From positions 1 to 62,512 of the forward strand of contig JAUNDP010000013.1 of assembly GCA_030526005.1 (NCBI GenBank): a stretch of DNA of 62,512 nucleotides, given 5' to 3'. The position numbers were made by a program, and so were the translations under genes. This DNA is from Eubacteriales bacterium (GTDB lineage Bacteria; Bacillota; Clostridia; Lachnospirales; Lachnospiraceae). This document shows, in pieces, positions 1 through 62,512 of the stretch. Numbering within the stretch: the first letter of the stretch is position 1; each line of letters begins with the position of its first letter. A model generated the notes under the pieces. The model searched no databases. It had not been told where the DNA came from and saw nothing but the letters and a program-made list of their open reading frames with translations.

Positions 1-25
1 GAATTTCTATGCCTATTCTTTTTTT

Positions 26-75
26 ACTTTACCCCCAAGTAAAGTTTAGAACCAAAAAAGGTTATATAATATAAT
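26..75 (+). promoter_or_regulatory. Promoter with inverted-repeat operator upstream of the XRE gene
   Basis: Seen: a perfect 7-bp inverted repeat, ACTTTAC (26-32) and GTAAAGT (39-45), separated by CCCCAA. It is followed by two overlapping TATAAT -10 elements at 65-70 and 70-75. The repeat sits where a -35 box would be, so a bound dimer would block RNA polymerase. Inference: this is the autoregulatory operator of the downstream XRE repressor. Confidence 0.5.
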
Positions 76-135
76 CTACAATGAAGTTTTTGTATTTAAT
101 TAATTTGAGGAGGAAAATAACAAGGAGGTATCGCT

Positions 136-507
136 ATGGCATATACGAGTTTTGGCGAATTCATGCGCATACTGCGAGTTAAGCACCATGAGGTGATGGG
201 TGACATGGCGAATGTTTTAGGTGTATCATTGCCATTTTTATCTGCTGTTGAAAATGGTAAAAAGAATGTTCCGGCAGAATGGATTGGTAAAATCACAGAG
301 CATTATGGATTGACAAAGCAGGAGCGAGAAAGGTTAAAAGAAGTAATCGAAGAATCAAAAACACAGTTTAAAATTCTGGCAGTTAAAGCTGGAAATAACC
401 AAAGGCGTGCAGCACTGCAATTTGCAAGATCATTTGATGAAATGGATGATGAAACTGCATTGAAGATTTTAGAATTATTAAGTAAGAAGGAGGAAAGTAA
501 AGAATAG
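136..507 (+). CDS. XRE-family helix-turn-helix regulator (ImmA/IrrE-partner type)
   Basis: A 123-residue cytoplasmic DNA-binding protein. Residues about 6-65 form a Cro/C1-type helix-turn-helix (FGEFMRILRVKH ... MANVLGVSLPFLSAVENGKK), with the recognition helix around LPFLSAVE. The C-terminal half is helical and charged. The start at 136 follows an AAGGAGG site at ideal distance. Regulators of this kind usually precede an ImmA/IrrE metallopeptidase gene that inactivates the repressor. Here the partner begins directly after the stop codon but is truncated, so this may be an orphan repressor. An inverted repeat over the promoter suggests autorepression. The family call is secure; the target genes are unknown. 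Confidence 0.85.
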   Translation: MAYTSFGEFMRILRVKHHEVMGDMANVLGVSLPFLSAVENGKKNVPAEWIGKITEHYGLTKQERERLKEVIEESKTQFKILAVKAGNNQRRAALQFARSFDEMDDETALKILELLSKKEESKE

Positions 508-588
508 ATGGATTATAAAACAAAACCTGCAAGTCGCAAAGATGCTAGGAGATTTACAACATATATCACACCTACTTTCACTTTTTAA
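508..588 (+). pseudogene. Truncated ImmA/IrrE metallopeptidase remnant (26 residues)
   Basis: An ATG directly follows the XRE stop codon and opens a 26-residue frame starting MDYKTKPASRKDARRF and ending TAA at 586-588. From memory of the family, this matches the N-terminus of ImmA/IrrE peptidases paired with such regulators (typically MDYKTKPISRxxxR). No HExxH zinc motif or later peptidase sequence is visible before the next gene. Inference: a deletion removed nearly the whole gene and left the regulator without its anti-repressor. Confidence 0.55.
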
Positions 589-717
589 TATAGGTATTTT
601 AAAGTTTTTTGATGACTATTTGCCAGAATAAAGATTTACTTTCCGCCTTTTCTCTGATAAACTAAAAAGTGCCTGTCACGAAAGAGAACAGGAATACAAT
701 CCTAGGAGGAAAGAGAG

Positions 718-2100
718 ATGTTTGAGAAACTATTTAAGCTGAAGGAGAACAACACCAATGTGAAAACAGAGGTGCTGGCTGGAATTACAACATTTATGAC
801 AATGGCGTATATTCTGGCAGTGAATCCAAGCATTCTGGCGGCAGCGGGCATGGATCAGGGTGCAGTATTCACAGCGACAGCAGTGTCAGCATTTTTGGGA
901 ACGTTGCTGATGGCGCTCTTTGCGAATTATCCATTTGCACTTGCGCCAGGAATGGGACTGAATGCGTATTTTGCATACACGGTAGTAATCGGTATGGGAT
1001 ACACATGGCAGGTTGCCCTGGCAGCCGTTTTTGTGGAAGGTCTGATTTTCATTCTGCTTTCCATCACAAATGTGCGTGAAGCTATTTTCAATGCGATTCC
1101 GATGAATTTGAAATCAGCAGTAAGTGTGGGAATTGGTCTGTTTATTGCATTTATCGGATTACAGAATGCAAAGATTGTAATTGGAGGATCTACTCTGGTT
1201 CAGCTTTTTTCTGTTGAAGGATATAATGAGCTGAATGGTGTGAGCGCTTCTATGAATGACGTTGGAATTACTGTCATATTAGCAGTGATTGGTATTATTA
1301 TCACATCGATCTTAGTAGTAAAAAACGTAAAAGGAAATATTCTCTGGGGAATTTTAATCACATGGGTTCTGGGAATCATTTGTCAGCTGACAGGATTATA
1401 CGTTCCAAATGAAGAACTCGGAATGTTGAGTTTGCTTCCAGATTTCAGCAATGGAATCAGTGTGCCAAGTCTCGCACCGATTTTTGGAAAGTTAAGTTTT
1501 TCAGGAATTAATATCGGACAGTTTGTTGTTGTTGTATTTGCATTCCTGTTTGTAGATATTTTTGATACACTTGGAACATTAATTGGAGTTTCCACAAAGG
1601 CAAATATGCTGGACAAAGAAGGAAAGCTGCCAAGAATTAAAGGAGCATTGATGGCAGACGCAGTGGCAACGACAGCAGGAGCGGTGCTTGGAACTTCCAC
1701 AGTGACCACATTTGTGGAAAGCGCATCAGGAGTTTCAGAGGGAGGACGTACAGGCCTGACAGCTGTGACAACGGCGGTATTATTTGGGGCATCTCTATTG
1801 CTTTCACCGATCTTTTTGGCAATTCCTTCTTTTGCAACGGCGCCGGCTCTGGTAGTAGTTGGCTTCTATATGCTGACAAATATTGTAAATATTGATTTCT
1901 CTGACTTTACAGAAGGGATTCCTTGCTTTATCTGTATTGCAGCGATGCCATTTTTCTACAGTATCTCAGAAGGAATCGCAATGGGAGTGATCTCCTATGT
2001 GATCTTAAACTTGGTTGCAGGTAAGACAAAAGAAAAGAAAATGAGCACATTGATGATTATTTTGGCTGTTTTGTTTATCGGAAAATATTTCCTATTATAA
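718..2100 (+). CDS. NCS2-family purine permease (PbuG/AzgA type)
   Basis: A 460-residue multi-spanning membrane protein of the nucleobase:cation symporter-2 family, AzgA-like branch, which takes up hypoxanthine, guanine or adenine by proton symport. Supporting motifs include EVLAGITTFMTMAYILAVNP at the N-terminus, FALAPGMGLNAYFAY in the first substrate-binding half, the conserved FLFVDIFDTLGTL near residue 280, and TSTVTTFVESASGVSEGGRTG in the second half. Length matches the family. The start follows CTAGGAGG. No purine riboswitch is visible in the 130 bases upstream, although PbuG-type genes often have one. It is monocistronic and ends before a terminator at 2220. Exact substrate is not decidable from sequence. 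Confidence 0.9.
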   Translation: MFEKLFKLKENNTNVKTEVLAGITTFMTMAYILAVNPSILAAAGMDQGAVFTATAVSAFLGTLLMALFANYPFALAPGMGLNAYFAYTVVIGMGYTWQVALAAVFVEGLIFILLSITNVREAIFNAIPMNLKSAVSVGIGLFIAFIGLQNAKIVIGGSTLVQLFSVEGYNELNGVSASMNDVGITVILAVIGIIITSILVVKNVKGNILWGILITWVLGIICQLTGLYVPNEELGMLSLLPDFSNGISVPSLAPIFGKLSFSGINIGQFVVVVFAFLFVDIFDTLGTLIGVSTKANMLDKEGKLPRIKGALMADAVATTAGAVLGTSTVTTFVESASGVSEGGRTGLTAVTTAVLFGASLLLSPIFLAIPSFATAPALVVVGFYMLTNIVNIDFSDFTEGIPCFICIAAMPFFYSISEGIAMGVISYVILNLVAGKTKEKKMSTLMIILAVLFIGKYFLL

Positions 2101-2219
2101 TTGGCTGAATTATTTTATAAATCTATGTCAGAAAACGTATTACCTTTAATTTATATGCGGTTCGCAATGCAAGCTTTTTGTCAGCTTTTTAAAAGCTAAA
2201 AAAGGCTATTTTGAGGAGA

Positions 2220-2250
2220 AGACATCAGGATTATGTCCTGGTGTCTTTTT
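2220..2250 (+). terminator. Rho-independent terminator of the purine permease gene
   Basis: An 11-bp stem (AGACATCAGGA with TCCTGGTGTCT, one G-U pair), a 5-nt loop and a run of five T. Confidence 0.85.
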
Positions 2251-2312
2251 ACTTGAAAAAAATTAATTTTTAAGTTTGAAGTATATAAAAATGACATCCT
2301 AAAGGGGGTGTA

Positions 2313-2331
2313 ATTGTATTTTTGATACAAT
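2313..2331. promoter_or_regulatory. Perfect inverted repeat ATTGTAT-N5-ATACAAT
   Basis: A 7-bp perfect dyad with loop TTTTG lies 35 bp before the scar of an ABC operon. Inference: a surviving operator of the lost operon. It has no T-tail, so it is not a terminator. Confidence 0.35.
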
Positions 2332-2366
2332 GACTCCGTTAATCTAAATATACAGGAGAAAAAGGT

Positions 2367-2439
2367 ATGGAGATAAATTATGTGTGTAGGCGTATGCTTC
2401 AATTGATACCGATTTTGATAGGAATTATTTGTAACATCA
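2367..2439 (+). pseudogene. N-terminal scrap of a peptide/nickel ABC permease (DppB/NikB type)
   Basis: The frame opens with ATG after a CAGGAG site and reads about 20 residues (MEINYVCRRMLQLIPILIGI) typical of the first cytoplasmic stretch and first membrane helix of DppB/OppB/NikB permeases (usually RRxLQxIPxLxGI). The frame runs out of homology around 2430 and stops at 2474. It joins a sequence that resembles the tail of a substrate-binding protein in another frame, so most of the operon has been deleted. Confidence 0.55.
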
Positions 2440-2686
2440 GATGCTACGAAGAACCAGGGAAAATACAGCAATGAAAAATTGGATCAACTAGAGGAAGAGA
2501 TGAGTAGAACATTTGATGCCCAAAAACGTGCAGAGCCGGAAATTCAGATGTAGCAGACAATTTTAGAGGACAACGCATTTGTTTTTTGCTTTTTCCATGA
2601 GTATGATTTCAAAAGCAAATGTATCCGGATATACCTCTCACGCCTGCGACTATTATCAGATTACAGCAGATTTGGATATCCAGTAG
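2440..2686 (+). pseudogene. C-terminal remnant of a peptide/nickel ABC substrate-binding protein
   Basis: The +1 frame from 2440 reads NQGKYSNEKLDQLEEEMSRT, then FDAQKRAE and QTILEDNAFVF. This is the standard end of family 5 extracellular solute-binding proteins (YSNxxxDxLxxE, FDxxKRxxL, ILEDxP/AxxP). It is broken by an in-frame TAG at 2551-2553 and a frameshift near 2595. It continues from 2597 as MSMISKANVSGYTSHACDYY to a TAG at 2684-2686. Since the binding protein normally flanks the permeases, a large internal deletion explains the join to the permease start upstream. Confidence 0.6.
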
Positions 2687-2716
2687 GAAATAAAAACAGA
2701 AACTGTAATAATAAAG

Positions 2717-2759
2717 ATGAGCGATATTTAGCTTTATAGCTGGATATCGCTCATTTTTT
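2717..2759 (+). terminator. Rho-independent terminator after the collapsed ABC operon
   Basis: An 11-bp perfect stem, ATGAGCGATAT and ATATCGCTCAT, followed by TTTTTT. It is the retained terminator of the decayed operon. Confidence 0.8.
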
Positions 2760-2929
2760 GAGAATATATGTCTGTAAAAAGAATAAGAAAAATAGCTACA
2801 TATCCCCATCCCCCGCATCCGGATTAACAAAATTATATCTATATAAAGAAAAATATACGGTAAAAGACGGGACAGCGCTGGAAAAAATAAGTTTTATAAT
2901 GATGCTGAAAAACATCCCCATGGGAGGCT

Positions 2930-2957
2930 TGTTGTCAAATTTTAAGGGCAGTATAAT
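2930..2957 (+). promoter_or_regulatory. Possible promoter of the ABC-chelatase operon
   Basis: TATAAT at 2952-2957, preceded by weak -35 candidates (TTGTTG or TTGTCA) at short spacing of 14-16 bp. About 107 nt of leader precede the first start codon. No cobalamin riboswitch signature is visible in that leader. The stretch 2760-2929 shows nothing recognisable. Confidence 0.35.
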
Positions 2958-3064
2958 ACACGGGAATGACTCTCAAAGACAATGATATTTTTGAGAAGAT
3001 CTGTCAAATCAAAAAGCAGATATTAATTTTGATCAGTCTGCTTCATCAGGAAAGGGAAAGAGAT

Positions 3065-4021
3065 ATGAAAAGAAAAAAGATTTTTTCAATGATGGCAATT
3101 TGCGCTATGGCAGTAGGAGCTACGGGATATTCTGTACAGGCAAGTGAAGAGGAGAATAAAACAGAAGGATTAAATAAGATTGTTGTTTACAATTCAAGTT
3201 TATGTACCGTTTTAGAAGCGTTTGGCAAAACAGATACCATTGTAGGAGCATATGGGAGTCTGTCTGAAAAATATAATGTACCTGAATGTGGTGCATGGAA
3301 TGAGGTAGATGTAGAGGCAGTAATCTCCACTGGCGCAGAAGCAATTTTCGGATATGAACAATATATAACAGAAGAACAGATCAGTCAGCTGAATGAGGCA
3401 GGCATTGAGTGTTACTTTATTGAACTGAGCGATGCAGATACTGCAGCAGATGAAGTCTCTGAATTGGGAGAGCTGTTTGAATGTCAGGAAAAAGCAGAGA
3501 TTTTTGCAGAGCTGTATAATACTTATGATAAACTTCTGGAAGAAAAATTGGAAATGGTTGAGGAGCCATTAACTGTATATGTAGAAGGAACAGCGAAAGA
3601 ACCATTTAAAACAGCTAACGATACTACTGCCGCACATAAATTAGTAACTGGCGCAGGTCTTACAAATATTTATGCGGACAATGAAACTGCTTATCCAGAA
3701 AGAAATATTGAGGCAGTAATTACTGAGCAGCCAGATGTGATTGTGAAACTGTGGGGATCGGATACTACATTAGATGAAACGTTATATCAAGAATACACAG
3801 CTGGATTGGCTGGTGTAGAGGCGGCAGATGAAAACAGAGTGATCCTGCTGAATAATGAAGTGGGAACTACAGCGGTTGGCAGTATCATCGGACGTTTATA
3901 TATAGCAAAATTTGCATATCCGAATCTTTTTGAAGAAGTAAATGTAGATGAAGTTTATGAGCAGCTGTGCACAAGTTTTCTTGGAAAAGAATTTTCAGGT
4001 TCCGGCGCATTTATAAAATAA
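3065..4021 (+). CDS. ABC transporter substrate-binding protein, BtuF/FhuD/FecB fold
   Basis: An exported 318-residue binding protein of the helical-backbone metal receptor superfamily, whose members bind cobalamin, haem or ferric siderophores. The start at 3065 is preferred over an in-frame start at 2966 because it follows GGAAAGGGAAAGAG and gives a signal peptide (MKRKKIFSMMAICAMAVGATGYSVQA, written here in two parts: MKRKKIFSMMAIC and AMAVGATGYSVQA). Cleavage after VQA is expected and no lipobox Cys is present, which is unusual for a Gram-positive binding protein. The mature part contains the paired alpha/beta lobes (IVVYNSSLCTVLEAFG, then EAVISTGAEAIFG, and PDVIVKLWGS). It is first in an operon with a permease, an ATPase and a chelatase, implying a tetrapyrrole or metal chelate ligand. 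The ligand cannot be read from sequence. Confidence 0.85.
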   Translation: MKRKKIFSMMAICAMAVGATGYSVQASEEENKTEGLNKIVVYNSSLCTVLEAFGKTDTIVGAYGSLSEKYNVPECGAWNEVDVEAVISTGAEAIFGYEQYITEEQISQLNEAGIECYFIELSDADTAADEVSELGELFECQEKAEIFAELYNTYDKLLEEKLEMVEEPLTVYVEGTAKEPFKTANDTTAAHKLVTGAGLTNIYADNETAYPERNIEAVITEQPDVIVKLWGSDTTLDETLYQEYTAGLAGVEAADENRVILLNNEVGTTAVGSIIGRLYIAKFAYPNLFEEVNVDEVYEQLCTSFLGKEFSGSGAFIK

Positions 4022-5089
4022 ATGGCAGATCAACAAATCAAAAAATTAAAAGAAGAGTATTTTGGCGTAAACAGAAAAAAACGTTTGTTGCTGGCAGGAC
4101 TAATTATAGCAGTTATATTAGCAATTTTCTGGTCATTGAATGTAGGACCTGCCAAAGTAAATTTGAAAACAGTAGGGGCTGTTTTATGCGATCTGTTTGA
4201 GAAGAATGAGGCTTTGACAAACGGGGAACGAGTCGTTGTACTCCGTGTCAGACTTCCGAGAATTGCAGCTTCAATCTTAGTGGGAATTTTACTTGCTAAT
4301 TCAGGACTTTTAATGCAGGGGATTTTTCAAAATCCCCTTGTAAGTCCATACACGCTTGGGGTTTCTAACGGCGCTTCTTTTGGCGCGTCACTGGCTATTG
4401 TAATCTCAGCAGGAATGTCTTCTATTACTGCAAGCAATCAATTAGTCTCTTTATTTGCATTTGGTTTTGCAGCATTAACAATGTATCTTGTTCAGATTAT
4501 CGGTAAAGTGGCAAAAGATTCCACGAAGAGTCTCTTATTAGCAGGAGTGGCAATTAGTCATTTGTTTTCTTCTCTTGTCTCTTTTATTAAATATGTTGTA
4601 GACATTGAAAAATTGCCGGAACTGGTTTTCTGGCAAATGGGAAGCGTTTCAGATGCTACTTGGCCGCAGATTGCTCTGATGCTGGGAGCTGCAATCGCCA
4701 GTTTAAGTATTATGGCATTTTTTGCCTGGGATTTAAATGTTATGGCAACAGGAGAAGAGTCGGCAATCAGTCTTGGTGTAAATTACAAACGTTTGCGCCG
4801 CATTGCCTTTTTATTGAGTACACTTATGACAGGTGTGGCAGTGGCATTTGCAGGCACGATTGGATTTGTCGGAATGGTAGCGCCCCATATTGCCAGAATG
4901 TTAGTCGGAAATGACTATCGTTATATGATCCCAGCTGCGTCAATATGCGGTGCGCTGCTGCTATTGACAGCAGATTCTTTGAGCAGAATGCTTGTTACGA
5001 AAATTGCTTTGCCAATCGGAGTCATCACATCTATAATAGGCGTACCTTTCTTTATCTGGTTGATTATCCATAAAAGAAAGGAATTTTAA
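4022..5089 (+). CDS. ABC transporter permease, FecCD/BtuC family
   Basis: A 355-residue inner-membrane permease with about ten predicted helices, forming the homodimeric channel of a type II (BtuCD-like) importer. Family motifs include RLPRIAASILVGILLANSG, GIFQNPLVSPYTLGVSNGAS near residue 100, and GTIGFVGMVAPHIARMLVG (the coupling region contacting the ATPase) near residue 285. The ATG follows the TAA of the binding-protein gene without a gap and lacks a clear Shine-Dalgarno, so translation is probably coupled. The ATPase follows one base later. Confidence 0.93.
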   Translation: MADQQIKKLKEEYFGVNRKKRLLLAGLIIAVILAIFWSLNVGPAKVNLKTVGAVLCDLFEKNEALTNGERVVVLRVRLPRIAASILVGILLANSGLLMQGIFQNPLVSPYTLGVSNGASFGASLAIVISAGMSSITASNQLVSLFAFGFAALTMYLVQIIGKVAKDSTKSLLLAGVAISHLFSSLVSFIKYVVDIEKLPELVFWQMGSVSDATWPQIALMLGAAIASLSIMAFFAWDLNVMATGEESAISLGVNYKRLRRIAFLLSTLMTGVAVAFAGTIGFVGMVAPHIARMLVGNDYRYMIPAASICGALLLLTADSLSRMLVTKIALPIGVITSIIGVPFFIWLIIHKRKEF

Positions 5090-5090
5090 A

Positions 5091-5846
5091 ATGGAAATAA
5101 AATTTGAGCATCTGTCTTTTGGGTATACACGAAAAAAGCAAATTTTAAAAGATATCAATTTAACAATACCATCTGGAAAATTTTCTGCCATTATTGGTCC
5201 AAACGGCAGTGGAAAGACAACTTTGATAAAACAGATTAACAGAATTCTGACACCACAAAGCGGCAAAGTTCTGATTGACTGTTCTGATAACACAGTGATG
5301 TCTTCAGGAGATCTGGCACGGACAGTTGCTTATGTTCCGCAGATGACAGGAAGTATCATGACAGGTTCGGTTATGGATACAATTATGCTGGGAAGGAAGC
5401 CATATATAAAATGGAAACCATCGACAGAAGATATAGAAATTGTATCTCAGTGTTTAATGCGTTTTCATTTAGAAGAGATTGCCCAGCGGGAATTTAATGC
5501 TTTATCTGGCGGACAGAAGCAAACGGTATTGATAGCCAGAGCTTTGGCGCAGACACCGCATATATATTTATTTGATGAGCCGGTAAGCTTTCTGGATGTA
5601 AGAAATCAACTGGAAATCATGTCTGCTGCAAGGGAATTGGTCGATTATGACGGAAAAACTGTTATTATGGTTCTGCATGATTTAAATATGGCATTGCGTT
5701 TTGCAGATCATGTGGTCATTATGAAGAATGGCAATGTTTTTGCTCAGGGAAATCCCATAGAAGTGATTACTGAAAAAAATATATTAGCAGTATATAAGAC
5801 ACATGCCAGAATTCAAAATGGAGAATATGTAATAACAAGTTTATAG
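5091..5846 (+). CDS. ABC transporter ATP-binding protein, FecE/BtuD family
   Basis: A 251-residue nucleotide-binding subunit powering the importer encoded by the two preceding genes. Walker A is GPNGSGKTT (about residue 37), the signature is LSGGQKQTVLIARAL (about residue 140), Walker B is IYLFDEPVSFLD, and the switch His is in VLHDLN. All catalytic positions are intact. It begins two bases after the permease gene and uses AAGGAA as its ribosome site. About 100 bases separate it from the chelatase genes on the same strand with no terminator visible, so co-transcription is likely. Confidence 0.94.
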   Translation: MEIKFEHLSFGYTRKKQILKDINLTIPSGKFSAIIGPNGSGKTTLIKQINRILTPQSGKVLIDCSDNTVMSSGDLARTVAYVPQMTGSIMTGSVMDTIMLGRKPYIKWKPSTEDIEIVSQCLMRFHLEEIAQREFNALSGGQKQTVLIARALAQTPHIYLFDEPVSFLDVRNQLEIMSAARELVDYDGKTVIMVLHDLNMALRFADHVVIMKNGNVFAQGNPIEVITEKNILAVYKTHARIQNGEYVITSL

Positions 5847-5946
5847 CTGACTTTATGAAAAATATCACAAAAGGAATTCATCATTAAAAAAATAAAAGGA
5901 ACAATCCTTAGATAATAAGACATTCATAATAGGGATGAAGTAAAAT

Positions 5947-7779
5947 ATGACAAAAATTATTTATCCTTTTACTGCTATTGTTGGGCAGGAAAATTTGAAA
6001 ACAGCGCTTCTTTTAAATCTGATTAATCCTAAGATTGGAGGCGTGCTGATTTCAGGACAAAAGGGCACTGTGAAATCGACGGCTGTTCGAGCAGTGGCGA
6101 AATTGACAGATAAACAAGTGATTACACTGCCGCTTTCTGTGACAGAAGATAGACTGACTGGTTCCATAGATTTGGAAGCAACGATGAAAACTGGGAAATC
6201 TGTATTTTTGCCAGGAATTTTATCGCAAGCAGATGGACAGATTCTTTATATAGACGAAGTAAATCTTTTGCAGGATCATATTACAGATCTTGTTTTGTGC
6301 GCTCATTCAGCGAAAGAAAACAGAATAGAAAGAGAAGGCATTTCCTATAGTACTTCTTCAAATTTTATTTTGATAGGGACTATGAATCCAGAAGAAGGAC
6401 AGCTGCGCCAGCATTTTCTCGATCAGTTTGGTTTATGCGTGGTGACGGAGGCCGAAAATAATCTGGAACAGCGCGTAGCAATTACAAAAGCAAGAATAAC
6501 TTATGAAGAGAACCCAAAAAAATTTACTGCTTCTTATACGAAAGAGGAAAGTGAATTGAAAGAAAAGATTCTTCAGGCAACGAAGATTTTAACTCAAATT
6601 TGTATCAGAGAAGAAGAAAGATTTTACATTGTAAATAAATGCCTGGAAGCGAATGTACAGGGACATCGTGCCGACCTGATTTTGGAAGAAACAGCCAAAG
6701 CGATGGCGGCATGGAATGGACGACTGAAAGTGACAGAAGAAGACATTGACCGGGCAGCTGTTTTTGTTTTGCGGCATCGCTGTCAGAAAAAAGAAAAAGA
6801 GGAAACAGAGACTGGGCAGCAAAAACAAGAACAAAATAAAGATGAAACTCTGGAAGAAGAACAAAATATTTCATCGAATAAAGGAGAGAGTAAAGAAAGT
6901 CTTTCTTTTGAAAAATCAACTCAGGGATATGGAGGAGAGCGTACTTTTTCAGCAGGGAACTCTTTTAAAGTGACAGAATTTGGCCATCAGACTTCCAGAC
7001 AGATTCAAAAAGGGTTTGGAAAGCGGACGAATGCGAAAAGTGCAGGGAAAATGGGGCGTTATATTTATTCTGTTCAACAAAATCTAACAGGTGATCTTGC
7101 GTTGGATGCGACAATTCGGGCAGCAGCCCCTTATCAGCAGTCGCGTCCGAAAAATAATCTTGCTATTTCGATAAAAAAAGCAGATATTCGAGAGAAAGTA
7201 CGCCAAAGAAAATATGCGAATCTCCTTGTCTTTGTGGTAGATGCCAGTGGATCTATGGGGGCAAGTCAGAGAATGACAGAGACAAAAGGAGCAATTTTAT
7301 CCCTTTTGAAAGATGCTTATGTCAAAAGAGATAAAATTTGTCTTATTGCTTTCCGAGATCATGATGCGCAGATATTATTGCCTCCTACAAGAAGTATAGA
7401 ACGTGGAGCGCGTCTGCTGGAAACGATGGCTGTTGGAGGCAGAACACCGCTGAATGCTGGAATTTCAAGAGGAATACAAGTAATTCAAAGTGAATTAAAA
7501 AAGAATCCGAGTATCTTGCCTTATATGATCATGATCACAGATGGGAAGGGAAATGTCAGTATTGACAAAAAGACAAAGCCAAAGCAGGAACTGATGGAAA
7601 TCAGCGAAAAACTCCGCAATTTTGCATATATCAATACAATGGTTTTGGATATTGAACGAAAAGGTGCCATGAGCTTTGGGATCGCGAAAGAAATGGCAGG
7701 GCGTATGGGGGCAAGGTATGAAAAAATTGAAACATTAAAAAGCACCGCTATTATTAATGCAATAGAAAGGGTACGATAA
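5947..7779 (+). CDS. ChlD/BchD-like chelatase subunit: AAA+ domain fused to VWA domain
   Basis: A 610-residue member of the magnesium/cobalt chelatase AAA+ subunits. Residues 1-280 are an AAA+ module close to Chl[18 protein letters not shown] at the start, a P-loop GQKGTVKS (about residue 38), Walker [11 protein letters not shown] and sensor GTMNPEEG. Residues about 280-340 are a Glu/Lys/Gln-rich linker. Residues about 425-610 are a von Willebrand A domain with the MIDAS motif DASGS. The family bridges the ATPase ring and the large porphyrin-binding subunit. The P-loop carries Val where the next gene has Ala. In this family the D subunit often has a degenerate nucleotide site, but here it looks largely intact. 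It directly precedes chlI-like and cobN-like genes. Confidence 0.9.
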
Positions 7780-7781
7780 AT

Positions 7782-8837
7782 ATGAGTCATTTTACGAAAG
7801 ATCAAAAGAAGCAATATTTTCCATTTACTGCTATTGTGGGGCAGGAAGATATGAAAAATGCCTTGATTCTCAATGCTATTAATCCTAAAATTGGCGGTGT
7901 TTTAGTATTTGGAGAGAAAGGGACAGCGAAATCTACAGCCGTCAGAGCATTAACACGTCTTTTGCCGGAAATGGATGTAGTTAAGGGGTGCCCATTCCAC
8001 TGCAGTCCGGATAATCCGGAAGAAATGTGCGATGATTGCTATCATAGATATTTACACGGCGAAACACTTGAAAGAGAAACAATGCGGATGCCAGTTGTGG
8101 ATCTTCCCGTGTCTGCGACAGAAGATAGGGTAGTTGGTTCACTGGATATAGAAGCGGCTATTCAAACTGGAAAGAAGAAATTTGAACCGGGTGTTCTGGC
8201 AATGGCAAACCGGGGGATTTTATATGTCGATGAAATTAATTTACTGGACGATCATATTGTTGATCTGCTGTTGGATTCAGCGGCAATGGGAATAAATACA
8301 GTCGAAAGAGAAGGGATTTCTTTTTCACATCCTGCAAGATTCATCTTAGTAGGTACTATGAATCCAGAGGAAGGAGAATTGCGTCCACAGCTTTTAGATC
8401 GATTTGGACTTAGTGTAGAGATTAAAGGTATCGCTGATCCCCAACAGCGTGTAAAAATTATGAAGCTACGAGGAGAATATGAAGAAGAACCAGAAAAATT
8501 TATGAAACAATATGAGGAACAGGAATGTCAGCTTTGTAATAAAATAAAAAATGGGCGTGATCTGCTATCTCGTGTAGAAATCAGTGATGAGATACTTCTT
8601 TTGAATGCACGAATTTCTATTGAGATGGAAGTAGATGGTCATCGTTCAGATATTACGCTCATGAAAACAGAAAAAACATTGGCGGCTCTTCGTGGAAAAA
8701 CAGAGGTAACAAAGGAAGAAGTTCAAGACAGTGTTCCGATGGTTTTTTTACATAGAATGAGAATGCTGCCTTTTGAGACGAGCAGAAAGATTGATATGGA
8801 TCGAATAAATGATATGATTAATGGAGAAAACAAATGA
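7782..8837 (+). CDS. ChlI/BchI-like chelatase ATPase subunit
   Basis: A 351-residue AAA+ ATPase of the magnesium-chelatase I family, which powers metal insertion into (or possibly removal from) a tetrapyrrole. P-loop GEKGTAKST (about residue 45), the family insert with [19 protein letters not shown], Walker [21 protein letters not shown], sensor 1 [20 protein letters not shown] and an arginine finger in that stretch. [18 protein letters not shown] segment near residue 70 holds four Cys, a feature of many ChlI proteins. Its first 40 residues closely resemble those of the preceding gene, suggesting duplication. It starts two bases after the ChlD-like stop codon, and its own stop overlaps the next start by ATGA. 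Confidence 0.93.
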
Positions 8838-11800
8838 AGAAAATAGTCGCTGTTCTTTGGCATAATTCTGCGAATCGAATGCGTATGATCCGAAAAGAAT
8901 TAAATCAGATTGCAGATATTTCCATTTTTTCAGCAGGAGCGCTGGATGATGGAGAAGAAGATATGGATTCTCTTTACAAAGCGATTGATGAGGCGGATTT
9001 ATTGCTTTTGAATGAGACAGCATCCGATATGGTATGGAAACAGATTAATGAGTATTTAACAGGATGCACAAAACCCATGATTTATATAGGAAGTGAGGCG
9101 GCGAATTATATAACAAATTCTGCACAGGCAAAATGGAGCGCTGTATGCAATACCTATTATACATATGGCGGTACAGAAAATATCATGAATATGATCCGTT
9201 GGATATGTGCGGAAGTATTGGGTGAGAAAATTTATTATAATAAAGTGAAAAAAATCCCATGGGATGCAATTTTTTCACCAGATGGCAAAAAAATTTATGA
9301 CTCTCCCGAACATTATTTTGCAGATTTTAAGCGTTCACCAAAGGGAACCGTTGCTCTTGTTATTTCGCGTTCTGCTTGGATTAGCAATGATTTAAAAGTA
9401 GAAAATACATTGATTAATACATTGCTGGAGGAAGGATTTACGGTTCTTCCTATCTATACTTATGCAATGATGGATAAAAATATTGGCGCATCTGGAGTAG
9501 AGGCGGCGTTGGAGAAATTCTGCTTTTTTCAGGATGGTACCCCATGTGTGGATGGTATGATTCGCCTGGCAGGCAGTTTTTATCATGGAGAATGCAGCAA
9601 GGTAATGAAAAAACTGTCCTGTCCTGTCATTAAGCCTATTTGTTCTTATAATATGACCATGGAGGAATGGAGAAAAAATCCAGACGGTACAATCGCAGAT
9701 GTAGCATGGAACATCGCTTTGCCAGAGTTAGATGGTATGATTGAGCCTGTCTTTATAGGAGCTCAAGAACAATATGGCGAATCAGAATACAGAGTCCCAG
9801 TGGAAAGCCGAATAAAAAAATTAGTTCGCCGTTTGGCAAAATGGATAAATCTGAAAAAGAAAAATAATAAAGATAAAAAAATTATTTTTATGCTGAATAA
9901 TAATCCGTGTACTTCTGTGGAAGCTTCGGTTGGAGGAGGGGCCAATCTGGATACCTTAGAAAGTATTGTACGAGTTATGAAAGCAATGGAAGAAAAAGGA
10001 TATCATCTGGAAAATATATCGAAAACAGGAGATGAGCTGATTAAGACAATTATGGCAAGAAAAGCTTTGTCTGATTTCCGCTGGACGACGGTAGAAGAGA
10101 TTGTAAGAAAAGGCGGTGTGCTGGCACAAGTTTCAAGAGAACAGTATGAACAGTGGTTTAGAGAATTGCCAGAAGATCTGCGCTGTTCCATAGAAGAAAA
10201 CTGGGGTAAACCAGTGGGAGAAGGAATGGTAAAAGATGGAAAGCTGCTGATTACAGGAGTACAATATGGCAATGTAATTGTCTGTGTTCAGCCTAAGCGT
10301 GGCTGTATGGGATCTAAGTGCGATGGAACTTCATGCAGAATATTGCATGACCCACATATACCTCCTACCCATCAATATCTGGCTACCTATCGCTGGTTTG
10401 AAAGAATTTTTGGAGCAGATGTGTTAATTCATGTTGGAACTCATGGAAATTTAGAATTTCTTCCTGGAAAATCAGTGGCTCTGTCAGACTCTTGCTGTAC
10501 AGATGCCTGTCTGGGAGAACTGCCTCTATTATATATTTATAATGCAGATAATCCACCAGAAGCAACGATTGCTAAGAGAAGAGCCCTGGCAGTGACGATT
10601 GACCATATGCAAACGAATATGATTCAAGGCGGATTGTATGATAAATTGGAAGAGATTGATGAGATGTTAAATCAATATCAAAAGACAAAATTTTCTGATG
10701 TAGCTCAGGCTCATTTAATGGAACATTTTATTTATGACGAAATAAAAAACAATGAGCTGTTATCGTCTATTGATCTGACCGATTACCACGATCACTTTGA
10801 TGAGATTGTTTCTAAATGTCATAAAATATTGTCTACAGTAAAAAACACGCAGATTCAAGATGGTATGCATATTTTGGGAGAAATTCCAGAAGACGAAAAA
10901 CTGATCGATATGATTGCATCCATTCTGCGGTTTGAAGGCGTAGAAAATCAGTCGATCAGAAAAAAAATCTGCGACCTGCTCGGATTTGATTTTCAAACAT
11001 TGCTGAATACCCAGGGAGATTTCTATGAATCTTATGAAATGACAGGCGGAGAAATTTTAGCAGAGCTGGATTTGATTGTCAGAAATATAATCCGACTGTT
11101 TTTAAGTGATAAAGAGTTTAAAGATCAGAAAGAGATTTTTAGAAAGTTTTCTGTGATAGATACAGAATATATTCCTGAAATAAATCATTTTAAAGAGCGG
11201 GTTGCTGATATTGCCAGCAGAATTTATAATTCCAGAGAAATAGAGGCGCTTTTAGAGGGAATGTCAGGTGATTTTATTCAGCCGGGTCCAGCCGGAGTCA
11301 TTACACGGGGAAGGGACGACGTTTTGCCTACAGGAAGAAATATGTATTCTCTTGATCCAGAAAAAGTTCCAACAAAAGCAGCATGGGAGATTGGAAAGCG
11401 TCTTGGGAATGAAGTGCTCAAAAAGTTTTTAAAAGAAGAAGGTCATTATCCTGAAAATATGGCTTTATATTGGATGACTACAGACATCATGTGGGCTGAT
11501 GGAGAGGGAATGGCGCAGATTTTGTATATGTTGGGAGTAGAGCCAGTTTGGTTGCCAAATGGAAAGGTGCATACGTTTAAAATAATACCGTTAGAAGAAC
11601 TGGGAAGACCAAGAATTGACATAACAGTAAAAATATCTGGAATTTTAAGAGATAATTTTCAAAACTGTGTTGCTATAGCAGACGATGCCGTGCGTACCGT
11701 TGCATCTTTGGATGAACCGATAGATAAAAATTTTGTTCGAAAACATACATTGGAGTCTATGAGAGAAGAGGAAATGCTTACATTTGATGATGCAGCCACA

Positions 11801-12625
11801 AGAATTTTCGGCGCTCAACCAGGCACTTATACTGCGGGAGTAAATTTGATGATTTATTCTTCTTCATGGGAAGAACAGGGAGATATAGGAGATTTATTTG
11901 CTCTTTATAATCAGTATTCTTATGGACGAGATCGTTTTGGAAAAGAGGCGATTGGAATGCTGAAAAAAAATTTGTCAACGGTAGAACTGACTTACGACAA
12001 GGTAACATCGGATGAACATGACTTATTAGGATGTTGCTGCTATTTTGCAAACCATGGGGGGATGACAGCGGCCGCACAAAATTTCTCAGGGAAAAAAATA
12101 AAAACTTATTATGGAGACAGTCGCGAATCGACGAATGTAGAAGTGCGTACTTTAGGAGAAGAAATCAGCCGTGTAGTGAACGGGAAATTATTAAATCCAA
12201 AATGGATTGAAGGACAGAAAAAAGCTGGTTATCAGGGAGCCGGTGATATCAGTAAAAGAGTTGGACGAGTTTACGGATGGGATGCGGCTACAAATACGGT
12301 AGACGACCGTATTTTTGATAATATAACCAAGACTTTTATTGCAAATGAAGAAAACAGAGAATTTTTTATGGAAAATAATCCATGGGCATTAGAAGAGATG
12401 TCCAGAAGATTAATGGAAGCATATAATCGTAAACTGTGGAATCCACAGGATGATTTACTGGAGGAGATTCAAAACGCATATCTGGAATTAGAAGGTTTTC
12501 TGGAAGAAGATATGGGAGATCAGACAAGAGAATTCCAGGGGAGCAATATTGAAATTTTGCCAGGAGATCAAATGGAAATTTTTCAAAAAAATATGCAGAA
12601 ACTTCATGGAATGAAGAAAAAATAG
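8834..12625 (+). CDS. CobN/BchH-family large chelatase subunit
   Basis: A 1263-residue protein of the cobaltochelatase CobN / magnesium-chelatase H superfamily, the tetrapyrrole-binding catalytic subunit. Length fits the family. Recognisable blocks are [18 protein letters not shown] and [16 protein letters not shown] near residues 495-540, [16 protein letters not shown] near 570, [19 protein letters not shown] near 820, and [18 protein letters not shown] near 890. The start overlaps the ChlI-like stop (ATGA), so the three subunits are translationally coupled. Known members insert Co or Mg. The Bacteroides homologue HmuS has been linked to anaerobic haem demetallation. The adjacent importer and lack of biosynthetic genes make remodelling or demetallation of an imported tetrapyrrole a plausible role (inference). 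Confidence 0.9.
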
Positions 12626-12671
12626 AGAAGAAATCATTTTGAAATATAATAAATTAAGGGAGGACATAAAA

Positions 12672-12959
12672 ATGCATTTATTACATGATGAACACGGAAA
12701 TTTGATTGCTCATGGAGAACACCATCATTCAGGAGAAACAGCGCTGAAAAAACATGAGGAAAAAGAGAAAAGAACTGCATTGCTGACTTATATGCTTCAG
12801 CATAATCAGCATCATGCAGCGGAATTGGAAGAAATGGTTTTTACAATGCAGAAAGAAAACTACAAGGAAGCAGCAGATGAAATTCAGAAAAGTGTAAATG
12901 AGTTTCGGAAAGGAAATGAACACTTGGAGATTGCTTTGAAAAAAATGATGCAGGAATAA
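12672..12959 (+). CDS. Small His/Glu/Lys-rich protein of the chelatase operon
   Basis: A 95-residue soluble protein with no recognised family here. The start at 12672 follows AAGGGAGG at good spacing; an in-frame ATG at 12639 has no ribosome site. The N-terminal part is rich in histidine (HLLHDEHGNLIAHGEHHHSG), a metal-binding composition, followed by HNQHHAAELEEM and a charged helical C-terminus. It lies 46 bases after the CobN-like gene, and a strong terminator closes the operon just behind it. Inference: a metallochaperone or metal buffer that delivers to, or receives metal from, the chelatase. The function is not demonstrated by sequence alone. Confidence 0.7.
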   Translation: MHLLHDEHGNLIAHGEHHHSGETALKKHEEKEKRTALLTYMLQHNQHHAAELEEMVFTMQKENYKEAADEIQKSVNEFRKGNEHLEIALKKMMQE

Positions 12960-12965
12960 AAAGAA

Positions 12966-13007
12966 AAGAGAATAGCTGGTGTCAGAGCCAACTGTTCTCT
13001 TTTTTTA
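12966..13007 (+). terminator. Rho-independent terminator of the ABC-chelatase operon
   Basis: Outer stem AGAGAA / TTCTCT with an inner stem around AGCTGGT / GCCAACT, followed by seven T. Confidence 0.8.
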
Positions 13008-13027
13008 TATAAAATCTAGAAATATCT

Positions 13028-13918
13028 TTAACTGAAATCTTTAGAAAGTGAAAAAATATAATCGCTGAAATCTTTCATCTGACTCGTAAACGGATGAGTG
13101 CGGTTATAACAGAGATAAAAAAAACGGTCGAGATTAATTTCCTGTACAGGGCAGTGAAACAGGACTCCTGCCGCTACTTTCTCGGCTACACAGCGCTGAG
13201 AGACGAAACCAAGACCCAGATTATAAGAGACGGCATCGATAATTGCGGGAGTACTGCTGCTTTCCCATTTCACATGATAGGGTACATTTTGAACTTTCAT
13301 AAATGTCTCAAAGAGCGCTCTTGTGTCGCTTCCTTTTTCGCGCAGAATAAAATTTTGATTTCGAAGGTCTTTTGCATGGAGACAGGAAGCGTTGGCAAAA
13401 GGATGGTCCTTACCGCAGATAATGCAGAGCTTATCGAGAAATGCAGGCTTGGCAATTAAATCATTCTGCGTGATTATGCCTTCTGAAAGTGCCAGATCCA
13501 GCTCATTGTGCAAAAGCATATGTTCAATATTTTCTGTATTTGTGACAGTGACCGAGATATCAATGTCTGGATAAAGTTTATTCATGGAAGCTACAATTTT
13601 TCCAATGATATTAGCGCCTACCGTCACGGTAGCTCCGATATGAAGGGAACGGATGGAATTGATCGTTTTCATATTCTGCTTTAAAGCAGTTTGAATTGCA
13701 ATAATTTCGCGGGCGCTCTTCAAAAGCAGGGAACCTGCAGGGGTAATCTGCAGTTCTTTTGCGTGGCGCTCAAACAGTTTTGTCTGATATTCTTTTTCCA
13801 GTTCAGAAATAATCTGACTGATCGTGGGTTGCGAAATATATAAATGTTTTGCAGCTTCACTCATTTTTTTTAACTCAGCTGTGGCAATAAACGCTTCCAG
13901 CTGTCGGATTGTTGCCAT
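13028..13918 (-). CDS. LysR-family transcriptional regulator
   Basis: A 296-residue LysR-type regulator. Residues 1-60 form the winged helix-turn-helix (RQLEAFIATAELKKMSEAAK, then HLYISQPTISQIISELEKEY), and the rest is the periplasmic-binding-protein-like effector domain. The start follows a GGGGGAAG site on the minus strand. It is divergent from a CoA-disulfide-reductase-like pseudogene and a sulfite-reductase-like gene. A palindrome in the shared region is its likely operator. By analogy with CysL/CysB regulators it may control sulfur or redox genes. The effector is unknown, and one of its probable targets is broken. Confidence 0.88.
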   Translation of the reverse strand: MATIRQLEAFIATAELKKMSEAAKHLYISQPTISQIISELEKEYQTKLFERHAKELQITPAGSLLLKSAREIIAIQTALKQNMKTINSIRSLHIGATVTVGANIIGKIVASMNKLYPDIDISVTVTNTENIEHMLLHNELDLALSEGIITQNDLIAKPAFLDKLCIICGKDHPFANASCLHAKDLRNQNFILREKGSDTRALFETFMKVQNVPYHVKWESSSTPAIIDAVSYNLGLGFVSQRCVAEKVAAGVLFHCPVQEINLDRFFYLCYNRTHPFTSQMKDFSDYIFSLSKDFS

Positions 13919-14001
13919 AGATACTTCCCCCTTTTTGTGTATAAATTTATAAATAAGCCGAGAACACGCATGATTTTTTTCATAAGAGATTCAAGATGAA
14001 T

Positions 14002-14016
14002 ACCTATAATATAGGT
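14002..14016. promoter_or_regulatory. Palindrome ACCTATA-A-TATAGGT, likely LysR operator
   Basis: A perfect 7-1-7 dyad followed by a further half-site ATACCTATA at 14019-14027, placed between the divergent LysR gene and its neighbour. LysR-type sites typically have such a recognition dyad plus an adjacent activation half-site. Assignment is inferred from position. Confidence 0.5.
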
Positions 14017-14144
14017 TAATACCTATACGTCACATAAAATATTACTATTTTACTTATAAAATAACAAGTGATATGATGAATATTGTAATAAAGAGTTACT
14101 TGACGGAAATGTTTGAAAGATAAAACAGAGAGGTAGGAGGATAA

Positions 14145-14979
14145 ATGATGAAGGTACTTGTACTTGGAGGCGTTGCTGCTGGAACAAAAATTGCTGCAAA
14201 GATTATGAGAGAAGATCGTGCAAATGAAGTCACAGTGCTGAATAAGGGGAAAGAGATTTCTTATGTAGGATGCGGGCTGCCATATTATGTAGGTCATGTG
14301 ATTGAGAACAGAGAAGAATTGATTGTCAATACGCCGCAGAAATATGAGAAGCTGACAGGGGTAAAAGTGCTGACAGAAGTAGAAGCAGTAAAAGTAGAGC
14401 CGGCAGAAAAAAGTAACTGCTGTCGATCTGAAAACGCAGGAGACAAAAGAATATGGATATGATAAACTTGTGATTGCCGTTGGTGCAAGTTCGGTAAAAC
14501 CTCCGATCGAGGGATGTGATCTGGAAAACGTATTCTTTATGAGAACCCCAGAGGATGCCTTACGGTTGCGTGAGACAGTAGACGGAGGAAACATCAAAAA
14601 AGCAGTTGTGGTGGGAGCCGGATACATTGGGCTTGAAATCGCTGAAAACCTGAAAAAGATGGGGGTTCGGCCTTTCGTGCTGGATATGGCTCCGCAGATT
14701 CTTTCACCTGGATTTGACAGAGAGATGGCGGCATATGCAGAGGGGTATCGCCTGATTGACGCGTCTATTCAGCCGACGACAGAAGGAGCGACATATGTGG
14801 ATCTCATAACAGTAAACGGTCTGATTGACGGATTTGATCCGGATAAAAAGCTTCTGCTTGTGTGCAACAAGGGAAAAAGTGCATACCTGCTCCAGAACCG
14901 CATGAAATTTTATGGATATAAAAATACAAAGGCTCTGGAAGGCGGCAATATTTTTACAGATGTAGAAGTTGAAAAATAG
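14145..14979 (+). pseudogene. Broken CoA-disulfide reductase-like flavoprotein with C-terminal rhodanese domain
   Basis: The N-terminus reads MKVLVLGGVAAGTKIAAKIM (FAD-binding GxGxxG-like) and YVGCGLPYYVGHVI with the redox-active Cys of CoA-disulfide reductases and NADH oxidases. An extra A in a six-A run at 14407-14412 shifts the frame. The other frame continues as KVTAVDLKTQETKEYGYDKL, then VIAVGASSVKPP. The NAD-binding stretch VVVGAGYIGLEIAENLKKMG is intact, but at AAYAEGYRLIDAS (about 14740) it jumps into a rhodanese domain with active-site CNKGKSAY. About 300 residues of the usual NAD/FAD and dimerisation domains are missing. Both lesions are independent, so the gene is dead. It precedes the sulfite-reductase-like gene. 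Confidence 0.8.
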
Positions 14980-15013
14980 CCCAAAAGTCAATAGAAAAAG
15001 AGAGGTAAAAATT

Positions 15014-15964
15014 ATGGCATGTACAATCAACGCAGATGAAATTAAAAGAGTAAAAGCATTAGGATTTTTAAACAATAAGGGTACAGATCTTTTTAATGGA
15101 CGTATTATCACAGTAAATGGAAAGATCAATGCAGAGCAGACGAGAGTGATTGCAGAGGCGGCTCAGAAATTTGGAAATGGAGATGTTGAGTTTACAACAC
15201 GTCTTACAGTGGAAGTTCGAGGCATCCATTTCGACAATATTGAACCGTTCCGTGAGTATATTGCACAGGCAGGTCTTCAGACGGGAGGAACGGGTTCTCT
15301 TGTGCGTCCGGTTGTATCCTGCAAAGGAACAACGTGCCAGTATGGTCTGTATGATACCTTTGCACTGTCAGAGAAAATTCATGAGAGATTTTATATGGGA
15401 TATCGCACCGTGAAATTGCCGCATAAATTTAAAATTGCGACAGGCGGATGTCCAAACAACTGCGTAAAACCAGACCTGAATGATCTTGGAATTGTAGGAC
15501 AGCTCATTCCGAATTTTGATGAAGATCTGTGCAACGGATGTAAAAAGTGTAAGATCGAGAAGACTTGCCCGATGAAAGCTACGAAAGTGGAAGATGGCAT
15601 TCTGGAGATGGACAAAGAGATCTGCAATAACTGCGGACGCTGTATAGGACAATGTCCATTTGATGCGATTGAAGACGGTACGACAGGATACAAGATTTAC
15701 ATCGGCGGAAGATGGGGCAAAAAGATTGCACAGGGTAAAGCACTCTCAAAAATTTTTACATCAGAGGAAGAAGTGCTTGACGTAGTAGAAAAAGCAATCC
15801 TTCTGTTCCGTGAGCAGGGCAGAACAGGCGAGCGCTTTTCCGATACCATCGAAAGAATCGGTTTTGAGGAAGTGGAGAGACAGCTCCTCTCAAATGAATT
15901 GTTTGAGAGAAAAGAAGAAATCTTAGCTGCAAAGCTGCATCTGGCAGGCGGAGCAAGCTGCTAG
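15014..15964 (+). CDS. Sulfite/nitrite reductase-like siroheme protein with two 4Fe-4S ferredoxin motifs
   Basis: A 316-residue protein resembling anaerobic sulfite reductase subunit C (AsrC) and the dissimilatory sulfite reductase family. The nitrite/sulfite reductase half-domain covers residues about 20-110. The siroheme/4Fe-4S cysteines lie in GTTCQYGLYDT and GCPNNCVKPDLNDLG. Two ferredoxin clusters follow: CNGCKKCKIEKTCP and CNNCGRCIGQCP. The start at 15014 is preferred to 14969 because GAGAGG precedes it. Likely role: electron transfer to siroheme for reduction of sulfite or another small oxyanion in the cytoplasm. It lacks AsrA/AsrB partners nearby. It lies 34 bases after the decayed flavoprotein and ends at a terminator. 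Confidence 0.85.
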   Translation: MACTINADEIKRVKALGFLNNKGTDLFNGRIITVNGKINAEQTRVIAEAAQKFGNGDVEFTTRLTVEVRGIHFDNIEPFREYIAQAGLQTGGTGSLVRPVVSCKGTTCQYGLYDTFALSEKIHERFYMGYRTVKLPHKFKIATGGCPNNCVKPDLNDLGIVGQLIPNFDEDLCNGCKKCKIEKTCPMKATKVEDGILEMDKEICNNCGRCIGQCPFDAIEDGTTGYKIYIGGRWGKKIAQGKALSKIFTSEEEVLDVVEKAILLFREQGRTGERFSDTIERIGFEEVERQLLSNELFERKEEILAAKLHLAGGASC

Positions 15965-15972
15965 GAAAAACG

Positions 15973-16009
15973 AGGCATACCTCTATACAGAGGTGTGCTT
16001 CTTTTTTTA
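15973..16009 (+). terminator. Rho-independent terminator
   Basis: Stem AGGCATACCTCT / AGAGGTGTGCTT with loop ATAC, followed by a T-rich tail. Confidence 0.85.
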
Positions 16010-16149
16010 TTTCCAAATATAAAAACTTTGGTATAATAAAAAAAGAATGGAGAAACAGAATCAGATAAAAAATAAGACAAAGAACAAAAAAGAACGAAAC
16101 AGAAATAGATAAGAAAGACGCATAAGTGAAACAGTAGGAGAGATAAAAA

Positions 16150-19100
16150 ATGTACATAGCAGATTTACATATTCATTCACGCTATTCGCGTGCCACGAGC
16201 CGAGACTGTACACCGGAATATTTGGACTTATGGGCGCGCAGAAAAGGGATTCAGATTATAGGGAGCGGAGATTTCACTCATCCTGCATGGAGAGAAGAAT
16301 TAAGAGAAAAGCTGATTCCGGCGGAAGAGGGATTTTACATTTTGAAAGAGGAATATCGCATACGAGATGAAGTGACGCCGGATCATTTTGTCCCACGGTT
16401 TGTCATTACAGGAGAAATCAGCTCTATCTATAAGAAAAATGGCAGAGTTCGCAAAGTTCACAGTCTGATCCTGTTGCCAGGTCTGGAAGAAGCAGAAGTG
16501 ATCTCTAAAAAACTGGAACAGATCGGAAATATCCATTCAGACGGACGTCCGATTTTAGGGCTGGACTGCCGTGATCTTCTGGAAATTTTATTGGAACTTT
16601 GTCCAAAATCAATTTATGTTCCGGCTCATATATGGACGCCTCATTTTTCGCTGTTTGGAGCCTTTTCTGGATTCGATTCTGTCGAAGAATGTTTTGAGGA
16701 TTTATCTTCTCATATTCATGCGATGGAAACCGGATTATCCTCTGATCCGCCGATGAACTGGAGAGTTTCTGCTCTTGATGCTTACCAGCTGATTTCAAAT
16801 TCGGATGCACATTCTCCGGCAAAATTAGGAAGAGAGGCAAATCTGCTTGACATTCCCCTTTGCTATGAAGGACTTCGGGAGGCGATTCAGACGGGAAAGG
16901 GCTTGTATGGAACGATTGAGTTTTTCCCCGAGGAAGGAAAATATCATCTGGATGGACACCGAAAATGCGGTGTCTGTCTGACACCGCAGGAGACGGAAAA
17001 GTTTGGCGGCGTCTGCCCGATATGCGGAAAAAAAATTACAATCGGCGTATCGCATCGGATTGAACAGCTTGCGGACAGAGCAGAAGGATATCAAAAAGAA
17101 AATGCAAAAAAATTTGAGAGTCTTGTGCCACTTCCGGAAGTAATCGCATCTTCTGTGGGACGTTCGGCACAAAGCGTGGCAGTTCAGAAAGAATATCAAA
17201 AAATGGTGCGCACACTGGGGCCAGAGTTTGAGATCTTAAGAACGATTCCATTAGAGGAAATTAAAAGTGTATCAGGGTATCTGATTTCAGAAGGAATTGA
17301 GAGACTCCGTCTCGGAAAAGTCGAGCGGATTCCAGGATTTGATGGAGAATATGGGACAATTCAATTATTTGGCAAAGAAGAATTAAATTCGACAGAAGGT
17401 CAGATGGATTTTTTCAGTATGTTGGGAATTGATTTATCAGAAGAAAATCAACAGAAGACAAAAAAAGATTTTTCCAAAGAATATAAATTTTCAAAAGTGG
17501 ACAGCGCCAAAAGAGAAGCGTTGGAAGCAGAAAAATGGGAAAAAGAAAAACCAGAAACAGAAAAATTAGAAACAGAAAATTTGAAAACAGATGTGAAAAA
17601 TATACAGGAAATATCGGTCAAGACCGAATTAAACAAAGAACAGGAAACAGCGGTTCATGCGCAGGAGCGCATCATTGCTGTAGTGGCCGGACCAGGGACA
17701 GGAAAGACAAAGACATTGATTGCGCATCTCCATGATCTGACTGAGAACAGAAAAATAAAGCCGTCTGAGATTACGGCAGTGACATTTACAAATTATGCGG
17801 CGGAAGAGATGAAAGAGCGTCTGAAATCGCAGGCATCAAAAAAGAGACAGATCAACAATATTCAGATCGGAACATTTCATGCAATCTGTATGGCTTTTTT
17901 GAGAAAGCAGGGGATGGAATTTTCCATTTTGGATGAGGCGGAAGCTGTTGAGAGAGCAAAAGAAGCAATCAGCGCCTGTTCGCTGGATCAAAAGCCGAAA
18001 GTATTTTTAGAACAGCTCTCTTTGAAAAAATCAGGAATGGAAATCTCTTGGGATTCTGAAATGGAGGAGACTGCCAAGTGGTATCAGAATTCACTGAGAG
18101 AGCATCAGCAGATGGACTTTGACGATCTGCTTCTTGAGACACTGCGGATCATAGAAGAAGAGGAAAGTGAAAAGATAAGAAAACAGTTTTCTTATCTTTT
18201 GGTCGATGAATTTCAAGATATCAACCCATTGCAGTACCGTTTAATCAAAGCATGGAATAAAGGCGGAAAGGAACTGTTTGTGATCGGAGATCCAGATCAG
18301 TCGATTTATGGATTTCGTGGAGCCGACAGCGCGTGTTTTGAAAAACTGAAAAAGGATTTTAAGGATGTGCATGAGATTCAGCTCGTTGAGAATTATCGGT
18401 CCACACCGGAGATTTTAAACGCGGCGCTTGCAGTGATCTCCCATAATCCGGGAAAAGAGAGAAACTTAAAAGCGAATCTGGACTCCTTTGAGCCGGTGCG
18501 CGTTGTAAAGGCAGGAAGTCCGATGGGAGAGGCGATCTTTGCTGCGAAAGAGATCAACAGAATGGCTGGAGGAATCGGGATGCTGGAAGCACATGAGGCT
18601 GCAGAAAAGGAAAGAAAAATCAGGAGTTTTGATGAGATTGCTATTTTATATAGAACGCACAGAGAAGGAGAACTGCTGGAAAAATGTCTGAGACAGGAAG
18701 GAATCCCTTACATTGTGGCAGGAAAGGAATCATTTCTTCAGGATGAGACCGTGCGTGGCAGTCTTCATTTTTTCCGTTATCTGGAAGATCTGGGAAACAT
18801 CTCAGAGAAAGAGAGAGCGATATCGCTTCTGTGGGGACTGGAAGAAAGCCAGATCAGCGAGACGATAGCAAAACAGGCGGAAGAAATATTTGAACCGCTG
18901 TATAAAAAGAAAAAGCCACAGAAATTTATGGAACTTTGGATCAAAGAGATGAAACTGGAAGAAAAGGAAGTCATGAAAAAACTGGCAGATATGACTGGAT
19001 TTTATAAAACCATGCCGGAGTTTGTGGACGCACTCTGTTTGGGTACGGAAAGTGATCTGAGGCGGTGTGGGAATAAAAATTATACGTCGGGCGCAGTCAC

Positions 19101-19392
19101 GATGATGACGCTGCATGGATCAAAGGGACTGGAGTTTCCAGCTGTCATCCTCTATGGTATGCGAGATGGAATGATTCCATTTGAAAGCGAAGCGCATCCG
19201 GCTGATTTGGAAGAAGAGAGAAGATTATTGTATGTCGGGATAACACGGGCAAAAGAAGAACTGATTTTGACATCCTCCGGAGAACAGTCAAAGTTTTTAA
19301 ATGAAATGCCAAAAACGATGATACAGGAAGAAGAGACGGGAAAGAGAAAGAAAGAGGAGAGTTGCTATCAGATGAGTCTGTTTTCACTATAA
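16150..19392 (+). CDS. Endonuclease Q-like PHP nuclease fused to a UvrD/PcrA-type helicase
   Basis: A 1080-residue two-part protein. Residues 1 to about 400 match endonuclease Q: PHP motif DLHIHSRYSRATSRD at residue 5, GSGDFTHPAW at about 38, ISNSDAHSPAKLGREA near 215, and a zinc ribbon with CGVC (about 272) and CPIC (about 288). EndoQ nicks 5' of deaminated bases (uracil, hypoxanthine, xanthine) and abasic sites. Residues about 400-495 are a Glu/Lys-rich linker. Residues 495-1080 are a superfamily 1 helicase: Walker A GPGTGKTKT (about 513), TFTNYAAEEM, Walker B VDEFQDI (about 685), GDPDQSIYGFRGAD, and VGITRAKEEL. All catalytic motifs look intact. It is monocistronic, with a TATAAT at 16032. 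Inference: a coupled nick-and-unwind repair enzyme for deaminated DNA. Confidence 0.88.
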   Translation: MYIADLHIHSRYSRATSRDCTPEYLDLWARRKGIQIIGSGDFTHPAWREELREKLIPAEEGFYILKEEYRIRDEVTPDHFVPRFVITGEISSIYKKNGRVRKVHSLILLPGLEEAEVISKKLEQIGNIHSDGRPILGLDCRDLLEILLELCPKSIYVPAHIWTPHFSLFGAFSGFDSVEECFEDLSSHIHAMETGLSSDPPMNWRVSALDAYQLISNSDAHSPAKLGREANLLDIPLCYEGLREAIQTGKGLYGTIEFFPEEGKYHLDGHRKCGVCLTPQETEKFGGVCPICGKKITIGVSHRIEQLADRAEGYQKENAKKFESLVPLPEVIASSVGRSAQSVAVQKEYQKMVRTLGPEFEILRTIPLEEIKSVSGYLISEGIERLRLGKVERIPGFDGEYGTIQLFGKEELNSTEGQMDFFSMLGIDLSEENQQKTKKDFSKEYKFSKVDSAKREALEAEKWEKEKPETEKLETENLKTDVKNIQEISVKTELNKEQETAVHAQERIIAVVAGPGTGKTKTLIAHLHDLTENRKIKPSEITAVTFTNYAAEEMKERLKSQASKKRQINNIQIGTFHAICMAFLRKQGMEFSILDEAEAVERAKEAISACSLDQKPKVFLEQLSLKKSGMEISWDSEMEETAKWYQNSLREHQQMDFDDLLLETLRIIEEEESEKIRKQFSYLLVDEFQDINPLQYRLIKAWNKGGKELFVIGDPDQSIYGFRGADSACFEKLKKDFKDVHEIQLVENYRSTPEILNAALAVISHNPGKERNLKANLDSFEPVRVVKAGSPMGEAIFAAKEINRMAGGIGMLEAHEAAEKERKIRSFDEIAILYRTHREGELLEKCLRQEGIPYIVAGKESFLQDETVRGSLHFFRYLEDLGNISEKERAISLLWGLEESQISETIAKQAEEIFEPLYKKKKPQKFMELWIKEMKLEEKEVMKKLADMTGFYKTMPEFVDALCLGTESDLRRCGNKNYTSGAVTMMTLHGSKGLEFPAVILYGMRDGMIPFESEAHPADLEEERRLLYVGITRAKEELILTSSGEQSKFLNEMPKTMIQEEETGKRKKEESCYQMSLFSL

Positions 19393-19437
19393 ATTTATGG
19401 TCCGGACTCGATTGTGCAGAGTCAACGATAAGAAGAT

Positions 19438-19486
19438 AAAAGCTGTGCAGACCCTTCATTAGAAGGGGATGTACAGCTTTTGTTTT
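19438..19486 (+). terminator. Rho-independent terminator of the EndoQ-helicase gene
   Basis: Stem AAAAGCTGT / ACAGCTTTT with an inner CCCTTC / GAAGGG stem and a TGTTTTC tail. It lies between convergent genes and may serve both. Confidence 0.75.
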
Positions 19487-19507
19487 CTATGTCAGAGAAA
19501 TCAGAAT

Positions 19508-19966
19508 TTACAGGCGTAAACCTTTTACATCTTTGATGCGGGCAAGAATGACATGTGTTTTGACAGAGGTAACTCCTTCGAGACAGTCAATCTCATTTCG
19601 GATAAAGGTCTCTAATTCATCCTGAGAAGAGGCGACTGCATGGACGTGAAGGCAGCAGTTTCCGCTCATGCGATAGATTTGCGTCACCGTGTCGCTGCGA
19701 TACAGACGGTCTGTGATTTGATTTAATGCTTCCGGTTTTGTCTCAATTTCAAAATAGCAGGAAACTGCCCCGCTGATTTTCTGCGGATTGATAATCGTGG
19801 TATATTCCTCGATGATTCCTTTTTTCTCAAGAGCATCAATACGACATTTTACAGCGACACGGGAAAGTCCGATAATATCGCCGATCTCAGAATAGGAATA
19901 GCGGGCGTTTTTTGTGAGCAGAGCCAGAATCTGCTGATCAAGTGCATCTAAATGATCTAAATACAT
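19508..19966 (-). CDS. Lrp/AsnC-family transcriptional regulator
   Basis: A 152-residue regulator. The N-terminal winged helix-turn-helix reads LDALDQQILALLTKNARYSY, then SEIGDIIGLSRVAVKCRIDA. The C-terminal ligand-binding RAM domain covers residues about 65-150 (CYFEIETKPEALNQI, RMSGNCCLHVHAVA, GVTSVKTHVILARIKDVKG). Members sense amino acids and oligomerise around DNA. It is divergent from a MATE transporter, the obvious candidate target. The effector is unknown. Confidence 0.9.
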   Translation of the reverse strand: MYLDHLDALDQQILALLTKNARYSYSEIGDIIGLSRVAVKCRIDALEKKGIIEEYTTIINPQKISGAVSCYFEIETKPEALNQITDRLYRSDTVTQIYRMSGNCCLHVHAVASSQDELETFIRNEIDCLEGVTSVKTHVILARIKDVKGLRL

Positions 19967-20158
19967 AAATTTTAATTATATCCTCCTTATTAATTGACAT
20001 TCCCCAAAGCGAAAGCAGAGGAAAACGGATCTATTTGATAAAAAATAAATATCAGAAAAAAATAGATAGAAATGGAAATGAAAACAATATGTATCAGTGG
20101 AAATTCCATTTTTCCCCCATTATATCACATAAGCTTCCGAACAAAAAGTAATTATTTA

Positions 20159-20196
20159 TTGACAATATGATGGTATTTTCGTATGATAATTATCAA
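20159..20196 (+). promoter_or_regulatory. Promoter of the MATE gene with overlapping palindrome
   Basis: TTGACA at 20159-20164, a 17-bp spacer and TATGAT at 20182-20187. The perfect palindrome TGATAATTATCA (20185-20196) overlaps the -10 box, so a bound repressor would block initiation. Candidate regulators are the divergent Lrp protein or a Fur-like regulator. Confidence 0.65.
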
Positions 20197-20230
20197 ATAG
20201 TATGATAAAACTTACGAAAAGGATAAAGAG

Positions 20231-21571
20231 ATGAAATATAATTTGACGGAGGGAAGCATAACAAAAAATCTGCTGAGATTTGCTTTTCCGCTGATGGTGG
20301 GAAATCTTTTGCAGCAGCTTTATAATGTGGCAGATACGCTGATTGTAGGGCGATTTTTAGGAGCGGATGCTTTGGCTGCGGTTGGTTCTTCTTACACACT
20401 GATGGTTTTTCTGACCTCAATTCTTTTAGGTCTGTGTATGGGAAGCAGCGCATTTTTTTCCATTCAATTTGGAAAGAAAGATTTTGAGAAACTGAAAAAC
20501 AGTTTTTTCTTATCGTTCGTGATGATCGGAGTTTTTACGATTGTGCTGAATTTGCTTGTATTTTTTAATATAGATGCAATTATTCGTCTGCTGCAGATTC
20601 CGCCGGAAATCACACAGATGATGAAAGAATATCTGCTTGTTATTTTTGCGGGAATTTTTGCTACTTTTTTATATAATTATTTTGCTAATCTGCTGCGTGC
20701 AGTTGGAAATTCATTTGTTCCGCTGATTTTTCTGGCAGTGTCGGCGATATTAAACATTATTTTGGATTTAGTATTCGTGCTTTCATTCCGCTGGGGGGTA
20801 GCCGGTGCGGCGGCAGCGACGGTAATCTCTCAGTTTGTCTCCGGAATTGGTATCATGATTTATTATTTCTTCTGGTTCCCCGAACTGCGAATACACAGAC
20901 GCCATATGCGCTGGAGTTCGGAAGTGCTCAAAGAGATCACGGGGCTGTCTTTCCTGACTTGTATCCAGCAGTCGATCATGAATTTTGGAATTTTGATGGT
21001 GCAGGGACTGGTAAACAGTTTCGGAACAACAGTGATGGCAGCGTTTGCGGCGGCAGTTAAAATCGATTCTTTCGCTTATATGCCGGTTCAGGATTTTGGA
21101 AATGCGTTTTCTACTTACATCGCCCAGAACTATGGCGCCGGAAAACAGGACAGAATCAAAAAGGGAATCAAAAGTTCTGTAATCTTTGCATTCTTATTCT
21201 GTATCACAGTCAGTCTGATTGTCTGTATTTTTGCAGGATCGCTGATGACGATCTTTATAGATCCGTCACAGACAGAAATTATCTCCGTTGGCGTACAGTA
21301 TCTCAGAATTGAAGGGACATTTTATTTTGGCATTGGTCTTCTGTTTTTATTTTACGGATTTTACCGTGCAATCAAGAAACCGGGAATGTCAGTTGTTCTC
21401 ACGGTCATTTCACTTGGAACGAGAGTTGTTCTGGCATATGTACTGTCGGCAATCCCGGCTTTCGGTGTAAATGGAATCTGGGCAGCGGTTCCGATAGGAT
21501 GGATTTTAGCTGACTTGGCAGGAATCTGGTATTACCGCAAATGGAACAGAACTGTAAAGATAAAAGAGTAG
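20231..21571 (+). CDS. MATE-family multidrug efflux transporter (DinF/NorM-like)
   Basis: A 446-residue, twelve-helix membrane antiporter of the MATE family, exporting organic cations or drugs by Na+ or H+ exchange. Characteristic opening: FAFPLMVGNLLQQLYNVADT and LIVGRFLGADALAAVGSS. The second half repeats the fold (SFLTCIQQSIMNFGILMVQG, FGNAFSTYIAQNYGAGK). It starts after AAAGGAT and has its own promoter. A long bidirectional terminator follows. The substrate is unknown. Confidence 0.92.
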   Translation: MKYNLTEGSITKNLLRFAFPLMVGNLLQQLYNVADTLIVGRFLGADALAAVGSSYTLMVFLTSILLGLCMGSSAFFSIQFGKKDFEKLKNSFFLSFVMIGVFTIVLNLLVFFNIDAIIRLLQIPPEITQMMKEYLLVIFAGIFATFLYNYFANLLRAVGNSFVPLIFLAVSAILNIILDLVFVLSFRWGVAGAAAATVISQFVSGIGIMIYYFFWFPELRIHRRHMRWSSEVLKEITGLSFLTCIQQSIMNFGILMVQGLVNSFGTTVMAAFAAAVKIDSFAYMPVQDFGNAFSTYIAQNYGAGKQDRIKKGIKSSVIFAFLFCITVSLIVCIFAGSLMTIFIDPSQTEIISVGVQYLRIEGTFYFGIGLLFLFYGFYRAIKKPGMSVVLTVISLGTRVVLAYVLSAIPAFGVNGIWAAVPIGWILADLAGIWYYRKWNRTVKIKE

Positions 21572-21656
21572 AAAAGAGAAAAAGGAAAAAGCTCTGAAGA
21601 TAAAAGAGTAAAAGCAGAAAAAATCGGAATAAAATAAGAAAAATCAAAATAATAAA

Positions 21657-21713
21657 ATCAAAAAGGTATGTTTCGACAGACAAGAATGTCCGGCGCAAAC
21701 ATACCTTTTTGAT
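21657..21713. terminator. Bidirectional terminator between convergent genes
   Basis: A 17-bp perfect stem (ATCAAAAAGGTATGTTT and its complement ending at 21713) around a 23-nt loop. The stem's A/T ends give U-tracts in both directions, serving the MATE gene and the minus-strand DUF5067 gene. Confidence 0.88.
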
Positions 21714-21720
21714 TTCCAGT

Positions 21721-22353
21721 TTACGAAGCTGTCAATTCATCCAGTTTCTTTTTTAAATTATTGTACTCCTGCTGAAGCGTTTTATATTTCGACAGCAGAG
21801 CATAATATTTTTTCTCCCATGCCTCAGCTGAAAGGGAAGCATCCGAAGGTGTTGCTGTCTCCAGGGGAGAAAGTGTCAATTTTTGCGGTTCAGAATAAAA
21901 ATCCAGGAATGACTGTACATGAATTTCCACATTAGAAGTAAGATCATCCAGCGAATATACGAAACAGACAGGGAGCGATTCTTTATTTTGAATGGAAACA
22001 AGCAGATTATTTACTTCCTGTGTATATTCCGAATCATATGCCAGGACGCCAGGCTGAAGAGAGGTATTTTCCTGATAAGCGCTGGTAAAAAAGTCTGTGG
22101 AAGCCATAGCAGGCTCGTCTGTATTATTTGTATATTCAAAATGGAGAAGAAGGGCAGGCTTTCCTTCAAAATCATCCTCTATGGAAAAATACTGGTAAGA
22201 GAGGATTTTTCCATCTGTGTCAAGATAGATTGCAGGCTCTGATGCAGAGTCAGAAATTGCTTCTGAATGCGAAGATTCAGCGGCAGATACCGTCAGTGAG
22301 ATCAGTACTAGCAATAAAACTGCCAGAATAGTAATTTGTCTTTTTTTCATCAT
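21721..22353 (-). CDS. Exported DUF5067-like protein with C-terminal coiled coil
   Basis: A 210-residue protein with a signal peptide (KKRQITILAVLLLVLISLTV, cleaved near SAA). A domain of about 110 residues resembles DUF5067: ALLLHFEYTNNTDEPAMAST, FTSAYQENTSLQPG and IHVQSFLDF. The last 40 residues form a heptad-rich coiled coil (YYALLSKYKTLQQEYNNLKK). No lipobox is seen, so it is probably secreted or wall-associated. Function is unknown. DUF5067 proteins usually carry an immunoglobulin-like fold in Firmicute surface proteins. Two adjacent ATG codons are possible starts, preceded by AAGGA. Confidence 0.7.
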   Translation of the reverse strand: MMKKRQITILAVLLLVLISLTVSAAESSHSEAISDSASEPAIYLDTDGKILSYQYFSIEDDFEGKPALLLHFEYTNNTDEPAMASTDFFTSAYQENTSLQPGVLAYDSEYTQEVNNLLVSIQNKESLPVCFVYSLDDLTSNVEIHVQSFLDFYSEPQKLTLSPLETATPSDASLSAEAWEKKYYALLSKYKTLQQEYNNLKKKLDELTAS

Positions 22354-22622
22354 AAAAATTCATCCTTATTTTTTAAAAAGATCTTAACACAGTTGAGGGA
22401 AAGAGGCAATAAAAAGATAAGTGGATTGCCTGTCGCCCAAAAGGAATGAGTTTTGTGGCTATGGTTTTATAAATTGTATCGTTCGATCAGCAGAAATCTG
22501 ATTTTTTTAATGTAAGGGAGATTTTAATTTTTCATTTAATTTTTTTCAACACTTTTGCTTTTTCACACGTTTTATTAGTATAAAAGGGATTCCTAAAAGA
22601 ACAAAAGAAGGGAGGAGGAGTT

Positions 22623-22984
22623 GTGATTGAGGAGCTGTATGACAGATATTACGAAGAACTTTTAATCTGGTGTAAATCCATGACTGGCGGAAAAGAGGCG
22701 CTGTCAGAAGATTTGATCCAGGAAGTCTTTCTGAGAGCGATGAAACATGAAAGATTATTGATAGAACTTGGCGAGAGACAGCAAAGGAACTAGAAGAGTA
22801 TTCAGAGATTGACTGTTCCGATATGCTAAAAATATTGCCAGATGAAGAGAGAGTTCTTTTTGTTATGCGGTATTTGCAGGGTTATACTTCTTCAGAAATT
22901 GGAAGAATGTTTCAGATTCCAGACGGTACGGTGCGTTCACGTCTTGCTTCTGCGAGAAGAAAATTACGTCAAATATGGGATTAA
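22623..22984 (+). pseudogene. Disrupted ECF-type sigma-70 factor
   Basis: A GTG start after GGGAGGAGG opens VIEELYDRYYEELLIWCKSM ... LSEDLIQEVFLRAMKHE, which is sigma region 2. The frame is lost near 22755, in the linker between regions 2 and 4, and ends at a TAG at about 22791. Region 4 is intact in another frame: LPDEERVLFVMRYLQGYTSS, then EIGRMFQIPDGTVRSRLASA, to the TAA at 22984. The linker before region 4 still reads IIDRTWRETAKELEEY in that frame, so a short deletion of roughly 70 bases with frameshift is the likely cause. The gene cannot make a functional sigma factor. The following gene probably belonged to the same operon. Confidence 0.75.
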
Positions 22985-23017
22985 TTGAGCGAATGGAAAA
23001 GAAAGGAAAATGAAAAG

Positions 23018-24211
23018 ATGAAGAAAAAGTTAATTATCAACAGTGAAATTTGTGATGCAAGAAAAATAAAGGAAGAGCATTATGCAGACTATGAACAGAT
23101 TTCATTAAATACAGAAATCCTATTATTAAATGAATATAGCAAAGCAGTTTTTCACAGACTTCCGATTACAGTAAATGCAGAAAATATATTGGAACTGGAT
23201 GGAGATGAGGCGTTATCAACTATCAATGGAAATTTTGAAATCGCTGGCGATATATCAGTTCAAAAAAATGCAATCCTTCTGGTCAATGGCAATCTTCATA
23301 TTGGACAGGGAACAAAGGAAATCTTAGAGAAATATAAATTTATTCATGTAAATGGAAATGTAAAATGTCCGAAAAGTATGTCGGCCTATCTTGGAACCAT
23401 TCAGATTAATGGCGTTCTTGTAATAATTCCAGATGACTGTGTGGAATTGAAAGATGATTTTGAGATGGATGCGTATTTTCCAATTCGTGCGAAAGAAAAT
23501 GGAAAATATTTTGCTTATAAAAGCGTGAAAATCTTAGATTCCGAGATTGATGTACAAACATTAAAAGCAAAAAAACTGCACTTTGATACAAAGAAACTGT
23601 TAACGAGACAAGAATTGCTGAAAGATGTTATTGATCTGGTAGATGAAAATACAGAACTTCAGGTAGTGCCAGCTGGGTATGCTTATATAAAAGGAGATGT
23701 CAGCTTAAATGAATCATTAATCGCAAAATATGGAATGAAATTATATGTGGATGGTTCCCTTATATTAGATAGAGACAGTACGCCATGGATAGAAAAAATA
23801 GAAGAGCTGCAGGTATCAGGAGATGTTTCGATGCTGAGCACTCAGGTAGAAGCTTTTCAGAAACTTGATGCGAAATATCGAGAGTTAGTAATTGTAAAAG
23901 GCAAAATGGTAAAAAATATACCAATGATTTCCATTGATACAAAGATGCTTGAGCTTTCCGAAGACGGAGTAACTGTAAAAAATTGTGCCCAGATTAAAAT
24001 AAAAAAAGAGGTTTCTTCTGAGATGATTTTAGAAAAACTGCAGATTATGAATTGTGCTCTGGTTAGCTGCAGTCAGGAACAAGAATCAGCAATCAAGATG
24101 GTGGGAAAAAATATTGCTAAGATCAGCAGCGAAGAAGAAGCAGGAGTTGGGGAAGCATTGAAAAAGATGGCAGAGAGTAAGATGATCAATGCCGAGAACT
24201 ATAGTTTATAA
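23018..24211 (+). CDS. Unknown protein with beta-solenoid-like NGN repeats
   Basis: A 397-residue cytoplasmic protein without signal peptide that I do not recognise by name. It contains repeated short beta-strand units around Asn-Gly (TINGNFEIAGDISV, LLVNGNLHIGQG, IHVNGNVKC, IQINGVLVII, AYIKGDVSLNESL, LYVDGSLIL, LQVSGDVSML), typical of a right-handed solenoid or bactofilin-like fold. The start at 23018 is chosen for its MKKK beginning and an upstream GAAAGGA; an in-frame TTG at 22985 is possible. It lies directly behind the broken ECF sigma gene, suggesting a co-expressed partner such as a sigma-controlled or anti-sigma-related factor. Function is not assignable. Confidence 0.7.
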   Translation: MKKKLIINSEICDARKIKEEHYADYEQISLNTEILLLNEYSKAVFHRLPITVNAENILELDGDEALSTINGNFEIAGDISVQKNAILLVNGNLHIGQGTKEILEKYKFIHVNGNVKCPKSMSAYLGTIQINGVLVIIPDDCVELKDDFEMDAYFPIRAKENGKYFAYKSVKILDSEIDVQTLKAKKLHFDTKKLLTRQELLKDVIDLVDENTELQVVPAGYAYIKGDVSLNESLIAKYGMKLYVDGSLILDRDSTPWIEKIEELQVSGDVSMLSTQVEAFQKLDAKYRELVIVKGKMVKNIPMISIDTKMLELSEDGVTVKNCAQIKIKKEVSSEMILEKLQIMNCALVSCSQEQESAIKMVGKNIAKISSEEEAGVGEALKKMAESKMINAENYSL

Positions 24212-24237
24212 AAATAGAATATGATAAAAAAGAAAAG

Positions 24238-24275
24238 CTGCCGCACCGAGAAATTCGTGTGGCAGCACTTTTTTT
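24238..24275 (+). terminator. Rho-independent terminator
   Basis: Stem GCTGCCGCA / TGTGGCAGC with a loop around CCGAGAAATTCG, followed by seven T. Confidence 0.87.
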
Positions 24276-24433
24276 GCGTAAAAATTATGAAACGAAATGA
24301 AGAACAGGAAAACATAAATTGAAAGAGAGAGGAACAGTGGGAAACAGGAATAGGTGTCGATTTCCTGAAAAGACCCATCTCGACGATCATCTCCTCTTAT
24401 GATATACTGAATGTCGCTAGAGGAGGGATTTTT

Positions 24434-27163
24434 TTGGATGAGCAGTTGAGAGAAAAAACAATGAGACGAATTTGTACAGGTCTGTTGGCTCATGTAGATG
24501 CAGGAAAGACGACGCTTGCGGAGAGTCTGCTTTATACGGGCGGAAGTATAAGAAAACTGGGACGGGTAGATCATAAAGATGCATTTCTGGATACGCATGA
24601 GCTGGAGAGAGCGCGAGGAATTACTATTTTTTCAAAGCAGGCAGAAATGCAGGTAGAAGATATGAGCATTACGCTGCTTGACACGCCGGGGCATGTGGAT
24701 TTTTCAGCAGAGATGGAAAGAACGCTTCAGGTGCTGGATTATGCTGTTCTTGTGATCAGCGGCCCGGACGGAGTGCAGGGACACGTTCAGACTCTGTGGA
24801 AACTGTTGAAAAGATATGAGATACCTGTCTTTTTATTTATAAATAAGATGGATCAGCCTGGGACAGAAAAAGCGCTGATTTTAGAAGAGCTGAAAAAAAG
24901 GCTGGATGAGCGATGTATTCCATTCGATTTGGAAAAGACAGACGAGTGGATGGAAGAAATCGCTCTGTGCGACGAAAAAGTGATGGAACAATATCTGGAG
25001 ACAGGTGAGATTGAGGACGAGACGATCGCTGACATGATTAAAGAGCGAGACGTATTTCCGTGCTATTTTGGATCGGCGCTTCGGATGGAGGGCGTAAAAG
25101 AATTACTGCAGGGAATGGTAAAATATATCAAGTGTCCGGAATATGGCGAGGCGTTTGGGGCAAGAGTGTATAAGATTGCCAGGGACGATCAGGGAAACCG
25201 TCTGACATATTTGAAAGTGACAGGGGGAAACCTGAAAGTCAAGATGCTTTTAAAACAAAATGAGGGTCGGCAGAATCATGAGGAACTGTGGGAGGAAAAG
25301 ATTGACCAGATCCGCATTTATTCCGGATCACAGTTTTGTACCGTTCAGGAGGCGGAAGCCGGAAGCATCTGCGCCGTGACGGGACTGACAAAAACGTACA
25401 GCGGAGAAGGTCTCGGAGTGGAGGCACAGTCAAAACTGCCGATGCTGGAACCGGTGCTGACTTATCAGATTCAGCTTCCGGCAGGAGGCGATGTTCATGG
25501 AATGTTTTTGAAACTGCGCCAGCTGGAGGAAGAAGTGCCGGAGCTTCACATGGTATGGAATGAAAAGTTGGGAGAGATCCATGCGCAGGTGATGGGAGAA
25601 GTGCAGATCGAAATTTTAAAAAATATGATCAAAGAGCGGTTTGGAACAGAAGTAGAATTTGGTGAGGGAAGTATTGTCTATAAAGAAACGATTTCAGAAA
25701 TGACGGAGGGTGTCGGCCATTTTGAGCCGCTTCGCCATTATGCCGAAGTCCATCTGATTCTGGAACCGGCAAAGAGAGGAAGCGGACTGCAGTTTGCATC
25801 CTCATGCAGTGAAGATATTTTAGATCGAAACTGGCAGAGACTGATCCTGACGCACCTGATGGAGAAAAAACATCTTGGCGTGCTGACGGGATCAGAGATC
25901 ACCGATATGAAAATTACATTGGCGGCAGGACGGTCTCATCCGAAACATACAGAGGGCGGAGATTTCAGACAGGCGACATACCGTGCTGTGCGTCATGGAC
26001 TGAAAAAAGCAAAAAGTATTCTTCTGGAGCCAGTATATGAATTTCAGATGGAGATACCGGCGGAAAAAGTAGGAAGGGCGATGACCGACATTCAGAAGAT
26101 GCATGGGACGTTTCAGCCGCCTCAGATTGAAGGCGACACGGCCGTGATTTTGGGAAAAGCTCCTGTTGTGACGATGAGAGGATACCAGACGGAATTGATC
26201 TCATACACAAGTGGGACAGGAAGAATGTTCTGCTCTCTGAGCGGATATGAACCGTGTCACAATGCAGAGGAAGTGATCGAGGCGTGTGCATATGATTCCG
26301 AGGCAGATCTGGAAAATCCCACAGGATCTGTTTTTTGCAGCCATGGCGCCGGATTTAATGTTGAATGGGAACAAGTAGAGCAGTATATGCACATAGAAAG
26401 TGTACTGAAAAAAGAGCGATCTGAAAAAAAGTATTGTGATCCAGTCTCAAGCCAGTCAAATCCAGGTGTCTGGACAGACGACAAAGAGCTGGAGGAAATT
26501 TTTGCACGGACATATGGGCAGGTCAGAGACCGAAAAAATCCTTTCAGAAAAAGTTCGGCAGTCCGGGAACGGGAAGAGGCAGAGGCGAGAGCGTACCGTG
26601 TAAAAAAACAGGAATCAAAAGAAGAATATCTTCTGGTAGACGGATATAATATTATTTTTTCATGGGAAGAACTCAGAGACCTGGCAAAAGTCAGCATTGA
26701 CGGCGCCAGAACAAAGCTGATGGATATTTTATGCAATTATCAGGGATTTAAAAAGACAATCGTGATCGTTGTCTTTGATGCGTATAAAGTGGAAGGAAAC
26801 CAGGGAGAAGTTTTCAAATATCACAATATTTATGTCGTGTATACAAAGGAAGCAGAGACTGCCGATCAATATATTGAAAAGACGGTTCATGAGATGGAAA
26901 GAAAATATAATGTGACGGTCGCCACATCGGATGCACTGGAACAGGTGATTATTCTGGGGCAGGGTGCAAAAAGACTGTCGGCGCAGGGGCTGAAAGAAGA
27001 AGTGGAATCGGTTAATATTGAGATCCGGAGCAATTATCTGAATCAGCAGAGAGGAAGTAAAAATTATCTGTTTCAGGAAGCGTCGAAAGAGCTGGCAGAA
27101 TTTATGGAAGAAGTGCGGCTTGGCAGAAAGAAGATGGAACAGTTTCCCAAAAAAGAAAAATAA
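24434..27163 (+). CDS. TetM/EF-G-like ribosomal GTPase fused to a YacP/Rae1 NYN nuclease domain
   Basis: A 909-residue fusion. Residues 1 to about 660 are an EF-G-like translational GTPase of the tetracycline ribosomal-protection type: G1 AHVDAGKTTLAESLLY (residue 15), switch I RGITIFSKQ, G3 DTPGHVDFSAEMERTLQVLD and G4 NKMD. Domain IV and V features include FGEGSIVYKETI and GGDFRQATYRAVRHG. Residues about 730-909 are a YacP-like NYN domain (LLVDGYNIIFSWEELRDLA, TIVIVVFDAYKVEGNQG, TVATSDALEQVIILGQGA). Bacillus YacP (Rae1) cleaves mRNA in the ribosomal A site. The start is TTG at 24434, seven bases after AGGAGG; no in-frame ATG occurs until 24461. Similar fusions occur in clostridia. Inference: a ribosome-rescue or mRNA-cutting factor rather than a proven tetracycline resistance gene. 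Confidence 0.88.
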   Translation: MDEQLREKTMRRICTGLLAHVDAGKTTLAESLLYTGGSIRKLGRVDHKDAFLDTHELERARGITIFSKQAEMQVEDMSITLLDTPGHVDFSAEMERTLQVLDYAVLVISGPDGVQGHVQTLWKLLKRYEIPVFLFINKMDQPGTEKALILEELKKRLDERCIPFDLEKTDEWMEEIALCDEKVMEQYLETGEIEDETIADMIKERDVFPCYFGSALRMEGVKELLQGMVKYIKCPEYGEAFGARVYKIARDDQGNRLTYLKVTGGNLKVKMLLKQNEGRQNHEELWEEKIDQIRIYSGSQFCTVQEAEAGSICAVTGLTKTYSGEGLGVEAQSKLPMLEPVLTYQIQLPAGGDVHGMFLKLRQLEEEVPELHMVWNEKLGEIHAQVMGEVQIEILKNMIKERFGTEVEFGEGSIVYKETISEMTEGVGHFEPLRHYAEVHLILEPAKRGSGLQFASSCSEDILDRNWQRLILTHLMEKKHLGVLTGSEITDMKITLAAGRSHPKHTEGGDFRQATYRAVRHGLKKAKSILLEPVYEFQMEIPAEKVGRAMTDIQKMHGTFQPPQIEGDTAVILGKAPVVTMRGYQTELISYTSGTGRMFCSLSGYEPCHNAEEVIEACAYDSEADLENPTGSVFCSHGAGFNVEWEQVEQYMHIESVLKKERSEKKYCDPVSSQSNPGVWTDDKELEEIFARTYGQVRDRKNPFRKSSAVREREEAEARAYRVKKQESKEEYLLVDGYNIIFSWEELRDLAKVSIDGARTKLMDILCNYQGFKKTIVIVVFDAYKVEGNQGEVFKYHNIYVVYTKEAETADQYIEKTVHEMERKYNVTVATSDALEQVIILGQGAKRLSAQGLKEEVESVNIEIRSNYLNQQRGSKNYLFQEASKELAEFMEEVRLGRKKMEQFPKKEK

Positions 27164-27172
27164 AACAGAGAC

Positions 27173-27220
27173 AAAAAATGATCTTGCAGGTAAAGTAAAA
27201 ACCAGTGGGATCATTTTTTT
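27173..27220 (+). terminator. Rho-independent terminator of the GTPase-nuclease gene
   Basis: AAAAAATGATC (27173-27183) pairs with GATCATTTTTTT (27209-27220), giving a stem with its own T-tail. Confidence 0.8.
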
Positions 27221-27230
27221 GTGATGATTA

Positions 27231-27277
27231 CGTTAAATCTATGTGAAAAACAGATAAAATTTTACATAGATTTAACA
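27231..27277. promoter_or_regulatory. Two inverted Pho-box-like repeats upstream of the Na/Pi symporter
   Basis: Plus strand 27261-27277 reads TTTACA-TAGAT-TTAACA, matching the PhoP box pattern of TTnACA hexamers with 5-nt spacing. Minus strand 27247-27231 reads TTCACA-TAGAT-TTAACG, a near copy in opposite orientation. Together they form a 13-bp perfect inverted repeat (27232-27244 and 27264-27276). A probable -10 (TATGAT, 27310-27315) lies 32 bp downstream. Confidence 0.6.
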
Positions 27278-27393
27278 TAACAGGAACGGAAAACTTTACA
27301 TTGCAATGATATGATAAGATTGTAAATTTCGCGAACAGAAAAATATGAAAGTACACAGAAAGAGAAAAAGCAAAGAAGTGTAAAGGAGAACAT

Positions 27394-29088
27394 ATGAATC
27401 AGACATTGGAAATTCTATTTGGTTTGTTTGGTGGGTTAGCCATTTTCATCTTCGGTATGAATATGATGAGCGAATGTCTGCAAAAAGCAGCCGGTGAGAA
27501 GATGAAAGCAATCTTAGGTGTGCTGACACGAAATCCTGTGATGGGAGTTCTGGCAGGTGCGCTGGCAACAGCAGTTTTACAGAGCAGCAGTGCGACGACA
27601 GTTATGGTAATCGGTTTTGTAAGCGCCGGATTGATGACACTGCCTCAGGGTATCTCTGTTATTCTGGGAGCAAATATCGGAACAACGATCACAGCTCAGA
27701 TTATTGCATTTAAGATCAGCGATTACATTTATCTGATTATTTTCCTGGGATTTTTACTTTCTTTTATTGTAAAATCAGAAAAAGTAAAAAATATCGGACA
27801 GACTATTTTTGCATTCGGTCTCTTATTTTTAGGAATTGAGACAATGGGAGACGTGATGAAGCCGCTGGCTTCCAGCCCGATCTTTATAGATATGATTGAA
27901 AGAGTATCGGATATTCCAGTTCTGGGCGTAGCGGTAGGAACGCTGATGACGCTCGTTGTGCAGAGCAGCAGTGCGACGATTGCGGTTCTTCAGAATTTTG
28001 CGACTCAGGCAGGACCGGATGGAGTGACAAGTGTGCTGGGACTGGCAGGAGCGATTCCGATTCTGTTAGGAGACAACATCGGAACGACAATCACAGCTGT
28101 TCTGGCAAGTATCGGACAGTCTAAAAATGCGAAACGTACGGCTGTCGCACATTGTGTATTTAATATTACAGGATGCTTCCTGTTTATCTGGTTTATTGGA
28201 CCATTTGCAAATTTCATCACATGGCTGTCGCCAAAAGGACCGGAAGTAGAAGTAATTTCCCGTCAGATTGCAAATGCGCATACGACATTTAACGTTGTAA
28301 TGACCTTGATCTGGCTGCCGCTGATCTGGCTGATGGTAAAGATTGTAATGCGCCTGATTCCGGATGGAAAGGGTCAGAAAGTGGAGACAAAAGAGCCTGT
28401 TTTCTTAGATGAGAAGATGGTGAATCAGCCGGCAGCAGCGCTGCAGATGGTAGCAAGAGAAACTCTTCGCTGCAGTGATATTGTAGGGAAAATGGTAAAA
28501 GAAATTAAAGCTGCCGTAAAGAAAAGAGACAAAAAGATGCTCGACAGAATCAAAGAGGAGAGTGAGACGGTTCATTATCTTCAGGGAAAAATCATGGAAT
28601 ATCTGACGAATATGTTTTCAAGCGGTGTTCTGACTGAGGAACAGGCCACACAAACAGCAGGACTGATGTATGTACTCAGTGATATCGAACGAATCGGAAG
28701 TCTGTGCACGGAAGTGGGAGCAAATTTGACGGAGAATCTGGATCAGAAATATGAATATTCAGAGGAAGCGTTGGAAGATGTATCTGAAAGTTTAAATATG
28801 ATCGAAGAGATCTATGAAAAGGCGCTGCAGCTGATCAAGACAGGAAACGTATCAGATGTTCAAAAAATCATGGAGAAGAAGGAAAAGATTCAAAATCTGG
28901 ATCTTCAGATGCGCAAGAGTCATATGATCCGTGTCAGTGAAGGAAAATGTAAGGCAGAGCTGACAAGTTCTTTTGCAAAAATTCTGCATGATATTGACAG
29001 AATGAAGAACTCCTGCACAAATATTGCAGATATTGCGATCCAGAAAGTGAATGTGCCATATTTTATCGGAGATCTAGGAAAGAAATAA
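27394..29088 (+). CDS. Na/Pi cotransporter family protein with C-terminal PhoU-like domain
   Basis: A 564-residue membrane protein of the NptA/PNaS family. The two inverted halves carry the signature QSSSATT (residue about 63) and QSSSATIAV (about 190), and GANIGTTITAQI and GDNIGTTITAVL. The C-terminal 210 residues are cytoplasmic and helical (PhoU-like: AAALQMVARETLRCSDIVGK, YVLSDIERIGSLCTEVGANL). It imports phosphate with sodium. The start follows AAAGGAG. Pho-box-like repeats upstream suggest induction on phosphate limitation. Monocistronic. Confidence 0.93.
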   Translation: MNQTLEILFGLFGGLAIFIFGMNMMSECLQKAAGEKMKAILGVLTRNPVMGVLAGALATAVLQSSSATTVMVIGFVSAGLMTLPQGISVILGANIGTTITAQIIAFKISDYIYLIIFLGFLLSFIVKSEKVKNIGQTIFAFGLLFLGIETMGDVMKPLASSPIFIDMIERVSDIPVLGVAVGTLMTLVVQSSSATIAVLQNFATQAGPDGVTSVLGLAGAIPILLGDNIGTTITAVLASIGQSKNAKRTAVAHCVFNITGCFLFIWFIGPFANFITWLSPKGPEVEVISRQIANAHTTFNVVMTLIWLPLIWLMVKIVMRLIPDGKGQKVETKEPVFLDEKMVNQPAAALQMVARETLRCSDIVGKMVKEIKAAVKKRDKKMLDRIKEESETVHYLQGKIMEYLTNMFSSGVLTEEQATQTAGLMYVLSDIERIGSLCTEVGANLTENLDQKYEYSEEALEDVSESLNMIEEIYEKALQLIKTGNVSDVQKIMEKKEKIQNLDLQMRKSHMIRVSEGKCKAELTSSFAKILHDIDRMKNSCTNIADIAIQKVNVPYFIGDLGKK

Positions 29089-29103
29089 AAGCAGAATCAA
29101 AAT

Positions 29104-29192
29104 AAAAATAAGGTTTTTGGTTTGCCTGTTCAAAAAAAGGGAATGTAAAAAATTCCGAGCTGACAGAGCGGCAAATCAGGGACCTTATTTTT
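29104..29192 (+). terminator. Branched structured terminator after the Na/Pi gene
   Basis: Outer stem AAAAATAAGGT / ACCTTATTTTT (29104-29114 with 29182-29192). Inside are GGTTTGCC / GGCAAATC (29119-29126, 29170-29177) and GGAAT / ATTCC (29140-29144, 29152-29156). T-runs follow the outer stem. It is longer than an ordinary terminator and may be a stable 3'-UTR RNA. Confidence 0.55.
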
Positions 29193-29282
29193 GTATTGTA
29201 TATGTATTTAAAAAATAGAATAAAAAAAGGATAAAAAAACAATAAAAAATAAGATTTGCAAGAGATCTTTTTTTGTCGATAA

Positions 29283-29311
29283 TTGCATATTTTTGAAAAC
29301 CATGATATGAT
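29283..29311 (+). promoter_or_regulatory. Promoter of the CmpB-type membrane protein gene
   Basis: TTGCAT at 29283-29288, a 17-bp spacer and TATGAT at 29306-29311, giving a leader of about 40 nt. Confidence 0.55.
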
Positions 29312-29359
29312 AAATGAGCATGAAAAAAGACAGGTGGGAAAGAAAAAGAGGTATTATGA

Positions 29360-30676
29360 ATGAACCATTCAATTTATCAGCTGCTGTGGTATTTTTTGAT
29401 TTATTCTTTTGTCGGATGGTGTTTGGAGATTGTCTATGCGGCAGTGAGAAAAAAGCGTTTTTTAAATAGAGGAATTTTAAATGGACCGCTCTGCCCGGTC
29501 TATGGACTAGGCATGATTTTCAGTCTTATTTTTTTTCGCTCTTTGACAGACAATTTCATATTTCTGGCAATCGGATGCGGGGCTGTGGCAACCGTAGTAG
29601 AATTTTTTACCGGGATACTGCTGGAGAAGCTGTTTAAAAAGAGATGGTGGGATTATTCTGATTATAAATATAATTTAGGCGGTTATGTGTGTCTTCCATT
29701 TTCTATTATATGGGGAATCATTGCTGCTCTGGCGATCAAATTTGTTCAGCCGCTGCTTGGCGCTGTGCTCGATCTGATCCCTGTATTCATAGGACAGATT
29801 CTGCTGATTGCAGCATTTGTGATCGTTGGAATTGACATTATCAGCGTGCTGGGTATTATTTTTGAGGTTCAGAAATATAACAAAAAGGTGGAAGATCTGG
29901 CGGAGAGTATGCACCAGATTTCAAATAAACTGGGAAGAAAGATTTTTTTATCCATTGAGCGGCGTATGACAAAAGCACATCCGCCAGTGGAAGTGGATGC
30001 CTCCTCGAAGCAGACAAAGAAAAAGGATATTTTTGCATATGGATGCAGTTTTTATAAATTGGTATGGCTGTTTTTTATCGGTGCATTCTTAGGGGATGTG
30101 ATCGAGACGGTTTTCTGCCGTTTTTCCATGGGCAGATGGATGAGCAGAAGCAGTGTTGTCTATGGCGATTTCAGTATTGTATGGGGACTAGGAGTTGTTG
30201 TTCTGACAGCAATGCTTTATCGCTATAAGGACAAAAAGATTTCTTTTATCTTTCTGTTTGGAACAGTGATGGGCGGCGCGTATGAATATATCTGCAGCGT
30301 TTTTACAGAGATTGTATTTGGAACGGTATTCTGGGATTACAGTAAGATTCCGTTTAATCTGGGAGGAAGAATCAATCTTTTGTTCTGCTTCTTCTGGGGA
30401 GTAGCTGCCGTACTCTGGATTAAATTTGCTTATATAAAGCTGTCGGCTCTGATCGAAAAAGTACCGAAAAAACTGGGAAAAGTTTTGAGCTGGGTGATGA
30501 TTGTATTCATGATTTTCAATATGTTGATTTCGGCGGCAGCTCTTGACCGATATACGCACCGCGCTATGGGTCAGAAGGCTTCCACAGAGGTGGAAAAACT
30601 GCTGGATGAATATTTCCCGGATGAGAGAATGGAAAAAGTTTATCCGAGTGCGATTATGAGAAATGGAAAAAAATAA
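29360..30676 (+). CDS. Putative membrane protein with two CmpB-type (PF06541-like) domains
   Basis: A 438-residue polytopic membrane protein. Two homologous halves are visible: residues 1-150 (YFLIYSFVGWCLEIVYAAVR, RGILNGPLCPVYGLGMIF, WWDYSDYKYNLGGYVCL) and residues 225-390 (KLVWLFFIGAFLGDVIETVF, SSVVYGDFSIVWGLG, FWDYSKIPFNLGGRINLLF). Databases label the family ABC_trans_CmpB or 'putative ABC transporter permease', but no ATPase is adjacent and transport is unproven. The repeated W-D-Y-S and N-L-G-G motifs suggest a conserved membrane pocket. The function is unknown. Confidence 0.8.
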   Translation: MNHSIYQLLWYFLIYSFVGWCLEIVYAAVRKKRFLNRGILNGPLCPVYGLGMIFSLIFFRSLTDNFIFLAIGCGAVATVVEFFTGILLEKLFKKRWWDYSDYKYNLGGYVCLPFSIIWGIIAALAIKFVQPLLGAVLDLIPVFIGQILLIAAFVIVGIDIISVLGIIFEVQKYNKKVEDLAESMHQISNKLGRKIFLSIERRMTKAHPPVEVDASSKQTKKKDIFAYGCSFYKLVWLFFIGAFLGDVIETVFCRFSMGRWMSRSSVVYGDFSIVWGLGVVVLTAMLYRYKDKKISFIFLFGTVMGGAYEYICSVFTEIVFGTVFWDYSKIPFNLGGRINLLFCFFWGVAAVLWIKFAYIKLSALIEKVPKKLGKVLSWVMIVFMIFNMLISAAALDRYTHRAMGQKASTEVEKLLDEYFPDERMEKVYPSAIMRNGKK

Positions 30677-30754
30677 GACAGATTGCTGTGCGCGGTGGTG
30701 CGATGGGCTGAGAAAATCAGCGCAGACATCATCGGTACAGCAGTCTGTTTTTTT
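30676..30754 (+). terminator. Terminator after the CmpB-type gene
   Basis: A 12-bp stem, ACAGATTGCTGT / ACAGCAGTCTGT (one G-U pair), enclosing a 47-nt internal region and followed by seven T. The stem begins right behind the stop codon. Confidence 0.65.
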
Positions 30755-30936
30755 GTGGTACAAATCAGGTTTTACTGAAATTTTACAATACCTTGATGGA
30801 AGAAAAGAAGAAAAACGGATAAGATAAAAAGGACAGGAAAGAATAAGAAGAAAGGATCATCTGCATAAAAAAAGAAAACAGAAGAAAGGTGCAGACCAGA
30901 CAATGAAAAGGAGATTGTCTGAGAATGGGATAAAAG

Positions 30937-31593
30937 ATGACATACGAAGAAATCCGAAAAAATGAAGAAATTAATCTTTTGATTGAAAAAGGCAATGAAG
31001 TGCTTGGAACCCTTGGATATACAGAACACTCAAAAAAACACGCGGCAAAAGTCGCCGCATCAGCGGGAAAAATTTTAAAAGAATTAGGATATAAAAAGCA
31101 TTCGATTGAACTTGCGAAGATCGCCGGATATATGCATGATATCGGAAACAGCATCAATCGGCATGACCATGCGCAGAGCGGTGCAATTCTGGCATATCAG
31201 ATCTTAAAGGAAATGAAAATGCCGCTGGAAGATGTGCTTGTGATCTCATCAGCGATCGGAAACCATGATGAGGGAACGGGGACAGCTATCGATGTGGTGT
31301 CTGCAGCGCTTATTCTGGCAGATAAGACAGACGTGCGCAGAAACAGAGTGCGCAATCGGGTGACAGCCAGTTTTGATGCGCATGATCGTGTCAATTATGC
31401 CGTACTTTCAGTAAAGCTGTCCGTTGATAAAGAGAAAAAAGTGATTCAGATGGATATGGAACTGGACGATACGATGTGTACCGTTATGGACTACTTTGAG
31501 ATTTTTCTTCAGAGAATGATGATGTGCAGAAGGGCGGCAGAAGTGCTGGGATGCAAATTTAAACTGACGGCAAATGGAAGTAAGTTATGTTAA
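30937..31593 (+). CDS. HD-domain phosphohydrolase-like protein
   Basis: A 218-residue cytoplasmic protein with an HD metal-dependent phosphohydrolase fold. Metal ligands are visible in YTEHSKKHAAKVA (residue about 30), IAGYMHDIGNSINRHDHAQS (about 66-85) and SAIGNHDEG (about 106). The HD pair HDIGN is intact, so catalytic activity on a nucleotide or phosphoester is plausible. The substrate is unknown. The last 80 residues form a separate alpha/beta part. The ribosome site is weak (GGGAT), and a purine-rich stretch of about 180 bases without features precedes it. Confidence 0.82.
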   Translation: MTYEEIRKNEEINLLIEKGNEVLGTLGYTEHSKKHAAKVAASAGKILKELGYKKHSIELAKIAGYMHDIGNSINRHDHAQSGAILAYQILKEMKMPLEDVLVISSAIGNHDEGTGTAIDVVSAALILADKTDVRRNRVRNRVTASFDAHDRVNYAVLSVKLSVDKEKKVIQMDMELDDTMCTVMDYFEIFLQRMMMCRRAAEVLGCKFKLTANGSKLC

Positions 31594-31654
31594 AGATAGA
31601 TAAAATAGAATTCAAATATAAGAACATTGTATTGCAGCATTTTTGTATAAGAGA

Positions 31655-31698
31655 AAAGCATTGTCAGTGAGAAAAAATTCTCAGACAATGCTTTTTTC
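31655..31698 (+). terminator. Rho-independent terminator of the HD-domain gene
   Basis: Stem AAAGCATTGTC / GACAATGCTTT with an inner TGAGAA / TTCTCA pairing, followed by T-run. Confidence 0.88.
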
Positions 31699-31785
31699 TT
31701 TCTATAAAGAGGGAAATGTGTTAAGATGGACGTCATAGCGCTTTGAAAAAGCAGTGATAAAATCAGAAAGGAGAATAAATAAAGA

Positions 31786-33087
31786 ATGCAATCAGGAATA
31801 AAAAAGGAGTTTTTTAAGTACATTTCCTCTAACATTATGGGGATGATCGGATTGTCGTGCTATATTTTGGCAGATACCTATTTTATTGCTGCAAAGATGG
31901 GAAGTCAGGGGCTGACATCTTTGAATCTAGCGATTTCTATCTACAGTTTTATTAACGGACTGGGATTGATGATTGGAATCGGAGCAGCGACAAGATTTGG
32001 AATTTATCGCTCACAGTCAAGACAGAAGGAGGCTGACGAGACATTTACATCGGCTGTATTTTTAGGCGGATTTTTTGGAATACTTCTGCTCGCAATAGGA
32101 GTAATTGGAGCAGAGAAGCTGTCCTTTCTCCTAGGAGCCAGAGGGGAAATCCTTCCGATGACAACAGTATATCTCAGAACAATTTTATGCTTTTCCCCAT
32201 GTTTTTTACTCAACAATATTTTTCTGGCATTTGTGAGAAACGATAAGGCGCCGCAGCTTGCCATGGCGGGTATGCTGCTTGGAAGCCTTACTAATATTGT
32301 GATGGATTATATTTTTATTTTTCCGCTCGATCTTGGTATGTTCGGCGCTGCATTTGCAACAGGAACAGCGCCCGTTGTCAGCATGATCGTCCTCTTACTT
32401 CACAGGATAAAAAAGAGAAACCATTTTCATTTCAGCAGAGTTCTCGTACCGGTGAAACAGATGATTCATTTTTGCTCTCTTGGTGTTTCGGCGCTGATCA
32501 ATGAGATCTCTTCCGGTATTGTGCTGATTGTATTTAATCTTTTGATTTTACAATTAGAAGGAGATATGGGCGTGGCGGCATATGGGATTGTGGCAAACTT
32601 AGCTCTTGTTGCTGTCTCTATTTTTACAGGAATTTCACAGGGAGCGCAGCCGATGATCAGTCGTTTTTATGGAAAAAAGGATAGAGAAGGCGCGCGGAAA
32701 GTATGCCGATATGGGATTATCGTATCGCTTTGTTTTGGAATTTTACTGTTTTTATGTGTTCTCTTTTTTACGCCTCAGCTTGTTCAGGTCTTTAACAGTG
32801 AACACGATCCGGCGCTTGCAAAAATGGCAGAGGAGGGACTCCGTCTTTATTTTATCGGTTTTCTGTTTGTGGGAGTCAATATCATCACGGCGGCTTATCT
32901 GGCTGCGATCGAAGAGGCGGCAAAATCGTTTCAGATTTCTGTCTTCCGTGGGATGATTGGAATTCTGATCTTTGCACTCGGACTGTCAGCTGTATTTCAT
33001 ATGAAAGGAATCTGGATCGCTTTTCCATGTACGGAGGCAGCAGCGCTTGTGTTGTCTTGGCGATGTATTCGGAAAGAAAAAGCATAA
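31786..33087 (+). CDS. MATE-family efflux transporter
   Basis: A 433-residue, twelve-helix MATE protein, distinct from the one at 20.2 kb. The opening YISSNIMGMIGLSCYILADT and YFIAAKMGSQGLTSLNLAIS resembles the clostridial MepA-like group. The second repeat begins CSLGVSALINEISSGIVLIV and contains GISQGAQPMISRFYGKKD. It follows AAAGGAG, ends 75 bases before a cobalamin riboswitch leader and is probably monocistronic. Likely exports drugs or metabolites; substrate unknown. Confidence 0.9.
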   Translation: MQSGIKKEFFKYISSNIMGMIGLSCYILADTYFIAAKMGSQGLTSLNLAISIYSFINGLGLMIGIGAATRFGIYRSQSRQKEADETFTSAVFLGGFFGILLLAIGVIGAEKLSFLLGARGEILPMTTVYLRTILCFSPCFLLNNIFLAFVRNDKAPQLAMAGMLLGSLTNIVMDYIFIFPLDLGMFGAAFATGTAPVVSMIVLLLHRIKKRNHFHFSRVLVPVKQMIHFCSLGVSALINEISSGIVLIVFNLLILQLEGDMGVAAYGIVANLALVAVSIFTGISQGAQPMISRFYGKKDREGARKVCRYGIIVSLCFGILLFLCVLFFTPQLVQVFNSEHDPALAKMAEEGLRLYFIGFLFVGVNIITAAYLAAIEEAAKSFQISVFRGMIGILIFALGLSAVFHMKGIWIAFPCTEAAALVLSWRCIRKEKA

Positions 33088-33162
33088 AAGAAATGAAAGA
33101 TGGGAAAAGACCTTGTCTTTTAAAGGAGAGTGTGCTATATTAAAAAAGAACAAAATAAAAAG

Positions 33163-33330
33163 TAACAGGTGCGAAAGTCGAATTGTCGACTGTAGTTAAA
33201 AGGGAAACAGGTGAAAATCCTGTGCGATCTCGTCACTGTAATCATGGAGCAAAAGATCAATATGCCACTGGGAAACTGGGAAGGTGATTTTTTGTGAGGA
33301 TATGTAAGTCAGGAGACCTGCCTGCTGCTG
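33163..33330 (+). promoter_or_regulatory. Cobalamin (B12) riboswitch
   Basis: The conserved elements appear in order: GGGAAACAGGTGAAAATCCT (33202 onward) with the following CTCGTCACTGTAA, then GCCACTGGGAAACTGGGAAGG (split: GCCACTGGG, AAACTGGGAAGG), and the B12 box AAGTCAGGAGACCTGCC at 33306-33322. It lies upstream of an exported CbiK-type gene and an ABC importer, so adenosylcobalamin or another corrinoid should repress that operon. Confidence 0.93.
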
Positions 33331-33349
33331 GTACGGAAACATGGTTTTC

Positions 33350-33447
33350 AGGTCACGAGTAATTGGCTGTACCGATAGAAATAGAGAATTTTTCATTCTG
33401 TTTTTATGTGACCTTTTGTCTTTGGACGAAAGGTCTTTCTTTTTCTT
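33350..33447 (+). terminator. Riboswitch expression platform: terminator with competing antiterminator
   Basis: The terminator hairpin is GACCTTTTGTC (33410-33420) with GACGAAAGGTC (33425-33435), then TTTCTTTTTC. An upstream segment AGGTCAC (33350-33356) is perfectly complementary to GTGACCT (33408-33414), which overlaps the 5' arm of the terminator. The two pairings exclude each other, as expected for transcriptional control by the riboswitch. Confidence 0.7.
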
Positions 33448-33564
33448 GGATTTTTTCAGGCAAAAGAAAATTGCGCAGGCGGCGTGGCGTCATGTTCCGG
33501 TCAATTCAAACTGGTGCAAAGCATCAGAATATAAAAAAAGTCGCATAGCGCAAAGGAGGAAAAA

Positions 33565-34449
33565 ATGAAAAAGAATGGAAAAGCAATGACAATGGCTGTG
33601 GCAATGGCAGCGCTGGCAATGGGAAGTCTGTCCGTCTGTGCGGAGGAAACAGCTGCAAAGGATCAGGCAATCTTAGTCGTAAGCTTTGGAACAAGCTACA
33701 ATGACAGCAGAGAGGTCACAATCGGAGGAATCGAAGGGGCGATTGAAGAAGCATTCCCGGAGTATGATGTAAGAAGAGCCTTCACAAGCCAGATTATCAT
33801 TGACAAGTTAGAAGAGCGCGACGGACTGGAGATTGACAATGTAGGAGAAGCGCTTGACAGAGCGGTGGAAGATGGTGTGAAAACATTGATTGTTCAGCCG
33901 ACTCATTTGATGGATGGACTGGAGTACAATGATGTAGTCGATGAGATCGCAGAATATGCAGACCAGTTTGAAAAAGTAGTGATCGGGGAGCCGCTTCTGA
34001 CAAGCGATGAAGACTTTAAAAATGTGGCAAAGGCAATCACAGAGGCGACAGCAGAATATGACGATGGAGAGAACGCAATCTGTTTCATGGGACATGGAAC
34101 AGAAGCAGAGTCAAATGAAGTTTATACAAAACTTCAGGATGTACTGACGGAAGAAGGATTTGAAAATTATTTTGTCGGTACCGTGGAGGCAGCGCCGACT
34201 CTGGAAGATGTTTTGAATCAGGTAAAAGAAGGCGAGTATAAAAAAGTAGTTCTGGAACCTTTGATGGTTGTCGCAGGAGATCATGCAAACAATGATATGG
34301 CAGGAGACGAAGAAGGTTCCTGGAAGACGGAGTTTGAAGCAGCTGGATACGAGGTGGAATGTCTGATCAAAGGACTGGGAGAAATGGAAACGATCCAGCA
34401 GATCTATGTGGATCATACAAAGAGCGCAATCGACAGTCTCTCTGAATAA
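33565..34449 (+). CDS. cbiK: Exported CbiK-type sirohydrochlorin cobaltochelatase
   Basis: A 294-residue CbiK-family class II chelatase preceded by a signal peptide (KAMTMAVAMAALAMGSLSVC, cleaved near CAEE). Active-site positions of Salmonella CbiK (His145, Glu175, His207) correspond to His177 in MGHGTE, Glu208 in VGTVEAAP and His240 in VVAGDHANND, at matching spacing. The normal enzyme is cytosolic and inserts Co2+ into sirohydrochlorin. Here it would act outside the membrane, as the periplasmic CbiK of Desulfovibrio does. No other cobalamin synthesis genes are nearby. It is the first gene behind a B12 riboswitch and is followed by a surface lipoprotein and an ABC importer. Inference: cobalt or tetrapyrrole capture and remodelling at the cell surface. 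Confidence 0.88.
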   Translation: MKKNGKAMTMAVAMAALAMGSLSVCAEETAAKDQAILVVSFGTSYNDSREVTIGGIEGAIEEAFPEYDVRRAFTSQIIIDKLEERDGLEIDNVGEALDRAVEDGVKTLIVQPTHLMDGLEYNDVVDEIAEYADQFEKVVIGEPLLTSDEDFKNVAKAITEATAEYDDGENAICFMGHGTEAESNEVYTKLQDVLTEEGFENYFVGTVEAAPTLEDVLNQVKEGEYKKVVLEPLMVVAGDHANNDMAGDEEGSWKTEFEAAGYEVECLIKGLGEMETIQQIYVDHTKSAIDSLSE

Positions 34450-34567
34450 TCAGCTTAAAAAGAGTTTCAGAAAGTTAGAACAGAAAATTGTATTAAAAAA
34501 ATAAGAAAAAACATTCAGAAACAGAAAAAAGTTTTTTGCTTTACGATGAAAAATAAAGGAACAGGAA

Positions 34568-34597
34568 AGGGATGCACGGCATAGTCTGTGCATCCCT
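34568..34597 (+). other. Intercistronic 10-bp hairpin
   Basis: A perfect stem AGGGATGCAC / GTGCATCCCT with a 10-nt loop, between cbiK and the next gene. There is no T-run, so it is more likely an mRNA stability or translation element than a terminator. A nominal ATG at 34572 falls inside the stem and is not used as the start here. Confidence 0.6.
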
Positions 34598-34607
34598 ATG
34601 TGGGTAT

Positions 34608-35483
34608 ATGAAGATGAAAAGATTTAAGATGACAGTAGTATCGCTTTTTCTTGCAGGATGCCTCGGCGCAGGATGCTATGCAGCTGAAACAGAAAACAGC
34701 CAGGTTGCTTCCCCGGAGGAGATGGCTCCGGCAGAAGATATCACAGAGGAGGGAATGGTTCCGATTGAAGGATCCCAGATCAAAGATGGAACGTACGAAA
34801 TCGAAGTGGATTCCAGTTCAAAAATGTTTCGGATTGTGGAATGTGAGCTGACTGTTAAAGATGGCAGCATGACGGCAGTGATGACAATGAGTGGGGATGG
34901 ATATTTAAAAGTATATATGGGAACCGGGGAGGAGGCAGTGGAAGCTTCTGAGGAAGAGTATATCGCTTTTAAAGAAGACAGCGAAGGACGCCAGACATAC
35001 GAAGTGCCGGTAGAAGCGCTTGACAAGGGTATTGACTGTGCAGCATGGAGTAAAAAGAAAGAAAAGTGGTATGACCGCACTCTCGTATTTCGTGCGGCTT
35101 CCTTGCCCCAGGAGGCAATCCATGATTCTGCTCTTACAAAGGCAGAAGATTTGAAGTTAGAAGACGGTTTCTATCAGGTCGATGTGGTTTTAGAAGGCGG
35201 ATCTGGAAAGACAACGGTGGAATCACCGGCAAAAATGCAGGTGGAAGATGGAAAAATTACAGCGCAGATTATATTCAGCAGTCCATATTATGACTATATG
35301 ATTGTGGATGAAGTGAAATATTTGCCGGTCAACACAGAAGGAAATTCAACATTTGAAATTCCTGTCACGGTATTTGACTGGAATATTGCAGTAACAGCAG
35401 ACACAGTGGCGATGAGCGCACCGCATGAGATTGATTATACACTGCACTTTGATTCTTCTTCCATCGAAAAGGAAGAAAAATAA
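34608..35483 (+). CDS. Surface lipoprotein with two beta-rich repeats (NEAT-like?)
   Basis: A 291-residue exported protein. The start at 34608 (or 34614) is chosen because MKMKRFKMTVVSLFLAGC gives a proper lipoprotein signal with lipobox LAGC. The mature part has an acidic spacer and two homologous domains: DGTYEIEVDSSSKMFRIVEC to RTLVFRAASLP (about residues 47-165) and DGFYQVDVVLEGGSGKTTVE to TLHFDSSS (about 185-285). The layout resembles clostridial cell-surface repeats and haem-binding NEAT domains, but the haem Tyr motif is not certain. Its position between cbiK and an SBP suggests a ligand-capture role. Its stop overlaps the next start (TAATG). Confidence 0.65.
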   Translation: MKMKRFKMTVVSLFLAGCLGAGCYAAETENSQVASPEEMAPAEDITEEGMVPIEGSQIKDGTYEIEVDSSSKMFRIVECELTVKDGSMTAVMTMSGDGYLKVYMGTGEEAVEASEEEYIAFKEDSEGRQTYEVPVEALDKGIDCAAWSKKKEKWYDRTLVFRAASLPQEAIHDSALTKAEDLKLEDGFYQVDVVLEGGSGKTTVESPAKMQVEDGKITAQIIFSSPYYDYMIVDEVKYLPVNTEGNSTFEIPVTVFDWNIAVTADTVAMSAPHEIDYTLHFDSSSIEKEEK

Positions 35484-36646
35484 TGAAGAGAGAAAGAAAG
35501 AAAAGAAATTATGCAGGAGCTGTTTTTTGCCTGGGTCTTATGGCAGTCTGTTCACAGGTGACAGCGATGGCTTCTGAAGAAGACAGACTGGAAACTGTTT
35601 CGTCTGAGCTTGTATATGAGAATACAATGGAACTGTCGTATGCCGATCAGTTTCAGGTAGATTACTATGAGGGCGGATATGCGCAGATTTCAATCGTGGA
35701 CGGAGATCAGTTCCTGGTGGTCCCGGAAGGGGCAAAAGTGCCGGAAGATCTGGACGAACAGATCACGGTTGTGCAGCAGCCAATACAAAATATTTATCTT
35801 GTCGCAACATCGGCAATGGATTTTTTTCGGGCGATCGATGGAATAGATCATATTCGGCTTTCGGGGACAGATATCGATGGATGGTATATTGAGGAGGCAA
35901 AGGAAGCTCTGGAAAATGGAGAAATGGTATATGCCGGAAAGTACAGCGCTCCTGATTATGAGCTCATTCTGGCAGAAAAATGCGGGCTTGCCATAGAATC
36001 AACGATGATCTATCATACGCCGGAAGTAAAAGAAAACCTGGAGAGTTTTGGAGTCCCTGTTTTGGTGGAACGCTCCAGTTATGAATCTCACCCGCTTGGC
36101 AGGATGGAGTGGATCAAATTGTACGGAGTACTGCTTGGAAAAGAAGATGTGGCAGAGAAGATCTTTGAAGAGCAGAAAAAGATGACAGAGGATATTTTGG
36201 GACAGGAAAATACAGGAAAAAGCGTTGCCTTTTTCTATATCAGTTCCGTGGGATATGCCAATGTCAGAAAATCCGATGATTATATTGCAAAGATGATCGA
36301 GCTGGCAGGAGGAAATTATATTTTTGAGGATCTGGGAGATTCAGAGAATGCACTTTCTACCATGAATATGCAGATGGAAGAATTTTATGCGCGCGCGAAA
36401 GATGCAGACTATATTATCTATAACAGCACGATTGACGGGGAACTTCAGACGATGGATGAACTTTTAGAAAAGAGCGCGCTTTTGAAAGATTTCAAGGCAG
36501 TCAAAGAAGGAAATGTATGGTGTACGGAGAAGAATCTGTTTCAGGAGACGACAGGTCTGGGGCAGATGATTGCGGATATCCATCAGATGCTGACGAGTGA
36601 GGATGAGCACTTAAAAGAGTTGTCTTATATGCACAGACTTCAGTAG
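35483..36646 (+). CDS. Exported ABC substrate-binding protein, FecB/BtuF-like
   Basis: A 387-residue binding protein with a signal peptide (AVFCLGLMAVCSQVTAMA, cleaved before SEED) and no lipobox. The mature protein has the class III fold typical of siderophore, haem or cobalamin binders, including LAEKCGLAIESTMIYHTPEV, MEWIKLYGVLLGKEDVAEKI and a helical backbone. It is longer than the binding protein at 3.1 kb. The ATG overlaps the preceding stop (TAATG), so expression is coupled to the lipoprotein. Under the cobalamin riboswitch the ligand is probably a corrinoid, cobalt chelate or related tetrapyrrole. Confidence 0.82.
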   Translation: MKRERKKRNYAGAVFCLGLMAVCSQVTAMASEEDRLETVSSELVYENTMELSYADQFQVDYYEGGYAQISIVDGDQFLVVPEGAKVPEDLDEQITVVQQPIQNIYLVATSAMDFFRAIDGIDHIRLSGTDIDGWYIEEAKEALENGEMVYAGKYSAPDYELILAEKCGLAIESTMIYHTPEVKENLESFGVPVLVERSSYESHPLGRMEWIKLYGVLLGKEDVAEKIFEEQKKMTEDILGQENTGKSVAFFYISSVGYANVRKSDDYIAKMIELAGGNYIFEDLGDSENALSTMNMQMEEFYARAKDADYIIYNSTIDGELQTMDELLEKSALLKDFKAVKEGNVWCTEKNLFQETTGLGQMIADIHQMLTSEDEHLKELSYMHRLQ

Positions 36647-36710
36647 AGGATAAGAATAGAGTCCACAGATTGAAATAAGAGCTGCAAGATCAGCAGCATG
36701 GGAGGAAAAA

Positions 36711-37727
36711 ATGGATAAAAAAGCACATCGCCGGTATGGATTTACTTTTTTGCTTTTAGGAGGATTGCTTATCTGTCTGCTCGTCTGGAATATCAACTCA
36801 GGCAGTGTGAAATTGTCTGTGAATGATATTTTTCGGATTCTCTTTTTTCATGAGGGAGATGAAACGGCATACAATATTATATGGGAAATCCGTATGCCCA
36901 GAATTCTGGCTGGAATTATTTTGGGCGGAGCATTATCTGTCTCAGGATTTCTGCTTCAGACATTTTTTTCAAATCCGATTGCAGGACCGTTTGTGCTTGG
37001 AATTTCGTCCGGCGCAAAGCTGATCGTCTCTCTTGTCATGATCGTCTGCCTGGAGCGGTCGATCGTAGCAGGATCAGGAATCTTGATTTTGGCGGCATTT
37101 GTGGGATCTTTGATCTGCATGGGATTTATTTTGCTGATTTCCAAGAAAGTCAAACGAATGTCGATGCTTGTGATCGGCGGCGTTATGATTGGCTATATTT
37201 GTTCGGCTGTCACAGACTTTGTCGTGACATTTGCAGATGACTCCAATATTGTCAATCTGCACAACTGGTCCATGGGAAGCTTTTCAGGAATTGCATGGGG
37301 AAATGTGGCAGTGATGGCCGCTGTTGTTCTCCCGACTCTGGCAGCTGTTTTTCTGATGTCAAAGCCGATCAGCGCATATCAGCTGGGAGAGGTATATGCA
37401 CAGAATATGGGGGTGAATATCAAAGTATTCCGAATTTTGCTGATTTTGCTCTCCAGCATTTTATCTGCATGTGTGACAGCATTTGCCGGTCCAATCTCAT
37501 TTGTGGGCATTGCAGTGCCGCACATTGTCAAAAATATTTTGAAGACGGCGAAACCGATTCTGGTGATTCCAGGATGTTTTTTGGGAGGCGCTGTATTTTG
37601 CTTGTTCTGTGATTTAATCGCAAGAACCGTTTTTGCACCGACAGAGTTAAGCATCAGTTCTGTCACAGCAGTATTTGGAGCGCCTGTAGTAATTTATATT
37701 ATGATACGGAGACAACAGAAAATATAA
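36711..37727 (+). CDS. ABC transporter permease, FecCD/BtuC family
   Basis: A 338-residue permease with about ten helices. Motifs are WEIRMPRILAGIILGGALSV, LQTFFSNPIAGPFVLGISSG and GPISFVGIAVPHIVKNI (ATPase-coupling region). It follows GGGAGG and precedes its ATPase by one base. Together with the upstream binding protein it forms a complete BtuCDF-type importer in the riboswitch-controlled operon. Confidence 0.93.
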   Translation: MDKKAHRRYGFTFLLLGGLLICLLVWNINSGSVKLSVNDIFRILFFHEGDETAYNIIWEIRMPRILAGIILGGALSVSGFLLQTFFSNPIAGPFVLGISSGAKLIVSLVMIVCLERSIVAGSGILILAAFVGSLICMGFILLISKKVKRMSMLVIGGVMIGYICSAVTDFVVTFADDSNIVNLHNWSMGSFSGIAWGNVAVMAAVVLPTLAAVFLMSKPISAYQLGEVYAQNMGVNIKVFRILLILLSSILSACVTAFAGPISFVGIAVPHIVKNILKTAKPILVIPGCFLGGAVFCLFCDLIARTVFAPTELSISSVTAVFGAPVVIYIMIRRQQKI

Positions 37728-37728
37728 G

Positions 37729-38829
37729 ATGAACAATTACTTTTTTTATACAGATAAAATGACAGTCGGATATGATGGAAAGCCGTTGATTAAAGAGATT
37801 GAAATGAAGGTCAGAAGAGGGGAGATTTTAACTTTGATCGGACCAAACGGCGCAGGAAAATCTACCATCTTGAAAAGTATCACAAGACAGCTGAAAACGA
37901 TAGCCGGAACCGTCTATCTGGACGGCAGAGTGATGAGACAGATGTCAGACAAAGAAGTCTCAAAAAGGCTGGCGGTTGTGTTGACGGAACGGATTCGGCC
38001 GGAACTTATGACTTGCGAGGAAGTAGTCGCAACGGGGAGATATCCCTATACCGGTCAGCTTGGAATCCTGTCAAAAAAAGATTGGGAAAAGGTCTGGGAA
38101 GCGATGCGTATTGTCTCAGCCGAAGATTTGAAGAAAAGAGATTTTGCGGCGATCAGCGATGGACAGCGCCAAAGGATTCTGCTGGCAAGAGCCATCTGCC
38201 AGGAACCGGAGATTATTATTCTGGATGAGCCGACTTCATTTTTAGATATCAAGCATAAACTGGAACTACTCACAATTTTGAAAAATATGGTCAGACAAAG
38301 CAGTGTGGCAGTGATTATGTCTTTGCATGAGCTGGATCTGGCACAGAAAGTTTCAGACCAAGTTGTCTGTGTTCACGGGGAATATATTGAAAAATATGGC
38401 ACGCCGGAGGAAATTTTTACTTCAGAATATATCCATAGATTGTATGGAGTGACAAGCGGAAGCTACAATGCAGACTTTGGATGCCTGGAGATGGAGGCGC
38501 CGCAGGGAAAACCGGAGGTGTTTGTCATTGCAGGAAATGGAAGCGGAATCAAAGAATACAGGAGACTGCAAAGGGCAGGCATTCCATTTGCAGCAGGAGT
38601 GCTCCACAAAAATGATATCGATTACGCAGTGGCAAAGACACTTGCATCCAGAGTGATCGCAGAAGAAGCATTTGAGGAAGTCAGCAAAGCGCACTATGAG
38701 GAAGCGTGGAGGGTCATGAAGGAGTGCAGAAGCGTAGTATGCTGCACACAGACATTCGGCACGATGAATCGAAGAAATGAAGCATTGATGAAAGAGGCGG
38801 AAAAGCTTGGCATTTTGAGAAAAGAATAA
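37729..38829 (+). CDS. ABC transporter ATP-binding protein with C-terminal extension
   Basis: A 366-residue ATPase. The first 250 residues are a normal FecE-like domain: Walker A GPNGAGKST (about 36), signature ISDGQRQRILLARAI (SDGQ rather than SGGQ), Walker B IIILDEPTSFLD and MSLHELD. Residues about 255-366 form an added Rossmann-like domain (PEVFVIAGNGSGIKEYRRLQ, AGIPFAAGVLHKNDIDYAVA, CRSVVCCTQTFGTMNRRNEA) of unknown role. Such extensions occur in some clostridial metal-chelate importers and may sense a ligand. It ends the operon before a terminator. Confidence 0.9.
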   Translation: MNNYFFYTDKMTVGYDGKPLIKEIEMKVRRGEILTLIGPNGAGKSTILKSITRQLKTIAGTVYLDGRVMRQMSDKEVSKRLAVVLTERIRPELMTCEEVVATGRYPYTGQLGILSKKDWEKVWEAMRIVSAEDLKKRDFAAISDGQRQRILLARAICQEPEIIILDEPTSFLDIKHKLELLTILKNMVRQSSVAVIMSLHELDLAQKVSDQVVCVHGEYIEKYGTPEEIFTSEYIHRLYGVTSGSYNADFGCLEMEAPQGKPEVFVIAGNGSGIKEYRRLQRAGIPFAAGVLHKNDIDYAVAKTLASRVIAEEAFEEVSKAHYEEAWRVMKECRSVVCCTQTFGTMNRRNEALMKEAEKLGILRKE

Positions 38830-38864
38830 AAACAGATAAAAATTTTTGTTTTTGACTGGAGGAG

Positions 38865-38897
38865 TCACAATCCCCCCCTGGGGGTTGTGATTTTTTT
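38865..38897 (+). terminator. Terminator of the cbiK-ABC operon
   Basis: Stem TCACAATCCCC / GGGGTTGTGA followed by seven T. Confidence 0.9.
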
Positions 38898-38967
38898 GGT
38901 TTTTTGGTAAAGTAGGAAAAAGTAAAAGCAGATAAAAAATAGAAAGATAAATAGGGTGAGACAGAAA

Positions 38968-39459
38968 ATGAAAATCAGAATCAGAAATGCAAGACAAAAT
39001 GAAGTAAAAAAACTGGCAGATATTGAGGCAATCTGCTTTCCGGCAGCTGAGGCGGCATCAGAAAAAGAAATAGCAGCAAGATTTTTATCATTTCCAGAAA
39101 ATTTTTATGTGGCAGAGACGATAGATGGAAAGATTGCAGGTTTTATTAATGGATGCACGACGGATACGCCAGTATTGAAAGATGAGTTATACCATGATGC
39201 TTCTCTCCATGAGCCGGACGGAGCATATCAGACATTATTTGGATTGAATGTACTGCCGGAATACCGTTGTCAGGGGATTGCAGAACATCTTCTGCGCGCG
39301 TTGATGGATGCGGCAGAAGAAAAAGGAAAAAAGGGCATGATTCTGACATGCAAGGAACATATGATTCATTATTATCAAAAATTTGGATTCCAGAATTACG
39401 GAGTGGCGGACTCTTCCCATGGCGGTGCGACATGGTATGATATGCAGATTCGATTTTAA
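38968..39459 (+). CDS. GNAT-family N-acetyltransferase
   Basis: A 163-residue acetyl-CoA-dependent acyltransferase with the GNAT fold: IRNARQNEVKKLADIEAICF at the start, YVAETIDGKIAGFINGC (beta strands 3-4), LNVLPEYRCQGIAEHLLRAL (the Q/R-x-x-G-x-A acetyl-CoA loop, near residue 95) and ILTCKEHMIHYYQKFGFQNY. The pattern resembles the AANAT-like group that acetylates small amines. The ATG at 38968 is chosen; an in-frame GTG at 38956 overlaps the ribosome site. It is single, between two cobalamin-linked loci, with no evident functional link. Confidence 0.87.
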   Translation: MKIRIRNARQNEVKKLADIEAICFPAAEAASEKEIAARFLSFPENFYVAETIDGKIAGFINGCTTDTPVLKDELYHDASLHEPDGAYQTLFGLNVLPEYRCQGIAEHLLRALMDAAEEKGKKGMILTCKEHMIHYYQKFGFQNYGVADSSHGGATWYDMQIRF

Positions 39460-39562
39460 GATGCAGGATGAAATATTCTATATCTGTCCGGCAGAATATT
39501 TAGACTAAAAAATGGATTTTTTAAATGAAATATGTTATGCTGAACATGTTCAGAAATGATAG

Positions 39563-39728
39563 CGTAACAAGTGATCTGTCCGTTGACAGAAGAAGAGGGA
39601 ATCAGGTGAAAATCCCGAACGATCCGGTCGCTGTAAACAGAGAGTCAGGCAAAAAACCATTGTGCAGCAAAGCGTGAGAAGGAATGTCATGACATAGATC
39701 TGTGAGTCAGGAAACCTGCTTGTTATGA
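39563..39728 (+). promoter_or_regulatory. Cobalamin riboswitch, second copy
   Basis: Shows GGGAATCAGGTGAAAATCCC (39598 onward) with CCGGTCGCTGTAA, then GCAGCAAAGCGTGAGAAGG, and the B12 box GAGTCAGGAAACCTGC near 39703-39719. The aptamer core looks intact, but the operon behind it is degenerate. No clear terminator/antiterminator pair remains downstream, probably because of the deletion that removed the first genes. Confidence 0.88.
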
Positions 39729-39804
39729 GAGATGAAGCTTCCGAGCAAGGCATTGCATCTAAAAAGTACAAATAAAAGAAAAGGATAGAACAGTACCTCT
39801 TTTT

Positions 39805-40494
39805 GTTGCTATTTCAGAAAAAATGGAATCTATTGGAGTGATGGCATTTATCGGCGCTTTTGGTATTTCCCTTGCAGTGGTGGCTCTTGCCAATATCGGA
39901 GGCAGAGCAAATTCAGTAAAATTGTTGCTTGCCGGTATGGCACTCAGTACGATGTGCTCTTCATTTTCAAATTTTATTGTTTATTTTGCAAATGACAAAG
40001 AAGGAATGCAGACGATTACCTACTGGCTGATGGGAAGTCTTGCCGGTGCAAGTTGGGAAAATTTGGCCGTTCTTCTTCCGATTGTACTGGCAGGCACCGT
40101 ATTTTTCTGGACACAGTACAGGACGTTAAATCTGATGCTTTTAGGAGATGAAACGTCCATTACGCTTGGCACAGATCTGCATAAGTAGAGACAGCTTTAC
40201 CTGCTTGTGTCATCTGCCATCATTGGATTTGTTGTGTATTCCTCTGGGATGATTGGATTTGTGGGACTTGTGATACCGCATATTGTGAGAATGATTGTAG
40301 GCACAGATCATAAGAGATTAATCTCTGTATGTGCGCTTGCAGGCACCATTTTTCTGATTTTGGCAGATGTGCTCTGCCGTATTGTGATTCGAGGGGCAGA
40401 GCTGCCAATCGGTATTCTGACTTCGATCATCGGAGCGCCATGTTTTATATATCTTATGACAAAGAGACGGTATGGATTTGGAGGAAAAGACTGA
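39805..40494 (+). pseudogene. Truncated FecCD-type ABC permease with in-frame TAG
   Basis: In-frame homology to FecCD permeases starts about 39805 (LFVAISEKMESIGVMAFIGA) without the first 110 or so residues, so the N-terminus and any upstream binding protein are missing. The rest is well preserved (YWLMGSLAGASWENLAVLL, IGFVGLVIPHIVRMIVG, GAELPIGILTSIIGAPC) but interrupted by TAG at 40186-40188. The stop overlaps the ATG of the next reading frame (TGATG). Riboswitch control is retained upstream. Confidence 0.82.
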
Positions 40495-41291
40495 TGCAGA
40501 TCAAAATAAAAGATTTGGGAATGATTTTGGGCGGCAGCCAGATTTTAAATTAGGTTCAGATTGAAATTTTGGACGGAGAGTTTGTAGGAATTATCGGACC
40601 GAATGGAAGTGGAAAAAGTACGCTTTTAAAATGTATTTATCGTGTCTTAAATCAGACAAGCGGCAGTATTTTATTAAATGGAAAAGATCTGCATTCTTAT
40701 CGAATCAAGGAGTATGCAAAAGAAATGGCAGTCGTGGCACAGCATAATTATTACAATTTTGATTTTTCTGTGCAGGATGTAGTATTGATGGGGCGCGCGC
40801 CTCATAAACGGGCGTTAGAGCGCGATAACAGAGAAGATTTTGAAATTGTCAGCGAGGCGCTTAAGAGAGTGGGAATGACTTCGTTTAAAGAGCGCAGTTT
40901 TTCGACGCTGTCAGGGGGAGAGTAGCAGCGTGTTCTGCTTGCAAGAGCGCTTGCTCAGAAAACGGAATGTCTGATCTTAGATGAGCCTACGAATCATCTT
41001 GATATCAAATATCAGCTTCAGCTGATGGATATCGTCAGTTCTTTAGAGATGACAGTGATCTCTGCTGTCCATGATTTAAATATTGCAGCCATGTACTGCG
41101 ATAAGATTTTTGTCGTCAAGAATGGAACGATTATCGCATATGGAGCGCCAGAGACAATTTTGACGAAACAATTTATAAAAGAGGTATATGAAGTAGACGC
41201 AGAGCTGTTTTGGGATCGAGACAGACAGCTTCATATTTTATATCAGCCTCAAAATGGCAGAAAGAGAAAACGAATGGGGAAAAGCAAATGA
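40494..41291 (+). pseudogene. FecE-type ABC ATPase with two in-frame TAG codons
   Basis: A full-length 265-residue ATPase frame from ATG 40494 to TGA 41289-41291, with Walker A GPNGSGKST, Walker B LILDEPTNHLD and AVHDLN intact. It is broken by TAG at 40551-40553 and TAG at 40923-40925. The second falls inside the signature, LSGGE-TAG-QRVLLARAL, where Gln is the rule, so CAG to TAG is the likely change. No frameshifts are present, implying recent inactivation or readthrough. Confidence 0.82.
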
Positions 41292-41626
41292 AAAAAATAG
41301 CGATGTTAAACTGTTTAAAATCAAATGAAGTCTGTACTGGCGCGGCGTGTATGAAAGCATTTTATGAAAGAAAGAAGTTTTTTGCCAGATATGAAGGGGA
41401 AGAAGTGGAAGTAAGCGCTTTTTTCAGATGCAATGGATGTGGAAAAAATCCGGAAGAAGATGCTGGAATGACAGAAAAACTGGATCGTCTGGTGCAGGAG
41501 GGAATCACGGTCGTTCACACAGGAGTATGTACAAAGAAGAAAGACGGAACAGAATGTGGGACGATCACAAAATTAGTAGAGATGATCCGGCAGAGAGGGA
41601 TTTCTGTTGTGCGAGGCACACACTAA
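41288..41626 (+). CDS. CGGC-domain protein (putative metal-binding)
   Basis: A 112-residue protein that resembles the CGGC domain family. Cysteines occur in MLNCLKSNEVCTGAACMKAF, FFRCNGCGKNPEED and HTGVCTKKKDGTECG, suggesting a metal or Fe-S site. ATGA overlap with the upstream ATPase frame shows it belongs to that operon and would be under the second B12 riboswitch. It may be a metal carrier. Its own reading frame is intact although its operon partners are broken, so expression may be poor. Confidence 0.72.
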   Translation: MKKIAMLNCLKSNEVCTGAACMKAFYERKKFFARYEGEEVEVSAFFRCNGCGKNPEEDAGMTEKLDRLVQEGITVVHTGVCTKKKDGTECGTITKLVEMIRQRGISVVRGTH

Positions 41627-41651
41627 AATCTGCTGAAGACAGGGAGGAATT

Positions 41652-42122
41652 ATGCGGCTGACAACACTTTGCTATATTGAAAAAGACGACTGCTATCTGA
41701 TGCTCCACCGCGTCAAAAAGCAGCAGGACGTCAATAAAGACAAATGGATTGGGATCGGAGGAAAATTTGAGAAGGATGAGACGCCGGAGGAATGTCTTTT
41801 GCGGGAAGCAAAAGAAGAGACAGGACTGACTTTGACTTCATGGAAACTGCGTGGAATCGTGACATTTCTGTGTGACTGCGGGGAGACAGAATATATGTTT
41901 TTGTATACAGCAGATAAGTACGAAGGGGAAATGACGGTATGCTCTGAGGGAGAACTGGAATGGATTCCCAAAAAAGAATTAGATCGCTTAAATCTCTGGG
42001 AGGGTGATAAAATCTTTTTCAGACTGCTGGAGGAAAAGCATCCATTTTTTTCTCTGAAGGTAAAATATGAAAAGGATGTGCTGACAGAAGCAGCGCTGGA
42101 CGGCATAAAAATAAAAGGCTGA
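41652..42122 (+). CDS. NUDIX hydrolase (8-oxo-dGTP diphosphatase type)
   Basis: A 156-residue MutT-like enzyme hydrolysing nucleoside diphosphate derivatives, likely 8-oxo-dGTP. The Nudix box is complete in GGKFEKDETPEECLLREAKE and ETGL (residues about 36-59). The fold continues with ELEWIPKKELDRLNLWEGDK. The start follows GGGAGG, 25 bases behind the CGGC-domain gene. The length matches clostridial MutT/YtkD-like proteins. Exact substrate is inferred. Confidence 0.9.
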   Translation: MRLTTLCYIEKDDCYLMLHRVKKQQDVNKDKWIGIGGKFEKDETPEECLLREAKEETGLTLTSWKLRGIVTFLCDCGETEYMFLYTADKYEGEMTVCSEGELEWIPKKELDRLNLWEGDKIFFRLLEEKHPFFSLKVKYEKDVLTEAALDGIKIKG

Positions 42123-42123
42123 T

Positions 42124-42140
42124 TTTACAGATATTTTACT
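42124..42140 (+). promoter_or_regulatory. Pho-box-like repeat upstream of alkaline phosphatase
   Basis: TTTACA-GATAT-TTTACT, two hexamers at 11-bp pitch as in PhoP boxes. A likely -10 (TATGGT, 42172-42177) lies 31 bp downstream, nearly the same distance as at the Na/Pi gene. Confidence 0.55.
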
Positions 42141-42234
42141 CCTATATGATAACAAATTTTATTTTCGGCTGGTATGGTATAGATGTACCAAATCAATGAA
42201 GCGAATAAAGAAAAATCAGAAGTGAGGAGAAAAA

Positions 42235-43800
42235 ATGAAAGCCAGAAAAATTTTTGCGATTCTCAGCGCAGCAATGATGATCGGAACTATGCAGACTTCA
42301 GTTGCCTTAGCAGAAGAAAATACAGCGACTGCACCAGCAGCACAGGAAGAAGGAACTGCACCAAAATATATCTTTTTATTTATCGGTGACGGAATGAGCT
42401 ATCCTCAGATCCAGTCAGCAAATTATTACTTAAGCGCAAGCCAGGGAGAAAATGGAAAAACAGACGATATTTTAAAGAGCCAGAATAATCTGTGCTTTAT
42501 GGACTTTGAGGTGGCAGGCTCTGCGCAGACATTTGACAGCACGTCTTTCTGCCCTGACTCTGCTTCCACAGCGACGTCGATTGCAACTGGAAATAAGACA
42601 TACAGCGGAACGATCAACATGGATGAAACGATGACTGTTTCCTATGAGACAATCGCAGAGAAGCTGAAAGAACAGCTGGGATATAAAATCGGAGTTCTTA
42701 CAAGCGTAAACCTGAATCATGCGACGCCAGCTGCATTCTATGCCCATCAGGCATCCAGAAACAGCTACTATGAGATCGGCGAAGAGATGATCGAGAGCGG
42801 ATTTGATTACTTTGCAGGCGGCGGACTGTTAAAAGAGACAGGAAATGACGGCGATCAGGAAAGCCTTTACACATTGGCAAAAGAAGCAGGATATACCGTT
42901 GTAAAGACGAAAGAAGAGGCCGAAGCCCTGACAAACGGCGCAAAAGCAATCGTGATTGACGAGACGCTTGCCGATTCCGATTCTATGAGCTATGCGATGG
43001 ATCTGGAAGAAGGGGAGTGGGGACTTGCCGATTATGTTGAAAAAGGAATCGAAGTTCTCGACAATGAAAATGGATTTTTCATGATGGTAGAAGGCGGAAA
43101 GATTGACTGGGCGTGTCACGCAAACGATGCGGCTGCCTCCATCACAGATACGCTGGCTCTGGAAGAAGCAGTTGAAAAAGCAGTAGAGTTTTACAATGAG
43201 CATCCGGAAGAGACGTTGATTCTGGTGACAGGAGATCACGAGACAGGCGGTATGAGCATTGGATTTGCAGGGACAAACTATGATACATTCCTGACAAATC
43301 TTTCCAATCAGAAAATTTCCTATGCAAAATTTGATTCTGATTATGTGGTAAAATACAAAGAAGAAGGAACTGACTTTGACACAGTAATGAAAGATATCAC
43401 AGAGCTGTTTGGACTGCTGCCGCCGACAGAAGGACAGGTGGACGAGAGCGCTAAACTGGACAGCAAAGATGCACATCCGGAAGGAGAAGAACAGGGAAGC
43501 CTTGTGCTGACATCCTATGAATATGAGAAGTTAAAAACTGCTTACGAGGAAACGATGACGAGAACAGGCGAAGAAGAACTGAATCAGGAAGAGTATGTAT
43601 TATATGGAAGCTATGAACCCCTGACAGTCACAATCACTCATATTTTAAATAATAAATCCGGAATTTCCTTTACTTCTTACAGTCATACAGGACTGCCTGT
43701 GGAAGTATTTGCACAGGGAAATGGAGCAGAGCTGTTCGGCGGATATTATGACAACACCGAAATCTATCATAAGATGGCAGAACTGACAGGAGTAAAATAA
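42235..43800 (+). CDS. Secreted alkaline phosphatase
   Basis: A 521-residue exported phosphomonoesterase. The signal peptide (KIFAILSAAMMIGTMQTSVA, cleaved near ALAEE) leads to a catalytic domain of the alkaline phosphatase superfamily: metal motif FLFIGDGMSYPQ (about 47), nucleophile Ser in PDSASTATSIATGNKT (about 105), EGGKIDWACHANDAA (about 285) and VTGDHETGG (about 333). It releases phosphate from organic esters outside the cell. Length is normal for the PhoA/PhoB group of Bacillus and clostridia with an extended insert. A Pho-box-like site lies upstream, and a YibE/F gene follows directly after the stop. Confidence 0.93.
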   Translation: MKARKIFAILSAAMMIGTMQTSVALAEENTATAPAAQEEGTAPKYIFLFIGDGMSYPQIQSANYYLSASQGENGKTDDILKSQNNLCFMDFEVAGSAQTFDSTSFCPDSASTATSIATGNKTYSGTINMDETMTVSYETIAEKLKEQLGYKIGVLTSVNLNHATPAAFYAHQASRNSYYEIGEEMIESGFDYFAGGGLLKETGNDGDQESLYTLAKEAGYTVVKTKEEAEALTNGAKAIVIDETLADSDSMSYAMDLEEGEWGLADYVEKGIEVLDNENGFFMMVEGGKIDWACHANDAAASITDTLALEEAVEKAVEFYNEHPEETLILVTGDHETGGMSIGFAGTNYDTFLTNLSNQKISYAKFDSDYVVKYKEEGTDFDTVMKDITELFGLLPPTEGQVDESAKLDSKDAHPEGEEQGSLVLTSYEYEKLKTAYEETMTRTGEEELNQEEYVLYGSYEPLTVTITHILNNKSGISFTSYSHTGLPVEVFAQGNGAELFGGYYDNTEIYHKMAELTGVK

Positions 43801-44943
43801 ATGAGAGCGATTCAGTGGATGAAACAAAGAAGCGTCTCACTGCTCGCAATCGTAATGATGGGCGTCCTCATGATCCTCCCTACAGGGTATGAGGATGCCC
43901 TTATTTATCAGGGAACAGAGCGAGTGCGCGCCAAAGTCACAGAGACAGACGAGAGCAATATCTACAATAATGGGCTGATTCAGTCAGGAGAACAGGACTG
44001 TGAAGTGAAAATTTTAAATGGAAAATTTAAAGGACAGACGGTTAGTGCAGTCAATATGCTGAGCGGTTCTTTAGAGTCGGATAAGATTTTTCAGGAGGGC
44101 GATATCGCAAACGTTGTGATCAGCCATAAAGATGGAGAGATTTTATCTGTCACCATGTCGGATCATTATCGGATTGACAAAGAGATCATTCTGGCGCTGA
44201 TTTTTGTCGTTCTTTTAATTGCATTTGCAGGAAAAAACGGGCTGAGGGCAATTTATTCTTTCGTGATTACTGTGCTGACAATCTGGAAGATTCTCGTTCC
44301 GGCATATCTGGGAGGCCTCAATCCGCTCTGGGTCGGGATCGGCATTACAACGTTTCTGACAGTGGTCATTATATGGCTTGTATATGGATTTGACAGGAGA
44401 ACGCTGGCGGCAAGCGGAGGCTCCATGCTGGGCGTGCTTGTGACTTGCGTGATGGGAATTATCTTTACCGATCAGTTTCAAATCCACGGTACGGTGATGG
44501 ACTACTCAGAGACTCTGCTGTATGCAGGCTTCCAGAATCTGAATCTGACGCAGATTTTTATGAGCAGTATTTTTATCGGCGCGTCGGGAGCAATGATGGA
44601 TCTGTCTGTTGATATCACGTCGGCAGTCCATGAAGTTGTTCAGAAAAAGCCGGAAATCGGATGGAAAGAGGCAGTCGGATCAGGCATGAATGTGGGAAGA
44701 GCGGCGATGGGAACGATGACGACAACACTTTTACTGGCATATTCCGGCGGTTATATAGCCCTTTTGATGGTTTTCATGGCGCAGGGAACGCCGATTGATC
44801 AGATTTTTAATTATAAATATGTCTCTTCTGAAATCTTAGATACGATTGTAGGAAGTATGGGGCTTGTGACTGTAGCGCCGTTTACCGCTCTTGTATCGGG
44901 GATTTTGCTGACAAGAAAGTCAAAAAAAGAGAATCGAAAATAG
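43801..44943 (+). CDS. YibE/F-family membrane protein
   Basis: A 380-residue membrane protein of the YibE/F family. An N-terminal signal-anchor is followed by an extracytoplasmic beta domain (VRAKVTETDESNIYNNGLIQ, GEILSVTMSDHYRID) and about seven helices from residue 120. Family motifs are IGASGAMMDLSVDITSAVHE and GRAAMGTMTTTLLLAYSGGY. Function unknown; ATG abuts the alkaline phosphatase stop codon, so the two are coupled. Possibly linked to phosphate or envelope metabolism by context only. Confidence 0.88.
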   Translation: MRAIQWMKQRSVSLLAIVMMGVLMILPTGYEDALIYQGTERVRAKVTETDESNIYNNGLIQSGEQDCEVKILNGKFKGQTVSAVNMLSGSLESDKIFQEGDIANVVISHKDGEILSVTMSDHYRIDKEIILALIFVVLLIAFAGKNGLRAIYSFVITVLTIWKILVPAYLGGLNPLWVGIGITTFLTVVIIWLVYGFDRRTLAASGGSMLGVLVTCVMGIIFTDQFQIHGTVMDYSETLLYAGFQNLNLTQIFMSSIFIGASGAMMDLSVDITSAVHEVVQKKPEIGWKEAVGSGMNVGRAAMGTMTTTLLLAYSGGYIALLMVFMAQGTPIDQIFNYKYVSSEILDTIVGSMGLVTVAPFTALVSGILLTRKSKKENRK

Positions 44944-44965
44944 AATAGAAACAGATAAAATAAAA

Positions 44966-45010
44966 AGAAGAATGGAGCGCGGATGATACCGTGCATCATT
45001 CTTCTTTTTC
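44966..45010. terminator. Terminator between convergent YibE/F and LysR genes
   Basis: Stem AGAAGAATG / CATTCTTCT with an inner GCGCGG / CCGTGC pairing, then TTTTTC. The A-rich left flank may serve the minus-strand gene. Confidence 0.75.
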
Positions 45011-45018
45011 TGTGTTTT

Positions 45019-45903
45019 TCATTCCGTTGTGGGCTGCACGCCGAGAGAATATCGAAACAGATCGTAAAGAGGCTGTGTCAGATACTGATTTTTGCGGCAG
45101 ACAGCCCACAAGTCATTGCGTATATTGAGCTCTTGCACGGAAACGGGAATCAGGATGCCGTGCGAAATCGGATCAGATACCAGGATATCAGGCAGAACGG
45201 CAATGCCTAGATTTGCCTTTGCAGCTTCGATCAATGACTGAGAATTTACACTGGTCCAGACGGGATATGCCGTGTGACCTTTCAGATACAGAGCGCTGTC
45301 CAGAGAGTCGCGGACAGCGCTTCCTTTTTCTCTGAGCAGAAGTTTTTCGGAGCAAAACTGTTCGATGGAGAGAGCATCAGAAGACAGCGGATAGGAAGGA
45401 GAGCAGACTGCCTGAAGCCGATAAGAAGAAAATGGCGTGCTGACAAAGGGACCTTCTGGGCACGTTCCTTCAATCAGAGCAAGGTCTACTTTTCCTTCTT
45501 TCAGATATTCAACTGTCTGCGCTACGCTCATCACGTCAACATGAATCGGAAGATCGGGCCAGATTTTCTGAAAAGACTGAAGCATATCAGGCAGCCAGAA
45601 TGAGGCGATTGTGATACAGGAGACGATGTGAATGGGGGCGCGGCACTCTAAGTTTGCGATATGGTGCCGGACAGACTCAAAGGAGGAGAGAAGAGGAAGC
45701 GCCTCCTCCAAAAGGAGCTGACCGCATTTTGTCAGCTGTACGCCTTTTGACATCCGATAAAACAGAGCTGTTCCGGCTTTTTCCTCCAGCTCTTTCACAG
45801 CGTGCGACACGGCGGACTGCGTTAGATAAAGTGATTGCGCAGCTTTTGTGAAGCTGCCTGTTTCTGCTATGGCTCGCAGAATTTCAAAATGACGGATATT
45901 CAT
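45019..45903 (-). CDS. LysR-family regulator, probable chromate-transporter regulator
   Basis: A 294-residue LysR-type regulator. The helix-turn-helix (RHFEILRAIAETGSFTKAAQ, SLYLTQSAVSHAVKELEEKA) occupies residues 1-60, and the effector domain follows. ATG at 45901-45903 is preferred to an in-frame TTG at 45909 because GAGGG lies eight bases upstream. It is divergent from a two-gene CHR transporter, a common arrangement, so it likely activates those genes. The effector is unknown. Confidence 0.88.
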   Translation of the reverse strand: MNIRHFEILRAIAETGSFTKAAQSLYLTQSAVSHAVKELEEKAGTALFYRMSKGVQLTKCGQLLLEEALPLLSSFESVRHHIANLECRAPIHIVSCITIASFWLPDMLQSFQKIWPDLPIHVDVMSVAQTVEYLKEGKVDLALIEGTCPEGPFVSTPFSSYRLQAVCSPSYPLSSDALSIEQFCSEKLLLREKGSAVRDSLDSALYLKGHTAYPVWTSVNSQSLIEAAKANLGIAVLPDILVSDPISHGILIPVSVQELNIRNDLWAVCRKNQYLTQPLYDLFRYSLGVQPTTE

Positions 45904-46108
45904 AATCAAAACCCTCGTATTCTAAAGTAGGAATGTTGATAGTCCATTTCTATATCAATAAACTGCCCATCACCTAAAGGAAATGGGATTTTTGAAAAAT
46001 AAATCGAAAAGACTGCGATTGCGGATTGAACTTTGACGATGAAGCAGCAGAGGCAGAACGCAGTTTAAAACATGAATAAAAATAATGGAAATCACAAAAT
46101 TATATCAT

Positions 46109-46137
46109 TTTACACATGGCAAAGCAAGAACTATAAT
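46109..46137 (+). promoter_or_regulatory. Promoter of the chromate-transporter genes
   Basis: TTTACA at 46109-46114, a 17-bp spacer and TATAAT at 46132-46137. A 39-nt leader precedes the first start codon. The region 45904-46108 holds no recognised dyad. Confidence 0.7.
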
Positions 46138-46176
46138 GGATAGGCGATAAAAGAAGAAAGACGTCAGGAGGAAAAT

Positions 46177-46752
46177 ATGAAAGAGAAAAAATGGAAATTA
46201 TACGGATGGCTTTTTACAGTCAATATTTTCATCAGTGCCTTTACTTTTGGAGGGGGATATGTGGTTGTCCCTATGATACGAAAATATTTTGTGGTAAAAA
46301 AACGGCTGTTTTCAGAAGATGAGCTGATGGATATGGCAGCTGTGGCGCAGTCTACGCCTGGAGCAATCGCCATCAATCTGGCGGCGCTGGCAGGATACCG
46401 CACCGCAGGAACGATTGGGACTGTGATCAGCTGTATCGCTGCTGTATTGCCGCCGCTTGTCATTTTAGGAGTCATCTCTCTTTGGTATGCTGCATTTGCG
46501 GCGAATACAGTGATTGCGGCTGTTCTGCGAGGAATGCAGGCAGGTGTTGCGGCATTGATTGTCGATCTGGTCGCAGATATGTGTCAGATGATTTGGAAGG
46601 AGAAATCGGTGATGCTGACTTTAATGGTTCCGGCAGCCTTTGTGGCAAGTTTTTTTATGAAGATTAATGTAGCGCAGATTTTGATTGTCTGCTGTATTTT
46701 GTGCATCATAAGGACAGCATATCAAAGAGGAGGAAAAAAATGTCAAAATTAG
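46177..46752 (+). CDS. chrA: Chromate transporter, short-chain CHR subunit 1
   Basis: A 191-residue membrane protein with a single CHR domain. Motifs: FTFGGGYVVVPMIRKYFVVK, AVAQSTPGAIAINLAALAGY and PPLVILGVIS, characteristic of the chromate-ion transporter family. Short CHR proteins work in pairs; the second follows with a 13-base overlap. The family exports chromate or other oxyanions, or in gut clostridia an unknown anion. The start follows CAGGAGG. Confidence 0.9.
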   Translation: MKEKKWKLYGWLFTVNIFISAFTFGGGYVVVPMIRKYFVVKKRLFSEDELMDMAAVAQSTPGAIAINLAALAGYRTAGTIGTVISCIAAVLPPLVILGVISLWYAAFAANTVIAAVLRGMQAGVAALIVDLVADMCQMIWKEKSVMLTLMVPAAFVASFFMKINVAQILIVCCILCIIRTAYQRGGKKCQN

Positions 46753-47297
46753 TTCAGATTTTTATTTCTTTTTTTCAAATTGGTTTATTCAGCATTGGGG
46801 GAGGATATGCGATCATTCCGATGATTCAGGAACAGGTTGTAAATCTGCATGGATGGGTGTCGCAGAAGACATTTACAGATATCATCACGATCTCTCAGAT
46901 GACGCCGGGACCGCTTGCTGTCAACACGTCCACGTTTGTGGGAATCCAGATTGCGGGAGTGCCGGGAGCTGTGATGGCTACGTTTGGATGCGTCATTTCC
47001 GGAATCGTGATCTCTCTAGGACTTTACCGTTTTTTTCAGAAGCATCAGGAATCCGTCTATGTGCTGGACGTACTGAAAGGGCTGAAGGCAGCTTCCCTTG
47101 GTCTGATCGTTTCAGCGGCAGCCACTATTTTAGTTCTCACATTTTTTGGAGTATCTGAAATCAGTCAGATCAGCAGCATGGACTGGATCTCTGTCATTGT
47201 CTTTTTGATCTGTCTTGTCGTACTGAGAAAGTGGAAATTTAATCCGATTCTTGTTATGATAGTGACAGGGATTGCAGGAGGGATTCTGTATACATAA
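46740..47297 (+). CDS. Chromate transporter, short-chain CHR subunit 2
   Basis: A 185-residue CHR-domain protein with FFQIGLFSIGGGYAIIPMIQ, ITISQMTPGPLAVNTSTFVG and GVPGAVMATFGCVISGIVIS. The start at 46740 follows GAGGAGG inside the end of the preceding gene. With its own ribosome site it is a separate subunit, not a frameshifted half. It likely forms a heterodimer in the membrane with inverted topology relative to subunit 1. Confidence 0.9.
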   Translation: MSKLVQIFISFFQIGLFSIGGGYAIIPMIQEQVVNLHGWVSQKTFTDIITISQMTPGPLAVNTSTFVGIQIAGVPGAVMATFGCVISGIVISLGLYRFFQKHQESVYVLDVLKGLKAASLGLIVSAAATILVLTFFGVSEISQISSMDWISVIVFLICLVVLRKWKFNPILVMIVTGIAGGILYT

Positions 47298-47316
47298 AAG
47301 AAAGGACGGCAGAAAA

Positions 47317-48069
47317 ATGAATTATGGATTGTGGATACAGTATGATGGAACACGATATGAGGGATGGCAGAGGCAGAACCGGACACAGCAGACGATTCAG
47401 GGCAAGATTGAGGCGGTCTTAAGCCGGATGTTCGACGAGCCGATTGAGATACAGGGAGCAGGAAGAACAGACGCCGGCGTCCATGCAGCAGGGCAGGTTG
47501 CAAATTTCCATACGGATAAAAGAGCAGAGTGCAGTTGGATCAAGCAGGAACTGAACCGATATCTGCCGGCAGACATTGGCATTTTGGACGTCAAGGTGAT
47601 GAATTCGCGGTTTCACAGCAGACTGTCGGCAAAAGAAAAAGTGTATCGCTATCGGATTGGGACAGAAAAAGAAAAAAATGTATTTTCAGGCAGATGGATT
47701 TATGGCATTTACGAGCCGCTTGATCTGGAAGAGATGAGACGAGCCGCACGTCTGCTGTGCGGCACGCATGATTATCGCAGTTTCTGCGGAAATAAGAAGA
47801 TGAAAAAATCGACTGTTCGGACAGTTTCTGATATTGCAGTCGAAAAAAAAGACGGAGAATTGTGGCTGACTTTTACAGGAGACGGTTTTTTGCAGCAGAT
47901 GGTGCGGATTTTGACAGGGACGCTGATTGAAGTGGGACAGGGACAGAGAAAAGCGGACAGTATGATCCAGATTCTGGAAAAGAAAGATCGCCAGTACGCC
48001 GGAAAGACGGCGCCGGCACAGGGATTGATGATGATGGAAGTGCGCTATGCAGCGGCAGGATTGAAATAA
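47317..48069 (+). CDS. truA: tRNA pseudouridine synthase A
   Basis: A 250-residue TruA, converting uridines 38-40 of tRNA anticodon arms to pseudouridine. The catalytic Asp lies in GAGRTDAGVHAAGQ (about residue 53), and other family blocks are LWIQYDGTRYEGWQRQ, RFHSRLSAKEKVYRYRI and GDGFLQQMVRILTGTLIEVG. The start at 47317 follows AAAGGAC. An in-frame ATG at 47272 lies in the preceding CDS. It follows the chromate genes by 19 bases. Confidence 0.95.
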   Translation: MNYGLWIQYDGTRYEGWQRQNRTQQTIQGKIEAVLSRMFDEPIEIQGAGRTDAGVHAAGQVANFHTDKRAECSWIKQELNRYLPADIGILDVKVMNSRFHSRLSAKEKVYRYRIGTEKEKNVFSGRWIYGIYEPLDLEEMRRAARLLCGTHDYRSFCGNKKMKKSTVRTVSDIAVEKKDGELWLTFTGDGFLQQMVRILTGTLIEVGQGQRKADSMIQILEKKDRQYAGKTAPAQGLMMMEVRYAAAGLK

Positions 48070-48176
48070 GAAAAAAGAGATAGGCAAAAAGATTTCCTTG
48101 TATTATAATAGAAATTAGACAATGAAATAAAATCGGCAGGATTTGCAGACCGATATGGTTTTTAATGGAGGAAGAT

Positions 48177-49037
48177 ATGAATAAAATTGCAATCGTAACC
48201 GACAGCAATAGCGGAATTACGCAAAAAATGGCAAAAGAGATGGGAGTACATGTGATTCCCATGCCATTTTTTATTAATGGGAAATTATTTTTGGAGGATA
48301 TCAGTCTGTCTCAGGAAGAATTTTATAAATATTTGACAGAAGACGCCGATATCAGCACGTCACAGCCGTCTCCAAAAGATCTGACAGATTTATGGGATCA
48401 AATTTTGAAAGAGTACGATGAAATTGTACATATTCCGATGTCAAGCGGTCTGAGCGCTTCCTGTCAGACAGCCGCTGCAATGGCACAGGAATATGACGGG
48501 AAAGTTCAGGTGGTAGACAACCAGCAGATTTCAGTTACTTTAAAAGAGTCTGTGAGGGATGCGCAGAAATTGATTGAGCAGGGAAAAAATGCAGCGCAGA
48601 TCAAGCACATTTTGGAAGAAAAAAGATACAGCAGCAGCATTTATATCACGCTTGAGACTTTAAAATACTTAAAGAAAGGCGGGAGAATTACTCCGGCTGC
48701 TGCGGCAATCGGAACGATTCTGAATTTAAAACCGGTTCTTCAGATCCAGGGCGAAAAACTGGACGCCTATTCAAAGGCAAGAGGGAAGAACAAAGCAAAA
48801 GCAATTATGATCGATGCGATAAAAAAAGATCTTTCCTCTCGATTCAGTCAGGCCGCACAGAATGGAAAAGTAAAACTTATGGCAGCATATACAGGAAATA
48901 TAGAAGAAGCGAAAGAGTGGCAGAAACTTCTGGAGAAAGAATTTGGAGAGGAAGTGGAGATGGATCCGCTTTCGCTGAGCGTTGCGTGTCATATTGGATA
49001 CGGCGCCCTCGCAGTAGCAGCAGCAGAGTATCTGTAA
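48177..49037 (+). CDS. DegV-family fatty-acid-binding protein
   Basis: A 286-residue DegV (FakB-like) protein. N-terminal IAIVTDSNSGITQKMAKEMG, fatty-acid carboxylate contact TSQPSPKDL (about residue 61-69), IPMSSGLSASCQTA (about 90) and GGRITPAAAAIG (about 167). Members bind fatty acids for phosphorylation by FakA. The start at 48177 follows GGAGG. It has its own TATAAT-containing promoter near 48103. Confidence 0.92.
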   Translation: MNKIAIVTDSNSGITQKMAKEMGVHVIPMPFFINGKLFLEDISLSQEEFYKYLTEDADISTSQPSPKDLTDLWDQILKEYDEIVHIPMSSGLSASCQTAAAMAQEYDGKVQVVDNQQISVTLKESVRDAQKLIEQGKNAAQIKHILEEKRYSSSIYITLETLKYLKKGGRITPAAAAIGTILNLKPVLQIQGEKLDAYSKARGKNKAKAIMIDAIKKDLSSRFSQAAQNGKVKLMAAYTGNIEEAKEWQKLLEKEFGEEVEMDPLSLSVACHIGYGALAVAAAEYL

Positions 49038-49077
49038 ACAGAAAAAACCGTTCGAAAAGTAAAGGAGAAAAGAGAAG

Positions 49078-50196
49078 ATGGAAAAGGCAAAAGTATATTT
49101 CACAGATTTGCGTGTGAAAAATGGAGACAATCTTCAGAAAAAACTGGAACGTTTAATTAAGAAAGCTGGCATTAGTCAGATTGACTTTGAAAAACATTTT
49201 GCAGCGATTAAAATTCATTTCGGAGAACCGGGAAATCTGGCATATTTGCGTCCAAACTATGCAAAAACGGTAGCAGATGTTGTGAAAGAGCTGGGAGGAA
49301 AACCGTTCCTGACAGACTGCAATACTTTGTATGTGGGTGGAAGAAAAAATGCACTGGATCATATTGACTCTGCATATTTAAACGGATTTACACCATTTTC
49401 CACAGGATGCCATGTGATTATCGCAGACGGATTAAAAGGAACGGATGAAGCGCTTGTGCCGGTGGAAGGCGGAGAATATGTAAAAGAAGCCAAGATTGGA
49501 CAGGCAATTATGGATGCAGATATTATCATCACATTGAACCATTTTAAAGGCCATGAGGCAACCGGATTTGGGGGCGCTTTAAAAAATATCGGAATGGGAT
49601 GCGGATCAAGAGCAGGAAAGATGGAAATGCACAGCGCAGGAAAACCGTATGTCGATCAGGAACTTTGCATCGGATGCGGCAAATGTACGAAGATCTGCGC
49701 GCATGACGCAGCGATTGTAAAAGACAAAAAGGCATCCATCGACCATGAGAAATGCGTGGGATGCGGAAGATGTATCGGAGTCTGTCCGCGCGACGCAGTC
49801 AATCCGGCATCGGATGAGTCTTTTGACATCTTAAATTATAAGATTGCAGAGTACAGTAAAGCCGTTCTGGACGGCAGACCAAATTTCCATATCAGCCTGG
49901 TGATTGATGTATCCCCGTTCTGCGACTGTCATGCAGAGAACGATGCGCCGATCGTTCCAGATGTGGGAATGTTTGCTTCCTTTGATCCGGTGGCGCTTGA
50001 TGTGGCATGTGCGGATGCCGTAAACCGTCAGAAACCATTTTCAGACAGTCTTTTGGGAGAAGCGTGTGAGGAAGGCCATATACACAGAGATCATTTTGGA
50101 ATGGTCAGTCCGAATACAAACTGGAAGAGATGCATTGAACACGCAGAAAAACTGGGAATCGGAACGAGCGAGTATGAGCTGATTGAAGTAAAATAA
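49078..50196 (+). CDS. DUF362 ferredoxin-type iron-sulfur protein
   Basis: A 372-residue protein. A DUF362 domain fills most of it (KIHFGEPGNLAYLRPNYAKT, TDCNTLYVGGRKNALDHI, ITLNHFKGHEATGFGGALKN). Two 4Fe-4S motifs lie near residues 196-240: CIGCGKCTKICAHDA and CVGCGRCIGVCPRDA. It is cytoplasmic, with a probable electron-transfer role but no assigned reaction. It follows degV by 40 bases and has an AAAGGAG site. A terminator closes the transcript. Confidence 0.9.
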   Translation: MEKAKVYFTDLRVKNGDNLQKKLERLIKKAGISQIDFEKHFAAIKIHFGEPGNLAYLRPNYAKTVADVVKELGGKPFLTDCNTLYVGGRKNALDHIDSAYLNGFTPFSTGCHVIIADGLKGTDEALVPVEGGEYVKEAKIGQAIMDADIIITLNHFKGHEATGFGGALKNIGMGCGSRAGKMEMHSAGKPYVDQELCIGCGKCTKICAHDAAIVKDKKASIDHEKCVGCGRCIGVCPRDAVNPASDESFDILNYKIAEYSKAVLDGRPNFHISLVIDVSPFCDCHAENDAPIVPDVGMFASFDPVALDVACADAVNRQKPFSDSLLGEACEEGHIHRDHFGMVSPNTNWKRCIEHAEKLGIGTSEYELIEVK

Positions 50197-50203
50197 AGCG
50201 TAT

Positions 50204-50250
50204 AGGGTATGGAAGAAGCAGATATGCCGAACCATACCCTGTTTTTATTT
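50204..50250 (+). terminator. Rho-independent terminator
   Basis: Stem AGGGTATGG / CCATACCCT followed by GTTTTTATTTTTT. Confidence 0.88.
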
Positions 50251-50298
50251 TTTCCGCCGAATCAGCAGTATTTCATAAAACTTTAACAAATATCCTTA

Positions 50299-50326
50299 TT
50301 GATTTCTGAATCAGGTGTATTATAAT
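50299..50326 (+). promoter_or_regulatory. Promoter of ftsH
   Basis: TTGATT at 50299-50304, a 16-bp spacer and TATAAT at 50321-50326, giving a short leader of about 25 nt. Confidence 0.6.
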
Positions 50327-50355
50327 AAAATAGACTATTTATGAGGAGGAAAAAA

Positions 50356-52536
50356 ATGAACGAGAATCAGCCATCGAATCAGAATTATCAAAATCGTGGT
50401 CCGAATGACTCTCAAAATAGACCACAGCCAGACCCAAATGGCGGCCCTGGAAATATGCAGGGACCCAAAAAACACAGCTTTCTATTTTTCTTAATGGCTG
50501 CACTGGCGCTTTTTGTCAGTATTAAACTTTTTAGTGGAGTTTTGGGAGACACAACAACACAGGAGATCACATACGACCAGTTTATAAAAATGATAGAAAA
50601 CGGCAAAGTGGCAGAGGTTGAATTTGAGTCAGACAGAATTGTCATTGTGCCGAAAAATCCAGCTTATGCCGGAAGAATCTTTGAGTTTTACACAGGAAGA
50701 GTTTATGATCCGGAATTGACGCAGAAACTGCTGGACGCAGGGGTGACTTTCAAAGAGGAGATCCCAGATACGACATCCGCAGTCATTCTGAATGTGATTT
50801 TGACTTTTGTACCGATTATTTTACTTTTAGTTCTGCCATTTTTTATGTTTAGAAAAATGTCAAAAAACGGCGGCGGAATGATGGGCGTCGGAAAGAGCAA
50901 AGCAAAAGTATACGTCCAGAAAGAGACCGGCGTCACATTTAAAGATGTGGCAGGTCAGGAAGAAGCAAAGGAATCCTTGCAGGAGGTCGTGGATTTCCTG
51001 GAAAATCCGGGAAAATATACGAAAATCGGAGCTAAACTTCCAAAAGGAGCATTGCTCGTAGGCCCTCCTGGAACAGGAAAGACTCTGCTTGCAAAGGCAG
51101 TTGCCGGGGAAGCCCATGTTCCGTTTTTCTCACTGTCAGGTTCTGACTTTGTGGAAATGTTTGTCGGTGTCGGCGCTTCCCGTGTCCGGGATTTGTTTGA
51201 AGAAGCGAAAAAGAATGCGCCATGTATTATTTTCATCGATGAGATTGATGCGATTGGAAAAAGCCGTGACAGCCGCTACGGCAGCGGAAATGATGAGCGT
51301 GAACAGACATTGAACCAGCTTCTGGCAGAGATGGATGGATTTGATACGTCAAAAGGTCTTTTGATTCTGGCAGCGACAAACCGTCCGGAAGTTCTCGATA
51401 AGGCGCTGTTAAGACCAGGACGTTTTGACCGCCGTGTCATTGTTGACAAACCGGATTTAAAAGGAAGAATTGATATCTTAAAAGTTCATGCCAAAAATGT
51501 TCTGCTGGATGAGAGCGTGGATCTGGAAGCAATCGCGCTTGCCACATCAGGCGCAGTTGGATCGGATCTTGCAAATATGATCAATGAGGCGGCAATCTTA
51601 GCCGTTAAAAAAGGCAGAAATGCAGTCAGCCAAAAAGATCTGTTTGAGGCTGTGGAAGTGGTGCTTGTCGGAAAAGAGAAAAAAGACCGCATCATGAGCA
51701 AAGAAGAGCGAAGAATTGTCTCTTATCATGAGGTTGGCCACGCTCTGATCAGCGCGCTCCAGAAAGATTCAGAGCCAGTCCAGAAAATTACAATCGTGCC
51801 GCGAACAATGGGCGCTCTGGGATATGTCATGAATGTTCCGGAGGAAGAAAAGTACTTAAATACAGAGAAAGAAATCCGTGCAATGCTGGTAGAACTTGTC
51901 GGCGGACGTGCGGCAGAAGAAATTGTATTTGACACGGTGACAACAGGAGCGTCGAACGATATCGAGAGAGCCACAGATGTTGCCAGAGCGATGATCACAC
52001 AGTATGGAATGTCTGAAAAATTTGGGCTGATTGCGCTGGAAACTCCGGCAAACAGATACTTAGACGGACAGGTTGTGATGAACTGCAGTGATGTGACGGC
52101 GGCAGAAGTGGATCAGGAAGTGATGCGCGTCTTAAAAGATGCGTATGAGGAAGCAAAACGTCTCCTGAGCGAGAACAGAGATGCGCTCGATAAGATCGCA
52201 GAATTCCTGATTGAGAAAGAGACGATTACAGGAAAAGAATTTATGAAGATTTTCCGAAAAGTAAAAGGTCTGCCTGAACCAGAAGAAAATGAAGAAAAAC
52301 AAAAACCTGGCCGTGTGACAGAAAAACCGAAGGTTGATCTGAAAAAAGAAGAAATAAAAGAAGAAATCCCAAGTGTGATTGAACTGCCGGATGCTTCTGT
52401 CGAGGAAGAACAGTCTGAGAAGGAAGAAAATCTGGAAAGCACAGAAGAATCTTTTGCAGAAGAGCAAGATTCAGAAGAGACTGCTTCGGAATCGTCAAAC
52501 GTCTATCGGATTGAAGAAGAAGAGGAACAAAAATAA
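50356..52536 (+). CDS. ftsH: ATP-dependent zinc metalloprotease FtsH
   Basis: A 726-residue membrane-anchored AAA+ protease that degrades membrane and regulatory proteins. Layout: a Gln/Asn/Pro-rich N-terminus, helix about 35-55, extracytoplasmic domain, helix about 150-170, AAA+ domain (Walker A GPPGTGKT, Walker [12 protein letters not shown], second region [20 protein letters not shown]), then M41 protease with HEVGH zinc motif near residue 457. Residues about 650-726 form a highly acidic tail. The start at 50356 follows GAGGAGG; a nominal ATG at 50341 overlaps that site. Confidence 0.96.
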
Positions 52537-52551
52537 CAAAAAGAGAAAGAG

Positions 52552-52586
52552 AGACTGCCGTAAAAAATTTACGGCGGTCTTTTTTT
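52552..52586 (+). terminator. Terminator of ftsH
   Basis: Stem AGACTGCCGTAAA / TTTACGGCGGTCT around a short loop, then T-run. Confidence 0.9.
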
Positions 52587-52678
52587 GAAAAAAAGATGTT
52601 TCTTTTCTGAAAATGAGAAAAGTATGATATAGTAATGAAAAGAGACGACAGAAAAAACAAGTGAGAAGGGGGAATGAG

Positions 52679-54520
52679 ATGTTTCAGATTGAGGAGGAAC
52701 TGAAAAAGCTTCCATCAAAGCCAGGCGTTTATCTGATGCACGACGAGGACGACACAATTATTTATGTCGGAAAAGCAGTGAGTCTGAAAAACAGAGTGCG
52801 TCAATATTTTCAGAGCAGTCGTGTAAGAAGCTCTAAAATTGAGCAAATGGTATCAAAAATCAGCAGATTTGAGTATATTGTGACGGATTCTGAGCTGGAA
52901 GCGCTTGTTTTAGAATGTAATTTAATCAAAGAGCATCGGCCAAAATATAATACGATGCTGAAAGATGGCAAAACGTATCCATTTATCAAGGTATCGACCG
53001 GCGAGGCGTATCCACGCGTCTTTCTGTCGCGTTCCATGAAAAAAGAAAAAGCGAAATATTACGGTCCTTATACGAGCTCTAAAGCGGTAAAAGATACGAT
53101 TGATCTGATTCAAAAGCTGTTTCAGCTGCGAACATGCAGCCGTAATCTGCCAAAGGATACCGGGAAAGGAAGACCATGTCTAAACTACCATATCGGTCAG
53201 TGCAATGCCCCATGCCAGGGTTTGATTTCTCAGGAAGAATATCAGGAACAGGTAGAAAAAGCAATTCGTTTCCTGGAAGGGGATCAGGAATCAGTAATTC
53301 AGATGCTGGAAAAAAAGATGCAGGCAGCTTCCGAGAGAATGGATTTTGAGAGTGCGATGGAGCAGAGGGATCTGATTGAAAGTATACGGCAGATTTCACA
53401 GAAACAGAAGATCACCCAAAGCGACGGAGAGGATCGGGATATCATTGCGGCCGTGACAGACAGAGAGGATGCCGTTGTTCAGGTTTTCTTTGTCAGAGGC
53501 GGAAAACTGATCGGAAGAGATCATTTTTATTTGCGGACGGCGATGAATGACACAAAAAGCAGCATCTTAAACAGTTTTATAAAACAATTCTATTCCGGGA
53601 CGCCATTTATACCGAGAGAACTGGTACTTCAGACAGAGATAGAAGATCACGAAATTCTGGAACAGTGGATGACTAAAAAACGGGGGGCGAGAGTGTATAT
53701 CAAAGTCCCGAAAAAGGGAACAAAAGAAAAGCTGGTGGAGCTTGCAGAAAAAAATGCGGAGATGGTTCTTAGCCAGGATCGTGAGAGAATTAGAAGAGAG
53801 GAGGCAAGAACAAGGGGAGCTGTACGGGAACTGGAAGAACTTTTAAATCTGCCTCCCATCAAAAGAATGGAAGCATTCGATATCTCGAATACAAGCGGAA
53901 TCGAATCGGTAGGTTCCATGGTTGTATATGAAGATGGAAAGCCCAAGAGAAGCGATTACAGAAAATTTAAGATCAAATGGGTAAAAGGAGCAAATGATTA
54001 TGCCAGCATGGAAGAAGTGCTGACGAGACGATTTTGTCATGGAATCAGAGAAAATCAGGCGGAAGAAACCATACAGGACAGTTTCAGCCGATTTCCTGAT
54101 CTGATTATGATGGATGGCGGCAAGGGACAAGTTCATGTGGCACAGAAAGTGCTGGAAAGGCTGAATCTGTCCATTCCGGTCTGCGGCATGGTGAAAGATG
54201 ACAGTCATAGGACGAGAGGACTTTATTTCCGGGATCAGGAAGTAGTGATCCCCAAAAATACAGAGAGCTTCCGTCTGATTACCAGAATACAGGATGAAGC
54301 ACACCGATTTGCGATCGAATATCATCGCGCTCTGCGCGGAAAAAGTCAGGTACATTCGGTGCTGGATGAGATTGAAGGGATCGGGCCTGCGAGAAGAAAA
54401 TCACTGATGCGGACATTCACATCGATTGAGGCGATCAGAAATGCCTCTGTTGAAGAGCTTTTGAGCGCGCCTTCCATGAATAGAAAGAGCGCGGAAAAAG
54501 TGTACGATTTCTTTCATTGA
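52679..54520 (+). CDS. uvrC: Excinuclease ABC subunit C
   Basis: A 613-residue UvrC, which makes both incisions in nucleotide excision repair with UvrB. N-terminal GIY-YIG nuclease ([20 protein letters not shown]), Cys cluster [23 protein letters not shown] motif near residue 225, RNase H-like nuclease block ([32 protein letters not shown]) and C-terminal HhH ([20 protein letters not shown]). The start at 52679 follows AGGGGG. It leads into hprK and glucokinase on the same strand. Confidence 0.96.
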
Positions 54521-54576
54521 TGTTAAGGCTTGAGTGTGATAAAATAAAAAAAATGAATAAAAAAGGAGATTCAAAG

Positions 54577-55509
54577 ATGAATGGTGTAGAATTGACGAAA
54601 GTCATCGAAAAGCTGAATCTGGAAAATATGACGCCTGATATTGATGCTTCAGAGATTCGAATCAAGCTTCCTGATATCAACCGTCCGGCATTACAGCTGA
54701 CAGGATATTTTGATCATTTTGATTCTGAGCGTGTGCAGATTATCGGCTATGTGGAATATACCTATCTGGAACATCTGAGCAGAGAGAAAAAACTGCCGGT
54801 TTATGAACAGTTTTTATCCAGCAAGATTCCGTGTGTCATTTATACGACAAAGACACAGCCGGATGAAGATATGCTCAGACTTGCCAATCAATATCGAGTT
54901 CCGATTCTGAGAACAGCCCGGACAACGTCATCGTTTATGGCTGAGATTATCCGATGGCTGAATGTGGAACTTGCGCCGTGCATTTCCATTCATGGCGTGC
55001 TTGTGGATGTGTATGGCGAAGGTGTGCTGATTATGGGAGAGAGCGGAATCGGAAAAAGCGAAGCGGCGCTGGAACTGATTAAGAGAGGGCATCGTCTTGT
55101 ATCAGACGATGTAGTCGAGATCCGAAGAGTCAGCGATGAAACACTGATTGGATCGGCGCCGGATATCACGCGTCATTTTATTGAGCTGAGAGGAATCGGT
55201 ATTATAGATGTCAAGACGCTGTTCGGTGTGGAGAGTGTAAAGAATACGCAGTCTATTGATCTGGTAATTAAACTGGAAGAGTGGAACAGAGATAAAGAAT
55301 ACGACCGTCTTGGATTGGAAGAAGAGTATACAGAGTTTCTGGGAAATAAAGTGGTATGTCATTCTCTGCCTATCCGTCCGGGACGAAATCTGGCGATCAT
55401 TGTGGAATCAGCCGCTGTCAACCACAGACAGAAAAAGATGGGTTATAATGCTGCTCAGGAGCTGTATAACCGTGTGCAGAACAGTTTATTAAAACGGAAA
55501 GAACAATAA
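54577..55509 (+). CDS. hprK: HPr kinase/phosphorylase
   Basis: A 310-residue HprK, which phosphorylates HPr at Ser46 to signal carbon state for catabolite repression. Motifs: P-loop GESGIGKSEAALEL (about residue 154), LVSDDVVEI, ELRGIGIIDV and the K3 loop with NKVVCHSLPIRPGRNLA near 265. The start at 54577 follows AAAGGAG; in-frame ATGs at 54517 and 54520 lie at the uvrC stop. Followed 11 bases later by glucokinase, fitting a carbon-metabolism operon. Confidence 0.95.
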   Translation: MNGVELTKVIEKLNLENMTPDIDASEIRIKLPDINRPALQLTGYFDHFDSERVQIIGYVEYTYLEHLSREKKLPVYEQFLSSKIPCVIYTTKTQPDEDMLRLANQYRVPILRTARTTSSFMAEIIRWLNVELAPCISIHGVLVDVYGEGVLIMGESGIGKSEAALELIKRGHRLVSDDVVEIRRVSDETLIGSAPDITRHFIELRGIGIIDVKTLFGVESVKNTQSIDLVIKLEEWNRDKEYDRLGLEEEYTEFLGNKVVCHSLPIRPGRNLAIIVESAAVNHRQKKMGYNAAQELYNRVQNSLLKRKEQ

Positions 55510-55520
55510 GGAGAGAAAAA

Positions 55521-56456
55521 ATGAAAAAATATTGTTTTGGAATTGATGTCGGAGGAACAACCGTAAAATGCGGTTTCTTTAATACAGATGGAGAAGTGCT
55601 GGAAAAATGGGAGATTCAGACACGCACAGAAAACAACGGAGAAAATATTCTGCCGGATATCGCAAAAAGTATCAATGAAAAAATCAAAGAGAGACAGGTT
55701 AATAAGGAAGATATTGCCGGTGTGGGAATCGGCGTTCCAGGACCTGTCAATGAAAATGGAGAAGTGCCATGTGCAGTAAATCTTCACTGGGGATATAAAA
55801 ATCTGGTCAAAGAGATGGAAGAGATGACCGGACTGAAGACAAAAGCAGGAAATGATGCAAACGTTGCAGCATTGGGTGAAATGTGGCGCGGCGGCGGCGT
55901 GGGATATCACAACCTGATTATGATCACGCTTGGAACAGGCGTCGGCGGCGGAATCATTGTAAATGAAAAAATTATTACAGGTTCTCACGGAGCCGGCGGA
56001 GAAATCGGTCATGCCCATGTGGAAGACGATATGGAGATCGCCTGCAACTGCGGAAATAAAGGATGTCTGGAGCAGTTTGCATCCGCAACCGGTATTTCCT
56101 ATCTGGCAAGAAAGATGATGGAAGAGACAGATATGCCGTCTGTTATCCGCAAAGAAAATGTCAGCGCAAAGACAGTATTTGACGGAGTAAAAGAAGGGGA
56201 CGAGCTGGCAAAGAAAGTGGCAGACCGATTTGGCTATTATCTCGGAAAAGCGCTTGCCAATTTTGGATGCGTGACCGATCCGGAAGTATTTGTAATCGGT
56301 GGCGGCGTGTCAAAAGCAGGAGAAGTTTTACTTGATTATATCAAGCCATATTATCAGAAATATGCGTTCTCAGCGTGCAAAGATGCGGTGTTTGCACTTG
56401 CAAAACTGGGAAATGATGCGGGAATTTACGGAGCGGCAAGATTAGTGCTGGAATAA
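55521..56456 (+). CDS. ROK-family glucokinase
   Basis: A 311-residue ROK kinase. ATP-binding motif GIDVGGTTVKCGFF at the start, catalytic Asp in GNDANVAALGE (about residue 113), ROK signature with Cys cluster CNCGNKGCLEQFAS (zinc site, about residue 174-185) and GGGVSKAGEVLLDY. It phosphorylates glucose (or another hexose) in the cytoplasm. The start follows AAGGAG. It is the last gene before a strong terminator. Confidence 0.93.
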   Translation: MKKYCFGIDVGGTTVKCGFFNTDGEVLEKWEIQTRTENNGENILPDIAKSINEKIKERQVNKEDIAGVGIGVPGPVNENGEVPCAVNLHWGYKNLVKEMEEMTGLKTKAGNDANVAALGEMWRGGGVGYHNLIMITLGTGVGGGIIVNEKIITGSHGAGGEIGHAHVEDDMEIACNCGNKGCLEQFASATGISYLARKMMEETDMPSVIRKENVSAKTVFDGVKEGDELAKKVADRFGYYLGKALANFGCVTDPEVFVIGGGVSKAGEVLLDYIKPYYQKYAFSACKDAVFALAKLGNDAGIYGAARLVLE

Positions 56457-56490
56457 AAAGAATAGTAAAAAGAAATGAAATATAGAAAAG

Positions 56491-56535
56491 AAAAGCGGTT
56501 CTTTGCAGTGTTATTCTGCAAAGAACCGCTTTTTT
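56491..56535. terminator. Terminator between convergent glucokinase and PBP genes
   Basis: A perfect stem AAAAGCGGTTCTTTGCAG / CTGCAAAGAACCGCTTTT with a 7-nt loop. T-runs occur on both strands, so it can work in both directions. Confidence 0.92.
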
Positions 56536-56561
56536 GATAAAAATATGATTTGTTTTTTCTT

Positions 56562-59354
56562 TTATTGTGTATTCATATTTTTAAGAAGAGAACCCAAAGG
56601 ATCCTGTTCCGCTGTTTCCGGCACAGTCTCTGGAATGTCAAGCGGCGGCTGTGTCTCCGGGACCGTCTGATTTGGGTCCGGGTAAGTCGGATCTGTGATA
56701 ATTGGATTCGTCTGTGGCTGTGTTTCACTCTGCGGTTGTGTCTCGCTCTGCGGCTGTTTTTCTGTCTCATGGTCTTGACCTGGCTTTGTAAGATTTCCAA
56801 TCAGTCCTCCAAGAGGTGTATGATTTCCGGCGCAAACCTGAGTCGGCGGCAGATATGCGGCATCTTCCGTATCCATAGAACTTCCGGCAGGAAGGGACAT
56901 ATAGACCTTTGCGGTGGAAGGACAGGTAGAAGATGCGACCAGTCCTGTTTCTGTACAGATATTGACAGAAACGTGCGACGTACAGTACTGTGTCGGTTCT
57001 GTTCCGGCAGCAAACGATTCCGTATAGATTTGTGAACCTCGCGGATCATGGTCACAGATTCCAGGAATTGCAAGCAGACCTGATTTTTTGCAGACAGAAG
57101 CTGTCACGATATCAGATGGCGCTTCAAACGGTCGAACCTCAAGATTTTCATGAATTCTGGACATGATAGACTGCCACAGAGTCTTGCTGTAGGAATGATA
57201 AATATCACCGGCAACATCAGGAAGAGGACTGTTGTTATCATATCCGCCCCAGATTCCACAGGTATAATATGGCGTATATGCCACAAACCAGATGTCTCTG
57301 TAATCAGAGGTAGTACCTGTTTTTCCGGCAACCGGCATACCATTCAGATTAATGGAATTTGCGGTTCCGTCCGGAGCATTCACAACGTCCTGCATCGCAT
57401 TTGTGAGCAGATAAGCCGTCGATTCCTTGATGACAGGAGAAGAAGAAGGCGTGTTGTCAATCAGCACATTTCCATCTCGGTCTTCAATTTTTGTGAAAAA
57501 TTTTGGCTCATTATAATTTCCTTTATTGGCGATCGCTGCGTAGGCTGCCGTCAGTTCTACGTTATAGACACCCTCTGTCAGTCCGCCAAGCACAAGAGAC
57601 TCATTAATATCGGAGAAAATACCGTAATCCGTCTCTAAGTGAGAACAAAGTGTGGAGATGCCGAAACGCTGTGCAAAGTCAAATCCTGCCTGCGGAGTGA
57701 TTTCATTCAGACATTCGACAGCCACGATATTGACGGATGTGGTGATTGCCGATCGGATTGTAGTCAGACCTGTATAAGAGTTGACATCCCAGTTTGTGAT
57801 CGGATTTCCGTCTTTGTTGATATAAGGAGCATTGTTGTATACAGAGGCAAGTGTCTTTCCGTACAGATCGAGAGCCGGCGCATAGGCAGTCAGGATTTTG
57901 AATGTAGATCCGGGCTGTCTTGGAGAGGAAGTTGCACGGTTTAAAGTCAGACTGGCTTCTTTTGTGCCTCGTCCGCCGACGATCGCCTTGACAAATCCGG
58001 TTGTCTGGTCGATAATCACGCAAGATGCCTGAGGCTGCGGTGTGATCGTGATTCTCTCGGCGATCTCCTGATCTCCTTCTTCATGAATGGAAGCTTTGTA
58101 CTGGTCAATCCAGCTTCGGGCTTCTTCTTCTGTAGAGAAGAGAAGATTAAAAGAAGGATCTCCAAGCTGTTCCTGAATGTAAGTGCGAAGCATTTCTTTG
58201 CTATGATTTACAGTCTCGCCGTTTGGTTTCAGAATGCTGAGCGCATAGTCCAGTCCAACTTGAGTGCTGGATGGGAAGTTGGCAAGGTTTGCAAATTCTT
58301 CATCACAGATTCTCTGAATTTCCATATCCTGTGCAGAAAAGATTTTCAGACCGCCGGAATAGACGGCATGATATGCCTGATCGTACGAATATCCTTTTTC
58401 TGTCTGGAGCACGTCCATGACCTGATTGATCAGGGCATCGACATAGTAAGAATAAGGATCGTCTTCTTCGTCAGAAACCTCAATATTTGTCTGCTGAATC
58501 CGCTCATATACATTGTCATTCAGCGCTTCTTGATATTCCTCATCTGAGATATAGCCTTGTTCCAGCATCTTTTTCAGAACAATCTGGCGGCGCTCGGCAT
58601 TTTTTTCCGGATAAGTGATTGGATTAAGCATGGTAGGATTTTGAGTGATGCCAGCGATGACGGCACATTCAGAAAGCGTCAGTTCGGATACATCTTTATT
58701 AAAATAGCGATGAGATGCAGCCTGCACGCCATATGTGCCGGAACCTAAGTTGATCGTATTTAAATAATTCTCTAAAATCTGATCTTTGCTCATCTTTTCT
58801 TCCAGTTTTAAAGCAAGATACTGTTCCTGAAATTTTCTTCTCAGTTTTTCACCGAAAGAAGATTCGCTTGTCCAGTCGGTAAAAACACTGTTTTTTAAGA
58901 GCTGCTGTGTGATGGTGCTGGCGCCCTCAGAGAAGCTGCCGTTTTTCAGCCCTACAAAGAAAGCGCGGATGATGCCGCGGATGTCGATTCCATTGTGCGT
59001 GTAGAAACGTTCATCTTCCACAGCTACGACGGCGTGCTGAAGATGGACAGGAATGCGGTCAAGCGTCACAAGTTCCCTGTTTGCTGACGGAGCGGTCAGC
59101 TTTTGAATACGGTTTCCGTTCTGGTCATAAATGTAAGTGGCAGACTCAGAGGGACGAAGGCTGATATTGCTGATATCAGGCGCATCCTCAATCAGACCGT
59201 TGATCATTCCAAATCCGGCACAGATTCCAAGTACAAGGACTGTTATAAAAGAAAGAAGGACAATCTTTACAGCCGAAAGCCGGAGTTTTTTTCTGATCTT
59301 GGGAGCTTTTGGATCTTGCTGTTGATTTAGAATACTGTTTTTTCCATAATCCAT
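56562..59354 (-). CDS. Class A penicillin-binding protein (PBP1)
   Basis: A 930-residue bifunctional peptidoglycan synthase. A short cytoplasmic tail and one transmembrane helix (about residues 28-52) are followed by a GT51 glycosyltransferase (VVAVEDERFYTHNGIDIRGI, EGASTITQQLLKN) at about 85-260, and a transpeptidase with SxxK in QPGSTFKILTAY (about 488), SVN motif in TTSVNIVAVE and KTGTTSDYR (about 680). The C-terminus is a Pro/Gln/Glu/Thr repeat tail (EKQPQSETQPQSETQPQ). The start follows AAAGGAG. It is transcribed alone on the minus strand. Confidence 0.95.
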   Translation of the reverse strand: MDYGKNSILNQQQDPKAPKIRKKLRLSAVKIVLLSFITVLVLGICAGFGMINGLIEDAPDISNISLRPSESATYIYDQNGNRIQKLTAPSANRELVTLDRIPVHLQHAVVAVEDERFYTHNGIDIRGIIRAFFVGLKNGSFSEGASTITQQLLKNSVFTDWTSESSFGEKLRRKFQEQYLALKLEEKMSKDQILENYLNTINLGSGTYGVQAASHRYFNKDVSELTLSECAVIAGITQNPTMLNPITYPEKNAERRQIVLKKMLEQGYISDEEYQEALNDNVYERIQQTNIEVSDEEDDPYSYYVDALINQVMDVLQTEKGYSYDQAYHAVYSGGLKIFSAQDMEIQRICDEEFANLANFPSSTQVGLDYALSILKPNGETVNHSKEMLRTYIQEQLGDPSFNLLFSTEEEARSWIDQYKASIHEEGDQEIAERITITPQPQASCVIIDQTTGFVKAIVGGRGTKEASLTLNRATSSPRQPGSTFKILTAYAPALDLYGKTLASVYNNAPYINKDGNPITNWDVNSYTGLTTIRSAITTSVNIVAVECLNEITPQAGFDFAQRFGISTLCSHLETDYGIFSDINESLVLGGLTEGVYNVELTAAYAAIANKGNYNEPKFFTKIEDRDGNVLIDNTPSSSPVIKESTAYLLTNAMQDVVNAPDGTANSINLNGMPVAGKTGTTSDYRDIWFVAYTPYYTCGIWGGYDNNSPLPDVAGDIYHSYSKTLWQSIMSRIHENLEVRPFEAPSDIVTASVCKKSGLLAIPGICDHDPRGSQIYTESFAAGTEPTQYCTSHVSVNICTETGLVASSTCPSTAKVYMSLPAGSSMDTEDAAYLPPTQVCAGNHTPLGGLIGNLTKPGQDHETEKQPQSETQPQSETQPQTNPIITDPTYPDPNQTVPETQPPLDIPETVPETAEQDPLGSLLKNMNTQ

Positions 59355-59414
59355 AGATAAGAATCTCCTTTATAAAGGTAGTGCTGCGTATTGCCGCGTA
59401 CGGTTACGAGTCAA

Positions 59415-59420
59415 ATTATA
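59415..59420 (-). promoter_or_regulatory. Likely -10 of the PBP gene
   Basis: TATAAT on the minus strand with an extended TGC before it, about 60 bases before the start. No good -35 box is seen. Confidence 0.45.
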
Positions 59421-59538
59421 GCAGAACTGTATTTTGAAAGAAAGGGGATAAATGGAAAGTTTAGAGATTCTTAAGAAGAAAGAAGAAGCATAGAAAAAAT
59501 AGCATAAAAAAGTATCTGTTGTGTTCCTGTGGCAGGAT

Positions 59539-59547
59539 TGCTATAAT
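59539..59547 (+). promoter_or_regulatory. Extended -10 of the yigZ gene
   Basis: TGCTATAAT, an extended -10 without a recognisable -35, 45 bases before the start codon. Confidence 0.45.
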
Positions 59548-59592
59548 AAAAACAATCAGAATCAGAAAAATGGAAGAAAAGGATGAGAGAGA

Positions 59593-60240
59593 ATGGATGG
59601 ACAGAAAATATTGTATGAAGGCGGCGAAGGGGAAATTATAGAAAAAAAATCGCGTTTTATCGCAACAATTCAGTGTGCGGAAAGCGAGGAGGAAGCCGTT
59701 TCCTTCATCAATGCGATGAAGAAAAAGTATTGGGACGCCACCCATAATTGTTCTGCGTTTGTGGTGGGAGAAAAACAGACGCTTCAGCGATGCAGCGACG
59801 ATGGGGAGCCGTCAGGAACAGCGGGCAGACCTATGCTGGATGTGCTTCTGGGAGAAAAAGTCTGTAATATTGTCGTTGTTGTGACACGTTATTTTGGCGG
59901 AACGCTTCTCGGAACAGGGGGTCTGGTGAGAGCGTACTCAAAAGCAGTGCAGGAAGGGCTGCGAAACTGTAAGATCATTGAGAAAAGACAGGGATATCTG
60001 CTGGAGATAAAGACAGATTACACCGGTATTGGAAAGATTCAATATCTTCTGGGACAGAGAGGAATCGCCATCACAAATTCAGAATATACCGATACTGTGA
60101 CTGTGGAGGCGCTTGTGCCGGCGGAGGAAAAGAAAGATCTGACTGAGGAGATCACAGAAGGCACAAACGGAAGAGCAAAATTTTTAAGAGAAGATTCCGT
60201 ATGCTATGCATTTGTGGATGGGGAGCCAATGATTTTCTGA
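59593..60240 (+). CDS. YigZ/IMPACT-family protein
   Basis: A 215-residue protein with an N-terminal UPF0029/IMPACT domain (KKSRFIATIQCAESEEEAVS, CSDDGEPSGTAGRPML, VVVTRYFGGTLLGTGGLVRA) and a small C-terminal alpha/beta domain. The family is linked to translation or RNA binding but has no firm function in bacteria. It starts after AAAGGATGAGAG and is followed by murI. Confidence 0.9.
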   Translation: MDGQKILYEGGEGEIIEKKSRFIATIQCAESEEEAVSFINAMKKKYWDATHNCSAFVVGEKQTLQRCSDDGEPSGTAGRPMLDVLLGEKVCNIVVVVTRYFGGTLLGTGGLVRAYSKAVQEGLRNCKIIEKRQGYLLEIKTDYTGIGKIQYLLGQRGIAITNSEYTDTVTVEALVPAEEKKDLTEEITEGTNGRAKFLREDSVCYAFVDGEPMIF

Positions 60241-60321
60241 AAAATCGTCACTTGCATTTGGAATTGCAACAGAGTAGAATAAAAAAGATATGTCAGGAAA
60301 ATAAAAAATGAGGATAGATAA

Positions 60322-61164
60322 ATGGAGAAGAAAAAAAATCAAATGGATCTGAGAAATGCACCTGTTGGAATCTTTGATTCCGGTGTGGGGGGACTGACTG
60401 TCGCAAGAGAAGTGATGCGCAATATGCCACAGGAGAGAATTGTTTACTTTGGAGATACGGCGAGAGTGCCTTATGGAAGTAAATCAAAAGAGACGATTAT
60501 AAGATACTCCAGACAGATTATACGTTTTTTGATGACACGAGGTGTGAAGGCGATTGTGGTTGCGTGCAATACAGCAAGCGCTTTTGCGCTGGAAGAGATC
60601 AAAAAGGAGATTGAAATTCCGATTCTTGGCGTTGTTCAGCCGGGCGCCAAAGTAGCCTGTGCTGCGACGAAGAATAAAAAGATCGGTGTGATCGGAACAG
60701 AGGGAACCGTGCGTAGCCAGATTTATACAAAATTTGTACAGCAGTGGGACCCTGAGATTCAGGTGATAGGAAAAGCATGTCCGCTCTTTGTACCTTTGGT
60801 GGAAGAAGGATGGCTGAAAGATCCTGTGACGGATGAGGTGGCACAGCGCTATTTAAGCGAGCTGAAAGAAAAAGGAATTGACACGCTTGTGCTGGGCTGT
60901 ACTCATTATCCACTTTTGCGTTCAACCGTGAGAAAGGTGATGGGAGATGAGGTGACACTTGTGAATCCGGCATACGAGACTGCACTGGAACTGAGAGAAC
61001 TTCTGTGCGCAAATGAACTTGATAACCGGGGAGAGAGCGAACAGAATGGCGAAAAGTATCAGTTTTTTGTGAGTGATGCTGCCGATAAATTTAAACAGTT
61101 TGCAAATTCTATTCTGCCGTATGATATAGAAACTACGAAACAGATTCAAATTGAAGAATTTTGA
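60322..61164 (+). CDS. murI: Glutamate racemase
   Basis: A 280-residue MurI that interconverts L- and D-glutamate for peptidoglycan. Motifs: PVGIFDSGVGGLTVAREVMR, YFGDTARVPYGSKS, catalytic Cys in VVACNTASAFALEE (about residue 77) and the second Cys in LVLGCTHYPLL (about 193). Both cysteines are present. The start follows GAGGATAG. DUF1934 follows ten bases later. Confidence 0.95.
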   Translation: MEKKKNQMDLRNAPVGIFDSGVGGLTVAREVMRNMPQERIVYFGDTARVPYGSKSKETIIRYSRQIIRFLMTRGVKAIVVACNTASAFALEEIKKEIEIPILGVVQPGAKVACAATKNKKIGVIGTEGTVRSQIYTKFVQQWDPEIQVIGKACPLFVPLVEEGWLKDPVTDEVAQRYLSELKEKGIDTLVLGCTHYPLLRSTVRKVMGDEVTLVNPAYETALELRELLCANELDNRGESEQNGEKYQFFVSDAADKFKQFANSILPYDIETTKQIQIEEF

Positions 61165-61174
61165 GAGGAAAGCG

Positions 61175-61645
61175 ATGACGAGAGAGGTACTGCTAAGCAT
61201 AAAGGGGCTCCAGGTAATAGGAGAGACAAAGGAAGAAACAGGGGGTGAAGAGATCGAAGTCGTTGCCCCGGGCAAATATCGGTTCCAGAGTGGAAAACAT
61301 TTTGTCAGCTATGAGGAAGTAATCGAGGGAAGCAGTGAAAAGATACAAAATCTGATTAAGATCAGCGATGACATTGTAGAAGTCACGAAGCGGGGATTTA
61401 CAAATGTCCATATGGTGTTTGAAAAAAATAAGAGAAATATGAGCTATTATGATACACCGTTCGGAAAATTTTTGATCAGTATTATGGCAAAGAATATTCA
61501 GGTGACCAAAGAGCAGGGACAGATCAGCACAAAGGTAGATTACAGTCTGGATATCAATTATGAACACATGGCGGACTGCAGCATTGAAATTAAGATCAAT
61601 GCCAAAAATGGAAGACCGTTTCATCTGTCCGAGACGGTGAAATGA
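61175..61645 (+). CDS. DUF1934 beta-barrel protein
   Basis: A 156-residue cytoplasmic protein matching DUF1934 (YwiB-like calycin fold): LSIKGLQVIGETKEETGGEE, IEVVAPGKYRFQSGKHFVSY, NMSYYDTPFGKFLISI, DYSLDINYEHMADCSIEIKI. The start at 61175 follows GAGAGGAAAGCG and is favoured over 61151. Function unknown; it is often near murI or arginyl-tRNA synthetase. It ends before a terminator. Confidence 0.88.
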   Translation: MTREVLLSIKGLQVIGETKEETGGEEIEVVAPGKYRFQSGKHFVSYEEVIEGSSEKIQNLIKISDDIVEVTKRGFTNVHMVFEKNKRNMSYYDTPFGKFLISIMAKNIQVTKEQGQISTKVDYSLDINYEHMADCSIEIKINAKNGRPFHLSETVK

Positions 61646-61658
61646 AAAAATGAGAAAT

Positions 61659-61715
61659 AAAATTCCGGGGGATTTGCGGCAGAATTTTTATTCTGCATCA
61701 GATCTCCCGGAATTT
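61659..61715. terminator. Terminator between convergent DUF1934 and minus-strand genes
   Basis: Stem AAATTCCGGG / CCCGGAATTT with inner GCAGAAT / ATTCTGC pairing. Weak T-tail on the plus strand. Confidence 0.75.
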
Positions 61716-61736
61716 CTGCATCCGTATTTAAAACAG

Positions 61737-62192
61737 TTATTTCTTTTTTTTACTGAATTTTGATTTCATACGTTTGAAGAAGCCTTGTTTTTCAGGTGTC
61801 TGCACCTGTAAAGGTTTTCTTACCCCTTTGACATCGACAATGTAGATACCGCTGATTACAGCTTTGACTTCCTTTTTGACCGGTATGAGATCAAAAGCCT
61901 TTGGATCGCAGACAAGCGTCATGATTCTTGGACCAACTTTTGCTTTGACGATTGGAAGTTTAGAGCCTCTCATCAGTTTCGGCGTCTGATCAATGACCAT
62001 TTGAGGAAGACCAGATTCTTTGATTTTCATTTTCTTTTTATCGATGACCAGCATAGAAACTGTTTGTTTAGCAGCTTCGATCTGTTCCTGCTGGATAGCC
62101 TGTTTTTTCTGCGCTTTTCTTCCGAGAAAATACAGAACAATAAAAGCCACGACCAGTACGATCAAAATGACAATCAGTACATTCCAAAACAT
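61737..62192 (-). CDS. Membrane-anchored protein of unknown function
   Basis: A 151-residue protein. A single N-terminal helix (FWNVLIVILIVLVVAFIVLY) is followed by a charged cytoplasmic segment (GRKAQKKQAIQQEQIEAAKQ), a small beta-rich domain with MLVIDKKKMKIKESGLPQMV and KAKVGPRIMTLVCDPKAFDL, and a Lys-rich tail (FKRMKSKFSKKKK). The ATG at 62192 is preferred over 62207 because GGGAGG precedes it. The family is not recognised; it is common among Lachnospiraceae hypothetical proteins. Function unknown. Confidence 0.75.
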   Translation of the reverse strand: MFWNVLIVILIVLVVAFIVLYFLGRKAQKKQAIQQEQIEAAKQTVSMLVIDKKKMKIKESGLPQMVIDQTPKLMRGSKLPIVKAKVGPRIMTLVCDPKAFDLIPVKKEVKAVISGIYIVDVKGVRKPLQVQTPEKQGFFKRMKSKFSKKKK

Positions 62193-62304
62193 TAGAATAC
62201 CTCCCATAATATTATGATGACACTATATTTTATCATTCTTTTCCAGAAACTGCAAGAATCATCTGTATTTCTTTATTTTTTATTAAATGAGAAAAAGTAT
62301 CTTG

Positions 62305-62331
62305 TTGACAAAAGAAAAAATGTGCTATAAT
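62305..62331 (+). promoter_or_regulatory. Promoter of the lipoprotein gene
   Basis: TTGACA at 62305-62310 and an extended -10 TGCTATAAT ending at 62331, with a short 15-bp spacer. Confidence 0.6.
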
Positions 62332-62376
62332 GTTTAGCTGTATAGACAGCACAAAACAGTGCGATAGGAGGATTTT

Positions 62377-62512
62377 ATGAAGAGAAAATGCATGGCAGCG
62401 GCTGTAGTGATGGCTTGTGGATTAATGTTATCCGGATGCGGTGACGGATCAAAAGACACAGATACCACCGAAAAAGAGACAGTCACAGAAAAAGTAACAG
62501 AAAAAGAAACGG
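62377..62512 (+). CDS. Lipoprotein, partial (runs off the window)
   Basis: The first 45 residues only. MKRKCMAAAVVMACGLMLSG is a lipoprotein signal with lipobox LSGC, followed by a Thr/Glu/Lys-rich linker (TEKETVTEKVTEKE). The mature domain lies outside the window, so no function can be given. The start follows TAGGAGG at ideal spacing. Confidence 0.85.
   Translation, partial: MKRKCMAAAVVMACGLMLSGCGDGSKDTDTTEKETVTEKVTEKET

Follow-up and report, generated by a model that had tools for sequence, protein, structure and literature searches.

Cobalamin producers that contain CbiK are thought to import Co2+ and to insert it in the cytosol. Within the same protein family, one Desulfovibrio CbiK (CbiKP, which we take to be PDB entry 2xvx) is periplasmic, and FetB/IhtB of Porphyromonas gingivalis is exported; we know of no B12 switch or NEAT partner for FetB. 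In Bacteroidetes, BtuG and BtuH are B12-switched surface lipoproteins that bind B12 and feed BtuCDF. The ligands known for NEAT domains (whose haem-ligating tyrosines are presumably Tyr166 in IsdA and Tyr642 in IsdH) and for class III binding proteins are tetrapyrroles and siderophores, not bare ions. CysG has cobalt insertion activity, and no sirohydrochlorin exporter is known to us.

According to a portion of Rodionov 2004 (PMC545781), a single B12 element governs cbiK-cbiL and btuCDF in Desulfovibrio, and the species in which one such element controls both cbiK and btuCDF have no known cobalt transporters. An excerpt of a review (PMC13402209) assigns FetB to porphyrin/haem metabolism, with a surface role. 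Among titles and abstract beginnings in the open-access literature, we found none that describes a NEAT partner for an exported CbiK. Here, we describe such a pair in a window of 62,512 nucleotides, the whole stretch analysed, from a Lachnospiraceae genome (contig JAUNDP010000013.1).

Organization of the operon

The operon comprises, in order, a cobalamin riboswitch, an exported CbiK, a two-repeat lipoprotein, a class III substrate-binding protein (SBP), a FecCD permease and a FecE ATPase (Table 1). The initial annotation had recognized the riboswitch and the exported CbiK with its ligands His177, Glu208 and His240, and searches with Rfam and Pfam agree, each ligand being 100% conserved among 76 aligned sequences; the two-repeat lipoprotein and, by profile searches, the BtuCDF-type importer that it had placed under the same riboswitch were likewise confirmed. 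The hairpin between the aptamer and cbiK is probably the expression platform of the riboswitch. The promoter-like site is aptly positioned just before the riboswitch and weakly suggests a promoter, in a region where the pattern scan, a weak guide alone, gave 15 sites against 12.3 expected. Downstream, the second importer is broken: its N-terminus and binding protein are missing and it contains in-frame stops. No such remnant was found at the corresponding place of a genome of the same genus (G105, locus L179).

Table 1. Features of the operon and its downstream neighbour
Feature	Position	Strand	Basis
Promoter-like site (TTGTCT, 17 nt, TATATT; TG ahead of second hexamer)	33113..33141	+	Pattern scan
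Cobalamin riboswitch RF00174	33150..33339	+	Rfam 109.5 bits, E 1.6e-26, full model 1-189
Terminator-like hairpin, 11-pair stem, then T-run; between aptamer and cbiK	33410..33435	+	Pattern match
CbiK-family class II chelatase, exported, 294 aa	33565..34449	+	Pfam CbiK 302.6 bits, E 2.9e-90
12-bp hairpin between cbiK and lipoprotein gene	34568..34597	+	Fold -21.3 kcal/mol, z -3.18
Tandem-NEAT lipoprotein (predicted fold)	34614..35483	+	ORF from 34572; lipobox LAGC, Cys30
Class III substrate-binding protein, exported	35483..36646	+	Pfam Peripla_BP_2 E 1.6e-29
FecCD/BtuC-type permease	36711..37727	+	Pfam FecCD E 8e-81
FecE/BtuD-type ATPase, C-terminal extension of about 110 aa	37729..38829	+	Pfam ABC_tran
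Terminator-like hairpin past operon end	38856..38899	+	Pattern match
Second cobalamin riboswitch, downstream neighbour	39552..39737	+	89.8 bits
Broken second FecCD/FecE importer remnant	39763..41291	+	Stop-to-stop reading; genes named by sight

An exported member of the CbiK family

The window CbiK belongs to the family by sequence and by its His/Glu/His ligands, whereas the cytosolic location of the anaerobic-pathway enzyme does not apply to it: its N-terminus, read directly from the sequence, is signal-peptide-like over about residues 1-26, which places it with exported members such as CbiKP and FetB. Its closest PDB relatives are 9b86 (FetB, the best match), 1qgo (CbiK) and 2xvx. Against the NCBIfam equivalog SiroCoChCbiK it scores 250 bits, under the cut-off of 400, as does the other CbiK copy of the window genome (264). 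Insertion of Co2+ into sirohydrochlorin is its predicted activity. At position 181, where most other CbiKs carry His, the window protein and 79/80 module relatives have Ala, and the substrate or activity of the enzyme may thus be altered.

These relatives are the 80 nearest CbiK matches, picked by similarity to the exported CbiK and not a random sample. An exported-like N-terminus was called in 78 of them, the remaining two being cut by contig ends, using a simple rule of hydrophobicity and lipobox that wrongly flagged one fused protein (L152). The window protein lacks a good lipobox, and 70/80 relatives have a lipobox-like motif under a permissive pattern. In a tree of 50 CbiKs, from which L152, L167 and L169 were left out, the clostridial exported proteins include a clade of 32 (support 98/94); exported forms occur in several places, with at least two changes forced among the sequences sampled, which did not include FetB and CbiKP.

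The lipoprotein and the importer

The lipoprotein probably starts at Met13 (34608) or Met15 (34614) of its reading frame, and its LAGC lipobox was read directly. It scored 27.1-28.2 bits against Pfam NEAT, under the cut-off of 32.8, and a sequence search of the PDB returned nothing useful; 42 of 54 members match Pfam NEAT at E 0.001, and its predicted model, compared by structure, has the NEAT beta-sandwich. By predicted fold it consists of NEAT domains in tandem, in which no haem-ligating tyrosine is evident, and this fold supports the capture lipoprotein of the initial annotation and the comparison with NEAT domains suggested there. In a register inferred from alignment end points, the haem-tyrosine position falls on residue 283, which is Ala in the window and Thr in 54/75 sequences. 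Nearby, His285 is found in 67/75 and Tyr289 in 73/75; His285, two residues off the haem-tyrosine position by this end-point register, is not claimed as a metal ligand.

The model of the SBP (pLDDT 93.3) resembles proteins that bind iron complexes, haem or B12, and its fold does not discriminate between B12 and haem. The best NCBIfam match of the permease is BtuC (PRK03784), and that of the ATPase is a corrinoid ABC ATPase (PRK09536, residues 11-348), both under their cut-offs. With a BtuC/BtuD-like permease and ATPase, a class III SBP and a B12 riboswitch, the importer is of the BtuFCD type, at scores below the equivalog cut-offs. Corrinoid binding and transport may be its function, although the predicted SBP fold is alike for several ligand classes.

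Conservation across Clostridia

The initial annotation considered this system unusual, a view that the survey of gene order does not support: in the fetched DNA of the 80 nearest relatives, 79 loci have a NEAT partner and 65 have all five genes. Judged by these gene orders, the operon is a conserved clostridial module rather than a one-genome rarity. A B12 box precedes the module in 71 of the 75 loci having at least 400 nt upstream (controls: 0/1500 shuffles; both strands of the same loci, 1.70 Mb, gave four at other places). Fusions join CbiK to NEAT (seven ORFs from different genomes), NEAT to the SBP (L058, L108, L134) and CbiK to CbiK (L089), and these argue for a putative relay from CbiK to NEAT, SBP and ABC importer.

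Furthermore, cob/cbi genes, many of them identified by phmmer with queries named by sight, lie within the fetched flank of 44/80 loci. The next recognized gene within 1.5 kb past FecE is a cob/cbi gene in 20/80, and in six loci (L082, L085, L111, L121, L123, L127) cbiD follows FecE within 50 nt. Other arrangements also occur: the NEAT, SBP, FecCD and FecE genes without an adjoining CbiK (L139, L143); an SBP/FecCD/FecE set adjoining a cytosolic CbiK-CbiL fusion (G008, locus L250); and genes for exported CbiK and NEAT that lead on to cbi genes without an intervening importer (L115, L081).

Association with corrinoid producers

The initial annotation had also set the system apart from B12 synthesis, which the flanking cob/cbi genes and the distribution of CbiD do not support; its broader link to B12 economy is upheld. 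Within one family, CbiD is found in 106 of 110 NEAT-positive genomes (any lipoprotein match at E 0.001, single-domain matches included) against 64 of 189 NEAT-negative ones (Fisher p 5e-30). By this marker, nearly all NEAT-positive genomes of the family are corrinoid producers. We searched 41 carrier genomes, comprising 23 of the 110 and 18 from a separate set of 41 to which the loci had led, for other chelatases; G119 and G506 appear to be one genome. The module CbiK is the only CbiK found in 32/41 by hand count, its export being read from the N-terminus in most and resting on frame length in G079; G205, whose split CbiK is an unclear case, and G003, where the search gave no CbiK, belong to the 41 but not to these 32. 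A second, cytosolic-type CbiK match occurs in 7/41, two of these being partial or weak. No separate CbiX was found in the 41 carriers, whereas four positive controls were recovered at E about 1e-27.

All 20 non-carrier producers examined, out of 64 CbiD-positive, NEAT-negative genomes, have a CbiK without a signal peptide; the protein was read from an internal start in G046 and G019, and G028, G059 and G008 are fusions, with CbiO fused to the cytosolic CbiK in G028. G015 and G024 each have a second CbiK-family match. CbiM lies around CbiK in 9/20 non-carrier producers against 0/80 module flanks, considering local stretches only. It occurs in 1/28 carrier cbi clusters, that of G291, a genome with two CbiKs; the control CbiK stretches and the carrier cbi stretches are centred differently and of unequal length.

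The window genome

In the window's own genome, no CbiD and no sign of a corrin-ring pathway was found, its sole TP_methylase being RsmI. CobS is present, with cobT, cobU and cobC around it by sight. The initial annotation had considered that cbiK might occur only inside a full cbi operon; this is not so here, as a second CbiK, without a signal peptide, lies on another contig. The five module genes are intact and constrained relative to G105, with dS saturated. As a test of decay, dN/dS (window genome, G000, against G105) was set aside, since dS exceeds 1 and every ratio is low, including those for HemA and the cytosolic CbiK; for the module it indicates only past protein constraint.

Proposed function and alternatives

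Corrinoid scavenging was our initial reading because the window genome lacks the pathway, and the producer statistics moved us to cobalt loading. We now propose, with confidence a little short of evenly balanced, that the clostridial module loads and imports a cobalt-carrying tetrapyrrole under a B12 riboswitch, replacing CbiMNQO and cytosolic CbiK in most of the producers that carry it. Of the roles offered in the initial annotation for a surface system, the loading of cobalt before uptake is also our leading reading. Surface CbiK, at the outer face of the membrane, would insert Co2+ into a ring of the sirohydrochlorin type. Once loaded, this ring would pass to the tandem-NEAT lipoprotein and on to the SBP, and FecCD/FecE would import it for use in corrin synthesis. 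In most carriers that make corrinoids, the module would stand in place of the CbiMNQO cobalt importer and cytosolic CbiK; in the window genome it would be what remains of a pathway since lost, or would work on rings that the cell scavenges. Gene order, the B12 switch, export signals and fusions are read from the sequences, as are the link to producers and the lack of another CbiK or CbiX in most carriers tested, and the NEAT fold is read from a model; for the module we infer the substrate, the direction of transfer, extracellular cobalt insertion and ring export. A fuller version, which we consider possible but somewhat doubtful, is that in many Clostridia sirohydrochlorin leaves the cell as a cobalt-collecting 'cobaltophore', receives its metal from surface CbiK and is taken back by NEAT, SBP and ABC importer, the NEAT domains having exchanged haem for a cobalt ring as their ligand.

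Cobalt insertion outside the membrane and import of the loaded ring is favoured over plain corrinoid scavenging, a tenable but hesitant alternative in which a surface relay captures cobamides or cobinamide, the CbiK fold acts as a non-metallating corrinoid binder, and NEAT and SBP deliver to a BtuCD-type importer. The sub-cut-off best scores of permease and ATPase with BtuC and the corrinoid ATPase agree with scavenging, as does an operon (G171, L141) in which cobC (by sight) and then btuR and cobT follow the module genes; moreover, the window genome, with CobS, cobT, cobU and cobC, could use scavenged corrinoids. Scavenging would be expected to be commoner in auxotrophs, however, whereas NEAT-positive genomes are nearly all producers; the metal ligands of CbiK are invariant, and 32/41 carriers have no second CbiK or CbiX. 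Two further observations, the occurrence of same-family importers without an exported CbiK and the loss of His at position 181, suit scavenging and also count against cobalt loading. The intact and constrained module in a genome without the ring pathway, the loci with exported CbiK and NEAT but no importer before the cbi genes (L115, L081) and the second cytosolic-type CbiK in 7/41 carriers count against cobalt loading as well.

Cytosolic SirC-type enzymes might, furthermore, insert cobalt, and all four carriers examined for such proteins (PF13241) contain them. They would complete an improbable scheme in which exported CbiK captures cobalt, as Co2+ or in a complex, the importer takes up a cobalt chelate, and a SirC/CysG-type enzyme metallates the ring inside. 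The module does occupy the place of CbiMNQO and CbiK in several cbi operons, but the ligands generally known for NEAT and class III proteins disfavour an ion relay, and a chelatase fold would be an odd ion carrier. Acquisition or remodelling of haem or another porphyrin, as by FetB and staphylococcal Isd, was considered first on account of the NEAT fold and of FetB as closest PDB relative (9b86), an enzyme that exchanges porphyrin metals according to the excerpt of PMC13402209. It was set aside as very improbable on the B12 box in 71/75 loci and the cob/cbi neighbours in 44/80; furthermore, the inferred haem-ligand position holds no tyrosine.

The module suggests that many gut Clostridia place one step of making or collecting B12 outside the cell. 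If the only class II chelatase detected is indeed outside in a widespread group, the current view of where in the cell anaerobic B12 synthesis proceeds would change; cobalt loading would also point to a cobalt source for producers whose cbi genes have no CbiMNQO nearby, give NEAT relays a role other than with haem, and bear on corrinoid exchange in the gut. Export of CbiK matters for annotation because reconstructions, as in a passage of PMC6593275, count CbiK/CbiX as a pathway gene regardless of location.

Comparison with known systems

The parallel with Desulfovibrio drawn in the initial annotation is supported by the arrangement described in the portion of PMC545781 cited above: CbiK and a BtuCDF importer under one B12 element. 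That operon differs in its Gram-negative host and adjoining CbiL, and that portion of the source mentions no NEAT lipoprotein. Among the Bacillota sampled, three genomes (G471, G327, G382) have an exported-like CbiK with CbiL under RF00174, and the first two additionally have another BtuFCD-type importer. FetB/IhtB of P. gingivalis shares with the module CbiK its family, export and closest PDB sequence, and differs in serving porphyrin/haem metabolism, as stated in the excerpt of PMC13402209. The Isd haem relay (IsdB, IsdH, IsdX1, IsdDEF) has the NEAT fold and a relay to a class III SBP and FecCD-type permease, whereas the module is B12-switched, has a chelatase at its front and carries another residue at the inferred haem-ligand position. 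BtuG and BtuH share B12-switched surface capture with the module, but are Gram-negative outer-membrane proteins with neither CbiK nor NEAT. Finally, CbiMNQO with cytosolic CbiK takes the same place in some cbi operons and uses the same enzyme family, whereas in the module the chelatase is predicted to lie outside and import is by a transporter of the tetrapyrrole/siderophore type instead of an ECF system for ions.

The cobalamin riboswitch operon and its conservation

In the 2.51-Mb genome of this Lachnospiraceae bacterium (G000; 95% complete), of which the window is contig C9, five plus-strand genes follow a cobalamin riboswitch and a terminator-like hairpin, with a promoter-like site (pattern match) located 5′ of the riboswitch. 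The strong hairpin preceding the lipoprotein gene is possibly setting the relative expression of cbiK and this gene, whose product is a NEAT protein by predicted fold. The FecE ATPase of the window carries a C-terminal extension of ~110 aa (38500-38829), which lies mostly within the span of the corrinoid ATPase model PRK09536.

Features of the operon in the window
Feature	Position	Strand	Remarks
Cobalamin riboswitch	33150-33339	+	109.5 bits
Terminator-like hairpin, 3′ of riboswitch	33410-33435	+	pattern match
Exported CbiK	33565-34449	+	
Strong 12-bp hairpin between cbiK and lipoprotein (NEAT) gene	34568-34597	+	-21.3 kcal/mol, z -3.18
Two-repeat lipoprotein	ORF 34572-35483	+	start probably Met13 or Met15
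Class III substrate-binding protein (SBP)	35483-36646	+	
FecCD/BtuC-type permease	36711-37727	+	
FecE/BtuD-type ATPase	37729-38829	+	

All five components (CbiK, NEAT, SBP, FecCD, FecE) occur on the same strand in 65 of the 80 loci fetched for the best CbiK relatives, and a NEAT domain is present in 79; ten of the 15 loci without the full set stop too soon to judge, and the fetched DNA of L081, L087, L093, L099 and L115 is missing at least one part. Among the 75 loci whose fetched DNA extends 400 nt or more 5′ of CbiK, 71 have a B12 box no further than 1 kb 5′ of that gene; for background, 1500 shuffled sequences contained none, and the 1.70 Mb (both strands) that these loci comprise contained four at other places. 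A covariance search verified the riboswitch in all four box-positive loci tested and found none at threshold in four box-negative loci, among which L101 gave a sub-threshold match. Furthermore, since CbiK-NEAT fusions (seven ORFs in different genomes: L096, L102, L103, L134, L141, L144, L192), NEAT-SBP fusions (L058, L108, L134) and a CbiK-CbiK fusion (L089) occur, the sequences suggest that exported CbiK, NEAT and SBP work side by side, in that order.

Variant arrangements were also observed. In L143 (6388-9324; followed by btuR-cbiD-cbiL) and L139 (4695-9405), SBP-FecCD-FecE operons that have a B12 box but lack an adjoining CbiK start with multi-NEAT proteins of 600-980 aa. In L115 of [Eubacterium] infirmum (7037-9766), the genes of an exported CbiK and of a NEAT protein lead directly into cbiD and more cbi genes, with no importer between, while L250 (9161-10690; G008) is a hybrid of both arrangements, a cytosolic CbiK-CbiL fusion being followed by SBP-FecCD-FecE-cbiD.

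The exported CbiK

The window CbiK has three PDB relatives by sequence, namely FetB (9b86), CbiK (1qgo) and the putative chelatase 2xvx, and its His177, Glu208 and His240 show no variation across 76 aligned sequences. Among the best 80 of at least 588 encoded relatives, taken from named genomes, a simple rule reads an export signal in 78 and a lipobox-like motif in 70, the remaining two proteins being truncated by contig ends. In a tree of 50 CbiKs, the exported forms of the module kind make up a clade of 32 (support 98/94), outside which falls the second CbiK of G000, encoded on contig C50 without a signal peptide. At position 181, four residues past His177, 79 of 80 module CbiKs have Ala, and most other CbiKs have His.

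Association with B12 synthesis and choice of chelatase

Across 299 genomes of the family, the lipoprotein is matched (E 0.001, single-domain matches included) in 110 and CbiD in 170; CbiD accompanies 106 of the 110 lipoprotein-positive genomes versus 64 of the 189 lipoprotein-negative ones (Fisher p 5e-30). Four to eight TP_methylases are encoded by 22 of the 23 genomes with long lipoprotein matches, the window's genome having one, RsmI; at least three occur in 40 of 41 genomes reached through loci, and one in G524 (1.3 Mb of sequence). The fetched flanks contain cob/cbi genes in 44 of 80 loci, and in 30 of the 44 loci at least 14 kb long. Such a gene is the next one recognised, within 1.5 kb past FecE, in 20 of 80 loci, and cbiD comes next after FecE, no more than 50 nt away, in L082, L085, L111, L121, L123 and L127.

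The module CbiK is the sole CbiK found in 32 of 41 carriers examined (the 23 with long lipoprotein matches and 18 of the 41 reached through loci). Outside these, a second match occurs in G000, G105, G291, G048, G053 (weak), G528 and G535 (partial), G205 is ambiguous, and no CbiK was found in G003. A search of the 41 carriers for CbiX (PF01903) gave no match apart from CbiK genes; four known CbiX carriers matched at ~1e-27. In all 20 non-carrier producers examined (CbiD-positive, NEAT-negative), CbiK is without a signal peptide, and in three it is fused to another cytosolic protein: CbiO (G028), CbiH (G059) and, by sight, CbiL (G008). The G028 protein (L204, L258) combines the cobalt-importer ATPase and the cytosolic chelatase in one chain, which suggests that metal is handed over. 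CbiM lies within the stretch around CbiK in nine of the 20 non-carriers, and neither CbiM nor CbiN was found in the flanks of the 80 modules; one of 28 carrier cbi clusters has CbiM, that of G291, a genome with a second CbiK.

Other cobalamin riboswitches of the genome

G000 possesses eight cobalamin riboswitches. One, the second in the window, precedes a decayed FecCD/FecE importer with in-frame stops, its binding protein and permease N-terminus gone (riboswitch and importer together, 39552-41291); in same-genus G105 (L179), the interval bounded by the GNAT and NUDIX genes showed no such importer. Three (C48:10588, C19:135806, C45:65859; L015, L016, L017) precede operons resembling, by sight, Opp/Dpp/Nik-type ABC transporters, which are candidates for import of cobalt, cobalt-chelate or corrinoid, and are odd in a genome with no visible corrin pathway. 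Two more BtuFCD-like importers, one riboswitch each, flank a 1871-aa protein (C10:37172-43283; L014). Finally, an orphan riboswitch (C50:6761-6962; L003), flanked by hemA and a malQ-like gene, has no corrinoid gene 3′ and adjoins the divergent cytosolic cbiK; it resembles what a lost cbi operon would leave behind.

Proposed role and related systems

We infer the substrate, direction and activity of the module as follows: it would exchange Co2+ import and subsequent cytosolic chelation for chelation outside the cell and import of the loaded ring. Such a replacement is the simplest account using all parts. The sequences themselves document the riboswitch, the export signals, the NEAT fold (by model), the fusions, the association with producers and, in most carriers tested, the lack of a further chelatase. 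Among the strongest objections to it, the window's genome retains the module without a corrin pathway; this absence would be due to loss, or less probably to a pair of gaps in the assembly: in same-genus G105, cbi and hem/cobA genes are spread over two contigs. Equally, NEAT/importer variants lack an adjoining CbiK (L139, L143), an importer of the module kind adjoins a cytosolic CbiK-CbiL fusion (L250), CbiK-NEAT precedes cbi genes with the importer absent (L115, L081), and cytosolic SirC-type enzymes could serve for cobalt insertion. Because of these objections, corrinoid scavenging stands close behind replacement of cytosolic chelation.

A wider sample comprised ten more Bacillota CbiK loci. 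RF00174 was detected at all nine exported-like loci and not at L193, where CbiK lies in a cbiMQO-cbi cluster. Eight of the nine adjoin FecCD/FecE-type importers, CbiL or other cob genes, L188 stopping just past CbiK, and two (L189, L192) have NEAT. These loci resemble the arrangement of Desulfovibrio, where, as one study reports, cbiK-cbiL and btuCDF lie under one B12 element in genomes without a known cobalt transporter (PMC545781).
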